Assembly: GCA_005884455.1 (NCBI GenBank)
Contig: VBCH01000006.1
Span: forward strand, 1 to 49,218
DNA length: 49,218 bases
Direction of reading: 5' to 3'
DNA from: Betaproteobacteria bacterium
GTDB taxonomy: Bacteria > Pseudomonadota > Gammaproteobacteria > Burkholderiales > SG8-39
Shown piece by piece: positions 1-49,218 of this stretch; the stretch's first letter is position 1, and each line of letters starts with the position of its first letter. The notes beneath the pieces were generated by a model. The model ran no database searches. It was not told the DNA's origin and saw only the letters and a program-made list of their open reading frames with translations. A program made the position numbers and the translations under genes.

Positions 1-2
1 CG

Positions 3-407
3 ACCGAGGGTACCAAGAGCAGCCTTAACGCCGTCGCGTCTTACACCATTATCGATCCTCTGTCGGTCGGCCTGGAAGTCCTGAGCGTAAGCCAGGAGAA
101 CGCCGGCGGCGGCACGACCAAGCAGAAGTACAGCGGCTACGCAGGATACGTCACCTATATGTTTGGCTCGAAGTTCCGCGGCGTGCTTCGTGGCGAGTCG
201 TTCGACGACAAGGACGGCTTGCGCTTTGGCACCACGGGCACGAAGTACAAGGAGGTGACCCTGACGGGTGCCTACGTTGCTTCCGACAGCTTCGAAGCAC
301 GCGTCGAGGCACGCAGAGACCAGGCGAACAACGCGGTGTTCAGCAACTCCACGGGCGCGAGCAAGAACATGGCGAGCGCCGCATTGCAGGGCCTCTACAA
401 GTTCTAG
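3..407 (+). CDS. Outer-membrane beta-barrel (porin-like) protein, 3' end only
   Basis: The reading frame is open to the left edge, so only the C-terminal 134 residues are visible. They show alternating polar and hydrophobic short strands with glycine-rich turns, and the chain ends in Tyr-Lys-Phe. A terminal aromatic residue is the usual recognition signal for the BAM outer-membrane insertion machinery. The last segment (charged residues, then a strand, then LYKF) resembles the closing strand of small proteobacterial porin-like barrels. The glnK-amtB pair starts 38 bases downstream on the same strand. Porin-type genes are known near glnK-amtB in some betaproteobacteria, so a role in nitrogen-source uptake is possible but is inference. 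No start codon or signal peptide can be assessed. Confidence 0.6.
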   Translation, partial: TEGTKSSLNAVASYTIIDPLSVGLEVLSVSQENAGGGTTKQKYSGYAGYVTYMFGSKFRGVLRGESFDDKDGLRFGTTGTKYKEVTLTGAYVASDSFEARVEARRDQANNAVFSNSTGASKNMASAALQGLYKF

Positions 408-430
408 CTCTTCGAAGCTCATTACCTTAG

Positions 431-784
<354 letters not shown>

Positions 785-794
785 GGAGGCACCG

Positions 795-2324
795 ATGAAA
801 AGATTGACGAGAAAACTGATCGCATCGCTGGCGCTGTTCGCGATGCTGGGGGCAAACGCCCTGCCGTTGTTCGCCCAGGACAAGGCGGCCGACAAGCCGG
901 CGGAAGCCGCAGCACCAGCCGCCGCAGCGCCAGCCGCGACCCCGGCTCCAGCGGCCGCAGCACCAGCCGTGCCCAAGTGCGGCGACAAGGGCTTCGACTG
1001 CAACAAGGGCGACGTGTCGTGGATGATGACCTCCACGGCGTTCGTATTGCTGATGACCGTCCCGGGCCTGGCGCTGTTCTATGCCGGCATGGCCCGTACC
1101 CGGAACGCGCTGTCGACGGTGATGCAGAGTTTTTCGATTTTCTGCGTCGTCGCGGTGCTGTGGGTGGTCTACGGATACAGCATAGCGTTCACTGCCGGTC
1201 ATGAGGGCAGTTCACTTGCCCCGTTCTTCGGGTCGCTCGACAAGCTCTTCATGCTCGGCGAGGATCCGGCCACGGCGGTCGCCGCGACCTTCAGCAAGGG
1301 ACAGTACCTGCCGGACTTCGTGTACTGCATGTTCCAACTGACCTTCGCCGCGATCACCGTGGCGCTGATCGCAGGCGGCTTCGCGGAACGCTTCAAGTTC
1401 TCCGCGATGATCATCTTCTGCATCCTGTGGTTCACCTTCGCGTATCTGCCCGTCGCACACATGGTGTGGTACTGGGACGGCCCCGATGCCTACACCACCG
1501 CGAAAGCAGGCGAGCTTGCCAACAGCCATGCCGGTTTCATCTTCCAGAAAGGCGCCCTCGACTTCGCGGGCGGGACCGTGGTGCACGTCAACTCCGGTAT
1601 CGCCGCGCTGGTCTGCGCCCTGATGCTCGGCAAGCGCAACGGCTACGGCAAGGTGCCGATGCCACCGCACAGCGTGATGATGACGGCGATCGGCACCGGC
1701 ATGCTGTGGATGGGCTGGTTCGGCTTCAACGCGGGCTCCGCGCTCGAAGCCACTGGCGCTGCCGGCATCGCGTTCTTCAATACGTTGTTCGGGACCGCTG
1801 TTGCGGGCGTTTCGTGGACGCTGACCGAGTGGATCGTCAAGGGCAAGCCGAGCCTGCTGGGCATCTGCTCCGGCATCGTGGCGGGCCTGGTGGCGATCAC
1901 TCCGGCGGCCGGTTTTGTCGGCCCCATCGGAGCCTTTTTTACCTGTGCCATCGCCGGCGTCCTTTGCTTCTTCGCCGTGACCAAGGTGAAGGCCATGCTG
2001 GGTTACGACGACGCGCTCGATACCTTCGGCGTGCACTGCATCGGCGGGATCATCGGCTCGCTCGGCACGGGCACCTTCGTCAATCCGAAGTTTGGCGGTA
2101 CTGGCGTCTATGATTACGTCGCCAACAAAGTCGGCGATTTCGACGCCTGGGCGCAGATCGTCTCTCAGTTTTGGGACATCGCCATCACTTTGATCTGGTC
2201 GGGCGGCGTGGCGTTCGTGATCCTGCTGATCCTGAAGTTCACCATCGGCATCCGCGCCAGCGATGAAGCGCAGGAAGAGGGTCTCGATCTCGCCGATCAC
2301 GGCGAGAAGGCCTACAACTACTGA
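795..2324 (+). CDS. amtB: Ammonium transporter AmtB
   Basis: A 509-residue Amt/Rh-family channel for ammonium uptake across the inner membrane. An N-terminal signal peptide (about residues 1-27) is followed by an unusual Ala/Pro-rich linker (about 33-60), then a short Cys-containing segment and the usual 11-helix core. The twin pore histidines are at His264 (VVHVNSG) and His414 (FGVHCIGG), spaced 150 residues apart as in E. coli AmtB (168/318). The acidic C-terminal tail that normally contacts GlnK is present. glnK lies 10 bases upstream, giving the standard module in which GlnK closes AmtB when nitrogen is ample. A strong terminator follows the gene. Confidence 0.96.
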   Translation: MKRLTRKLIASLALFAMLGANALPLFAQDKAADKPAEAAAPAAAAPAATPAPAAAAPAVPKCGDKGFDCNKGDVSWMMTSTAFVLLMTVPGLALFYAGMARTRNALSTVMQSFSIFCVVAVLWVVYGYSIAFTAGHEGSSLAPFFGSLDKLFMLGEDPATAVAATFSKGQYLPDFVYCMFQLTFAAITVALIAGGFAERFKFSAMIIFCILWFTFAYLPVAHMVWYWDGPDAYTTAKAGELANSHAGFIFQKGALDFAGGTVVHVNSGIAALVCALMLGKRNGYGKVPMPPHSVMMTAIGTGMLWMGWFGFNAGSALEATGAAGIAFFNTLFGTAVAGVSWTLTEWIVKGKPSLLGICSGIVAGLVAITPAAGFVGPIGAFFTCAIAGVLCFFAVTKVKAMLGYDDALDTFGVHCIGGIIGSLGTGTFVNPKFGGTGVYDYVANKVGDFDAWAQIVSQFWDIAITLIWSGGVAFVILLILKFTIGIRASDEAQEEGLDLADHGEKAYNY

Positions 2325-2363
2325 CAGTAGCAGGGAGAGGCCCGGAAACGGGCTTGTTTTCGA

Positions 2364-2392
2364 ACGGGCACCTTCGGGTGCCCGTTTTTTTT
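2364..2392 (+). terminator. Rho-independent terminator after amtB
   Basis: A perfect 9-bp GC-rich stem (2364-2372 with 2377-2385) closes on a TTCG tetraloop and runs into eight T residues. It begins 39 bases after the amtB stop and should end the glnK-amtB transcript. The C(UUCG)G loop is an exceptionally stable RNA tetraloop. Confidence 0.92.
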
Positions 2393-2475
2393 GGGGAAGA
2401 CGCGAAGTCCCCGGCCACCCTCCCGCCGCAGGCGCTTTGTGAGAAAATACGCGCCTTTTTCGCGAGGACCTCGAC

Positions 2476-3186
2476 ATGAAAATGGAGTACGTAATCAGCA
2501 GTTGGGACATCCCCTCGCTTCCCATCGTCGGATCGAACGCTCTCTTCCCGGTGCGCCGCATCTTCTGTGTCGGGCGCAATTACGTCGAGCACCAGAAGGA
2601 AATGGGGGGCGACGGCCGCGAGCAGCCGTTCTTCTTCACCAAGTCCGCGCACGATCTCGTGCCGCTAAGCGCCGGCGAGACCGGGGCGGTCCACTATCCG
2701 CCGATGACGAGCAACTACCACTGGGAAACCGAAATGATCGCGGTGATCGGAACGGGCGGCTACAAGATTCCGGCGGCCAAGGCGAACGAGCACATCTGGG
2801 GTTACGCCATCGGCCTCGACATGACGCGCCGCGATCTGCAGCAGGTGGGCAAGGACAAGGGCCGGCCCTGGACCTTCGGCAAGGATTTCGACCAGGCGGC
2901 GCCCGCGGGCGCGATCAACCCCGCCTCCAAGATCGGACACCCGGTCAAGGGCAAACTCTGGCTCAAGGTCAACGGCGAGTTTCGCCAGAACTCGGACATC
3001 GACCAGATGATCTGGAGCGTGCCCGAACAGATCGCGTTTCTCACGCAGTATTACACGCTGGAAGCGGGCGATCTCATCATGACGGGCACACCGGCCGGTG
3101 TGGGCGCCGCCAAGCCGGGGGATGAGCTTCTCGCCGGAATCGAGGGGCTCGGCGAGCTGCGGGTGAAGATACTGCCGCCGCGATAA
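2476..3186 (+). CDS. Fumarylacetoacetate hydrolase family protein (fumarylpyruvate hydrolase-like)
   Basis: A 236-residue FAH-fold enzyme; the family hydrolyses C-C bonds in acylpyruvates or decarboxylates/hydrates related oxo-acids. Expected metal ligands are visible as Glu84 and Glu86 (WETEM) and Asp115 (YAIGLDMTRRD). The family segment GRPWTFGKDFD follows, and the C-terminal signature DLIMTGTPAGVG is intact. Length and motifs fit fumarylpyruvate hydrolases of the gentisate pathway (NagK type), but FAH paralogues are numerous and substrate assignment is inference. A gentisate-dioxygenase-like cupin lies 37 kb away in this window, so a pathway link is conceivable but not shown by proximity. 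A RidA gene follows after 13 bases, suggesting a two-gene operon. Confidence 0.85.
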   Translation: MKMEYVISSWDIPSLPIVGSNALFPVRRIFCVGRNYVEHQKEMGGDGREQPFFFTKSAHDLVPLSAGETGAVHYPPMTSNYHWETEMIAVIGTGGYKIPAAKANEHIWGYAIGLDMTRRDLQQVGKDKGRPWTFGKDFDQAAPAGAINPASKIGHPVKGKLWLKVNGEFRQNSDIDQMIWSVPEQIAFLTQYYTLEAGDLIMTGTPAGVGAAKPGDELLAGIEGLGELRVKILPPR

Positions 3187-3199
3187 ACGGGAGGTCCAC

Positions 3200-3547
3200 G
3201 TGAGCATCAAACGCCATCCGTCGGGCAAGCTCTTCAGCGCCGCAGTCGAACACGGCGGCCTCGTCTATGTGGCAGGCCAGGTCGCCGACGATCTCACCCA
3301 AGGCGTCCGGGGCCAGACCGAGCAGGTGCTGAAGAAGATCGACGCAATCCTCGCCGCCTCGGGCACCAGCAAGTCGAAGATTCTTTCGGCGAATGTGTGG
3401 GTCACCGACATCCGCAACCGCGACGAGATGAACGCCGCCTGGACGGCGTGGGCCGATCCTGCGAACCTGCCGGCGCGAGCTACAGTCGAGGCGAAGCTTG
3501 CGGACCCGCGCATGTTGGTCGAGATCATGGTGACCTGCGCCAAGTAA
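3200..3547 (+). CDS. RidA family (YjgF/YER057c/UK114) protein
   Basis: A 115-residue single-domain RidA-family protein. Classical RidA trimers hydrolyse reactive enamine/imine intermediates made by PLP enzymes. The conserved arginine that binds the substrate carboxylate is present as Arg93 (PARATVEAKL), and the ending LVEIMVTC matches the family. The start is GTG, supported by a GGGAGG ribosome-binding site at the correct spacing; no better ATG exists. It lies 13 bases after the FAH gene. FAH plus Rid pairs occur in catabolic operons, where the Rid protein clears enamines or acts on a ring-cleavage product. It converges on trkH with a 14-base gap. Confidence 0.88.
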   Translation: MSIKRHPSGKLFSAAVEHGGLVYVAGQVADDLTQGVRGQTEQVLKKIDAILAASGTSKSKILSANVWVTDIRNRDEMNAAWTAWADPANLPARATVEAKLADPRMLVEIMVTCAK

Positions 3548-3561
3548 GCGGGGCAAGGTGC

Positions 3562-5019
3562 TTATTTTCTCCAGAACGCCGGCGTGATGACGATGAACAG
3601 CGTAAACAGCTCCAAGCGCCCGATCAGCATGGCGACCGTGCATACCCAGGTTTGAAAATCGCTGAGCGCCGCATAGGTCGCCGCCGGCCCCACCAGGTTA
3701 AGCCCCGGCCCGGTGTTGCAGATGCAGACGATCACCGCCGAAAAAGCCGTGATGATGTCCAGGCCCGAAGCAAGAAGGAGCATGGTCATGGCGACGACTG
3801 ACCCGCCCCAGATCAGCATGAACGCCAGGACCGCGAAGATGATGTTGTTTTCCACTCTTTGGCCGGAGAGCTTGACGGGCAGATAAGCGCGCGGATGAAT
3901 GATGGACATGAGCTCCCGCAGCGCCTGGCGAACCATCAGTTCGGCGCGGATCATCTTGATGCCGCCTCCGGTTGAGCCGGAGCAAGTGGCGAAGCAGCAA
4001 AGGAACAGCATCCATACGGGCGCGAAGATCGGCCATTGGTTGAAATCGGTGCTGGTAAAGCCGGCTGTCGTGGCGATCGAGACGACGTTGAACACGCTGT
4101 GCCGTAGCGCAGTCCAGAAAGACGGATAGACCTGGTTGGCGAACAGGAAATAGGCGACTCCAAGCGCCGAAACCGCGACCAATGCGAGGTATGCCCCCGC
4201 CTCGGGGTCGCTCCGGTAGGGTGCCAGGCTCAGCTTGCGGAACGCGAGGAAGTGAGTTCCGAAATTGATGCCTCCGATGAGCATGAAAAAAACTCCCACA
4301 GCCTCGATCGCCGGGGAATCGAAGTAGCCGAAGCTCGCGTCGTGGGAGGAGAATCCCCCCAAACTCAGGGTCGAGAATGCATGGACTACGGCGTCGAACC
4401 AGCCCATTCCCGCCGCCTTGAAAACCAGAGCGCACGCGAGGGTCAAGGCCGCGTAAACCAGCCACAGGCCTTTGGCGGTTTCGGTGATGCGCGGCGTGAG
4501 CCTGGTGTCCTTCATTGGCCCCGGGGTTTCCGTCCTCATGATCTGGCTGCCGCCGATACCGAGCAGCGGCAGGATCGCCACCGCCAGGACGATGATCCCC
4601 ATTCCGCCCAGCCATTGCAGCTCGCAGCGCCACAAGTTGATCGAAGGCGGCAGCTTGTCGAGCCCTGAGAGCACGGTCGAACCGGTAGTGGTGAGCGCCG
4701 CAACGGTTTCGAAGTAGCCGTCCGTGAAATCGAGCTCGGGCATGTACATCAGCAGGGGCAGGGTGGCGAATGCGGGCAGGACGGTCCAAACCAGCGCCAC
4801 CAAAAGAAAGCCGTCGCGGGTCTGCAGCTCGGCCTGGCGCGAGCGAGTAACCGCCCACAAAGTTGCTCCGCTCACAAAGGTGATCAGCACGGCCTTCTCA
4901 AAGGCGTAACGCGCCGCGTCACCGTACAAGAGCGACACGCAGAGAGGCAGCAGCATGGCAAGGGCAAAGACGACGATCAGGACGCTCAGCACGTGGAGAA
5001 CAGGAAACGGCCTTACCAT
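3562..5019 (-). CDS. trkH: Potassium uptake protein TrkH (membrane subunit)
   Basis: A 485-residue multi-spanning protein with four pore-loop repeats typical of Trk/Ktr/HKT transporters. Selectivity segments are recognisable as TTTGSTVLSG, STLSLGGFSSHD, IATTAGFTSTDF and ICNTGPGLN. It forms the K+ conducting subunit in the inner membrane and is gated by nucleotide-binding TrkA. trkA lies immediately upstream, 16 bases away. It is the last gene of an eight-gene minus-strand run. Full length, no defects seen. Confidence 0.95.
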   Translation of the reverse strand: MVRPFPVLHVLSVLIVVFALAMLLPLCVSLLYGDAARYAFEKAVLITFVSGATLWAVTRSRQAELQTRDGFLLVALVWTVLPAFATLPLLMYMPELDFTDGYFETVAALTTTGSTVLSGLDKLPPSINLWRCELQWLGGMGIIVLAVAILPLLGIGGSQIMRTETPGPMKDTRLTPRITETAKGLWLVYAALTLACALVFKAAGMGWFDAVVHAFSTLSLGGFSSHDASFGYFDSPAIEAVGVFFMLIGGINFGTHFLAFRKLSLAPYRSDPEAGAYLALVAVSALGVAYFLFANQVYPSFWTALRHSVFNVVSIATTAGFTSTDFNQWPIFAPVWMLFLCCFATCSGSTGGGIKMIRAELMVRQALRELMSIIHPRAYLPVKLSGQRVENNIIFAVLAFMLIWGGSVVAMTMLLLASGLDIITAFSAVIVCICNTGPGLNLVGPAATYAALSDFQTWVCTVAMLIGRLELFTLFIVITPAFWRK

Positions 5020-5035
5020 GGGCGCGGAATCCGCT

Positions 5036-6409
5036 TCAGACGAAGCCGGCGCTGACCTCGAAAAGTTTCTCGACCTTGGGCAGGAGTTTCTTGTCGGTGA
5101 CGAAGACGATCAAGTGGTCCTCGGCGAGCACCACGGTGTCGTGATGCGCCATGATGACCTTGTCGCCGCGCACGATTGCGGCTATTGCGGCGCCTTTGGG
5201 GAGGTCGATCTCCTCGATCCTTCGGCCGACGCAGCGGCAGGAATCTCGGTCTCCGTGCACGACGGCCTCGAGCGCCTCGGCCACACCGCGGCGCAGGCTG
5301 TGCACCCGGGTAATGTGGCCGCGCCGCACATGGGCGAGCAGCGTACCGATGGTTGCCTGCGCCGGTGAAATCGCGATATCGATCTGACCGGCTTGGAGGA
5401 GATCGACGTAGGAGCGTCGGTTGATGAGCGCGACCACGCGGCGCGCGCCCATGCGCTTCGCAAGCAGGCAGGACATGATGTTGTTCTCGTCGTCGTTGGT
5501 TACCGCGACGAACAGGTCCATGTCGGAGACGTTTTCGGCCTCCAGGAGTCCTTCGTCGGTGAGATCCCCCTGCAGCACGAGCGCCCGATCGAGGCGGGTG
5601 GAGAGCACCTCGCAGCGCCTCTTGTCGTACTCGATGATCTTGATCGCGTAGTCGCGCTCGATCGCACGCGCGAGGCGCAAGCCGATGTTGCCGCCCCCTC
5701 CGATCATGACTCTTTTCACCGCCTGGTCCATGCGCCTCAGCTCGTGCATGACCTGGCGGATGTCTTGCGTCGCGGCGAGACAAAATACCTCGTCTCCGGC
5801 CTGCACCACGGTATCACCCTCGGGCAGAATCGGGCTGTCACCGCGAAATATGGCGGCGATGCGCGTGTCCACGGACGGGATGTGCTTCCTCAGATCCTTC
5901 AGGGGATGACCCACCAGGGGACCGCCTTGGAATGCACGCACCGCCACCAAGCTGACCTTGCCGTGAGCGAACTCGAGCACCTGCAGTGCTTCCGGAAACT
6001 CGATGAGCTTGACGATATAGTCGGTAAGAATCTGCTCCGGGCAGATTGCCAAGTCCACGTCGAAGCAGTCCGGGCTGAGCACCCGCTCGTTGGAAAGATA
6101 GTCGGTCGCGCGCAGGCGGACGATGCGGGTCGGGACGTTGAACAAAACCTGTGCCAGCTTGCAGGCGACCAAGTTGGTCTCGTCGCTTTGCGTCACCGCA
6201 ATCATCATGTCGCAGTCCTCGATACCCGCCTCGACCAGGACTGAGGGATGTGCGGCGCTGCCGAGCACGGTGCGCAAATCCAGGCGGTCCTGGAGGTTGC
6301 GCAGCCTCGCGGCGTCGATATCCACGACCGTAATGTCGTTGGCTTCGGACACCAGGTTTTCGGCAACCGATGAGCCGACCTGGCCGGCGCCGAGAATTAC
6401 GATTTTCAA
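5036..6409 (-). CDS. trkA: Trk system potassium transporter TrkA (peripheral gating subunit)
   Basis: A 457-residue cytoplasmic protein with two tandem RCK units. The first Rossmann motif is at the N-terminus (MKIVILGAGQVGSSVAE) and the second is near residue 233 (VMIGGGGNIGLRLARA); each is followed by a TrkA-C domain. It binds NAD(H)/ATP and gates TrkH, encoded next. The start codon is TTG at 6407-6409, which gives exactly the conserved N-terminus; no in-frame ATG lies just upstream. Its position behind an NtrY/NtrX-like pair is a conserved betaproteobacterial arrangement. Confidence 0.95.
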   Translation of the reverse strand: MKIVILGAGQVGSSVAENLVSEANDITVVDIDAARLRNLQDRLDLRTVLGSAAHPSVLVEAGIEDCDMMIAVTQSDETNLVACKLAQVLFNVPTRIVRLRATDYLSNERVLSPDCFDVDLAICPEQILTDYIVKLIEFPEALQVLEFAHGKVSLVAVRAFQGGPLVGHPLKDLRKHIPSVDTRIAAIFRGDSPILPEGDTVVQAGDEVFCLAATQDIRQVMHELRRMDQAVKRVMIGGGGNIGLRLARAIERDYAIKIIEYDKRRCEVLSTRLDRALVLQGDLTDEGLLEAENVSDMDLFVAVTNDDENNIMSCLLAKRMGARRVVALINRRSYVDLLQAGQIDIAISPAQATIGTLLAHVRRGHITRVHSLRRGVAEALEAVVHGDRDSCRCVGRRIEEIDLPKGAAIAAIVRGDKVIMAHHDTVVLAEDHLIVFVTDKKLLPKVEKLFEVSAGFV

Positions 6410-6460
6410 GGTCGAAATCCGCGCGAAAAAGCACGCATTTTATGCCGACTCCTACCCGAG

Positions 6461-7705
6461 TCAGTCTTCTTTTCGCCCGGCGAGAATGCCGAGAGCTTTC
6501 AACTTGCGGTACAAATGCGTGCGCTCGAGACCGCTTCGCTCGGCGACGCGCGCTATGGACCCGTTTACCTGTGCGAGATGGTGCTCGAAGTAGGTCCGCT
6601 CGAAGGCTTCGCGAGCCTCGCGCAGGGGAAGATCGAGGGACAGGTCGGTCTCGGCGGAGCGGCGTGCAAACTGCGGCAGCACCCGCTCCGCGTCCGCGAC
6701 ACCGATCTCCTCCTCCAAGCTGGTCAGCGCCAGGTTGCGCACTGCTGCGGCAAGATCTTCAAGGTTACCTGGCCAGGGGAAATACCGCAGGACGTTGAGG
6801 GCACCGGTGGACAAGGTTCGCGGCGGGCAAAAGCGTGTTTCCACCAGCTGGGCAAGCATGAGGCTTGCGATCTCGGGAATGTCCTCCGGATGCTCACGCA
6901 GAGCCGGAAGCGAGATGACGATACCCGCGAGCGCTTGCATCAATGCCGCGTCGAAACCCTGCGATTCCACCAGGTGTTTCGGCTCCTCGGCGGTAAAAGA
7001 CACCAGCTGCACGTTGCTCTTTTCCGCGCGCGCGGCGAGAAACGCCAGATGCTTTTGCTGGTTCCGGGACAGCATCGCGAGTTCCCCCACGAACAGCACG
7101 CCGCTGGAAACCTGCTGCAGCAGATCCTGGGACGCCTCGTTTAGCGCGTGCGCCGCATCGATCCAAGGTGCGTTGGGCTGCTGCAGATAGCGCGCGTAGA
7201 GCTCCGGCATCACGCCTCTTTCTCCACGCAGCATCACCGCTGTCCCGGCGGCAGAGATCCTCGCCAAGCGCTTCTTCAGCTCGGTGATGATCACCGAGCG
7301 GCCGAAATTCGCGACGCTGAGTGGCATCACAGCGCGCGATTCCCCCGCACGCAGTGCACGCTTCACGGTTGCGAGGAGCTTCTGCAGCGCGATCGGTTTT
7401 TCCAGGAAATCCATTGCGCCGCTGCGCGTCGCCTCCACCGCCGTGTCGATGGTGCCGTGGCCCGACATCATGATCACCGGCATGGTGAGCTGGCCCCCGG
7501 TGGCCCATTCCTTCAGGAGCGTAATACCGTCCGCGTCGGGCATCCAAATATCGAGCAACACGAGGTCCGGGCGTCTCTGCGCGCGCAACGAGCGCGCGGC
7601 GGTGGCATTCTCTGCAAGCTGCACCGAGTGTCCCTCGTCCGAGAGGATTTCGGACAAGAGCTCGCGGATCCCGACTTCGTCGTCGACCACTAGTATCTGC
7701 GCCAT
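6461..7705 (-). CDS. ntrX: NtrX-like response regulator with degenerate sigma-54 ATPase domain
   Basis: A 414-residue regulator. Residues 1-125 are an intact receiver: acidic pair Asp8/Asp9, phosphoacceptor Asp52 (LLDIWMPDADG), a Ser in MMSGHG and the LEKP lysine. The C-terminus is a Fis-type helix-turn-helix (NGSIARVAERSGLERTHLYR). The central region is clearly derived from a sigma-54 AAA+ domain but is broken. The Walker A position reads LRGERGVMPELYAR instead of GESGTGKE. The Walker B position reads VLFVGELAML in place of a typical LFLDEIGEL. The GAFTGA loop that touches sigma-54 is missing, and the domain is shorter than usual. It should still be phosphorylated and bind DNA but should not hydrolyse ATP or activate sigma-54. 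The NtrY-like kinase lies 6 bases upstream. Confidence 0.88.
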   Translation of the reverse strand: MAQILVVDDEVGIRELLSEILSDEGHSVQLAENATAARSLRAQRRPDLVLLDIWMPDADGITLLKEWATGGQLTMPVIMMSGHGTIDTAVEATRSGAMDFLEKPIALQKLLATVKRALRAGESRAVMPLSVANFGRSVIITELKKRLARISAAGTAVMLRGERGVMPELYARYLQQPNAPWIDAAHALNEASQDLLQQVSSGVLFVGELAMLSRNQQKHLAFLAARAEKSNVQLVSFTAEEPKHLVESQGFDAALMQALAGIVISLPALREHPEDIPEIASLMLAQLVETRFCPPRTLSTGALNVLRYFPWPGNLEDLAAAVRNLALTSLEEEIGVADAERVLPQFARRSAETDLSLDLPLREAREAFERTYFEHHLAQVNGSIARVAERSGLERTHLYRKLKALGILAGRKED

Positions 7706-7711
7706 GGTCGC

Positions 7712-9823
7712 TCAGGCGGCGAGCGGAAGCGAAATCCGCACCGCCGCGCCACGACCCCCTTCCTTGCCGATGCGGTTTTCTATCCGAACAGTGCCGTGAT
7801 GCTCCTCGATGATCCGCTTTACGATCGCCAGCCCCAGTCCGGTCCCCTTGGGCTTGGTGGTGACGTAGGGCTCGAACGCCCCATTGATGATGGCCTCGGG
7901 GAAGCCGCAACCATTGTCGCTGATCCGCAGCCACACTTGGCCGCCTGAAAGCTCGGTCGACACTTCGATCTTTGGGTCGCTGCTTCCGGAAAGAGCATCC
8001 TGTGCGTTTTGCAGCAGGTTGTGGATCACCTGTCGCAGGCGGTCGGGGTCACCGCGCACCAGCGGAACGTTCTTCTGGAGGCTCGCCTGAATCCGGGTTC
8101 CGGACTGTTCGTACAAAGCGAGTACCTCGGTAACGAGCCGGTTCAGGTCCAGTCCGCCCAATGTTGGCGGGGGCGTGCGGGCATAGTCGCGGAAATCATC
8201 CACCATGTTCTTCATGGCGGTGACCTGCGCGACGATGGTCTCCGTGGCGTGGTCGAGCGCGCGCGCCGCCTCGGGCGAGAGCTTGTCGCCGAGTTTCGCC
8301 TGCAGTCGCTCCGCGGCGAGCTGGATCGGCGTGAGCGGGTTCTTGATCTCGTGAGCGAGCCTGCGCGCGACCTCGCCCCAGGCGGTGGCGCGCTGTGCCG
8401 CGATCAATTGCGTGACGTCGTCGAATACCACGACGTAGCCACCCCCCCCGGTCTCGGGCAGCGGCGACCCGCGTACGAGAATCACTGCGCCCCGCTCGCG
8501 CATCTCGATCTGCTGCTGCCAGACGGTACCTCTGTGTTGCTCGAATTCCGCTTGCAACATGCGAGCAAACTCGGCGAGCGTGTGCCAATTCGCCAGTTTG
8601 AGTCCGATCAGCGCCGCAACGTTCTCGTGCAAGATGCTGCCCGCCCCGCTGTTTGCAATCCGGAGGGTGAGGGCATGATCAAAAACGAGCACACCCGCCG
8701 ACAGATTGGCGAGAATGCTCTCTAGGTATGCCTTGGCGGTTTCGAGCTGCGCCTGATTGAGCAGCGCGGCGTCCTGCGCCTCGCCCAGCTGTTGAGTCAT
8801 GCTGTTGAACGACTGCGTCAGGATACCCAGCTCGTCGCGGCTCGTGACCCGAGCGCGGCGCGAAAAATCGCCGCGCGCCACCGCCTGGGTGCTCTCGGCG
8901 AGCACGGCGAGCGGGTTCGACAGGCGCCGCGACAGCAGGAACGCGAGTGCAACAGCGGAAAGCAAAGCGAGCAACAGCGTCAAGGTCAGCGTGAGAATGT
9001 AGATCTCCTTCAGCCCCTGGCGAGACAGCGACAGCTCCTTGTATGCACGATACACGCTTTGCACCGATTCGCCTTGTTCGGCGAGCGTCTGCGGCACCCA
9101 GTGCGTGAGTTGCAGCAAGCGCGATTCGTCGGCGCGCCTAGAAGTCTCCAGGGACACGATCACTCGCAGCAAGAGTCCCTTGTCGCCCACCGGTTCGACC
9201 ACGGCATAACCGCGCACCTGGCTTGCATCGCGCAACGCCTGTGCACTGGGGCCAGGCGGCACGAGCTTTCCGGGTTCCCGGCTCGCCCTCGCCAGCACCT
9301 GTCCATCTTCGGTCATGAGCCATGCTTCCTCGACGTAGGCCTGCTCGCGCAAACGGGCAAGAGCCGCCGGTTGGTCGCGCCTCGGGGTCTCGGAGAGATC
9401 GAGCGCCATCACATGGGCCTTGAGAAGCAGCTCGTTCAACATGACGTCGAGCGCGGCCCGGCCGAGATTCAGTCCCCCCTCAAGCGCGCGCTCGACGCGC
9501 ACGTCGAACCAAGATTCAATGCTCTTCGCGAGGAACTGCAGCGACACGGTATAGACGAGCAGCCCGGGGACCACTCCCACCAGCGCAAACATGACGAGCA
9601 CCCGAAACGTCAGCAGCGAACCGAACATCTTTGCGCGGCGCTGCCGCGCGAGGATCGCCAGCTGGTACACAACGAGCCCGAGGAGGGCGAGAGCAATCGC
9701 CGCATTCAGGCCGAGCAGCAACGGATAGTGCTCGGCGAAGAGCGGCGAGTTGGCGGTCGCCGCGGCAAGCAGGAACAGCAAAATGCCGCCGAGCGCGGCG
9801 CTGGCGATGAGCACGTAGGTCAT
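7712..9823 (-). CDS. ntrY: NtrY-like membrane sensor histidine kinase
   Basis: A 703-residue kinase with the order: three to four N-terminal membrane helices, a periplasmic/extracytoplasmic segment, another helix near residue 285, HAMP (about 305-365), a PAS-like domain, HisKA and HATPase_c. The H-box is RRLAHEIKNPLTPIQL, the N-box QVIHNLLQNAQDAL, and the G-boxes are DNGCGFPEA and KGTGLGLAIVKRI. The chosen ATG at 9823 overlaps the DUF4390 stop (ATGA); a longer reading would add 16 residues unlike the family start. It presumably phosphorylates the adjacent NtrX-like regulator. NtrYX systems are tied to nitrogen or redox/envelope control; the signal here is unknown. Confidence 0.9.
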   Translation of the reverse strand: MTYVLIASAALGGILLFLLAAATANSPLFAEHYPLLLGLNAAIALALLGLVVYQLAILARQRRAKMFGSLLTFRVLVMFALVGVVPGLLVYTVSLQFLAKSIESWFDVRVERALEGGLNLGRAALDVMLNELLLKAHVMALDLSETPRRDQPAALARLREQAYVEEAWLMTEDGQVLARASREPGKLVPPGPSAQALRDASQVRGYAVVEPVGDKGLLLRVIVSLETSRRADESRLLQLTHWVPQTLAEQGESVQSVYRAYKELSLSRQGLKEIYILTLTLTLLLALLSAVALAFLLSRRLSNPLAVLAESTQAVARGDFSRRARVTSRDELGILTQSFNSMTQQLGEAQDAALLNQAQLETAKAYLESILANLSAGVLVFDHALTLRIANSGAGSILHENVAALIGLKLANWHTLAEFARMLQAEFEQHRGTVWQQQIEMRERGAVILVRGSPLPETGGGGYVVVFDDVTQLIAAQRATAWGEVARRLAHEIKNPLTPIQLAAERLQAKLGDKLSPEAARALDHATETIVAQVTAMKNMVDDFRDYARTPPPTLGGLDLNRLVTEVLALYEQSGTRIQASLQKNVPLVRGDPDRLRQVIHNLLQNAQDALSGSSDPKIEVSTELSGGQVWLRISDNGCGFPEAIINGAFEPYVTTKPKGTGLGLAIVKRIIEEHHGTVRIENRIGKEGGRGAAVRISLPLAA

Positions 9824-10392
9824 CGGGCCTCCTGCACCGGCGCAAGCGGAGTGAACGGAAATCGCTTCCAATCAGACGTCACCGTCCACTCGCGGTTGGT
9901 GACGGCGCTCACTCGGAACGGCGTTGGCAGCTGAGCCGGGTCGAGGCGCAGGCGCACCGCTGCGACATACGCTCGGCCGTTGTCGACCTGGTCCTGCCCC
10001 AGCACCGGCCAGCCGTGAACCCTGCCGAGTGCTTCCAGCGCCTCGGCGAGCGTGGGGAAGTTCTGATGCAGCGTCCCGCTCGACAGCCGGTACTGTTGCG
10101 CAAGCGGGAGGTAGGAAAGCCGCAGCTCCAGCTTCTCTGAGGCGGTCTTCTCGTCGAACCAGTACCATCGCGGCCGCGTCAGCTGGAACTCCACGAGGAA
10201 GCCGAGCGATACGCCATTGTTCAGGGCCTCTAGGAGAGGTGCAGTCAGATCAAGGCGAAAATCGGCATTCAGGAAATAGCGTGTTTCGGCGATTTCCAAC
10301 CCTACGTTGTTAACGTGAATGGGTTGGGCGGACGTCGGCGCAACGAAGCTTAGCGCGAGCGCGGCAAGGAGTCGGCGCAAGCTTGTCTTCAT
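9820..10392 (-). CDS. DUF4390 domain-containing exported protein
   Basis: A 190-residue protein with an N-terminal signal peptide (basic start, hydrophobic core, Ser-Ala-Gln near residue 23). The body matches the DUF4390 family found in betaproteobacteria between rsmB and ntrY: strands around LNADFRLDLT, aromatic RPRWYWFDEK, and a C-terminal WTVTSDWKRFPF. The function is unknown. The fixed location directly upstream of, and overlapping by 4 bases, an NtrY-type sensor suggests it may be a periplasmic partner of that kinase; this is inference. Translation is coupled to the kinase through ATGA. Confidence 0.82.
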   Translation of the reverse strand: MKTSLRRLLAALALSFVAPTSAQPIHVNNVGLEIAETRYFLNADFRLDLTAPLLEALNNGVSLGFLVEFQLTRPRWYWFDEKTASEKLELRLSYLPLAQQYRLSSGTLHQNFPTLAEALEALGRVHGWPVLGQDQVDNGRAYVAAVRLRLDPAQLPTPFRVSAVTNREWTVTSDWKRFPFTPLAPVQEAR

Positions 10393-10400
10393 TTCTCAAG

Positions 10401-11759
10401 TTAAGCAGTGGTTTTTCTTAGCAATGCGTAGAAGAAACCGTCGCTGTGGGCGCTCGGCAGGATCTGGCCTTCGAAGGGCCGTGCGGCCTGGTTGCCATTC
10501 CGGGCGAGCCCTGGGAGTGGAAGCCTTTCAGCTTCCGGGTGCCGCAGAAGAAACCCGTCTACCTGAGCGCCGTTCTCCTCCGGAAACACCGAGCACGTGG
10601 CGTACAACAATTTACCATCGGGGGCGACTACCCGCCATAAAGCTTCCAGCAGTTCTGCCTGCACGCGGCCAAACTCGGGTGCATCGGTCTTGCGACGCAA
10701 CCATTTGATGTCGGGATGACGCCGCACCACGCCCGATCCCGAGCAAGGCGCATCCAGGAGAACGCGGTCGAAAGGCTTTTCCTCCCAGAAAAGCTCCGGC
10801 TTGCGGCAATCGCCTACCACGATTTTTGCCGAGAGCTTCAGTCTGGAGAGATTCTCGGCGATACGCTGCGCCCGTACGCCATCCGCGTCGACTGCGACAA
10901 GCTCGCAGTCGGCAAGCTCAAGGAGGTGTCCGGTCTTGCCGCCTGGTGCTGCGCAAGCATCCAGCACCCGCATCCCGTCGCGAACATCCAGAAGCGGGCC
11001 GGCCCGCTGGGCGCCCGCGTCCTGCACCGAGACTTCGCCCCCAGCAAAACCTGGGAGCCGCTCAACCCGGCAGGGCTTTTCGAGCAGCACTGCATCTTGT
11101 CCCAGGGCTCGCGCGAGAATTCCAGCTCGGTCCAGTTTCTCCAGATATGCTTTTGTAGAGAGTCGCCGCCGATTTACCCGCAAAACCATGGGCGGATGTC
11201 GGTTCGACTCCAAAAGTACGGACTCCCACTCGTGCGGATAGGCCTGGCGCAACTCGTCGATCCACCATTGCGAATGGCGGTAACGGCCAGATTCGGTAGC
11301 TTCGATCTCCGAGAGCAGCTCGGGCATGCGGCGCTGAAAGTTGCGCATTACCGCATTGACCAGCCCTTTCGCGCGCGAATACCCGAGCAAGGCAGCCGCC
11401 TCCACCGCCTGATGCACGACCGCGTGCGCGGACTTCGGCCGGGCAGCAAGCTCTGCGAGCGCGGTGAGCAGCAATCCACGCACCGGGGAATCCGTGAGAG
11501 GTCTCTGCAGGAGTCGCTCCAGGGCCACATCGACCACCCCGTAACTCCGCAGCGCGTTATAGCAAAGATCCTGCGCTGCGGCAGCAAGCGTTTGCGCCGA
11601 CGCACGGTGTTTCATGTCGGCGAGCGCGGCGTTCAGGCTCTCCCCCCCGGAGACGCGCCCAATGGCTTCGGCGGCGGCAACAAAGGCCTGTGCAAGAGAA
11701 GGGCCGGCGGAAACGGTGGACACGGATGCACTGCGCAAGGTCACGGGCGTTACGTGCAT
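10401..11759 (-). CDS. rsmB: 16S rRNA (cytosine-967-C5)-methyltransferase RsmB
   Basis: A 452-residue protein with an N-terminal NusB-like RNA-binding domain (about 20-160) and a C-terminal Rossmann methyltransferase. The SAM-binding motif is VLDACAAPGGKTGHLLEL. The two family cysteines are in DAPCSGSGVVRRHPDIKW and LYATCSVFPEENGAQV; the latter is the catalytic nucleophile of m5C enzymes. It modifies C967 of 16S rRNA. It sits between fmt and the DUF4390 gene, the usual def-fmt-rsmB (sun) order. Confidence 0.95.
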   Translation of the reverse strand: MHVTPVTLRSASVSTVSAGPSLAQAFVAAAEAIGRVSGGESLNAALADMKHRASAQTLAAAAQDLCYNALRSYGVVDVALERLLQRPLTDSPVRGLLLTALAELAARPKSAHAVVHQAVEAAALLGYSRAKGLVNAVMRNFQRRMPELLSEIEATESGRYRHSQWWIDELRQAYPHEWESVLLESNRHPPMVLRVNRRRLSTKAYLEKLDRAGILARALGQDAVLLEKPCRVERLPGFAGGEVSVQDAGAQRAGPLLDVRDGMRVLDACAAPGGKTGHLLELADCELVAVDADGVRAQRIAENLSRLKLSAKIVVGDCRKPELFWEEKPFDRVLLDAPCSGSGVVRRHPDIKWLRRKTDAPEFGRVQAELLEALWRVVAPDGKLLYATCSVFPEENGAQVDGFLLRHPEAERLPLPGLARNGNQAARPFEGQILPSAHSDGFFYALLRKTTA

Positions 11760-11789
11760 TATAGGCGCAGCGGGGCTTGACCGACCTTG

Positions 11790-12719
11790 TTACTGGGCTT
11801 CGAAGCGTTCGCCGGCGGCAAGCGGAAATCCTCTGAGAAATTCCGCGACGGGCAGTCGTTTTCCGCCCGACCGCTGCAACTCAGTAATGATCAGAGCGTC
11901 CTCCCCGCACGCAACACACAAGCCGTCCGGACCCACGCTCAGTACCTCGCCCGGATTCCCCCGCCCTGCCGCGGTAGCGCAACGCCAAATCTTGAGCTCC
12001 ACTTCGCGCACGCGTGCATCCGCGCCCGGTGACGGATTGAGCGCGCGAACCCTGCGATTCACCATCGCTGCGCTCTCATGCCAGTCCACGCGAGCCTCGC
12101 GCCTGTCGAGCTTGGCTGCATACGTCACCCCCTCGGCCGGTTGCGGTGTCGCCCTGACCCCGCCGGCTTCCAGCGCATCCAGCGCCCTCACTATGAGGTT
12201 CGCGCCAAGTTCCGCGAGCCGATCGTGCAGCGTCCCGGCAGTATCGTCTTCCAGGATCGGAATTTTTTCCTGCATCAGCACCGGGCCGGTGTCGAGCCCC
12301 GAGTCCATCTGCATGATCGATACGCCGGTGTCCCGATCACCGGCAAGGAGTGCCCGCTGAATGGGCGCTGCGCCGCGCCATCGCGGCAACAGGGATGCGT
12401 GAATATTGATTGCCCCGTGCCGAGGAAGCTCGAGCACCGGCCGCGGCAGAATCAATCCATAAGCGGCAACCACGATGACGTCGGCACGGAAATGCTTGAG
12501 CTCTGTTTGCACCTGCGTGTCTCGGAGACTCACGGGCTGGGTTACCTGAATGCCCCGCGCTGATGCCAGCTTCTTCACCGGCGATGGTGCGAGCGCGTAA
12601 CCACGCCCCGCAGGTCGGTCCGGCTGAGTCATCACGCCGACCACACGGTGGCGGGACTCGAGCAGAGCCCCGAGGCAGCGTGCCGCAAATCCAGGAGTGC
12701 CGGCGAACAGGACGTTCAA
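11790..12719 (-). CDS. fmt: Methionyl-tRNA formyltransferase
   Basis: A 309-residue enzyme that formylates initiator Met-tRNA using 10-formyl-tetrahydrofolate. The N-terminus [15 protein letters not shown] and the active-site signature [19 protein letters not shown] are present, as is the C-terminal OB-like domain. The start codon is TTG at 12717-12719 and overlaps the def stop codon as TTGA, so translation is coupled to def. Fmt and Def act in sequence: formyl addition before initiation and removal after. Confidence 0.96.
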
Positions 12720-13219
12720 GCCGTCTTGCGGAGCTGTTTTTGAAGTTTCGCCTTGATGCGCTGCTGCTTCAGGCGCGAAAGATAGTCGACGAAAACTTTC
12801 CCCTCGAGATGATCCATTTCGTGCTGGATGCAGACCGCGAGGAATTTCTCTGCGACGAACGTGAAAGATTCTCCGTCTAGGCCAAGCGCGCGCACCGTCA
12901 CGCGCTCGGCACGCTCGACTGGCTCGTAGATTCCTGGCACCGACAGACAGCCCTCCTCACGATACTGGACACCCTCGCTGTGGACGATCTCCGGATTGAT
13001 TAAAACCAAGAGCTCATTGCGTGTTTCGGAGGCATCGATGACGATCACTCTTTGGTTCACACCAACCTGCGTCGCGGCGAGTCCCACCCCCGGCGCTGCA
13101 TACATGGTTTCAGCCATGTTCCGCACCAAGGCGCGAACCGATTCATCGACCTCGAGTACAGGCGCGGCCCTCTCATAGAGCCTCGGATCGGGGTAGCGAA
13201 GGATATCTAGCAACGCCAT
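12716..13219 (-). CDS. def: Peptide deformylase
   Basis: A 167-residue metallohydrolase that removes the formyl group from new proteins. All three motifs are intact: [18 protein letters not shown] and QHEMDHLEG, supplying the Cys and two His metal ligands and the catalytic Glu. The ATG at 13219 gives the canonical start [14 protein letters not shown]; a TTG four codons upstream is possible but not conserved. It is the first gene of the eight-gene minus-strand run and is transcribed divergently from the LysM gene across 110 bases. Confidence 0.96.
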
Positions 13220-13265
13220 AAATACTTGCAAATTGAAAGAATTAGATGCAGAATTTAATGCAGAC

Positions 13266-13294
13266 TGTAAAAAGCAGGCCGCGAAAGTTAATAT
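13266..13294 (+). promoter_or_regulatory. Possible sigma-70 promoter for the LysM-dprA-smg genes
   Basis: The 110-base def/LysM divergent gap is markedly AT-rich compared with its surroundings. A TAATAT -10-like element at 13289-13294 sits 17 bases from a weak TGTAAA -35 candidate at 13266-13271. The -35 match is poor, so this is only a candidate. Confidence 0.3.
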
Positions 13295-13329
13295 AAGGAC
13301 TGCGGCAGCTAAATCCAGACGAGGCGGTC

Positions 13330-14415
13330 ATGCAAAAGTCTATCACAGCTCTCCTGGCACTCGCCCTAGCGGGCGCGGGGTTGTTGGCGCTTGCACAGGG
13401 CGACTTGCAGGTGAAGGATACGGCGCCGGACCGCTACGTCGTGCAAAGGGGCGATACCCTTTGGAGCATCGCCACCAAATTCCTCAACGATCAATGGCGC
13501 TGGCCGGAAATCTGGCGAATGAACCAGGAGCAGATCAGAAACCCGCACAATATCTTCCCGGGCGATGTCCTTGTCCTCGACCGGAGCGTATCGCCGCCGC
13601 AATTGCGTATCGCGGATTCCGGTGGTGGCGCCGGCCCCGGGCTTGGGGGTGCAGGAGGAGAAAAGCTTCTGCCGCGCATCTACACCCAGCCCTTGGCCTC
13701 AGAGGCGATACCTGCGATTTCGCCCAAGTCGATCGAGCCGTTTCTGACGCAGCCATTGATCATCGAGGAGGGTGGCCTCGACAAAGCGCCGCGGATTATC
13801 GCTACCGAGGAAAATCGGGTCAACTTAGGCGCCGGAAATGTGGCCTATGTCAGTGGTTTTGGTGGCACCGATGCACCTGTTTGGCAGATCTATCGCGCCG
13901 GTCGAGCGCTGGTCGACCCTGATAACCAGAGAACTCTGGGGTTCGAAGCCGTGTTCCTGGGGACGGCCCAAGTCACGCGAGGCGGCGAGCCCGCCACGGT
14001 GCGAATCGTGAATTCCAAGAAGGAGATTTCTGCGGGAGATCGACTCATCCCGGCGCCCCCGCCCACCATCCCGCAGTATGTGCCGCATGCGCCGAGCTCC
14101 GCGGTAAGCGGCCGAATCATAGGACTCTACGATTCTCTCGCCACCAGCGTGGGCGGGCGCGACTCGATCATCTCCGTCAATAGAGGCAGGCGCCACGGTT
14201 TGGAGGTCGGACACGTGCTTGCCGTGTACCGTAACGTCGTGGTCTACGATCAGAGCGATTATCTGAAATCGCGTGACCGCTCCCCGGTGATACAGCTGCC
14301 TCCCGAACGCTACGGTCTGGCGTTCGTCTTTCGCACCTTCGAGTCGGTCTCTTACGCGCTGATCATGGAGAGTTCACGGCCGGTGCAAGGGGGAGACATC
14401 GTCCAGAACCCCTGA
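13330..14415 (+). CDS. LysM-domain exported protein
   Basis: A 361-residue protein with an N-terminal signal peptide (residues 1-20, hydrophobic core, Ala-Leu-Ala) and a LysM domain at about 34-85 (YVVQRGDTLWSIATKFL ... IFPGDVLVLD). LysM binds glycan chains of peptidoglycan. The rest is a periplasmic region without an obvious catalytic motif. LysM proteins of this size lie between def and dprA in many betaproteobacteria. It was probably co-transcribed with dprA, 29 bases downstream. The function is unknown beyond cell-wall binding. Confidence 0.88.
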   Translation: MQKSITALLALALAGAGLLALAQGDLQVKDTAPDRYVVQRGDTLWSIATKFLNDQWRWPEIWRMNQEQIRNPHNIFPGDVLVLDRSVSPPQLRIADSGGGAGPGLGGAGGEKLLPRIYTQPLASEAIPAISPKSIEPFLTQPLIIEEGGLDKAPRIIATEENRVNLGAGNVAYVSGFGGTDAPVWQIYRAGRALVDPDNQRTLGFEAVFLGTAQVTRGGEPATVRIVNSKKEISAGDRLIPAPPPTIPQYVPHAPSSAVSGRIIGLYDSLATSVGGRDSIISVNRGRRHGLEVGHVLAVYRNVVVYDQSDYLKSRDRSPVIQLPPERYGLAFVFRTFESVSYALIMESSRPVQGGDIVQNP

Positions 14416-14444
14416 TCGGGATCCGGTTCTGCGGGACGTCACGC

Positions 14445-15518
14445 ATGAAGGATTCAGGCGACCTTGCGGCCTGGATCGAGCTCAGTCTGGTCCCCGGGCT
14501 CGGTGGCCAGAGATTCCGATCCCTGCTTTCCACTTTCGGTCTTCCCGGCAACGTACTGAATGCGACGCGAACGCAACTCTGTCGCGTCGTGCCTGAAGCG
14601 CTTGCAGCGGGCATCCTCGAGCGCAACAGGGGCGTAGAAGTCGAAAAAGCTCTCCAGTGGGCTGCCCAGCCCGAGCACAGCGTGCTGACCCTTGCCGACG
14701 CGGAATACCCCAGGCAACTGCTGGAAATCGCGGATCCCCCGGCCCTGCTTTATGTCGCGGGCAGCGCGAAACTCCTTTCTTCCCCAGCGCTAGCCGTGGT
14801 CGGAAGCCGAAACGCGACGCCTCAGGGGCTGAAGAATGCGCACAGCTTCGCGCGAACGTTCAGCGAGGCTGGCCTAGTCATTGTGAGCGGCTTGGCTATC
14901 GGCGTGGACAGCGCCGCACACTCCGGCGGCCTGGAGGGACGAGGGTCCACGATCGCGGTTCTGGGGACCGGTATCGACATCGTTTATCCGCGGCGCAACG
15001 AGCCCCTCGCGAAGGAAATCTTGCTGCGGGGTGCGCTTGTGTCCGAATTCCCGCTCGGCACACCGCCCAACGCGGGAAATTTTCCCCGGCGCAATCGCCT
15101 CATCTCGGGTCTTGCCCGCGGTTGCCTAGTGGTCGAGGCTACCCTGGATTCCGGTTCGCTTATCACTGCGCGCCTCGCCGTAGATCAGGGCCGAGAAGTG
15201 CTCGCCATCCCTGGCTCGATCCACTCGCCGCTCTCCAGAGGCTGTCATTCGTTGATCAAACAGGGCGCGAAGCTGGTCGAGAGCGCGCAGGATGTTCTCG
15301 AGGAACTCGGCGCGGCAGGGGTGCCCGAAACGAGATTGCCGGAACCCGCAGCAGGTCACGACCTGCTCGACAAGATGGGTTTCGACCCGTGCGATATTGA
15401 CGGCTTGATCGCGCGCAGTGGCTTGACGGCCGAAATCGTATCGGCCATTCTGCTGCAGTTGGAGCTGGAAGGAAAAGTCGCCGGCCTCCCCGGAGGTCTA
15501 TACCAACGTGTCGGCTGA
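14445..15518 (+). CDS. dprA: DNA-processing protein DprA (Smf)
   Basis: A 357-residue DprA. It binds incoming single-stranded DNA and loads RecA during transformation. An N-terminal SAM-like region is followed by the extended Rossmann fold, with signatures VVGSRNATPQGL, VSGLAIGVDSAAH, FPRRNRLISGLA and EATLDSGSLITA. A C-terminal winged-helix (DML1-like) domain lies at about 300-355. The Arg-Arg-Asn-Arg segment belongs to the DNA-binding pocket. smg follows 13 bases later, as in most beta- and gammaproteobacteria. Confidence 0.95.
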   Translation: MKDSGDLAAWIELSLVPGLGGQRFRSLLSTFGLPGNVLNATRTQLCRVVPEALAAGILERNRGVEVEKALQWAAQPEHSVLTLADAEYPRQLLEIADPPALLYVAGSAKLLSSPALAVVGSRNATPQGLKNAHSFARTFSEAGLVIVSGLAIGVDSAAHSGGLEGRGSTIAVLGTGIDIVYPRRNEPLAKEILLRGALVSEFPLGTPPNAGNFPRRNRLISGLARGCLVVEATLDSGSLITARLAVDQGREVLAIPGSIHSPLSRGCHSLIKQGAKLVESAQDVLEELGAAGVPETRLPEPAAGHDLLDKMGFDPCDIDGLIARSGLTAEIVSAILLQLELEGKVAGLPGGLYQRVG

Positions 15519-15531
15519 GGATTCATAGCGA

Positions 15532-15990
15532 ATGTTCGACGTGCTCGTATACCTTTTCGAGAATTACTACCAGACCGAAACCTATCCAGATCAGGATACC
15601 CTTGAGCGCAAACTACATGCAGCCGGCTTCGAGAACGACGACATCCAGGACGCTTTGGATTGGCTGAATACCCTCACCGATCGACCCAAGGAGGCTCTTC
15701 CGGAGTCCCTCGACGCACGACAATCCTTCCGCGGGTATTCTACGGACGAAGCGACCAAGTTGTCGTTGGAGAGCCGAGGCTTCATCGCTTTTCTTGAAGG
15801 AGCGAAAATCCTCACCCCCCTGCTGCGCGAAATCATCATCGAGCGCGGGATGGCCTTACCCAACGAAGTTGTGGGTTTGGACAAGCTCAAGGTAATCGTC
15901 CTGATGGTGCTTTGGACGCGCCGAGGCAATGTAGACGCGCTGATTCTCGACGAGTTGATTCCCGACGGCGAAAAGCGCCAGACGCACTAG
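15532..15990 (+). CDS. smg: Smg family protein (DUF494)
   Basis: A 152-residue protein matching the Smg/DUF494 family in length and in its start MFDVLVYLFENYYQ, with an acidic alpha-helical N-terminal part and a C-terminal LILDELIPDGE. Its biochemical role is not established. It is encoded next to dprA and topB, a conserved arrangement. Confidence 0.92.
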   Translation: MFDVLVYLFENYYQTETYPDQDTLERKLHAAGFENDDIQDALDWLNTLTDRPKEALPESLDARQSFRGYSTDEATKLSLESRGFIAFLEGAKILTPLLREIIIERGMALPNEVVGLDKLKVIVLMVLWTRRGNVDALILDELIPDGEKRQTH

Positions 15991-16129
15991 TACCGAGCCG
16001 AAGCCTCGGGTCGAATTCGGCGTTCGCGACCGTTTCTTGCTTCACGTTCCGATTACACTTATGATTCTGCGCTTCGCGTAGAGGCGACCCTGAATCGCGT
16101 CGCGTGTTTTCTTCAATCTCTTGTTCCCC

Positions 16130-18715
16130 GTGACCAAGAAACTCATCATCGCCGAAAAGCCCTCCGTTGCGAACGATATCGCCCGTACCTTGGGTGGGTT
16201 CATACGCCACGGCGACTACTACGAAAGCCGCGACCACGTGCTTTCATCCGCGATCGGCCATCTGCTAGAGCTCGTTCCGCCAGAAGGCGTCGAGGTCAAG
16301 CGAGGCAAATGGTCTTTTGCCAACCTTCCGGTGATTCCGCCGCACTTCGATCTCAAGCCGATCGAGCGTACTGAAGAGCGTCTCAAGCTCCTCGTCAAGC
16401 TGCTCCGTCGTAAGGATCTGACCGGAGTAATAAACGCCTGTGACGCGGGCCGGGAAGGCGAGTTGATCTTCCGGTATATCGTTCAACATGCCGGTAACAA
16501 AAAGCCCATAGAGCGCTTGTGGCTGCAGTCGATGACGCAAGGCTCCATTAAGGAAGGTTTCGAGAAGCTGCGCCAGGACCGTGAGTTGCGTCCGCTCGCC
16601 GACGCCGCCTTGTGCCGCTCCGAATCGGATTGGCTCATCGGCATCAACGGTACGCGTGCCATGACGGCCTTCAACTCGAAAGAAGGCGGTTTCTACAAGA
16701 CCACGGTCGGCCGCGTGCAGACACCGACGCTTGCAATTCTCGTCGAGCGCGAGGAACGCATACGCAATTTCAAACCACGCGACTATTGGGAGATCCACGC
16801 CACGTTCGCCGCCGCGGCCGGTGAGTACGCCGGTCGCTGGTTCGACGAAAACTTCCAAAAGGAAAAGGAGGATGCCGAGGCAAGACCCGAAAGGTTGTGG
16901 GAAGAGAAGCGCGCCGCCGCCATCGGCGCGAAATGCCTGGGAAAGCCGGGCGTTGCCACCGAAGAGGCGAAGCCAGCCTCGCAGCTCTCACCTCTTCTCT
17001 ATGACTTGACGAGCCTGCAGCGCGAAGCAAACGGTCGCTTCGGCTTCTCAGCCAAAACCACGCTCGCGCTTGCCCAGGCGCTCTACGAAAGACACAAAGC
17101 CCTTACCTATCCAAGGACCGATTCGCGTGCATTACCCGAGGACTATCTCGGCACGGTGAAGAAGACGCTTGACGCATTCGTCGCGCAGAAATCGGGCTAC
17201 GCGCGCCACGCGGCTCAGATACTCAAGAAGGGCTGGGTCAAGCCGAATAGACGCATATTCGACAACAAGAAGATTTCCGACCACTTCGCAATCATCCCCA
17301 CGATCCAGAGGCCGGGGCATCTCTCCGAGGCGGAAGGGAAGCTTTACGATCTGGTCGTCAAGCGCTTTCTCGCGGTGTTCTTCCCAGCAGCGGAGTATCT
17401 CGTGACGACGCGAGTCACCCGCGTCGAAGGCGAAGCGTTCAAGACCGAGGGCCGAGTGATGACCGAAGCCGGCTGGCTCCAGGTCTACGGCAAGGAAGCT
17501 GAAACTGGCGAATCGCCGACCCTCGTCGCGATCGAGAACGAAGAGAAAGTGCGCACGCGCGATGTGGATGTTCGCGCCATTCGGACAAAGCCGCCGGCCC
17601 GCTTCACAGAAGCCACGCTGCTCTCGGCGATGGAAGGCGCCGGAAAACTGGTTGAGGACGAGGAGCTGCGCGAAGCGATGAGCGAGAAGGGACTGGGTAC
17701 GCCGGCAACTCGCGCGCAGATCATCGAGGGCCTCATTTACGAGGACTATGTGCACCGCATCGGTCGCGAGCTCCAGCCGACACCGAAGGCGTCGTCGCTC
17801 CTTTTCGCGTTGCGCCACTTTGGGGTGAACGAATTGTGCTCACCGGAACTCACCGGGAACTGGGAATTCAAGCTCAAACAGATGGAGCACGGGGATCTTC
17901 CGCGCAGCGCGTTCATGGACCAAATTGTCGATCTCACGCGTGAGATGGTTTCGCGCATCAAGAACGGCGACATCCCCGACACCGTGTTCCTCACCCTGAA
18001 GACTCCGTGTCCCAAGTGCGGCGGCAAGGTGCAGGAGACCTATCGCAAGTTCAAATGCCAGAAGTGCGACTTTGCGATCTGGAAAGTCGTGTCGAGCCGC
18101 GAGTTCGCCCCGGAGGAAATCGAGACGCTGATCGCCAAGCGCTCGGTTGGACCCCTGACCGGTTTCCGCAGCCGAGTCGGCAAGCCGTTTGCCGCAATGG
18201 TGCGGCTTACGCCCGAGTTTCGCGCTGAGTTTGACTTTGGGCGGCAGGCCGATGCCGACGGCACTGCGGCGAAGGTGGATTTTTCAGCGCTGACCCCGCT
18301 CGGCCCCTGCCCAAAATGTGGCGGCCGAGTGTTCGAGCAGCCGATGGCCTATGTCTGCGAGAACAGCGTCAACCCCGAGCGGCGCTGTGACTTTCGCTCC
18401 GGGCGCGTCATCTTGCAGCGGCCTGTTGAGCCCGAGGAGATACGGAAGTTGCTCGCAACGGGAAAGACCGATCTTTTGCACCGTTTCATTTCCCGCAAAG
18501 GCAGACCGTTCTCAGCGTTTCTAGTGCGCACTTCAGATGGCAAAGTGGGGTTCGAGTTCGCGCCTCGCACGGCGAGATCCCCCGTGCCCTCCCCGTCGAG
18601 GAAAGCGGAAGCCGAAGAGACCCCAACGAAGGCGAAAGCGGAAAGGAAGCAGAAAACGCGCGCGAAAGGACTTGCCCATCGCGCTCGGACACCTCGAAAC
18701 AAGCGAGCGGCGTAA
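16130..18715 (+). CDS. topB: DNA topoisomerase III (type IA)
   Basis: An 861-residue type IA topoisomerase. The N-terminal Toprim domain begins KKLIIAEKPSVANDIA and carries the acidic motif DAGREGELIFR. The catalytic tyrosine is Tyr327 in ALTYPRTDSRALP. After the core there are two C-terminal zinc-ribbon-like units (CPKCGGKVQETYRKFKCQKC near 625 and a second CPKCGG near 725), then a very basic, Lys/Arg-rich tail of about 45 residues. The start is taken as GTG (16130), which places Met-Thr-Lys-Lys at the N-terminus as in homologues; a TTG three codons upstream is an alternative. It converges on gyrB with only 14 bases between stops. Confidence 0.93.
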   Translation: MTKKLIIAEKPSVANDIARTLGGFIRHGDYYESRDHVLSSAIGHLLELVPPEGVEVKRGKWSFANLPVIPPHFDLKPIERTEERLKLLVKLLRRKDLTGVINACDAGREGELIFRYIVQHAGNKKPIERLWLQSMTQGSIKEGFEKLRQDRELRPLADAALCRSESDWLIGINGTRAMTAFNSKEGGFYKTTVGRVQTPTLAILVEREERIRNFKPRDYWEIHATFAAAAGEYAGRWFDENFQKEKEDAEARPERLWEEKRAAAIGAKCLGKPGVATEEAKPASQLSPLLYDLTSLQREANGRFGFSAKTTLALAQALYERHKALTYPRTDSRALPEDYLGTVKKTLDAFVAQKSGYARHAAQILKKGWVKPNRRIFDNKKISDHFAIIPTIQRPGHLSEAEGKLYDLVVKRFLAVFFPAAEYLVTTRVTRVEGEAFKTEGRVMTEAGWLQVYGKEAETGESPTLVAIENEEKVRTRDVDVRAIRTKPPARFTEATLLSAMEGAGKLVEDEELREAMSEKGLGTPATRAQIIEGLIYEDYVHRIGRELQPTPKASSLLFALRHFGVNELCSPELTGNWEFKLKQMEHGDLPRSAFMDQIVDLTREMVSRIKNGDIPDTVFLTLKTPCPKCGGKVQETYRKFKCQKCDFAIWKVVSSREFAPEEIETLIAKRSVGPLTGFRSRVGKPFAAMVRLTPEFRAEFDFGRQADADGTAAKVDFSALTPLGPCPKCGGRVFEQPMAYVCENSVNPERRCDFRSGRVILQRPVEPEEIRKLLATGKTDLLHRFISRKGRPFSAFLVRTSDGKVGFEFAPRTARSPVPSPSRKAEAEETPTKAKAERKQKTRAKGLAHRARTPRNKRAA

Positions 18716-18729
18716 GATCTCTTGCCCGC

Positions 18730-22279
<3,550 letters not shown>

Positions 22280-22317
22280 TTTATTTCCTTGATTATGATG
22301 ATGATCGCGATCTTCTT

Positions 22318-22326
22318 GGTGGATAA
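22318..22326 (-). promoter_or_regulatory. DnaA box (one mismatch)
   Basis: On the minus strand it reads TTATCCACC, one change from the TTATCCACA consensus. It is within the dnaN-dnaA gap. Confidence 0.55.
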
Positions 22327-22440
22327 CTCTGTACGACTGCTGGAGGAACGACGCCCCAGGGTTCGTAAGCTGTTGGTAAAGTGCAGATTAGGCTGTGGTA
22401 AAAAGATGAGCAAGAAGACGCGATCCCCCGGCGGCGCCAT

Positions 22441-22449
22441 TTATCCACA
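22441..22449 (+). promoter_or_regulatory. DnaA box (perfect consensus)
   Basis: TTATCCACA on the plus strand, 29 bases beyond the 3' end of dnaA. Confidence 0.7.
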
Positions 22450-22477
22450 ATTCGTCTCAGAGTTGTGCGCAGCTTGT

Positions 22478-23824
22478 TCACCCTTTGAGTACCTGCTCGA
22501 GCACGTGGTAATCGCGGTTGATGTCGTGATTCTTCTCTCGCAGTGTCGCAATGGTGCGACACGCATGGAGAACGGTCGTGTGGTCCCGGTTGCCGAACGC
22601 ATCGCCAATATCCGGCAAACTCATCTGGGTGAGGTCCTTCGCGAGCGCCATTGCGAGCTGGCGGGGTCGAGCGACGTTTCGGTTGCGTTTTTTTGAGTGC
22701 ATGTCGGATACCTTGATCTTGTAGTACTCGGCGACGGTCTTCTGGATGTTGTCTACGGTGATTTGCCGGTTTTGCGCGGTTAGGAGGTCCTTGAGAGCCT
22801 CCTTGGCCGTGTCAAGGGTAATGTCTCGGCCGTTGAAGCGCGAATAAGCAATGACGCTCTTCAGCGCGCCTTCCAGTTCGCGTACGTTCGAGCGGATGTG
22901 CTTGGCGATGAAGAAAGCGACTTCCTCTGACAGTTTGAGCGAAAGTGCTTCGGCTTTTTTTAAAATGATTGCGACTCGCATTTCCTGCTCCGGGGGCTCT
23001 ATCGCCACCGTCAGGCCCCAGGAAAAACGCGATTTGAGGCGCTCGTCGATTCCCGCAAGATCTTTCGGATATGTATCGCAGGTGATGATGAGCTGCTTGT
23101 GGGCCTCGATCAGCGCATTGAACGCGTAAAAAAATTCCTCCTGTGTACGGTCCTTTCCGGTGAAAAACTGGATGTCATCGATCAACAGGAGATCGAGCGA
23201 GTGGTAGTATCGTTTGAACTCATCGAAGGATTTCTGTTGATAGGCTCTGATGACGTCAGAGACGTACTGAGCGGCGTGGAGATAGCGCACCCGCGCACTC
23301 GGGTGCTGCGCGAGAACAAGGTTGCCGACCGCGTGAATGAGATGGGTCTTTCCCAAGCCCACGCCACCGTAGATGAAGAGCGGGTTGTACGATGTACCCG
23401 GATGTTCGGCGACCTGCAGTGCGGCGGCGCGCGCGAGCTGATTGGCTTTTCCGGCGACAAAACCGTCGAAGCTGAATTCTGGAATGAGGCTCGAACGCTC
23501 AGCGTGCGGAGATCGAGGCGCGAGAGAGCGTGCAACGCGGATCGCGGGGGCAGGAGCCTGAGCAGGTTCCGGTGCGCTCGCTGTTTCGAGATTGAGCGAT
23601 ACGCGGATTGGGGACGAGAAGAATTCTGCGCCCATCGCCTCGATGCGGGGAACGAAACGCTCTTTCACCCACTGCAGCACAAAGCGGTTGGGGGCAAGCA
23701 AGCGCAGCTCCCCGGATGGCGCTGCCGAAGCGTCCAGTTTGAGCGGCCGGATCCAGGTATTAAACTGCTGAGCGGGAAGCTCTTTTTCGAAGCGAGTCAG
23801 GCACGAGGCCCAGAAACCCTGCAT
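22478..23824 (-). CDS. dnaA: Chromosomal replication initiator DnaA
   Basis: A 448-residue initiator. Domain I is at the N-terminus ([21 protein letters not shown]), then a short Pro/Ala-rich domain II, an AAA+ domain III with Walker [15 protein letters not shown] and Walker [10 protein letters not shown], and domain IV. The DNA-binding signature is in [18 protein letters not shown]-DnaA binds DnaA boxes and melts oriC. A perfect DnaA box 63 bases upstream of the start suggests autoregulation. It is transcribed divergently from rpmH. Confidence 0.97.
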
Positions 23825-23886
23825 GGAGACTTATCTGGTTCGGTTCGGGGAAAACGGCGCAGCAATTTTACCTGTTTCCTGGAAAG

Positions 23887-23895
23887 TTATCCACA
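23887..23895 (+). promoter_or_regulatory. DnaA box upstream of dnaA
   Basis: A perfect TTATCCACA in the 154-base dnaA-rpmH divergent gap. It may serve dnaA autoregulation, the origin, or both. Confidence 0.65.
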
Positions 23896-23915
23896 GCCGC
23901 TGAGAGCTTAATTCT

Positions 23916-23945
23916 TTGACAATTCTCGCTAAAATATCGTTTAAT
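23916..23945 (+). promoter_or_regulatory. Sigma-70 promoter for rpmH-rnpA-yidD-yidC-mnmE
   Basis: A perfect -35 element TTGACA (23916-23921), an 18-base spacer and a -10 element TTTAAT (23940-23945, 5 of 6 matches) lie 33 bases before the rpmH start. The surrounding 60 bases are AT-rich. A strong promoter is expected for this ribosomal-protein operon. Confidence 0.6.
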
Positions 23946-23978
23946 TAAAGGTTATTGTCCGCTTCGGGAATCCCCCTA

Positions 23979-24113
23979 ATGAAACGTACTTTTCACCCTT
24001 CGGTTGTTCGCAGGAAGCGTACTCACGGGTTTCTTGTCCGCATGCGCACGCGAGGGGGCCGGGCCGTGCTTCGGGCACGCCGCGCTAAAGGGCGTGCCCG
24101 TTTGAGCGTTTGA
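23979..24113 (+). CDS. rpmH: 50S ribosomal protein L34
   Basis: A 44-residue, very basic protein with the L34 signature: it begins [18 protein letters not shown] and continues with the R-G-G-R core and an RRAKGR tail. The usual Gln at position 6 is His here. The stop codon overlaps the rnpA TTG start (TTGA). It heads the conserved rpmH-rnpA-yidD-yidC-mnmE operon. Confidence 0.95.
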
Positions 24114-24433
24114 GCGCTCGCAGGCGCTACAGTCGAAGGCAGCGGCTCGGAACGGCCGATATTGCATCGCTGCTTTCCAGCGGGCGAGCACTCAAGCGTC
24201 CCGGGTTCAGCGTGCTATTCAGAGCAAACCTCCTCGGCGTTCCCAGACTAGGTCTCATCGTTCCCAAGCGCGTCTTTCCGCGCGCAGTCGACCGCAGCCG
24301 AATGAAGCGTTTGTTGCGGGAGTTGTTTCGAGCTCAACAGGCGCGACTTGGAAGCCGCGATATTCTGATTCGTTTGACCGCAGGTACAGTCGCATTGGCG
24401 GAGGTCGAGCGATGCCTATTAGGATCGTCGTGA
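24110..24433 (+). CDS. rnpA: Ribonuclease P protein component
   Basis: A 107-residue basic protein that assists the RNase P RNA in tRNA 5' maturation. The family motif appears as [16 protein letters not shown]. In most homologues this reads RNRxKR; here the Asn is Ser. The start is TTG, overlapping the rpmH stop by 4 bases, and the first residues ([12 protein letters not shown]) fit the family. It overlaps yidD by 22 bases. Confidence 0.92.
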
Positions 24434-24639
24434 GCAGATTGTTGTCGCTCTTGATTCGGAGTTATCGCTACGGCCTGAGCCCGCTGCTGGGGATGCATTG
24501 CCGTTTCCATCCTTCCTGCTCCGCGTACGCGCTGGAGGCTCTCGAACGCCACGGCGCGGTGCACGGCGCGTGGCTTGCTCTCACCCGCCTTGCGCGGTGT
24601 CATCCTTGGAACCCAGGTGGTCATGATCCGGTCCCGTAA
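24412..24639 (+). CDS. yidD: Membrane protein insertion efficiency factor YidD
   Basis: A 75-residue YidD. The hydrophobic/amphipathic N-terminus is followed by the three-Cys pattern of the family: [18 protein letters not shown] and [17 protein letters not shown]. It assists YidC/Sec-dependent insertion. Its start lies inside rnpA (22-base overlap), and yidC follows directly. Confidence 0.95.
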
Positions 24640-24654
24640 TTGTCTGCCCCCCTC

Positions 24655-26268
24655 ATGGACACTCAGCGTCTGATCCTCTTCTTCGTATTCTCTTTCTCGC
24701 TGCTGCTCCTTTGGGAGGCGTGGCAGAAGGAGCTTCGGCCGGCTGCACCTGCGGTGCCCGCTTCGCCTTTATCGGCTCCCGCGCCGGGCGCTCCAGCGAC
24801 GGCGCCGGGTGCAAGCGTCGTTCCGGCGGTCAATGCTCCTCAAAGCGGGCAGCGCGTGCGCGTCCGCACCGACACCGTGGTCGCGTACATCGACACACAA
24901 GGTGGTGACCTGGTTTACCTGGAACTTCTGCAACACAGAGATACCATCGATGGAAGCAAAAATCTGGTACTGCTTGGACCCGAGCATCACTATGCCGCCC
25001 AAAGTGGCTTGACGGGCGGCCTGCCGTTCCACAGGACGCTCTTCACGACTGCGGAATTGGAGTCAACTCTCGTTCCGGGGAAGGACAACCTGGAGGTTCG
25101 GCTCGAGGCAAACGCGCCCGACGGAGTGAAGGTGACAAAAATTCTCACCTTCCATCGCGCCAGTTACCAGATCGATATCACCGAGGAGATCAGAAACGGC
25201 ACGGCGTCGCCCGTCTCGACCTTCGCCTATTTCCAGCTCACACGCGACGGCAAAGCCCCGCCGGGCGATCCCCGCATGGCGCAGACGTATACGGGCGCCG
25301 CGCTGTACACCGAGCAGGACAAGTTTCAAAAGGTGCCCTTCAGCGACATCGACAAGGGGAAGTTCCCATCGAAAAAGTCGAGCGACGGCTGGGTCGCGAT
25401 TATCCAACACTACTTTGTCGCTGCTCTCTTGCCGACCGACAAGGTGCCGCGCGATTTCTATGCGAGCAGGCTCTCCGAGGACCTTTACTCCGTAGGCGTG
25501 AAGATCCCGGTCGGGCCGGTCGCGCCGGGCTCCACCGCGCGGGTCACAGTACCGCTTTACGCCGGTCCGCAGGACCAAGATCACCTCAAGGCGCTTGAAC
25601 CCGGACTGGAGCTGGTAGTTGACTACGGATTGTTTTCAGTGATCGCAAAACCGCTTTTCTGGGTGCTGAAGCTCTTTCACAGCTGGCTCGGGAACTGGGG
25701 CCTGGCGATCATCCTGCTCACCGTGGTCATCAAACTGATTTTCTTCCCGCTGTCGGCCGCGAGCTACCGCTCGATGGCCAAAATGAAGCTGGTAACGCCG
25801 CGGCTGATGAAGCTCCGCGAGCAGTATGCAGATGACAAAGCGAAGCTGAACCAGGCGATGATGGATATGTACAAGACCGAGAAGATCAACCCGCTTGGAG
25901 GTTGCCTGCCAATTCTCGTGCAGATTCCGGTTTTCATTGCGCTCTACTGGGTGCTCTTCGAAAGCGTGGAGCTGCGCAATGCACCGTTCTATCTCTGGAT
26001 CAAGGATCTCTCCGCACCCGATCCTTGGTATGTGCTTCCAACGCTGATGATGGCTTCTATGATCGTTCAGACCAAGATGAATCCCACACCACCCGATCCG
26101 GTTCAGGCCAAGGTCATGATGATCATGCCGTTCGTCTTCGGGGTGATGTTTTACTTCTTCGCCTCGGGCCTGGTTCTCTACTGGTTCGTCAACAATATCC
26201 TGTCGATCCTGCAGCAGTGGCAAATCACCCGCATGATCGGGGGAGACAAGACCAGCGCCAAACGCTGA
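24655..26268 (+). CDS. yidC: Membrane protein insertase YidC
   Basis: A 537-residue insertase. An N-terminal membrane anchor (MDTQRLILFFVFSFSLLLL) is followed by a Pro/Ala linker, a large periplasmic beta domain (about 60-340) and the conserved five-helix core. The core contains the cytoplasmic hairpin (KLREQYADDKAKLNQAMM) and the segment NPLGGCLPILVQIPVFIALY. ATG 24655 gives the canonical start; a TTG five codons upstream is in frame but less likely. It is the fourth gene of the rpmH operon. Confidence 0.96.
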   Translation: MDTQRLILFFVFSFSLLLLWEAWQKELRPAAPAVPASPLSAPAPGAPATAPGASVVPAVNAPQSGQRVRVRTDTVVAYIDTQGGDLVYLELLQHRDTIDGSKNLVLLGPEHHYAAQSGLTGGLPFHRTLFTTAELESTLVPGKDNLEVRLEANAPDGVKVTKILTFHRASYQIDITEEIRNGTASPVSTFAYFQLTRDGKAPPGDPRMAQTYTGAALYTEQDKFQKVPFSDIDKGKFPSKKSSDGWVAIIQHYFVAALLPTDKVPRDFYASRLSEDLYSVGVKIPVGPVAPGSTARVTVPLYAGPQDQDHLKALEPGLELVVDYGLFSVIAKPLFWVLKLFHSWLGNWGLAIILLTVVIKLIFFPLSAASYRSMAKMKLVTPRLMKLREQYADDKAKLNQAMMDMYKTEKINPLGGCLPILVQIPVFIALYWVLFESVELRNAPFYLWIKDLSAPDPWYVLPTLMMASMIVQTKMNPTPPDPVQAKVMMIMPFVFGVMFYFFASGLVLYWFVNNILSILQQWQITRMIGGDKTSAKR

Positions 26269-26312
26269 GGTGCTGTCCGATGGCGGGCAGACAATAACGC
26301 CTGGAAGCGAGC

Positions 26313-27662
26313 ATGGCGGGACCCTCGGATAGCGACGTGATTGCGGCTGTTGCGACTGCGTCCGGAAGAGCCGGTATCGGCGTCGTGCGCGTGTCCGGGA
26401 AGACGCTAGATCGGCTTGCATCGCGCTTGCTCGGTGGCGTACCGGCACCGCGCCTGGCCGTGCGCGCGGTTTTCCGCGACGCTGCCGGCCAAGCGATCGA
26501 CGACGGCATCGCGCTTTTCTTTCCCGCGCCGGCATCCTACACGGGTGAAGACGTGCTCGAGCTGCAGGGTCACGGGGGGCCCGTGGTGCTGGGCATGATC
26601 CTGAGGCGGTGCCTGGAACTTGGCGCGCGCCTCGCAGAGCCCGGGGAATTCACTCGTCGCGCTTTCCTAAATGACAAGCTCGATCTCGCTCAAGCCGAGG
26701 GTGTGGCCGATCTTATCGATGCCGCTACCGAGGCCGCGGCGCGTTGCGCACTGCGATCGCTACGGGGGGAATTCTCGGAGGCGATCGGAAACCTTGAAAA
26801 ACGGCTCGTTGAGCTGCGCATGCTCGTGGAAGCGACCCTAGATTTTCCCGAGGAGGAAATCGATGAGGTGGACCGAGAGGACGCCCGCGGGCGGCTGAGG
26901 CACTTGCAGGAGGAAGTGAGTCGCTCGCTCGTCCGCGGTCGTCGGGGCAGCGTACTTCGCAGCGGACTTCAGGTCGTGTTGGCCGGCCAGCCTAACGTAG
27001 GAAAATCGTCGCTTCTCAACCGGCTCGCCGGAGAGGACCTCGCAATCGTCACTGAAATTCCCGGCACCACGCGCGATGCGGTTCGCCAGACCATTCAGAT
27101 CGAGGGCGTGCCGATGAATATCATCGACACCGCCGGTCTGCGTGACACGGTGGACACGGTCGAAGCAATCGGCATCGCGCGCGCCTGGGAGACGATCGGG
27201 CATGCCGACGCGCTGCTTCTGGTCGTCGACGCCCGTTCCGGCGTCACCGCAGCCGATCGGTCCATCGTCGACCGGCTGCCGGGGAAACTCAAGCTCGTCA
27301 CCGTGTTCAACAAAATAGACCTTTCGGGTGATGCGCCGGAGGCGGAGGAGGACGAGCAGGGCTGGCGCATTCACGTCTCTGCCAAGACCGGCGAGGGCAT
27401 CGAGAGCATACGCGAGGCGTTGCTCAAACTGGCTGGCTGGCAGTCGGGGGAAGAGGATGTGTTCATGGCGCGTGAGCGGCACCTCGTTTCCCTCGAGCGC
27501 GTCGCGCAAGCTCTCGACAGGGCTGGACAGACGACGGTGCAGAGCGAGCTTTTCGCGGAAGAACTTCGCTTGGCGCAGCGCGAGCTCGGCTCGATTACCG
27601 GGGAGTTTTCGGCGGATGACCTGCTCGGCCAAATCTTCGCGCGGTTTTGCGTCGGAAAATGA
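26313..27662 (+). CDS. mnmE: tRNA modification GTPase MnmE (TrmE)
   Basis: A 449-residue GTPase that works with MnmG to install (carboxymethyl)aminomethyl groups on U34 of certain tRNAs. The N-terminal formyl-THF-binding domain is followed by a helical domain with the G domain inserted: [16 protein letters not shown] (G1), IPGTTRD (G2), DTAGLRD (G3), NKID (G4). The C-terminal FCVGK contains the conserved Cys. Its stop overlaps the next gene's ATG. mnmG lies 3.3 kb downstream on the same strand. Confidence 0.97.
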
Positions 27663-28720
27663 TACCGATCCAGTCTTGGATGAAACCTCACCCGGTCTTG
27701 AAGGCGCTCGTGATTTGCGCAGCGGGCGGGGCGCTCTTCAGCGCTGTGCGCGCACCTCTGCCATGGATGCTTGGGCCTTTGCTTGTCATGGCCCTCGGAA
27801 AATTCCTGGGCGCCGATCTAGCTTCGCCAAAGGGGGGCCGAGCGACCGGACAGCTCATCATCGGCTGCGCACTTGGTTTGTACTTCACTCCGGTGGTCGG
27901 CCACGAGGTCGTAGCGCACTGGTATCTGTTGATCGCGGCAGCCATGCTCGCAGTGCTGCTCGCTTATGCGAGCGGCTGGTTCCTAATGCGCAGTGCCGGA
28001 CTCGATTCGACCACTGCGCTTTTCGCAAGCGTCCCCGGCGGCGCGGCAGAAATGACCATTCTTGGAGAGCGTCATGGCGCGCGCTCCGATCGAGTGATTC
28101 TCGCGCAGGCTTTGCGCGTATTCATTGTCGTGCTGATCGTGCCGTTTGTGTTCACCGGAATCGGCATGCACGGTGCCGACGTCTATCGACCCGCGCAGTT
28201 CACCGTTGACGGCTTCGGCTTGGTCGCGTTGCTCGGCACGGCCGCGCTGGTTGGCCTCGTGCTGGCGAAGCTCCGGATACCTAACGCTTGGATGCTCGGC
28301 CCCCTTGGCGTGACCGTAGCCCTTACCTTGGGCGAGGTGAGCCTCTCCGCGATTCCGACGTGGCTGTCCAACACCGCCCAACTCCTAATCGGGTGCTCGC
28401 TCGCCTCGGGATTCGAGCGCGAATCTTTGCGAACTTCACCCCGCTTCATCGGCATGGTTTGCCTCTCAGTGGCGCTCGCAATGCTGGCCTCTGCACTATG
28501 TGCCTGGGGTCTCGCCGTCCTCGGCTCGGTTCCGGTCTCGACCATGGTGCTCGCCACGGCGCCGGGCGGAATGGCGGAGATGTGCGTCACGGCCAAGGTG
28601 CTCCAACTCGGGGTACCGCTCGTCACGGCGGCCCATGTCACGCGGGTGATTATTCTCGTGACCACGACCGCGCCCATGTTCCGGCTCGCGAAACGCCTCC
28701 GGCGCAGCTGGCGGGCCTGA
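27659..28720 (+). CDS. AbrB-family integral membrane protein (COG3180 type)
   Basis: A 353-residue, highly hydrophobic protein with about ten predicted membrane helices. It shows an internal duplication: two units each contain PWMLGPL/AWMLGPL, a GxxLG segment, and a glycine-rich [13 protein letters not shown] or [13 protein letters not shown] motif. This duplicated architecture matches the Gram-negative AbrB duplication family, sometimes annotated as ammonia monooxygenase or regulator without biochemical support. Transport is the likelier role. ATG 27659 overlaps the mnmE stop (ATGA), so translation is coupled; a TTG four codons upstream is discounted. Confidence 0.85.
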
Positions 28721-28747
28721 TCAGCGGATTATCTCGCAAGTATCAGT

Positions 28748-28787
28748 TCTATCACGGCATTTTTCGCTCCTCGCAGATCGTGATAGA
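28748..28787. repeat. Inverted repeat upstream of pckG
   Basis: Perfect 9-base arms, TCTATCACG (28748-28756) and CGTGATAGA (28779-28787), are separated by 22 bases and centred about 97 bases before the pckG ATG. The spacing suggests a two-site operator or a long-loop hairpin rather than a terminator, as no T-tract follows. It may be a regulator site for gluconeogenic control; this is inference. Confidence 0.45.
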
Positions 28788-28864
28788 GTTCTCAGCCTAA
28801 TAGTTCTTTCACGACCAGCAGCCCCGACTCACGTGCTGCCAAGTCGTTATCGCGAGGCCCCAGG

Positions 28865-30697
28865 ATGAATCAACCTTACGCTGCCGCTATTGATATCGGC
28901 GCTCCGGCTTACGTTGAGCACCATGGCGTCATGGAATGGGTCGCGCGCTTTGCCGCGCTCACGAAACCGGACCGGATTCAATGGTGCGACGGCTCGAGGG
29001 AAGAGTACGACCGGCTCTGCGACGAGATGGTCAGGTCGGGAATGCTAAGGCGGCTCAGCCCCAAGCTTCGTCCGAATTCTTTCCTCGCCCTCTCCGATCC
29101 CGACGACGTGGCGCGCACTGAGGACCGGACGTTCATCTGCTCTCAAAAAGAGGAGGATGCGGGCCCGACCAATAACTGGGTCGATCCCGGGGAAATGCGT
29201 GCGACATTGAGCAAGCTCTTCGATGGCTGTATGCGCGGCCGGACCCTGTATGTGGTTCCGTTCTCCATGGGGCCGCTCGGATCGCACATCGCGCATATCG
29301 GTATCGAGTTGACCGACTCGCCCTACGTGGTGGTCAGCATGCACATCATGACGCGCATGTCGAAAAAGCTGTGGGAAATTCTCGGCAAAAGCGGGCATTT
29401 CGTACCCTGCGTCCATTCAGTCGGCGCGCCGCTCGCCCCCGGCCAGAAGGACGTGCGCTGGCCGTGCAGCAAGGAGCACAAATATATCGTCCACTATCCG
29501 GAGACCAAGGAAATATGGTCCTTCGGCTCCGGTTACGGGGGCAACGCACTGCTCGGGAAGAAGTGTTTTTCGCTTCGCATCGCCTCCATCATGGGGCGGG
29601 AGCAGGGATGGCTCGCGGAACACATGCTGATCCTCGGTGTGACGCCACCTTCGGGTGAGAAACTCTATGTGAGCGCGGCGTTTCCCTCGGCGTGCGGCAA
29701 GACGAATTTCGCCATGCTGATCCCACCGCCGGCCTTTAAGGGCTGGAAGGTGTCGACCGTCGGGGAAGACATTGCATGGATCAAGCCGGGCAAGGATGGT
29801 CGTTTCTACGCGATCAATCCCGAATCGGGTTTTTTCGGCGTTGCACCTGGGACGTCGGAGAAGACCAACCCCAACTGCATGATGATGATCCGGAGCAATA
29901 CGATTTTCACGAACGTCGCCATGACCCCCGATGGGGACGTGTGGTGGGAAGGGATGACCGACACGCCCCCCGCCAAGCTCGTCGATTGGCAGGGGAAGGA
30001 GTGGACGCCCGGTTGCGGCAGGAAAGCAGCGCATCCCAACGCGCGATTTACGGTCCCTGCGTCGCAGTGTCCCTCGATCGATTCCGATTGGGAAAATCCG
30101 CAGGGTGTTCCGATATCGGCCTTCGTGTTCGGAGGGCGGCGCTCCGACACCGTGCCGCTGGTTGCCGAGGCACTTGACTGGGACTCAGGCGTGTACATGG
30201 CGGCCACGATGGGTTCGGAAACCACGGCCGCGGCGACCGGAAAGGTGGGAGTGGTGAGGCGCGATCCGATGGCCATGATCCCGTTCGTCGGTTACAACAT
30301 GGGTGACTACTTCAACCACTGGCTCAAGCTGGGGCGCTTGGTGGCCCAGCGCCCGCGCATCTTCTGCATCAATTGGTTTCGCACCGATGCCAATGGAAGA
30401 TTCATCTGGCCGGGATACGGCGAAAATATGCGAGTGCTCAAATGGATTGTGGAGCGCTGTCAGGGCAGAGGCAATGCGGTTGAAACACCCATCGGCAAGG
30501 TTCCAGATTTCCAGGATTTGGATTGGAAGGGCCTGGAAAGCTTCAGCAGCGAGGAGTTCAAGCGCGTTAGCTCAGTCGACGGCCGGGAGTGGAAGCGGGA
30601 ACTCAAATTGCAGGATGAATTGCTGCAGCTGCTAGGCAGCCGGTTGCCGCGAGAGCTCGCTGCGCGGCGTGAGATGCTCGGACGTTCGCTAGGCTGA
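28865..30697 (+). CDS. pckG: Phosphoenolpyruvate carboxykinase (GTP)
   Basis: A 610-residue GTP-dependent PEPCK that converts oxaloacetate and GTP to PEP, CO2 and GDP. The P-loop with the reactive cysteine is [13 protein letters not shown]. Other family segments are intact: [19 protein letters not shown], and NWFRTD near the guanine-binding region. The ATG has an AGG just before it. The gene interrupts the common mnmE-mnmG neighbourhood. Its own upstream region of 144 bases carries an inverted repeat. This is the main entry to gluconeogenesis from organic and aromatic acids, consistent with the catabolic genes nearby. Confidence 0.97.
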
Positions 30698-30997
30698 GGT
30701 TCTGAAGTTCCGAGTTCCGATGTGGAGTCGTCGCGGGATCGTTACATTAAGCTTTTGTTTATATTTTAGATAATGGATGAGAAAGTTGAGCGGCAGGCGT
30801 TGTGGCACCGGTTGTAGAATCTGACTGTAGAACCTGTTAGCAAGCTCTGTAACTCCGGTGGAAAGTCTGTGCAGAAGCGGACATTTCATCCTGGACCAAG
30901 TCCCCTCCGGACCGTTGAAGTTCCACGTGAAACACTGTCTCTCATCGTGGAATAGCTTTAAAATTCGATCGGTTTCGGTCTTTTCTTGCGCAAAGCG
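30698..30997. other. pckG-mnmG intergenic region containing parS
   Basis: A 300-base non-coding gap with no credible ORF. It contains an AT-rich block at about 30749-30777 that could serve as a promoter -10 region or unwinding element, and a parS-like site at 30919-30934. No DnaA box was found. It probably also holds the mnmG promoter. Confidence 0.6.
30919..30934. promoter_or_regulatory. parS centromere site
   Basis: The minus strand reads TGTTTCACGTGGAACT, 15 of 16 bases identical to the common parS variant TGTTTCACGTGGAACA, with the invariant CACGTG core. It lies 64 bases before the mnmG ATG and about 2.6 kb upstream of parA. ParB (34333-35196) should nucleate here. Confidence 0.85.
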
Positions 30998-32893
30998 ATG
31001 CAATTTCCCACCCCCTTCGATGTGATTGTGGTCGGCGGCGGCCACGCCGGGACAGAAGCCGCGCTTGCCGCGGCGCGGGCCGGTCGTCGGACCCTTCTGC
31101 TCACGCACAGCATCGAGACGCTGGGACAGATGTCCTGCAATCCCTCCATTGGGGGTATCGGGAAGGGGCATCTCGTCAAGGAAGTGGACGCCTTGGGCGG
31201 AGCCATGGCGATCGCCGCAGACGAATCGGGGATCCAGTTCCGCATCCTGAATTCCTCCAAGGGACCCGCAGTCCGCGCGACGCGTGCGCAAGCCGATCGC
31301 CTCCTCTACAAGCGCGCGATTCGATCGCGCTTGGAGAACCAGCCCAACTTGACTTTGTTCCAGCAGGCGGTGGATGACCTTCTGTTGGAGGGCGACCGTG
31401 TTGCCGGGGTAGTCACTGAGCTCGGTGTTCGCTTTTCCAGCCGCGCCGTCGTGCTGACTACCGGTACTTTTCTATCCGGACTCATCCATATCGGATTGTC
31501 GAATTATCGGGGCGGTCGGGCTGGGGATCCGCCTTCAGTCACTCTCGCTGCGCGGTTGCGCGAGCGCAAACTTCCCGTGGGTCGCCTCAAGACCGGAACC
31601 CCGCCCCGGCTCGACGGCCGCACCATCGATTTTTCGGCCCTGAAGGCGCAGCCGGGCGATGAGCCGGTGCCCGTCTTTTCATTCGTCGGAACGCCAGGGA
31701 TACACCCTCGCCAGCTGCCCTGCTGGATCACCCACACCAATCCGCAGACGCATGAAATCATTCGAGGCGGCTTGGACCGCTCGCCGATGTACACCGGCGT
31801 GATCGAGGGGATCGGCCCGCGCTATTGCCCTTCGATCGAGGACAAGATCCATCGGTTTGCCGCCAAACAGAGTCACCAGATTTTTCTCGAGCCCGAAGGG
31901 CTCACCACCAACGAGTTTTATCCGAACGGAATCTCGACGAGCCTGCCCCTTGATGTGCAGATTGAGCTCGTACACAGCATACGGGGGCTGGAGCGTGCAC
32001 ATATCCTGCGACCGGGTTACGCCATCGAGTACGACTTCTATGACCCGCGCAACCTGAAGTCGTCGCTGGAAACGAAGTCGATCTCGGGCCTGTTCTTTGC
32101 GGGACAGATCAACGGCACGACAGGCTACGAGGAAGCGGCAGCGCAAGGAATCCTCGCCGGCATCAATGCGGCGCTCTTCGTCCAGGACGACCCTGCCTGG
32201 TGCCCGCGGCGCGACGAAGGCTATATCGGTGTCTTGGTCGACGATCTTATTACCCGCGGTGTTTCGGAACCGTATCGCATGTTCACCAGCCGCGCGGAGT
32301 ACCGGCTCATATTGCGCGAGGACAATGCGGATTTGCGACTCACCGAGACTGGTCGCAGGCTCGGCGTAGTCGACGATGTCCGCTGGGACGCGTTCAACCG
32401 CAAGCGCGACGCGATCGGCCGCGAGCAGGAGCGGCTCAGGTCCACTTGGGTCAGTCCCAAGTCCCTGCCTCCCGACGTTGCTGCGCGTGTGCTCGGCAAG
32501 CCGCTCGAGCGCGAATACTCCCTCATGGATCTTCTGAAGCGTCCCGGGGTGGGCTACGCCTCGCTGGCCGAGCTTTCTGACCGGGGTGCACCCGTCGACG
32601 ATGCCGCAGTCGCCTCACAGGTGGAGATTCAAGCCAAATACGCGGGATATGTCGAGCGTCAGCATGAAGAAATCGCACGCCAAGGGCGCTACGAAACGAT
32701 GCTGCTGCCGCGCGATCTCGATTACCGAAGCGTGCGTGGCCTGTCGATCGAAGCGCAGCAGAAACTGCAGCAACAGCAACCGGAGACGATCGGACAAGCC
32801 TCGCGCATTTCAGGCGTCACTCCAGCCGCGATCTCGCTGCTGCTCGTCCACCTGAAGCGCGGCGTGCGCGCCCCGGAAAGATCGGCCGCATGA
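30998..32893 (+). CDS. mnmG: tRNA uridine-5-carboxymethylaminomethyl modification enzyme MnmG (GidA)
   Basis: A 631-residue FAD enzyme, partner of MnmE in wobble U34 modification. The dinucleotide-binding motif [19 protein letters not shown] is at the N-terminus. The GidA signatures [17 protein letters not shown] and [17 protein letters not shown] are present, with a C-terminal helical domain. ATG 30998 gives [15 protein letters not shown]; a TTG four codons upstream is in frame but not preferred. The stop overlaps the rsmG start (ATGA). Heads the mnmG-rsmG-parA-parB operon. Confidence 0.96.
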
Positions 32894-33543
32894 CGACGCT
32901 GGCGGCGGGGCCAGCGCAAGCCGAGTTAGGCCGGCGCCTCGAAAAAGGAGCCCTGGAACTGGGTCTTGCATTGGGTCGCGGCGACAGGAGCAAGCTCCTT
33001 CAGTATCTCGCGCTCCTGGAGAAATGGAACCAGGTATATAACCTCACCGCCATACGAGACACGGGGAGAATGGTCAGCGGTCACTTGCTTGATTGCCTCT
33101 CCGTAGTCCCATACCTGACTGGAACTCGAATGCTGGATGCCGGCAGCGGCGCGGGATTCCCTGGCATTCCCATTGCGGTGGCCAGGCCTGACATTCAGGT
33201 TGCGTTGCTCGACAGCAATCAAAAAAAAGCAGCCTTCCTCCGGCAGGCGGTAGCAGACCTTCAGTTGAAGAACGCGATCGTGGTATGCGAGCGGGTCGAG
33301 GCGTGGCACGCCGGTGAAAAATTCGATTTCATCATTTCGCGCGCGTTTGCCGAAATTGCCGAGTTCATTGCGCTGACAAAGCATCTGCTCGCGCCGGGCG
33401 GCGTGTTCGCGGCAATGAAGGGTGTCTATCCCTTCGAGGAGATCGAGCGCTTGCCGCCCGACTTCCGCGTGCGGCAGACGCACGCCCTTGCCGTCCCAGG
33501 GCTCGAAGGGGAGCGGCATCTCGTCTTGATCGAGCGCGCATGA
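32890..33543 (+). CDS. rsmG: 16S rRNA (guanine-527-N7)-methyltransferase RsmG (GidB)
   Basis: A 217-residue SAM methyltransferase acting on G527 of 16S rRNA; its loss classically gives low-level streptomycin resistance. The SAM-binding motif [20 protein letters not shown] and the preceding [13 protein letters not shown] segment are diagnostic. It overlaps mnmG upstream and parA downstream by 4 bases each (ATGA at both junctions), giving coupled translation. Confidence 0.96.
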
Positions 33544-34319
33544 CACGCATCCTCGCCGTGGCCAACCAGAAGGGCGGGGTCGGAAAGACCACGACCAGCG
33601 TCAATCTCGCGGCAGGTCTCGCGCAGTCCGGGATGCGCGTGCTGCTGGTGGATCTCGATCCACAGGGCAACGCGACCATGGGCAGCGGCATCGACAAGCG
33701 CACGCTCAGGACCTCGATCTACCAAGTGCTGCTCGGGTTGGCTACCGCCGATTCGGCGCGACAGAAGTCGGAATCAGGCGGGTACGATCTGATTCCCGCC
33801 AACCGCGACCTTGCCGGCGCGGAGATAGAACTGGTCGACCTCGAGCACCGCGAGACGCGCCTGAAAGGCGCCCTTGAGTCGGTCGCCGGGCAGTACGAAT
33901 TCATCCTGCTCGACTGCCCGCCTGCCCTGAACATACTCACCTTGAACGGATTGGTGGCGGCCAATGCAGTGATGATCCCGATGCAGTGCGAGTACTACGC
34001 GCTCGAGGGGCTTTCCGATCTCGTCAACACGATCAAGAGGATCCGCCAGCACCTGAACCCGAAGCTCGATATCGAAGGGCTGCTTCGAACCATGTACGAT
34101 CCGCGCAATGCGCTCGCGCAGCAGGTGTCGGCGCAGTTGAAGGAGCACTTCGGCAAGAAGGTGTACGAGACCGTGATCCCGCGCAACGTACGGCTTGCCG
34201 AAGCGCCGAGCTTTGGCGCTCCCGCTGTGAGCCTCGATCGCGAGTGCAAAGGCTCGCAAGCGTACGTCGCCCTCGCGGGCGAGATCCTTTCGCGGAACGG
34301 TATCACTGCGGCGGCATGA
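33540..34319 (+). CDS. parA: Chromosome partitioning ATPase ParA (Soj)
   Basis: A 259-residue Walker-type ATPase with deviant Walker A NQKGGVGKTTTSVNLAAG and the motif LLVDLDPQGNATMGSG. It moves ParB-parS complexes over the nucleoid to separate sister origins. It follows rsmG with a 4-base overlap and precedes parB by 13 bases. parS is 2.6 kb upstream, and DnaA boxes are about 10 kb away. Confidence 0.96.
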   Translation: MTRILAVANQKGGVGKTTTSVNLAAGLAQSGMRVLLVDLDPQGNATMGSGIDKRTLRTSIYQVLLGLATADSARQKSESGGYDLIPANRDLAGAEIELVDLEHRETRLKGALESVAGQYEFILLDCPPALNILTLNGLVAANAVMIPMQCEYYALEGLSDLVNTIKRIRQHLNPKLDIEGLLRTMYDPRNALAQQVSAQLKEHFGKKVYETVIPRNVRLAEAPSFGAPAVSLDRECKGSQAYVALAGEILSRNGITAAA

Positions 34320-34332
34320 GCGGGGAACGCCG

Positions 34333-35196
34333 GTGAAACTCAAGGGACTGGGAAGGGGTCTGGACGCCCTACTCGACAAGGATGGGGAGGCGGGGCCCGT
34401 CTCCGAGCGACAAGCCACGCTGCGCATCGAACAGTTGCAGCGCGGCCGCTACCAGCCGCGCACGAAGATGGACGACAGCTCGCTGGAAGAGCTCGCAGCC
34501 TCGATCAGGACTCAGGGCCTGATGCAGCCCATTCTCGTGCGGCCGGCCGGGGACGACCGCTACGAGATCATCGCAGGAGAGCGGCGCTGGCGCGCAGCGA
34601 AAATCGCCGGTCTCGCGGAGGTTCCGGCGCTCGTTCGCGACGTGCCGGACTCGTCGGCCCTCGCGATGGCATTGGTCGAGAACATCCAGCGGGAAAATCT
34701 CAATCCGCTCGAGGAAGCCGGCGGCGTGCAGCGGCTGATCGGCGAGTTCAAACTCACGCACCAGGAAGCGGCCGAGGCGATCGGGCGCTCCCGCACGGCA
34801 ACCACGAACTTACTGAGGTTGCTGAATTTGCAAAAGGCGGTACAGGCACTGGTTTTTGAAGGAAAGCTCGAGATGGGACACGCGCGCGCGCTGCTCGCGC
34901 TCGAGGGACGGCAGCAGGAGAGCGCCGCGAAGCGGGTTGCCGCCCAGGCGCTCTCCGTGCGCCAGACCGAGCGGCTGGTCAACGCCATCCTTCATCCTAC
35001 TGCCAAGGCCAGGCGCAGGCGCGGATCCGACCGCGACATCGCGCGACTCGAGGAAGAATTGTCCGAAGAGATCGGTACCAGAATCGAGATCAAGCCTGGC
35101 AAAAAAGGTGCAGGGAAACTGGTCGTCAGCTATTCGAGTCACGATCACCTGGACGACCTCCTCTCCAGGTTCCGCCGCAAGCGGTCTGCCTCCTAG
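34333..35196 (+). CDS. parB: Chromosome partitioning protein ParB (Spo0J)
   Basis: A 287-residue CTP-dependent DNA clamp. The N-terminal KLKGLGRGLDALL helix contacts ParA. The ParB/Srx CTPase motif includes IIAGERRWRAAK and LVENIQRENLNPLEEA. The helix-turn-helix (LTHQEAAEAIGRSRTATTNLLRLL) recognises parS, and the C-terminal dimerisation domain is present. The start is GTG 34333, preceded by GGGGAA; an ATG overlapping the parA stop runs quickly into a stop and is excluded. The catabolic genes start 29 bases later. Confidence 0.96.
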   Translation: MKLKGLGRGLDALLDKDGEAGPVSERQATLRIEQLQRGRYQPRTKMDDSSLEELAASIRTQGLMQPILVRPAGDDRYEIIAGERRWRAAKIAGLAEVPALVRDVPDSSALAMALVENIQRENLNPLEEAGGVQRLIGEFKLTHQEAAEAIGRSRTATTNLLRLLNLQKAVQALVFEGKLEMGHARALLALEGRQQESAAKRVAAQALSVRQTERLVNAILHPTAKARRRRGSDRDIARLEEELSEEIGTRIEIKPGKKGAGKLVVSYSSHDHLDDLLSRFRRKRSAS

Positions 35197-35225
35197 CGGC
35201 CGGCCGACGCCAAAGAGAGAAATCG

Positions 35226-36446
35226 ATGGGCACGCGCCACGTGTGGCCCCGAGAAGGCGTTTCCCGCATCCCTTATTGGATCTATTCCGACCCGGAGATC
35301 TATGCCCGGGAGCAGGAGCGCATTTTCTGCGGTCCGAGCTGGAACTACGTGGCGCTCGAGGCGGAGCTGCCGCGCCCGGGCGATTTCAAGCGTACTTTCA
35401 TAGGCGAAAAGCCGGTCGTGGTGGTGCGCGATGAAGAAGACTCGATCAACGTCGTTGAGAATCGTTGTGCCCACCGAGGCGTGCAGTTCTGCCAGAAGCA
35501 TCTCGGCAGCGTCGCGGAGTTCATGTGTCCCTACCACCAATGGACTTATGACTTGAAAGGCAATCTGATCGGCGTGCCGTTCAGGCGCGGTGTGAAGAAG
35601 CAGGGCGGTATGCCCGCGGATTTCGATTTGAAGAACCACGGGTTGCGCAGGCTCGGGGTCGCCCGCCGCCACGGCGTGATCTTCGCCTCCTTTGCGTCGG
35701 ATCTGGAACCGCTCGAAGAGTATTTCGGGCCTTCGATGCTGGCGCTTTTCGACCGTGTATTCGATGGCCGGGAGCTGCGCGTGCTCGGCTACTCGCGCCA
35801 GCTGACACCCGCCAACTGGAAGCTGATGTTCGAGAACATCAAGGACCCCTACCATGCGAGCCTGCTGCACGTGTTCCTGGTGAGCTTCGGCCTGTTCCGA
35901 GCCGATCAGCCCTCGAAAGTGCAAATGGACGCAACCGGCCGTCACGGCGCGCTGATTTCCTGGCGAGGGGATCAGAAGAAGACAGAGGACCACGCGGACA
36001 TGAAGTCCCTCATCGACAACTTCAAGCTGCAGGATTCGACGCTACTCGAGCCGGTGCGCGAATTTCCCGAGTACACGGTGGTGATGACGACCCTGTGGCC
36101 CAACCTCATCATCCAGCAGCAGTCGAACACTCTGGCGATGCGCCAGCTCGTCACGCGTGGCCCGGCGGCGTTCGAGCTCGCCTGGACCTACTTCGGCTAC
36201 GCGGACGACGACGAAGACATGACCCGCCGCAGGCTGCGGCAGGCGAACCTCATGGGACCGGCGGGATTCGTCTCGATCGACGACAGCGAGGTGATGAAAT
36301 TCTCCCAGAGCGGCGTCGGTCCGTATCCTGAAAGGGCCGGCGTTATGGAGATGGGCGGGCGCGACTGGAAGGACGAGCAGCACATGGTCACCGAGTCGGT
36401 AATCCGCGCCTTCTACGCCTACTACAGACGGGTAATGGAACTTTAA
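35226..36446 (+). CDS. Aromatic ring-hydroxylating oxygenase, large (alpha) subunit
   Basis: A 406-residue Rieske non-heme iron oxygenase alpha subunit. The Rieske cluster ligands are Cys81-x-His83 and Cys101-x2-His104. The catalytic site shows Asp207, His210 and His215 in DPYHASLLH, the same D-x2-H-x4-H spacing as naphthalene dioxygenase. The N-terminal half (VWPREGVSRIPYWIY, IFCGPSWNYVALEAELP) resembles large subunits of salicylate 5-hydroxylase and anthranilate-type dioxygenases, so an aromatic acid is the likely substrate; the exact one is inference. Beta subunit and Rieske ferredoxin genes follow. No reductase gene is in the window, so electrons must come from one encoded elsewhere. Confidence 0.92.
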   Translation: MGTRHVWPREGVSRIPYWIYSDPEIYAREQERIFCGPSWNYVALEAELPRPGDFKRTFIGEKPVVVVRDEEDSINVVENRCAHRGVQFCQKHLGSVAEFMCPYHQWTYDLKGNLIGVPFRRGVKKQGGMPADFDLKNHGLRRLGVARRHGVIFASFASDLEPLEEYFGPSMLALFDRVFDGRELRVLGYSRQLTPANWKLMFENIKDPYHASLLHVFLVSFGLFRADQPSKVQMDATGRHGALISWRGDQKKTEDHADMKSLIDNFKLQDSTLLEPVREFPEYTVVMTTLWPNLIIQQQSNTLAMRQLVTRGPAAFELAWTYFGYADDDEDMTRRRLRQANLMGPAGFVSIDDSEVMKFSQSGVGPYPERAGVMEMGGRDWKDEQHMVTESVIRAFYAYYRRVMEL

Positions 36447-36491
36447 CAAGCTGTTAATCATCAATAAAACTACTAGAAGCGAACGTTCGTT
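36443..36491. promoter_or_regulatory. Two palindromes between oxygenase alpha and beta genes
   Basis: The 57-base AT-rich gap holds TTAACA-3-TGTTAA (36443-36457), which overlaps the alpha-subunit stop codon, and a palindrome with core CGAACGTTCG (36480-36489) extended to 36478-36491 with one mismatched pair. The second resembles TetR-type operators. Such elements are unexpected inside an operon whose other junctions are nearly gapless. They suggest an internal promoter or operator. Confidence 0.5.
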
Positions 36492-36503
36492 CTTTTGACC
36501 ATA

Positions 36504-37004
36504 ATGAGCGCGGCAAAACGCTATCTCACCCTGAATTCCCGGGACCTGCGCCTGGAGCTGGAGGAGCTCTACGCCGCCTACACCGCCTGCCTCGACGAGG
36601 AGCGCTTCGAGGAATGGCCCGAGTTTTTCGTCGAGCACTGTCTCTACAAGATCGTTCCTCGCGAGAACTTCGAGCGCGGGCTGCCGCTCGCGACCTGGCT
36701 TTGCGAAAGCAAGGGGTATCTCGCGGACCGCGTCACCGCCATCCGCAAGACCGCGGTATACGCGCCGCGTTACGTGCGCCGCATGGTGAGCGGCGTCCGA
36801 GTCCTGGGCTGGAATGACGGGATGCTCGAGGTGCGCGCGAACTATGTCGCGCTCGAAACGCTGCAAGACGAGCTCACCCGGGTCTTCAATACCGGTCAAT
36901 ATCGCGACAAGCTCGTCGTCGAGGACGGCAGGTTAAAATTCAAGGAAAAGCTCTGCATCTTCGACAGCCTCCTCGTCCCGAACAGCCTGATCTATCCCCT
37001 CTGA
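36504..37004 (+). CDS. Aromatic ring-hydroxylating oxygenase, small (beta) subunit
   Basis: A 166-residue beta subunit with the NTF2-like (cone) fold seen in ring-hydroxylating dioxygenase small subunits. Typical features are an N-terminal helix leading to EELYAAYTACLDEERFEEWPEFF, a central YAPRYVRRMVSGVRVLGW strand pair, and the C-terminal KLVVEDGRLKFKEKLCIFDS. It packs as a structural subunit with alpha in an alpha3beta3 enzyme. ATG 36504 is preferred; an in-frame TTG three codons upstream is less likely. The ferredoxin starts one base after its stop. Confidence 0.9.
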   Translation: MSAAKRYLTLNSRDLRLELEELYAAYTACLDEERFEEWPEFFVEHCLYKIVPRENFERGLPLATWLCESKGYLADRVTAIRKTAVYAPRYVRRMVSGVRVLGWNDGMLEVRANYVALETLQDELTRVFNTGQYRDKLVVEDGRLKFKEKLCIFDSLLVPNSLIYPL

Positions 37005-37005
37005 C

Positions 37006-37317
37006 ATGAGTGATAACTGGGTCAGAGTCGCGAGCGCCTCGGATGTTCCGGAAGACGGGACGCTGCTCGTCAATCTCGGCGCGGAGCCGGTGTGCCTGTA
37101 CAACCTCGGTGGAAAGATTTTCGCCACGCACGACACCTGCACTCACGGGCAGGCGAGCCTCGCCGACGGCTTCATCGAAGGCGAGGAGATCGAATGCCCG
37201 CTTCACCAGGGGAAATTTCATATCGCAACCGGCAAGGCGGTCGGCGCTCCCTGCACCGAGGACATCCGCACCTACGCCGTGAAGATCGAAAACGGCGCGG
37301 TGCTGCTCAAGGAATAG
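37006..37317 (+). CDS. Rieske [2Fe-2S] ferredoxin of the oxygenase system
   Basis: A 103-residue soluble Rieske ferredoxin. The cluster ligands are Cys45-Thr-His47 and Cys64-Pro-Leu-His67 (CPLHQGKFH). Length and motifs match NagAb/NahAb-type electron carriers that pass electrons to the alpha subunit. It begins one base after the beta-subunit stop, so it is surely co-transcribed. The matching NAD(P)H-dependent reductase is not in this window. Confidence 0.93.
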   Translation: MSDNWVRVASASDVPEDGTLLVNLGAEPVCLYNLGGKIFATHDTCTHGQASLADGFIEGEEIECPLHQGKFHIATGKAVGAPCTEDIRTYAVKIENGAVLLKE

Positions 37318-37324
37318 CGAGGCC

Positions 37325-38305
37325 GTGGAAAGACTGTCTCTGACGCTTGCCATCGGCGACTACGAGCACACGCGCGACGTCGTTACGGGACAAGTGCCCG
37401 TTCAAGGCGTGAGCCTCAACGTGCTCACCCTGCCGCCGGAGGAAGCGTTCTTTCGCTTCACTTTTTTCCGGGAATGGGAAGTGTCGGAAATGTCCATGGG
37501 CAAGTACGTGTCCTTGCGCTCGCAGGAGGACAACGGCATCGCCGCGATCCCCGTGTTCCCCTCGCGCGTGTTTCGGCAATCGATGATCTACGTGCGCGAC
37601 GGCGGCAGGATCGACCGCCCGGAGCAGCTGAAGGGCAAGCGTATCGGGATTCCGGAGTGGGCGCAGACCGCGGTGATCTATTCGCGCGGTTACCTCACCC
37701 ACCAGGCCGAGGTGCCGCTCGCGTCGGTCGAATGGGTCCAGGCGGGAGTGAACGAGGCGGGGCGCGTTGAGAAAGTGAAGCCGAAGCTGCCCGAAGGAGT
37801 GCAACTCCGCCCGGAGCCCCGACACTCTCTGAACGACATGCTGCTTGCAGGGGATATCGACGCCGTGCTTTCCGCGCGGCCGCCGCGCGACTTCGGCAGC
37901 GGGATCCGGCGGCTGTTTCCGGACTACGAAGCGATCGAAGCGGCCTATTTCAGGGAAACCGGGATCTTTCCCATCATGCACGTGATCGTGATCAAGACCG
38001 AGGTGCTGGAGCGCCACCCCTGGGTCGCGATGAATCTCTACAAGGCCTTCGAGGAGGCGAAGCGCCGCTCGATCGCGCGGCTCTCCGACATCACGGCTTC
38101 GCACGCGCCGCTCGCCTGGCTCGCGCCGTACGCCGAGCGGATGAAAGGCCTCTTCGGCGAGGACTTCTGGCCCTACGGGCTGGAGAAGAACCGCACCACG
38201 CTTCAGGCCTTCGTCGATTTTGCGTTCGAACAAGGTGTGTGCCACAGGCGCCTCGAGCTCGAGGAGCTGTTTCCGAAGCAGGTGTTGACCTCGTTCAAAG
38301 TATGA
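37325..38305 (+). CDS. 4,5-dihydroxyphthalate decarboxylase-like protein
   Basis: A 326-residue protein with a periplasmic-binding-protein-like fold. It lacks a signal peptide, beginning ERLSLTLAIGDYEHTRD, and shows the segments GIPEWAQTAVIYSRGYL and GVNEAGRVEKV. This resembles 4,5-dihydroxyphthalate decarboxylase (Pht5/PhtD type) and its many uncharacterised relatives near oxygenase genes. A cytoplasmic decarboxylase or hydratase-like role on a hydroxylated aromatic acid would fit the operon, but a soluble binding protein cannot be excluded. The start is GTG 37325, 7 bases after the ferredoxin stop. Its stop overlaps the next start (ATGA). Confidence 0.75.
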   Translation: MERLSLTLAIGDYEHTRDVVTGQVPVQGVSLNVLTLPPEEAFFRFTFFREWEVSEMSMGKYVSLRSQEDNGIAAIPVFPSRVFRQSMIYVRDGGRIDRPEQLKGKRIGIPEWAQTAVIYSRGYLTHQAEVPLASVEWVQAGVNEAGRVEKVKPKLPEGVQLRPEPRHSLNDMLLAGDIDAVLSARPPRDFGSGIRRLFPDYEAIEAAYFRETGIFPIMHVIVIKTEVLERHPWVAMNLYKAFEEAKRRSIARLSDITASHAPLAWLAPYAERMKGLFGEDFWPYGLEKNRTTLQAFVDFAFEQGVCHRRLELEELFPKQVLTSFKV

Positions 38306-39306
38306 AGATGGGTGCCGACGCGATCTGGATCACCGAGGCCGAAGTCGTTCAGCTGATGGATCTCAGGGACGCGATCGCCGCTCTCGAGGCCGCGATGCGC
38401 GAGGAAGCGCGCGGCGAAGCGCACAACATGACCAAGACCCTGCTGCAATACGGAAAGAACAACCTGCATGCGATCGGCGGAAAGCTCGGGAATCTGGTGG
38501 GCACGAAGACGTGGACCCACACCCAGGGCGGCACCTGCCCGCTTCTGCTGCTGTGGAGCGCAGACGACGGTTCCCTCGTCGCGGTGATCGAGGCGTTCGC
38601 GCTCGGAAACCTGCGCACCGGGGGCATCTCGGGAGTGGCCGCCGACTGGATGGCGAGGCGGGATGCGAAGGTTATGGCGATCGCCGGGACGGGCAAACAA
38701 GCGCTCGCTCAAGTCGGCACTATGCTGGCGGTGCGGCCGATCGAACGGCTGCGGATTTACAGCCCGCGCGAAGACTCGCGCCAGGCGTTCGCCGCAAGAG
38801 CGCGCGAGGAGTTCGGTATCGAAGCCGAAGTCTCCGCTTCGGTGAGCGACGCATGCAAAGGAGCACAGATCGTGACGCTGGTGACGCGGGCGGCGCAGCC
38901 TTTTCTCACAGCAGCAATGCTCGACAAAGGCGCCCACCTGAACGCCGTGGGCGCGATCGCGCCGGACCGGGAGGAATTCGCGCAGGACGTCTTTGCGCGC
39001 GCGACGATGGTGGCCGTGGACAATCTTCCCGGCGTGCAGCAGCTCTCGCGCGAGTTCATGACTCGATACGCATCCGCCGGGTGGGACAAGGTGATGTCGC
39101 TCTCCGCCCTTATCGCCTCCGGCCGCAGGCGCTCGGGCACGGACGACGTATCGCTCTTCAAGGCGATGGGCATGGGCATTTCCGATCTCGCTCTCGGCGC
39201 GGAATTGCTGAAGCGGGCGAGAGAGCGCGGCGCGGGCCGCGCAATCCCCCAGCCGGGGAAGATGAAACCGCGGCTCGCGGGGGCGGGAGCCAGAAACCCC
39301 GTCTAG
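38302..39306 (+). CDS. Ornithine cyclodeaminase / mu-crystallin family oxidoreductase
   Basis: A 334-residue NAD(P)-dependent enzyme of the OCD/mu-crystallin family. The Rossmann motif is at about 125-140 (VMAIAGTGKQALAQ), and the preceding active-site half contains KTWTHTQGG and LRTGGISGVAADWMA. Members act as ornithine cyclodeaminases, ketimine reductases or amino-acid dehydrogenases. In an aromatic operon it might reduce an imine or handle an amino-substituted compound, but the substrate cannot be read from sequence. ATG 38302 overlaps the previous stop; a longer reading of 21 codons is discounted. Confidence 0.82.
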   Translation: MKMGADAIWITEAEVVQLMDLRDAIAALEAAMREEARGEAHNMTKTLLQYGKNNLHAIGGKLGNLVGTKTWTHTQGGTCPLLLLWSADDGSLVAVIEAFALGNLRTGGISGVAADWMARRDAKVMAIAGTGKQALAQVGTMLAVRPIERLRIYSPREDSRQAFAARAREEFGIEAEVSASVSDACKGAQIVTLVTRAAQPFLTAAMLDKGAHLNAVGAIAPDREEFAQDVFARATMVAVDNLPGVQQLSREFMTRYASAGWDKVMSLSALIASGRRRSGTDDVSLFKAMGMGISDLALGAELLKRARERGAGRAIPQPGKMKPRLAGAGARNPV

Positions 39307-39341
39307 GGAGTACGATTCTCTTCCTCGGCCGCGGAGGTCTT

Positions 39342-40472
39342 ATGAACGAGTTCAAGAAGGATTTTGAAGACATGCAGGGTCGCTTCTCCGACCGCTCCGG
39401 TCAGCGCGCGCGGGACGAGAACCTGTATTGGACGCCTATCGTCGTCACCCAGCGCGAGATCGATGCCGAAATCGAGCGCCTGGCGAGCCTGCCCGTGCCT
39501 GCGAACGGCCGGCGCGAGTCGCTGATCGTGCATCCGCTCGCCGCGGCCAATGCGCCCGGTTTCGCGCCCGGGATCCAGGTCAAGCTATCCGTGCTCAAGC
39601 CGGGCGAGAAGAGCGCGGCGTTCCGGCATAACGCCACGGAGGTCAATTTCTGCATCCGCGGTTCCGGCCATACGCTGGTTGCGGGGAAGCGCATCGCCTT
39701 CGCGCAATACGACGTCTGGAACCATCCCTCCTACGCAGCCTACCGTCACGTCAACGACGGCAAGGAGCTTCAGGTCCGCCTCAGCTATTCGAACGCGCCC
39801 CTTCTTCAGCACATGCAGGTCTATCTTCCCGAGGACGTGCCCTCCGCGGAGCTGCATCCGGTGGAGGACGCAGAAGACAAAGCGCGCTCCGGCGATCCGC
39901 GCCGCAAGAGTCCCTACGGGATGATCCGCATCGGCGCGGACGGCGGCATGCTGATGCCGTACGAGATTCTCATCAATCCGGATGTGGTGGTGTCGAGGCC
40001 TCTGCACTTTCCCTGGAAGGAAGTGAAGCGCGAGCTCGACAAGCTCGAGGCTCTCGGGAAAGAGTACGCCGGGCGCAGGCTCTATATGATGTACAACCCC
40101 GTCACCGGCCGCACCAACGGCATCACGCCGAACTTTTTCGCCACCATGACGATTCGCCCGCCAAAAATCGTCGACCGGCCGCACCGCCACGTTTCCGCCG
40201 CGATCAACTATTATTTCCATGGCAAGGGGTATTCGACGGTCGCGGGTAATCGCTACGAATGGGCTGCGGGGGACTTGATGCTCTCCGCCCCGGGATGGGC
40301 GGTGCACAACCACGCTGCCTACGGCGATTACGTATACGAGCTCACGGTACAGGACCAACCGCTCAATATCTTCATGGAGTCGCTGCTCTGGCAGGAGAAC
40401 CTGAAGAAGCCCGCGGCGCTCCTCGGGAGCGAGCCGGGCTTCGAGACGAACCGCGGCAAGGCGGCGGCGTAG
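39342..40472 (+). CDS. Bicupin ring-cleavage dioxygenase-like protein (gentisate 1,2-dioxygenase-like)
   Basis: A 376-residue two-cupin protein with the general layout of gentisate/1-hydroxy-2-naphthoate/salicylate dioxygenases. The N-terminal cupin (about 80-145) has only scattered His (His96, His128, His136). The C-terminal cupin (about 265-345), introduced by the typical YNPVTG segment, carries His281, His283 and His322/His324, so the best metal site is in the second cupin. In characterised gentisate dioxygenases the iron site is usually in the first. The start ATG has a GCGGAGG ribosome-binding site. It is the last plus-strand gene of the oxygenase cluster and converges on a Bug receptor gene. 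Ring cleavage is the likely role; the substrate is unknown. Confidence 0.8.
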   Translation: MNEFKKDFEDMQGRFSDRSGQRARDENLYWTPIVVTQREIDAEIERLASLPVPANGRRESLIVHPLAAANAPGFAPGIQVKLSVLKPGEKSAAFRHNATEVNFCIRGSGHTLVAGKRIAFAQYDVWNHPSYAAYRHVNDGKELQVRLSYSNAPLLQHMQVYLPEDVPSAELHPVEDAEDKARSGDPRRKSPYGMIRIGADGGMLMPYEILINPDVVVSRPLHFPWKEVKRELDKLEALGKEYAGRRLYMMYNPVTGRTNGITPNFFATMTIRPPKIVDRPHRHVSAAINYYFHGKGYSTVAGNRYEWAAGDLMLSAPGWAVHNHAAYGDYVYELTVQDQPLNIFMESLLWQENLKKPAALLGSEPGFETNRGKAAA

Positions 40473-40501
40473 TCTTCGCCCGGAGCAAAGCCGGAGCGGG
40501 C

Positions 40502-41485
40502 TCACTCCGGTTTGATCTGCGCCTCGCGGGCGACCTTCGTGTACTTCGCGAGGTCGCTTTTCATCGCTTCGAGCAGCTGCTCGGGCGTGGTTCCGACCGC
40601 TTCGAGACCGACCGTATTCATTCTTTCCTTGACGATCTGCGGGTCCCGCACGACGCGGTTGATCTCGCCGTTCAGGCGATCGATGATGGGCCGCGGCGTT
40701 CCGGCGGGCGCCATGACCCCGAGCCAGACGTCGACGGTGTAGCCGGGCAGCGGACCCGCTTCGGCGATCGTCGGTACCTCGGGCAGAATCGCCGTGCGCG
40801 AGGAGCCCGCCATCGCGATCGGGCGCAGCTTTCCCGATTTGAAATGAGGCAGCAGCGAATTGACGGCTGCGATCGTGAAATCGATCTCCCCGGACAGGAG
40901 CGCTGGGATGATGCCGGCGGAGCCCTTGTAGGGAACGTGCACGACGTTGATTCCGGTCATCGAGCGCAGCAGCTCGACGGCGAAGTGATGCGGCGACCCG
41001 ATGCCGGCGGTTCCGTACGTCAGTGGACGCGGCGATGCTTTCGCGTACGCGATGAATTCCTTCAGCGAATGCACTGACATGCTCGAGTTCACGGTCAGCC
41101 CGAACGGAATCGTCGCGGCGAGCGAAACCGGCTCGAAGTCCTTGATCGGGTCATACGGAAGCTTGGCGCCGATGCCTGCGGCCATGACGTGCGAGGACTC
41201 GGACATCAGTATGGTGTAGCCGTCCGCGGGCTGCTTCGCGACGAACTCGCGCGCGATGTTGCCTCCTGCGCCGGGCTTGTTCTCGACCACGAGGGGATGA
41301 CCCAGCACAGGCTGCAGGCGCTCCGCCAGGAGGCGGGAAAGGTAGTCAGGCGAGCCGCCCGGAGGTAAGGGCACGACGAACTTGATCGGCCGGCTCGGCC
41401 AGGCCCCCTGCGATCGAGCCTCGCCAAGAGGCAACGCAATCACCGCGCTCAGCGCCAACGCAGTCCAGGTTCGCAACTTGAGCAT
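40502..41485 (-). CDS. Bug/TctC-type tripartite tricarboxylate transporter receptor protein
   Basis: A 327-residue periplasmic solute receptor with a signal peptide (residues 1-26). The family signatures are WPSRPIKFVVPLPPGGSPD, LVVENKPGAGGNIA, INVVHVPYKGSAGIIPALLSGEIDF and LPEVPTIAEAG. Bug proteins bind small carboxylates for TctAB membrane partners, which are not in this window, so it is an orphan receptor. The start is supported by a GGAGGGGAA ribosome-binding site. The ThDP enzyme gene ends 17 bases upstream. It may supply the substrate for the neighbouring enzymes; this is inference. Confidence 0.93.
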   Translation of the reverse strand: MLKLRTWTALALSAVIALPLGEARSQGAWPSRPIKFVVPLPPGGSPDYLSRLLAERLQPVLGHPLVVENKPGAGGNIAREFVAKQPADGYTILMSESSHVMAAGIGAKLPYDPIKDFEPVSLAATIPFGLTVNSSMSVHSLKEFIAYAKASPRPLTYGTAGIGSPHHFAVELLRSMTGINVVHVPYKGSAGIIPALLSGEIDFTIAAVNSLLPHFKSGKLRPIAMAGSSRTAILPEVPTIAEAGPLPGYTVDVWLGVMAPAGTPRPIIDRLNGEINRVVRDPQIVKERMNTVGLEAVGTTPEQLLEAMKSDLAKYTKVAREAQIKPE

Positions 41486-41502
41486 TTCCCCTCCGTTCGC
41501 GC

Positions 41503-43287
41503 TCAACGCTTCTGGCTCGCGCCCGAGCCGCCCATGTTGGTGTCGTATCCCGGCGCGACGCGTACGTCGACGACGCACACGGCGCCGTTGCGCGCGGACT
41601 GGATTCCTTTCTCGATCGCCGGTTTCAGCTCCGACGCCTTCGCGACCGGGCCGATGCCTTCGGCGCCTTGCGCTCGTGCCATCATCGCGATGTCGATGTC
41701 CGGTCCGCTGATGCGCTGGCCGATCCAGCGGTTCTCCACCGGACGAGAGCGTTCCTTCGCCACTCGTTCCTGGTGCAGCTCGTCGTTGAAGAAGGAACGG
41801 TTGTTGGCGACGAGGATGAGGCAGGGAATGCCGTAATGCGCCGCGGTCCAGAGCGCGGTCGCGCCCATCAGGAAGTCGCCGTCGCCCATGATGGCGACGG
41901 GAAGCCGGCCGCTGTCCTTCAGCGCCAGCGCCGCGCCCACGGTGATGCCGGGCCCCGCGCCGACTCCGCCGCCGCCCTCCGAACCGATGTAATCGAGCGG
42001 ATGACGGAAATGACGGTAAGCGCCGTTCCAGCCTAGCGGCAGCCGCGTGATGCAGACGTCCACGTCCTTTGTCGCGGCATTCAATGCATCGGCGAGCGTG
42101 CGGATCGAAACGACCTCGGCGGCGGCGTCCGGCAAGGGCGCGGGTTTCGCCGCGACCGCCCCGGGACGCGGCTTCACGGCATCGAGCAGCAACGGCACTG
42201 CGATATCCGGCTCGCACATCATGTAGACATCGATCGCCGCCAGGCCCTGGTAGTCCATGCTCCAGCCGCGGTGGATGTGCGCGTCGGGCGAGATCTGGAT
42301 CACTTTCGCGCCCACCGGGTCCGCGCCCCAGGCCGCTTTCAGCGCGCCCGCGAGATCGACCCAATCGAGGGACAGCACCACATCGGCCTCGCGCAGCAGC
42401 TTCGCCGCATCGGGCGAAAGGAAGGTCGCCGGCGGTGCGGCGTGCAGCGGGTGATCGGTGGGAAACGCCGCGCCGACCTTGATGTCGGTGAAGGCGCGCG
42501 CGTGGAGCTTCTCGGCGAGCGCGACGCGCTGCTTCCAGCACGATTCGCTTCTGGAGACGCGTCCGGCGAGGATCACCGGGTGCTTCGCACCCGAGAGAAG
42601 CTTCGCCGCCGCGTCGACGAGGTGCTCGGCCGGCAGCACCGGGTCGGGCGCGCGATAGCGCTTGGCATCGGGAAGCGGCGGAAGCGCGCCGATCTTCGCC
42701 TCCTGCAAGCCGGCGTCGAGATTGATGTACGTCGGACCGCGCGGCGCCGTATTGGCGATCTGAGCGGCGCGCAGGATCGCCTCGTAAGCCGCCGGCACCG
42801 ACGCCGGCTGGTTGTCCCACTTGGTGTAGTCGCGCACCAGCGCCGCCTGGTCGGAAGCGGTGTGGATCCAGTCGATCCAGGGACGGCGCTTCGCAGCGTC
42901 CCAGGGGCCGGTCGCGCCGAGAACGAGCATCGGCATGCGGTCGCACCAGGCATTGAAGATCGCCATGCTCGCGTGCATGAGCCCCACGTTGGAGTGCACT
43001 ACTGCGCCCATCATCCGGTCGGAGGCCTTGGCGTAGCCCTGCGCGATCGCCACCGCCGACTCTTCGTGCAGGCACAGCAGCATCTGCGGCCGCGTGTTGC
43101 CGAGATAGTTCACGATGCTGTCGTGCAGGCCGCGGTAGCTCGCTCCCGGATTCAGCGCGAGGAAGGGAATGTCGAGCGTGCGCAGCACCGCTGCGATCGC
43201 GTCGCTCCCCCAGATTTCCTTTTGCTCGGGACCCGCGACCGGCGCTTCGGCGCGAACGGTCGGCGAAAGGTTTTCCTTGGCGTTCAT
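41503..43287 (-). CDS. Thiamine diphosphate-dependent enzyme (acetolactate synthase/benzoylformate decarboxylase superfamily)
   Basis: A 594-residue enzyme with the PYR, central and PP domains of the superfamily. The catalytic glutamate is expected at Glu75 (LCLHEESAVAIAQGYA). The ThDP/Mg motif begins Gly468-Asp469-Gly470 (MGDGDFLMGATAL) and ends about 28 residues later at VANNRSFF. It lacks features that would mark it as the biosynthetic acetolactate synthase, and no small subunit is nearby. A 2-oxoacid decarboxylase or related C-C lyase acting on an aromatic or organic acid is plausible. The Bug receptor gene follows after 17 bases. Confidence 0.85.
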   Translation of the reverse strand: MNAKENLSPTVRAEAPVAGPEQKEIWGSDAIAAVLRTLDIPFLALNPGASYRGLHDSIVNYLGNTRPQMLLCLHEESAVAIAQGYAKASDRMMGAVVHSNVGLMHASMAIFNAWCDRMPMLVLGATGPWDAAKRRPWIDWIHTASDQAALVRDYTKWDNQPASVPAAYEAILRAAQIANTAPRGPTYINLDAGLQEAKIGALPPLPDAKRYRAPDPVLPAEHLVDAAAKLLSGAKHPVILAGRVSRSESCWKQRVALAEKLHARAFTDIKVGAAFPTDHPLHAAPPATFLSPDAAKLLREADVVLSLDWVDLAGALKAAWGADPVGAKVIQISPDAHIHRGWSMDYQGLAAIDVYMMCEPDIAVPLLLDAVKPRPGAVAAKPAPLPDAAAEVVSIRTLADALNAATKDVDVCITRLPLGWNGAYRHFRHPLDYIGSEGGGGVGAGPGITVGAALALKDSGRLPVAIMGDGDFLMGATALWTAAHYGIPCLILVANNRSFFNDELHQERVAKERSRPVENRWIGQRISGPDIDIAMMARAQGAEGIGPVAKASELKPAIEKGIQSARNGAVCVVDVRVAPGYDTNMGGSGASQKR

Positions 43288-43378
43288 GGGCGTTCCTGTG
43301 ATCCGGTAACTAGACTTAGTGGAAACCGATCATAGCCCGCCCCTTGTTGCTCGCGCAATTGAGGGCTTGCGCGCGCGA

Positions 43379-44449
43379 TCAGCTGCGCGGCACGGCGAGC
43401 GTTCCGACGGCGGCGAAGAGCGCTTCGACCGATTCGCGCGAAAGATTGCGCGTGATGAACACGATGCGCGAGCGCCGCTCCTCGCCCGCCCAGGCTTCGA
43501 GCGTGACCGGCGGGTGGAATACGTGCTGTGCCCCCTGCACGAGGACGGGCCCGCGTTCGCCCGCGACGTTGACGAGGCCTTTCACGCGCAGCAGATCGGA
43601 ACCGCGCAGCGAGGTCAGCACCTGCACTGCGGCCGAGAATGTGTCCCAGGTGAAGGGTTTTTCGAACCACAGGCAGAACGAGCGGATCGAGGCGTCGTGC
43701 GCCCCGGCACGCACGCGCTCGCCGAGATAGGCGCCTTCGGCGCGCGCCTCGCCCGAGGGCGCGAGCCAGCGCTCGAGGTCTTGGGGCGTCGCGCGCGTGC
43801 TTCTCAGCCCGACATCGCGCAGGAAGGCGACGTCCAGCTCGCCGTTTACCGCTACGGTGCGCGCGGCGTAGGGGTTCATCCTCGCCAGTCTCGCTTCGAG
43901 GGCCGCAACCGCGCCTGGTGCGGCGATGTCGCTCTTGGTAATGACGATGCGGTCGGCGACCGCCGCCTGCTTCGCCGCTTCGGGCATGTCGTCGAGGTTC
44001 TTCAGGCCGTTCACCGCGTCGACCAGCGTCACCACGCAGTCCAGCCGGTACTGCGCGCCGAGCATCGCGTCGGTCTGCAGCGTGTGCAGCACCGGCACCG
44101 GGTCGGCGAGGCCTGTGGTCTCGACAAAGACGCGGTCGAAGTCGATCACTGCGCCCGCCCGGCGCTTGATGAAGAGCTCGCGCAAGGTCTCCTGCAGGTC
44201 GGTGCGCACCGTGCAGCACAGGCAGCCGTTGGAGAGCAGCGTCATGCTCTCGGAGGACGAGGCGAGGAGCTCGTGGTCGATGCCGACCTCGCCGAACTCG
44301 TTGATGATGACCGCCGCCCGGTTCATCCCGGGATCGCGCAGCAGGCGCTTGAGGAGCGTGGTCTTTCCGCTGCCGAGAAATCCGGTGATCAGGCTGACCG
44401 GGAGCTTTCCCGCCAGCGAATCGCGCGTAGTCGCCGGGCTGGTGATCAA
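43379..44449 (-). CDS. CobW/COG0523-family GTPase metallochaperone
   Basis: A 356-residue G3E GTPase. Walker A is at residues 23-32 (GFLGSGKTTLLK) and the metal-binding motif Cys76-Leu-Cys78-Cys79 is in SNGCLCCTVRTDL. The NKxD-like element reads VITKSD, and a C-terminal CobW_C domain follows. Such proteins deliver Zn or other metals to target enzymes. The start is TTG 44447-44449, overlapping the LVIVD gene stop by 3 to 4 bases; no in-frame ATG is close, and the long upstream in-frame extension has no family match. Tight coupling suggests the beta-propeller upstream, or an enzyme of this cluster, as metal client; this is inference. Confidence 0.88.
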   Translation of the reverse strand: MITSPATTRDSLAGKLPVSLITGFLGSGKTTLLKRLLRDPGMNRAAVIINEFGEVGIDHELLASSSESMTLLSNGCLCCTVRTDLQETLRELFIKRRAGAVIDFDRVFVETTGLADPVPVLHTLQTDAMLGAQYRLDCVVTLVDAVNGLKNLDDMPEAAKQAAVADRIVITKSDIAAPGAVAALEARLARMNPYAARTVAVNGELDVAFLRDVGLRSTRATPQDLERWLAPSGEARAEGAYLGERVRAGAHDASIRSFCLWFEKPFTWDTFSAAVQVLTSLRGSDLLRVKGLVNVAGERGPVLVQGAQHVFHPPVTLEAWAGEERRSRIVFITRNLSRESVEALFAAVGTLAVPRS

Positions 44450-45693
44450 ATGGTCATCTCGAGGACGTACAGTCCGCCGGCGAAGCGATCGACGGTGTAG
44501 ACCAGCCTGCGGTCGTCGACGTACACGTCGTTCAGCTGGATCGACCCCGCGCGCGAGAGCTTGGGCGCTGGGGGCACGAAGTAGGCGATTTCCTGCGGCT
44601 GGTAGGGGTTGGTCACGTCGAAGGCGCGCACGCCACCGCCGAAGAACGTTCCTACGATGATGTCTTCGGATTTCCAGGAGCCCGGCACAGGCAGGTTCTC
44701 GTGGAGGTTGTGGGCGCCGAAGCGGCCGCCGTTTCTCGCGAAGGCCTCGACCGGCGGCATGGGGAAGGTGCTGATCGGCACGGGATTGCTCTCGAGGCGC
44801 GTATCCACCACCCAGACGAGCTTGGGCCAGTCCTTCCCGTCGGGATGGACGCACTCGTCGCTCACGATGAGGAGCTCGCGCCCGAAAAGCGGCAGCACCG
44901 TATGGGTGAACCCGGTGTAGGGCGGCGAATAGCGCCAGTGCGAGACAAGCTTCGGCCGAGATTTGTCGGCGATGTCGTGGATCACCGCGCCGCCGGAGAT
45001 GTAGCCGACGTAGGCGCGGTCGGGCCGCTGGGGAAAGACGTTGGTGTTGTGCGCGCGAAAGCCCGAATCGAACTTGGGATGGCGCGCAGGCGGAGGCGTG
45101 GAGTCGCCCACGCGCGTTCCCGGCAGCCACCAGCGCCCCACCTCTTCGGGCTTCGCTGGCTTGCGCACGTCGACGATGCGATAGAACTGGTCGTCCGCCG
45201 GGTTCGTAGGCTGGAAGTCAGGCGCGCCCGATGCCATGTGCACGTACTCGCCGTCCACGAACCACACCGCGTGCACCCCGCGCGAATGCTCACCCGAGGC
45301 GTCGAAGTGCGAAATCAGGTTCGGATTTTGCGGCTTGCTGATGTCGAAGAGGTCGAATCCGGCGGGCTTGGTATTCACGGCGCTCGCCTGGTATGCGACC
45401 GCCATGATGTCGCCGACTACGTCGAGCGAGTTGGAGCGCACTTTCGCGTGCGGCAGCTCGGTCTGCACCACCACGCGGGGATTTTTCGGGTCGGTCACGT
45501 CCACTGCCGTGAAATTCTTCGGCGCGGACTCGTGCGCGAGCCACAATATTCTCCGCCCGTCGCGCGCGAGCTGCATGCCCATGCCCTCGCCGATGCCGCC
45601 GAACCCCTGCAGCTCGTGGTGCGAGAGGAGCTTCATGTTGAGCGAGAGCGTCTGGTCGGGTCGGGGTTTCATTCCGGGAAGCGGCTGAGCCAT
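44446..45693 (-). CDS. LVIVD-repeat beta-propeller protein
   Basis: A 415-residue protein of repeated blade units containing V[DF]DVTDPKNP / LFDISKPQNP / IVDVRKPAKP / AFDVTNPYQP, which is the LVIVD repeat. Four blades carry a histidine at an equivalent position: His141 (GVHAVWF), His215 (RAHNTNVF), His264 (FTHTVLPL) and His328 (GAHNLHEN), suggesting a metal site on the propeller axis as in selenium-binding/methanethiol-oxidase-like proteins. No signal peptide is seen. ATG 45693 has only a weak ribosome-binding site. It is coupled to the CobW gene. The enzymatic role is unknown. Confidence 0.85.
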   Translation of the reverse strand: MAQPLPGMKPRPDQTLSLNMKLLSHHELQGFGGIGEGMGMQLARDGRRILWLAHESAPKNFTAVDVTDPKNPRVVVQTELPHAKVRSNSLDVVGDIMAVAYQASAVNTKPAGFDLFDISKPQNPNLISHFDASGEHSRGVHAVWFVDGEYVHMASGAPDFQPTNPADDQFYRIVDVRKPAKPEEVGRWWLPGTRVGDSTPPPARHPKFDSGFRAHNTNVFPQRPDRAYVGYISGGAVIHDIADKSRPKLVSHWRYSPPYTGFTHTVLPLFGRELLIVSDECVHPDGKDWPKLVWVVDTRLESNPVPISTFPMPPVEAFARNGGRFGAHNLHENLPVPGSWKSEDIIVGTFFGGGVRAFDVTNPYQPQEIAYFVPPAPKLSRAGSIQLNDVYVDDRRLVYTVDRFAGGLYVLEMTI

Positions 45694-45828
45694 TTTGAGG
45701 TCTTGGTTCGAGGTGAAAGCAGAGGCGTCATGGTACCGCCTGGACGTTCTATCGGGGGAATCCAGTCGCTTGATTGACGCACCCGACCGATACCGGATCT
45801 CGTCCTTAACGAACTTCGCCCCGCGGCG

Positions 45829-46371
45829 TTGACGCACGCGCCCGGAGCGCGCCCGATGGCGTGCGATCCAGACATTGCGATACCACCGGGCGCGCGTCGC
45901 CGCGTTGCTCGCATCATGTCGGGATGCGGCGAGCGAGGCGCGGGAGCGGCGGGCAGGACGGCCAAAGGCGGCGTGTATCACCAGCGTAAGCCGCGCGCGA
46001 GTCCCCTCTATCAATGCGCCGATCGCCACCTCGCGGAACTGCGATCCGAGGGGCGCCTGCAGCGCCTGCTCGAAGAGCACGTCATCGAGCGCTTCCTCAA
46101 ATGCGGCGACCCGCACCACGGGTTCGCGCGCGTGTATTGCCCCGAATGCCGTCACGACTACCTGCTCGCGTTTTCGTGCAAGGCGCGGTATTTCTGCCCG
46201 AGCTGTCACCAGAAGCGCGTGCTCGCCTATGGGGATTGGGTCGAGGAAAACGTTCTTGCGCCCGTACCTCACCGGCAATACGTCTTCACCGTGCTGCGAA
46301 TGCTGCGGCCGATCTTCTCGCGCAAGCGCGGACTGCTCGGGGAGCTGTGCCGTATCGTGGAACGAAATTAA
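45829..46371 (+). pseudogene. IS91-family transposase, N-terminal remnant
   Basis: The likely original start is the GTG at 45973, giving 132 residues; the frame is open back to 45829. It encodes the N-terminal zinc-binding domain of IS91-type transposases: FLKCGDPHHGFARVYC, then CPECRHDY, FSCKARYFCPSCHQKR. The reading continues to LLGELCRIVERN and stops. The whole Y2 rolling-circle transposase catalytic part (about 250 or more residues) is missing. The stop appears to come from truncation, because the bases after it have no similarity to the family. This marks a transposition or deletion scar. Confidence 0.8.
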
Positions 46372-46558
46372 CATAAGACCGGTTGTGGATCACCCAGGAC
46401 AGTTCAAGCCTCGGATTGCAGCGCGCCAGCGAGCCGCCCCAGCTTCAGCGGCGAATTGAATCTCCTATCTTTCACTGCGGAAGGATCAATGCCGAGAGCG
46501 TCATACCGGATCGTCAAGAGTTGAACGGATCGATCCAGCCGCTACACCTAACAGACCC

Positions 46559-47167
46559 ATGTCTTCAGAAAAGCCTCTCAGCCGTTTCCACCAACCGGCG
46601 ACTAAAGACTCAGTAGCACCCAAGTGGCCACGGGCGAAGGGGGCAAACGCTGCCAGAGTCGGGCTCATCCTGTTGGATTCGTCTTTGAAGCCCACCTACT
46701 GCAACTCCGAGGCGTTTACCATATTTGCCTATCCAAATCAACCAGCGAAAACACCTAACGCCGAATTCTCGCGGTCGGTCCGATCGATTGTCGGAAAGAA
46801 GCCGGGCGTTGATGATTTCCCCACTACGACAACGCACTTCGTGTCGGGCAGAAGGCGCTATCTGTGCCGGACTTTCGTTCTGGAACCCGAATCAAACGGC
46901 GGTTCCAAACCCACCGCCGCAATCACGGTTGAACGTGACAGCGTGCCCCTTGACCTCGTGGCGCGCTTTCAACTGACCGACCGCGAAATCGAAGCGGTGC
47001 TGCATCTGGCAGACGGGCTCACTAGTAAAGAAATCGCGCAACGAATGAACATCAGCCCGAACACTGTGAAGACTTTCTTGCGGCTCGTCATGATCAAGAT
47101 GGGCGTCACGACCCGTTCCGGCGTCATCGGAAAGCTCGTACACGGCCCGCATTTTCGCGATGAGTAG
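46559..47167 (+). CDS. LuxR-type helix-turn-helix regulator
   Basis: A 202-residue regulator. The C-terminal GerE/LuxR DNA-binding domain spans about 138-193 (FQLTDREIEAVLHLADGLTSKEIAQRM, then SPNTVKTFLRLVMIKMGV). The N-terminal 110 residues show a degenerate PAS-like pattern (GLILLDSSLKPTYCNSEAFTIF) without recognisable ligand residues, and no receiver domain. It stands alone next to the IS91 remnant, facing a divergent-composition exported protein. Base composition is visibly less GC-rich than the core genes, suggesting transfer. Target unknown. Confidence 0.82.
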   Translation: MSSEKPLSRFHQPATKDSVAPKWPRAKGANAARVGLILLDSSLKPTYCNSEAFTIFAYPNQPAKTPNAEFSRSVRSIVGKKPGVDDFPTTTTHFVSGRRRYLCRTFVLEPESNGGSKPTAAITVERDSVPLDLVARFQLTDREIEAVLHLADGLTSKEIAQRMNISPNTVKTFLRLVMIKMGVTTRSGVIGKLVHGPHFRDE

Positions 47168-47203
47168 CGAGTCCCGGAGCCAAGACTGCCCTCTGTGCCG
47201 CTT

Positions 47204-47234
47204 CCGGGGAAGAGGAAGAAGTCCCCTTCCCCGG
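47204..47234. terminator. Hairpin between convergent genes
   Basis: Perfect 9-base arms CCGGGGAAG (47204-47212) and CTTCCCCGG (47226-47234) with a 13-base loop lie between the stop codons of the LuxR gene and the convergent exported-protein gene. There is no T-tract on either side, so it may be a weak or factor-assisted bidirectional terminator. Confidence 0.5.
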
Positions 47235-47256
47235 TCGTGGTCCGTTGCTCCTGCGG

Positions 47257-47865
47257 TTACTTGTGCGCCTGGTTTTGTCCCTTCAGAGGGGTCTGAGCAG
47301 GGACCAGGAGAACTGTGTTGCCGGGGCAGAGCCCGACCGACGTTGATGGAGTGTTTGGAGCGTCACAGATCTCGGTAGTTGGTAACGGGGACGAATCCGT
47401 GATCCGAATGTAGGAGCTATTGTTCTGGGGGCTGCCTTGCCCGTCGATAAATATCCACTCTGCACAGGCAGGTATCGAGGTGTTTCCGTTGCTCCAGGTG
47501 CCGCTTCCCAAGGCGTCAAAGGTGTCAAAACCTGCGGCAGGCGGATTTTGATTGCCATAGGTCGTATAACAATTCGCGGTCTGGAGGGTGTCGAGGTGGA
47601 AGTGGAAGCCGTTAGGGTCGTGAGAATTAACCTCCAGGTTGTTGGGTAAACTGTTATCGCAGTGAAGTTCATAACCGTTCGTCGTCGGCGAGGTAACATC
47701 CACGCCCCCGACGTCACTAATCACGCTCACCAACTTGCCCCCGCCAGTCATACGGCCAGCGCCACAGAACCACGCTAGAGCCGTAGCTGGAAGCAGCACA
47801 GCCAGGCTGATCGCTGAGACCCGGACCATACCTTTGAACCACGCCGATTGCTTGCTGTCCGTCAT
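47257..47865 (-). CDS. Small exported cysteine-containing protein with GRMTGGG / YELHCD motifs
   Basis: A 202-residue protein. A signal peptide covers about residues 1-31 (SAISLAVLLPATALA). The mature part starts with FCGAGRMTGGG, followed by TNGYELHCD, PNNLEVN, FHFHLDTLQTANC and a loop with D-T-F-D. Six cysteines (34, 69, 99, 134, 167, 180) could form disulfides. The MTGGG...GxELHCD...PNNLEVN...FH...C order is one I recognise from many uncharacterised exported bacterial proteins, but I know no function. The ATG follows a strong GGAGGG ribosome-binding site. It converges with the LuxR gene and is divergent from the second Bug gene. Composition is less GC-rich than the neighbours. Confidence 0.75.
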   Translation of the reverse strand: MTDSKQSAWFKGMVRVSAISLAVLLPATALAWFCGAGRMTGGGKLVSVISDVGGVDVTSPTTNGYELHCDNSLPNNLEVNSHDPNGFHFHLDTLQTANCYTTYGNQNPPAAGFDTFDALGSGTWSNGNTSIPACAEWIFIDGQGSPQNNSSYIRITDSSPLPTTEICDAPNTPSTSVGLCPGNTVLLVPAQTPLKGQNQAHK

Positions 47866-48043
47866 ACACCCTCCTTGATAGATTAATAGCTCTCTCGGGT
47901 TGTCGACTTTGGGTCGTCCTCCCAGCGAGCAGCCCAAGACTACATCTAACAGATCGAATTCGCTTTCTTGGAAATTGGCTTAATTCAATTGGGCTAGTTC
48001 CATTTGACTGAAGGCGCCCGTTGTGGCTTCGTTAGGATAAGAC

Positions 48044-49006
48044 ATGAGAGCACGGCGGATCCTGGCCGTTGTCCTGCTTGCTGCATTCGCGGTGCCGGCG
48101 CAGGCCGCCTACCCGGAAAAGCCTATCCGCTTCGTCGTTCCGTCCGCTCCCGGCGGCTCGGTGGATGTGCTGATGCGGATCCTCACGCAGCAGCTCTCCG
48201 CGCAGATGGGCGTGGCGTTCGTAGTGGAGAACAAGCCCGGCGCCTCGTTCGTGCCGGGGACGATGGACATCGTGAAGGCGGCGCCGGACGGGTACACGCT
48301 GGGCTACGGGAACATCGTGTCGCTGGCGGTCAACCGCACGCTGCTGCCGGCGCTGCCGTACGACGTGGAGAAGGACCTCACGCTGGTGTCGAACTGCGTG
48401 CGGGTGTTCAACATGCTCGCGGTGAACAACGGCCTGCCGGTGCGCACGGTGGCGGAGCTGATCGACTACGCGAAGAAGAACCCGGGGAAGCTCTCGAACG
48501 GCTCGTCGGGGAACGGCACGACGGGGCACCTGGGCGGCGAGCTGTTCAAGGCGATGACCGGGACGGAGATGGTGCACGTGCCGTACAAAGGCAGCGCGCA
48601 GGCGATCAACGATCTCGTCGCGGGCAATATCGAGGTGATGTTCGACAATGTGCCCTCCATCGGGCCGCACGTGAAATCTGGCCGCGTGCGCGGGCTGGGG
48701 GTGTCGGCGCCAAAGCGTGCGGCGCAGTTCCCGGAGCTGCCGACAATCGCGGAGGCGGGGGTGCCAGGCTACGAGACGAATTCCTGGGGCGGGGTGATCG
48801 GGCCCGCGCGTCTTTCCAGGGAAGTTATCTCGAGATTGAATGCAGAGATAAGAAAAGCCCTGGCAGCCCCCGCGGTGGCCGAGCGCTACAGGCAGCTCGA
48901 CGCCGAGCCCGACGGCGGCGGGCCGGAGGCGTTCCTCGAGCTGGTGCGGCGCGAGACGCCGAAGTGGGCCGAGGTGATCCGGCGCTCGGGCGCGAAAGTC
49001 GATTAG
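48044..49006 (+). CDS. Bug/TctC-type solute receptor protein
   Basis: A 320-residue periplasmic receptor with a signal peptide (1-21, ending AQA) and the family motifs YPEKPIRFVVPSAPGGSVD, FVVENKPGASF, MVHVPYKGSAQAINDLVAG and LPTIAEAGVPGY. It is the second orphan Bug of the window and is clearly diverged from the first. The start has an AGGA ribosome-binding site at 48034-48037. The amidohydrolase begins immediately after its stop, suggesting that the receptor imports the substrate of that enzyme. Confidence 0.93.
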   Translation: MRARRILAVVLLAAFAVPAQAAYPEKPIRFVVPSAPGGSVDVLMRILTQQLSAQMGVAFVVENKPGASFVPGTMDIVKAAPDGYTLGYGNIVSLAVNRTLLPALPYDVEKDLTLVSNCVRVFNMLAVNNGLPVRTVAELIDYAKKNPGKLSNGSSGNGTTGHLGGELFKAMTGTEMVHVPYKGSAQAINDLVAGNIEVMFDNVPSIGPHVKSGRVRGLGVSAPKRAAQFPELPTIAEAGVPGYETNSWGGVIGPARLSREVISRLNAEIRKALAAPAVAERYRQLDAEPDGGGPEAFLELVRRETPKWAEVIRRSGAKVD

Positions 49007-49218
49007 ATGAAATTCGACCTTCTCATCCGCAATGCGACCGTCATCGACGGCACGCGCGCGCCGCGCTTTGAGGCCGATATCGGGGTTTCTTCGGGAAAGA
49101 TTTCCCGGATAGGAAAATTGAAGGAGAAAGGCGAAATCGAGATCGATGCCTCCGGCAAGATCGCCGCGCCCGGCTTCATCGACGCGCACACGCACGACGA
49201 CCGGCTGATGCTCTCGGC
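49007..49218 (+). CDS. D-aminoacylase-like amidohydrolase, 5' end only
   Basis: The first 70 codons run off the right edge. They begin MKFDLLIRNATVIDGT and reach the metal-binding motif PGFIDAHTHDD (His-x-His near residue 61), which marks the amidohydrolase superfamily. The Asp-Asp after the second His is typical of N-acyl-D-amino-acid deacylase/D-aminoacylase proteins. It starts directly after the Bug stop codon with no gap. The catalytic half lies outside the window. Confidence 0.85.
   Translation, partial: MKFDLLIRNATVIDGTRAPRFEADIGVSSGKISRIGKLKEKGEIEIDASGKIAAPGFIDAHTHDDRLMLS

Follow-up and report, generated by a model that had tools for sequence, protein, structure and literature searches.

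A six-gene oxygenase and bicupin cluster as candidate core of an aromatic-acid catabolic pathway in a betaproteobacterium

Layout and conservation of the gene set

Directly behind parB in a Betaproteobacteria bacterium lies a group of oxygenase genes, and the question is which kind of aromatic acid they serve and whether the route is a known one. We analysed the whole stretch of 49,218 nucleotides (contig VBCH01000006.1, positions 1 to 49,218), called here the window. Six genes, all open, all on the plus strand and tightly packed, occupy positions 35226-40472; the open reading frames, strand, spacing, Pfam matches and the match to 9jp7 bear out the co-directional set described in the initial annotation. 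The six genes and two convergent neighbours are the following.

35226..36446, plus strand: Rieske oxygenase alpha subunit, aryl-carboxylate group (Pfam Rieske and Ring_hydroxyl_A, NCBIfam, PDB 7c8z, tree, residues)
36504..37004, plus strand: Rieske oxygenase beta subunit (Pfam Ring_hydroxyl_B; AndAd 142 bits, cut-off 230)
37006..37317, plus strand: Rieske ferredoxin (Pfam Rieske; AndAb 105 bits, cut-off 150)
37325..38305, plus strand: 4,5-dihydroxyphthalate-decarboxylase (DHPD)-like protein (PDB 9jp7, E 2.1e-69; alignment with 13 relatives)
38302..39306, plus strand: OCD/mu-crystallin-family oxidoreductase without the cyclodeaminase Asp (PF02423, OCD_Mu_crystall, E 1.2e-43; alignment; AlphaFold)
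39342..40472, plus strand: bicupin, predicted ring-cleaving dioxygenase, with three His (H281/H283/H322) in the C-terminal cupin (Pfam Cupin_2; alignment; model)
40502..41488 (start approximate), minus strand: TctC/Bug-type solute-binding protein (convergent neighbour, beside the bicupin also in relatives)
41503..43287, minus strand: thiamine-diphosphate (ThDP) enzyme, PRK08327-like (Pfam/NCBIfam; homologues near related loci)

The gap between parB and alpha is 29 bases; the set sits right behind the chromosome-partitioning genes of a soil bacterium. For beta the ATG at 36504 was taken as the start, an in-frame TTG being present at 36495, and the start of the OCD-family gene overlaps the end of the DHPD-like gene (ATGA). 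The six genes include neither a reductase nor a regulator, as the initial annotation had stated. When the genome of the window was searched for reductases, the top score was 26.7 bits for the AndAa/HcaD type and 118.7 bits (29% identity) for the NagAa type. A scan of positions 34900-41000 gave no sigma-70-like promoter (1.1 expected) and four terminator-like sites (5.1 expected).

Relatives of the bicupin are present in 43 further, named loci, frequently accompanied by alpha/beta, OCD, hydratase or aldolase genes. Together with the window these form 44 loci, scored by tblastn (E<=1e-12) with identity floors of 45% for alpha, 35% for beta, 50% for DHPD, 45% for ALDH, 40% for SDR, 25% for TctC and 30% for HpaG-like proteins; L025, L027, L029 and L030, which repeat contigs of L045, L065, L054 and L048, were left out of the tree and the counts. 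One gene-finding script was crude, and some of the gene ends that it gave are wrong. Within 10 kb of the bicupin, alpha was present in 21 loci, OCD in 25, DHPD in 14 and a DapA-fold aldolase in 23. A search for the full set in other genomes, as had been suggested, found it in four of the 44 loci: the window, two of the same genus (L045 and L065) and one of another genus (L048), where other genes lie in between. Five other genomes of the genus have an alpha match, G001 being covered at its match only. In the 32 loci whose flanks are good, OCD stands without alpha in 14, alpha stands without OCD in 10, and both are absent from 2, so each gene is dispensable in some versions.

When 300 genomes were sampled evenly across the order (two from this genus), five held the bicupin, and four of these have an alpha of the group within 5 kb of it. 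Distances among bicupins were correlated with those of alpha (r=0.95, 22 loci), DHPD (r=0.92, 14 loci) and OCD (r=0.86, 27 loci), with 0/2000 permutations in each of these Mantel tests, run without species-tree control. That the genes are mere neighbours without a common pathway would agree with the many bicupin loci lacking alpha or OCD, but is very improbable, as the linkage recurs in Beta-, Gamma- and Alphaproteobacteria and on plasmids, and the spacing of the six genes is operon-like. The conservation of the set indicates that the genes are a real unit and not a chance assembly. On balance we consider it probable, as the best explanation of gene content, conservation, family membership and conserved active-site residues, that they encode the central part of an uncharacterised route by which an aromatic monocarboxylic acid is broken down.

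The oxygenase and its relatives

The alpha subunit belongs to the aryl-carboxylate group, alongside NagG, TphA2, PicB and AndAc. The initial annotation had described its site as D207-H210-H215. In the alignment to TphA2, H210 and H215 are indeed iron ligands, but the third is D353, and D207 is a conserved neighbour that we take to be the bridging Asp with an electron-bridge role. The ligands of TphA2 itself are H210, H215 and D356, according to an excerpt of PMC9060491.

Phylogeny of alpha against characterised enzymes, the check proposed earlier, placed it in the best tree outside every reference clade (NagG, PicB-type, AndAc, AhdA1c-type and TphA2 rows). In this set L103 was named PicB because the genes around it are annotated as 2,5-dihydroxypyridine dioxygenase, amidohydrolase and isochorismatase family, and the pNL1 row, annotated just as a Rieske protein, is presumably AhdA1c. 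The clade containing NagG has 14 rows with support 100/99, and in the best tree the window falls outside it. In AU tests, neither a grouping of the window and NagG clades (p 0.145) nor one of the window and PicB-type clades (p 0.187) was rejected. The firm placement within one characterised clade that was named earlier as refuting the proposal was thus not obtained, but alpha may be sister to either. All three oxygenase subunits fall below the NCBIfam equivalog cut-offs of AndAcAdAb (440 bits against 750 for alpha, the other two as listed above), and an identity as AndA anthranilate dioxygenase was rejected on this ground.

NagG is the closest solved structure (PDB 7c8z, 486 bits), and the order alpha, beta, ferredoxin is the same as in the nagG record of NagGH/NagAb from Ralstonia sp. 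U2 (L099). Alpha keeps the carboxylate-anchoring R306 (50/50 rows; R323 in NagG), M287 as in NagG, and Q299, which is common to 14/14 NagG-clade rows, is missing from the AndAc, AhdA1c-type and TphA2 rows, and is in our assumption the counterpart of the active-site Gln316 of NagG. These likenesses, and the joining with the NagG clade that the AU test keeps, would suit an ordinary, diverged salicylate-gentisate operon composed of a salicylate 5-hydroxylase and a gentisate dioxygenase. However, at diagnostic positions chosen after viewing the alignment, L218, W291 and A304 are found in all 26 rows of the clades linked to the bicupin but in none of the 14 rows of the NagG clade, which has F, F and S/T there, and the window type mostly shows F224 and L243 against W and M. 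Salicylate 5-hydroxylase (NagGH) systems also have a linked gentisate dioxygenase and the NagAa reductase, whereas the window cluster is without both. With the tree and the bicupin residues described below, such an operon appears quite improbable.

The bicupin, OCD-family and DHPD-like proteins

In sequence and predicted structure, the three-His motif of the bicupin (H281, H283, H322) lies in the C-terminal cupin; it was placed by the positions that we take to be the metal ligands of salicylate 1,2-dioxygenase (SDO). The AlphaFold model has a middling mean pLDDT of 72, and its fold is nearest to SDO (2phd; Z 29.9, rmsd 3.4 over 289), with Z 28.6 for gentisate 1,2-dioxygenase 3bu7. The fold, a three-His motif, the RR motif of SDO Arg83 and a His162 counterpart are common to these enzymes, whereas the C-terminal position of the motif is not, and N289 and T335 replace SDO Arg127 and Asp174. 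Both replacements are invariant in 32/32 bicupins, aligned from 32 of the 44 loci (L066, with a stop within its matched stretch, was omitted). Arg127 of SDO aids deprotonation of the phenol OH, according to an excerpt of PMC10306065. A circular permutation was considered, since by sequence the match to 3bu7 runs across the two halves. It was dropped because the structural alignment to SDO is in order (10-347 on 28-359); what differs is where the metal motif lies, not the chain order. The top NCBIfam match is 5-aminosalicylate 1,2-dioxygenase MabB (NF049978), yet at 84 bits it is far under the cut-off of 650, and gentisate_1_2 scored 65.5 bits against 442.1.

From sequence and model we predict that the bicupin is a ring-cleaving dioxygenase. 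It should not be named gentisate dioxygenase, because its three His are C-terminal and other residues stand at two key gentisate/salicylate positions; for want of residues that recognise gentisate, the gentisate-type cleavage assumed earlier is unsupported. Canonical gtdA and a fumarylpyruvate-hydrolase-type partner were each found near the bicupin in 0/44 loci at the thresholds used, and a standard gentisate operon was rejected on this ground. Among the standard operons for salicylate, phthalate or anthranilate we know of none with this gene set, and the earlier claim that the cluster matches none agrees with these absences and with the position of alpha outside the reference clades. A 42% relative is carried by Rhodococcus sp. 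JS3073; a link to 4-nitroanisole degradation was set aside, as it appears in the excerpt of PMC12442393 only as a cited title and has no bearing on the gene.

The DHPD-like protein matches 4,5-dihydroxyphthalate decarboxylase 9jp7 over 320/326 residues (237 bits), a full-length likeness known here from the sequence match; Pfam gave no match, and no signal peptide was apparent by eye. Relatives carry CMD-family proteins and HpaG-like ones, the latter of the decarboxylase/isomerase family. Such proteins would fit an aromatic dicarboxylic (phthalate-like) substrate, one carboxyl of which the DHPD-like protein would remove before or after ring opening. We regard this as unlikely: alpha is without residues S243 and R390, which in TphA2 hold the second carboxylate (excerpt of PMC9060491), no cis-diol dehydrogenase was recognised among the six genes, and DHPD was not found in 30/44 loci, some of which end at contig edges. 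The dioxygenase-dehydrogenase partners of phthalate systems were likewise not recognised beside the DHPD-like gene of the window.

The OCD-family protein scores 149.7 bits against PF02423 (cut-off 24), and its AlphaFold model (mean pLDDT 90.2) has alanine dehydrogenase as best fold match (Z 40.6), with Z 39-41 for 1vll, 6t3e and 6rqa. The fold is thus one held in common with archaeal alanine dehydrogenase and with imine reductases, pyrroline-2-carboxylate and iminosuccinate reductase being among its neighbours. In an alignment of 18 sequences K70 and R106, presumably the carboxylate residues, are invariant, whereas the position of the catalytic Asp of ornithine cyclodeaminase (Asp228, we assume, in the P. 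putida enzyme) is Ile220 in 18/18, and an assignment as cyclodeaminase was rejected for this reason.

This fold, K70/R106 and the loss of the phenol-deprotonating arginine would also be consistent with an amino- or N-heteroaromatic acid, hydroxylated by the oxygenase and opened by the bicupin, with the OCD-family enzyme reducing or deaminating an imino acid. Taking the PicB pathway as comparison, a DHPD-like gene (36-40%) adjoins alpha in 3/5 rows of the PicB-type clade, and one locus, L057, has a molybdopterin-hydroxylase set close to the bicupin. The same oxygenase group holds hydroxypicolinate monooxygenase (excerpt of PMC9060491). Nevertheless, NicX, PicC-type and maleamate-amidase-type matches were absent from the bicupin loci in a search that did not include deaminases, and neighbouring genes in relatives suggest a carbocyclic C7 skeleton: HpaH/HpaI, VanA/VanB near some Paraburkholderia versions (L056, L088, L089), and a CoA ligase with enoyl-CoA hydratase near others (L059-L061, families read on L060). 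A substrate of this nitrogen-containing type is rather doubtful. A partial search of the open-licence literature found nothing relevant on a dipicolinate route.

The candidate route and neighbouring genes

It is very probable that the gene set serves to hydroxylate an aromatic acid and then to open the ring, by a route matching no characterised pathway. The alpha and beta subunits and the ferredoxin, fed by a reductase encoded elsewhere, would hydroxylate the ring of an aryl acid that R306 may hold as in salicylate 5-hydroxylase. The bicupin, with Fe(II) at its C-terminal three-His site, would open the ring beside the carboxylated carbon to a 2-oxo-heptadienedioate-type acid. The OCD-fold enzyme could reduce this product with NAD(P)H at a C=N bond or a conjugated enone/enamine, a role that to our knowledge has no precedent in aromatic catabolism. 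The DHPD-like enzyme, or the CMD-family or HpaG-like protein of relatives, may then decarboxylate or isomerise, and hydration and retro-aldol cleavage by a DapA-fold aldolase or by HpaH and HpaI, as in relatives, would give pyruvate and a C4 semialdehyde. We put forward only tentatively the undescribed pathway in which ring opening by such a bicupin and OCD-fold reduction join HpaH/HpaI in this way. No published description of the gene set was found in the open-licence literature, which is weak evidence given that scope.

Loci of relatives illustrate the lower part. L090, L114 and L115 contain in one stretch genes for HpaG-like protein, OCD, bicupin, beta, alpha, ferredoxin, an HcaD/AndAa-like reductase and HpaH, with HpaI also in L090 and L114, and Trinickia L085 carries OCD and bicupin together with HpaH, HpaI and SSADH (TIGR01780) that each pass their cut-offs. 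True HpaH is thus beside OCD and bicupin in these four relatives, and HpaI is above cut-off in three of them (L085, L090, L114). This resembles the homoprotocatechuate HpaG-HpaH-HpaI system, with the differences that ring cleavage is assigned to the bicupin, that the HpaG-like proteins (182-188 bits) are below the HpaG cut-off of 276, and that HpaH and HpaI are unlinked in the window genome. There an HpaH-RraA-HpaI group on contig C142 may perhaps provide the hydration and aldol step. Its HpaH (347 bits, cut-off 351.5) and HpaI (349 bits, cut-off 368.8) might serve another pathway, since they are just under the cut-offs, unlinked and beside an RraA-type gene. The DapA-fold aldolase of L030 scores 270 bits, above the true-DapA cut-off of 206, and 292 for TIGR02313, under its cut-off of 397.

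If the proposal is true, bacterial aromatic catabolism gains an oxygenase clade, a bicupin subfamily and a function for the OCD fold, and named Paraburkholderia, Achromobacter, Trinickia and Cupriavidus isolates with related loci make the substrate directly testable. A further caution is that genes of this kind should not be labelled gentisate dioxygenase, anthranilate dioxygenase or ornithine cyclodeaminase.

The TctC/Bug-type gene stays beside the bicupin in L045, L046, L047 and L065, and its product is a possible uptake component. Additionally, a homologue of the ThDP enzyme (53-54%) is found near HTH-citrate synthase, TctC, OCD and bicupin genes in Achromobacter sp. HZ34 (L057) and Bordetella genomosp. 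13 (L058), and this enzyme is possibly part of the same system.

Gene set and its recurrence

The six-gene set is a new combination of known families, with a distinct bicupin subfamily. The initial annotation had described six co-directional genes, and the gene calls, families and spacing confirmed them:

35226-40472 (+): oxygenase alpha, beta, Rieske ferredoxin, 4,5-dihydroxyphthalate-decarboxylase-like protein (DHPD), ornithine-cyclodeaminase-fold protein (OCD family) and bicupin (a predicted ring-cleaving dioxygenase), in this order, all in one direction

In the region 33540-35226 the cluster is immediately preceded by rsmG-parA-parB; parB and alpha are 29 bases apart, and the DHPD and OCD genes overlap by 4 bases. 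When the cluster region was scanned, sigma-70-like promoters were absent and terminator-like sites were no more frequent than expected, and the six genes are similar to parA/parB in G+C content and third-position G+C. The aromatic cluster may be transcribed from the parAB transcript. Four further genomes of the genus were read (L025, L026, L027, L028); in each, alpha lies directly 3' of parB, and the order of the set is that of the window as far as the contigs reach (complete in L025 and L027, up to OCD in L026). The window corresponds to contig C33 of its genome, which has 3.6 Mb and an estimated completeness of 96%. A gene with a sub-threshold match to LVIVD repeats (44446-46374, minus strand), beside a CobW GTPase, accompanies the cluster in loci of the genus only.

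We scanned the bicupin alignment against named genomes and found 43 loci, the nearest in Betaproteobacteria MAGs; the window brings these to 44. Within 10 kb of the bicupin, alpha was found at 21 loci, beta at 22, ferredoxin at 10, OCD at 25 and DHPD at 14, together with a DapA-fold aldolase at 23 and a CMD-family gene at 21. Neither the canonical gentisate dioxygenase gtdA nor its hydrolase was detected within this distance at any of the 44 loci; the earlier view of the combination as non-standard thus holds as far as tested. The complete set is present at four of the 44 loci (the window, L045, L065 and L048, the last with other genes interspersed). Flanks of 7 kb or more upstream and 4 kb or more downstream are available for 32 loci, of which 16 carry alpha and 20 OCD (both in 6, OCD alone in 14, alpha alone in 10, neither in 2). 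The MAG records that contain the clusters of L054, L067, L073 and L081 bear the names Bordetella parapertussis or Klebsiella pneumoniae, which look doubtful.

When 300 genomes were sampled evenly across the order, 5 of them, two from the window's own genus, contained the bicupin and 25 an alpha (E<=1e-130). Alpha and bicupin are less than 5 kb apart in four of the five; in the fifth (G011, locus L113, same contig as L052), the bicupin is accompanied by OCD, DHPD, ferredoxin and aldolase, with no alpha of this group nearby. Pairwise distances of the bicupin correlated with those of alpha (r 0.95, 22 loci), DHPD (0.92, 14 loci), OCD (0.86, 27 loci) and the aldolase (0.84, 23 loci), and none of 2000 permutations reached the observed value for any gene pair, in a statistic that leaves host kinship uncontrolled.

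Phylogeny and active site of the alpha subunit

The best solved relative of alpha is the salicylate 5-hydroxylase NagG (486 bits), followed by 7vju, entered in the database as a Rieske domain protein (348 bits), and TphA2 (347 bits). According to a published network study (PMC9060491), NagG, TphA2, AndAc, AhdA1c and hydroxypicolinate monooxygenase form one aryl-carboxylate group, whose members have a single carboxylate-binding Arg in common. R306 is its counterpart in the window alpha.

In a tree of 50 rows, the window clade (10 rows, 100/100), a gammaproteobacterial clade (13 rows, 100/100), L062/L063, L077, the NagG clade (14 rows, 100/99) and the PicB-type clade (5 rows, 100/100) radiate from one node; the alpha of L090 joins the PicB-type clade weakly. 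The first four lineages comprise 26 rows, of which 21 have a bicupin on the same stretch; four others (L026, L028, L031, L032) end early with the contig or fetched stretch, and L033 shows no visible bicupin. L032 and L033 (genomes G033 and G008), of a neighbouring genus, contain a second alpha/beta copy (69-70%) together with an FAH-family gene and TctC (solute-binding protein) genes; the stretch inspected there has no bicupin. The tree places the window alpha outside the NagG and PicB-type clades, but the AU test rejected neither a union of the window clade with the NagG clade (p 0.145) nor one with the PicB-type clade (0.187), nor a single clade of the 26 rows (0.41).

At diagnostic positions picked after the alignment was viewed, the pattern L218/W291/Q299/A304 occurs in 26/26 rows of the bicupin-linked clades, and the full combination is absent from the 24 other rows. 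In L090, which has a bicupin of only 46% identity, alpha retains L218 and Q299 and lacks W291 and A304. Q299 is also found in all 14 NagG-clade rows and in one of five PicB-type rows, with Ile in the AndAc, TphA2 and AhdA1c-type rows. The residues with which TphA2 holds a second carboxylate are missing from the window alpha. As an inference, these features favour monohydroxylation of a monocarboxylic acid in a site that resembles that of NagG with alterations.

The bicupin, OCD and DHPD proteins

The bicupin model (mean pLDDT 72; below 50 at 171-190, 211-216, 252-263 and 340-376) is nearest to salicylate 1,2-dioxygenase (SDO; Z 29.9, rmsd 3.4, 289 aligned), followed by gentisate dioxygenase (Z 28.6). 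The C-terminal cupin carries its predicted metal triad (H281, H283, H322), whereas the SDO active-site residues named in PMC10306065 (83-178) belong to the first half of the 368-residue chain. Counterparts of SDO Arg83 (RR pair 245-246) and His162 are kept, with L090 and L091 retaining just the first of the two Arg; the placement of the Gln108 counterpart is uncertain in the alignment. The same paper reports SDO Arg127 as essential for stabilising deprotonated salicylate and Asp174 as recognising the 5-OH of gentisate. These are replaced by Asn289 and Thr335, and the name gentisate dioxygenase is therefore unsuitable. Both residues are invariant in 32 aligned bicupins, and also in the distant copies of L090, L091, L114 and L115. 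The 42% relative on a plasmid of the actinobacterium Rhodococcus sp. JS3073 (L091, 12001-13047) has the same HRH...N...T pattern, on a stretch that also carries an HcaD-type reductase relative and a FAH-family gene.

Among the fold matches of the OCD model (mean pLDDT 90), ornithine cyclodeaminase (Z 35.9) ranked behind alanine dehydrogenase (40.6), pyrroline-2-carboxylate reductase (40.3) and iminosuccinate reductase (39.3). K70 and R106 do not vary across 18 aligned sequences, in which Ile220 occupies the cyclodeaminase Asp site. The match of DHPD to 9jp7 spans 320 residues, and a DHPD-like gene adjoins alpha in three of the five PicB-type clade rows (L039, L040, L043).

Proposed lower pathway and neighbouring genes

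Homoprotocatechuate lower-pathway enzymes accompany several relatives. Trinickia terrae (L085) has OCD and bicupin followed by HpaH, HpaI and succinate-semialdehyde dehydrogenase, the last three above the curated cut-offs. Alpha is missing from this locus, as it is from those of Paraburkholderia heleia and P. kururiensis. Plasmid pBB1 of Cupriavidus necator N-1 (L090) and two genomes of the order (L114, L115) each combine, on a single stretch, OCD, bicupin, beta, alpha and ferredoxin with HpaH, an HcaD/AndAa-like reductase and an HpaG-like gene that scores under the HpaG cut-off; the L090 and L114 stretches also carry HpaI, which was not found in that of L115. Further HpaH relatives (58-59%) are encoded close to alpha in L076 and L078. 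The DapA-fold aldolase of L030 scored best against TIGR02313 (292 bits, cut-off 397) and passed the DapA cut-off (270 bits against 206); a 33% relative is encoded on another contig of the window's genome. The same genome also contains:

L125:8019-10221 (contig C142): HpaH, RraA-type protein and HpaI side by side; the scores of HpaH and HpaI fall slightly short of the cut-offs

Since HpaH/HpaI, succinate-semialdehyde dehydrogenase and the DapA-fold aldolase accompany the relatives, the data point, by inference, to a ring fission that would give 2-oxo-heptenedioate-type intermediates, with pyruvate and a C4 semialdehyde as end products.

The OCD fold, N289 and a molybdopterin hydroxylase near the bicupin in a single locus (L057) suggest a nitrogen-containing substrate. 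A carbocyclic acid is suggested by HpaH/HpaI and by neighbouring VanA/VanB (L056, L088, L089) or CoA-ligase/enoyl-CoA-hydratase genes (L059-L061, families read on L060). The sets of Achromobacter sp. HZ34 and Bordetella genomosp. 13 have an aldehyde dehydrogenase and a homologue of the thiamine enzyme of the window close by, so the window's convergent TctC and thiamine-enzyme genes may be part of the same system.

A fusion of a MerR-type HTH with citrate synthase, a candidate regulator or enzyme, lies near the bicupin in 13 of the 44 loci, mostly divergent (L048, L051, L054, L056-L061, L080, L082, L084, L087). The window's genome gave partial matches only (28-29%). The gene was located at:

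L030:8206-9639 (-): HTH-citrate-synthase gene
L029:8962-10380 (-): HTH-citrate-synthase gene
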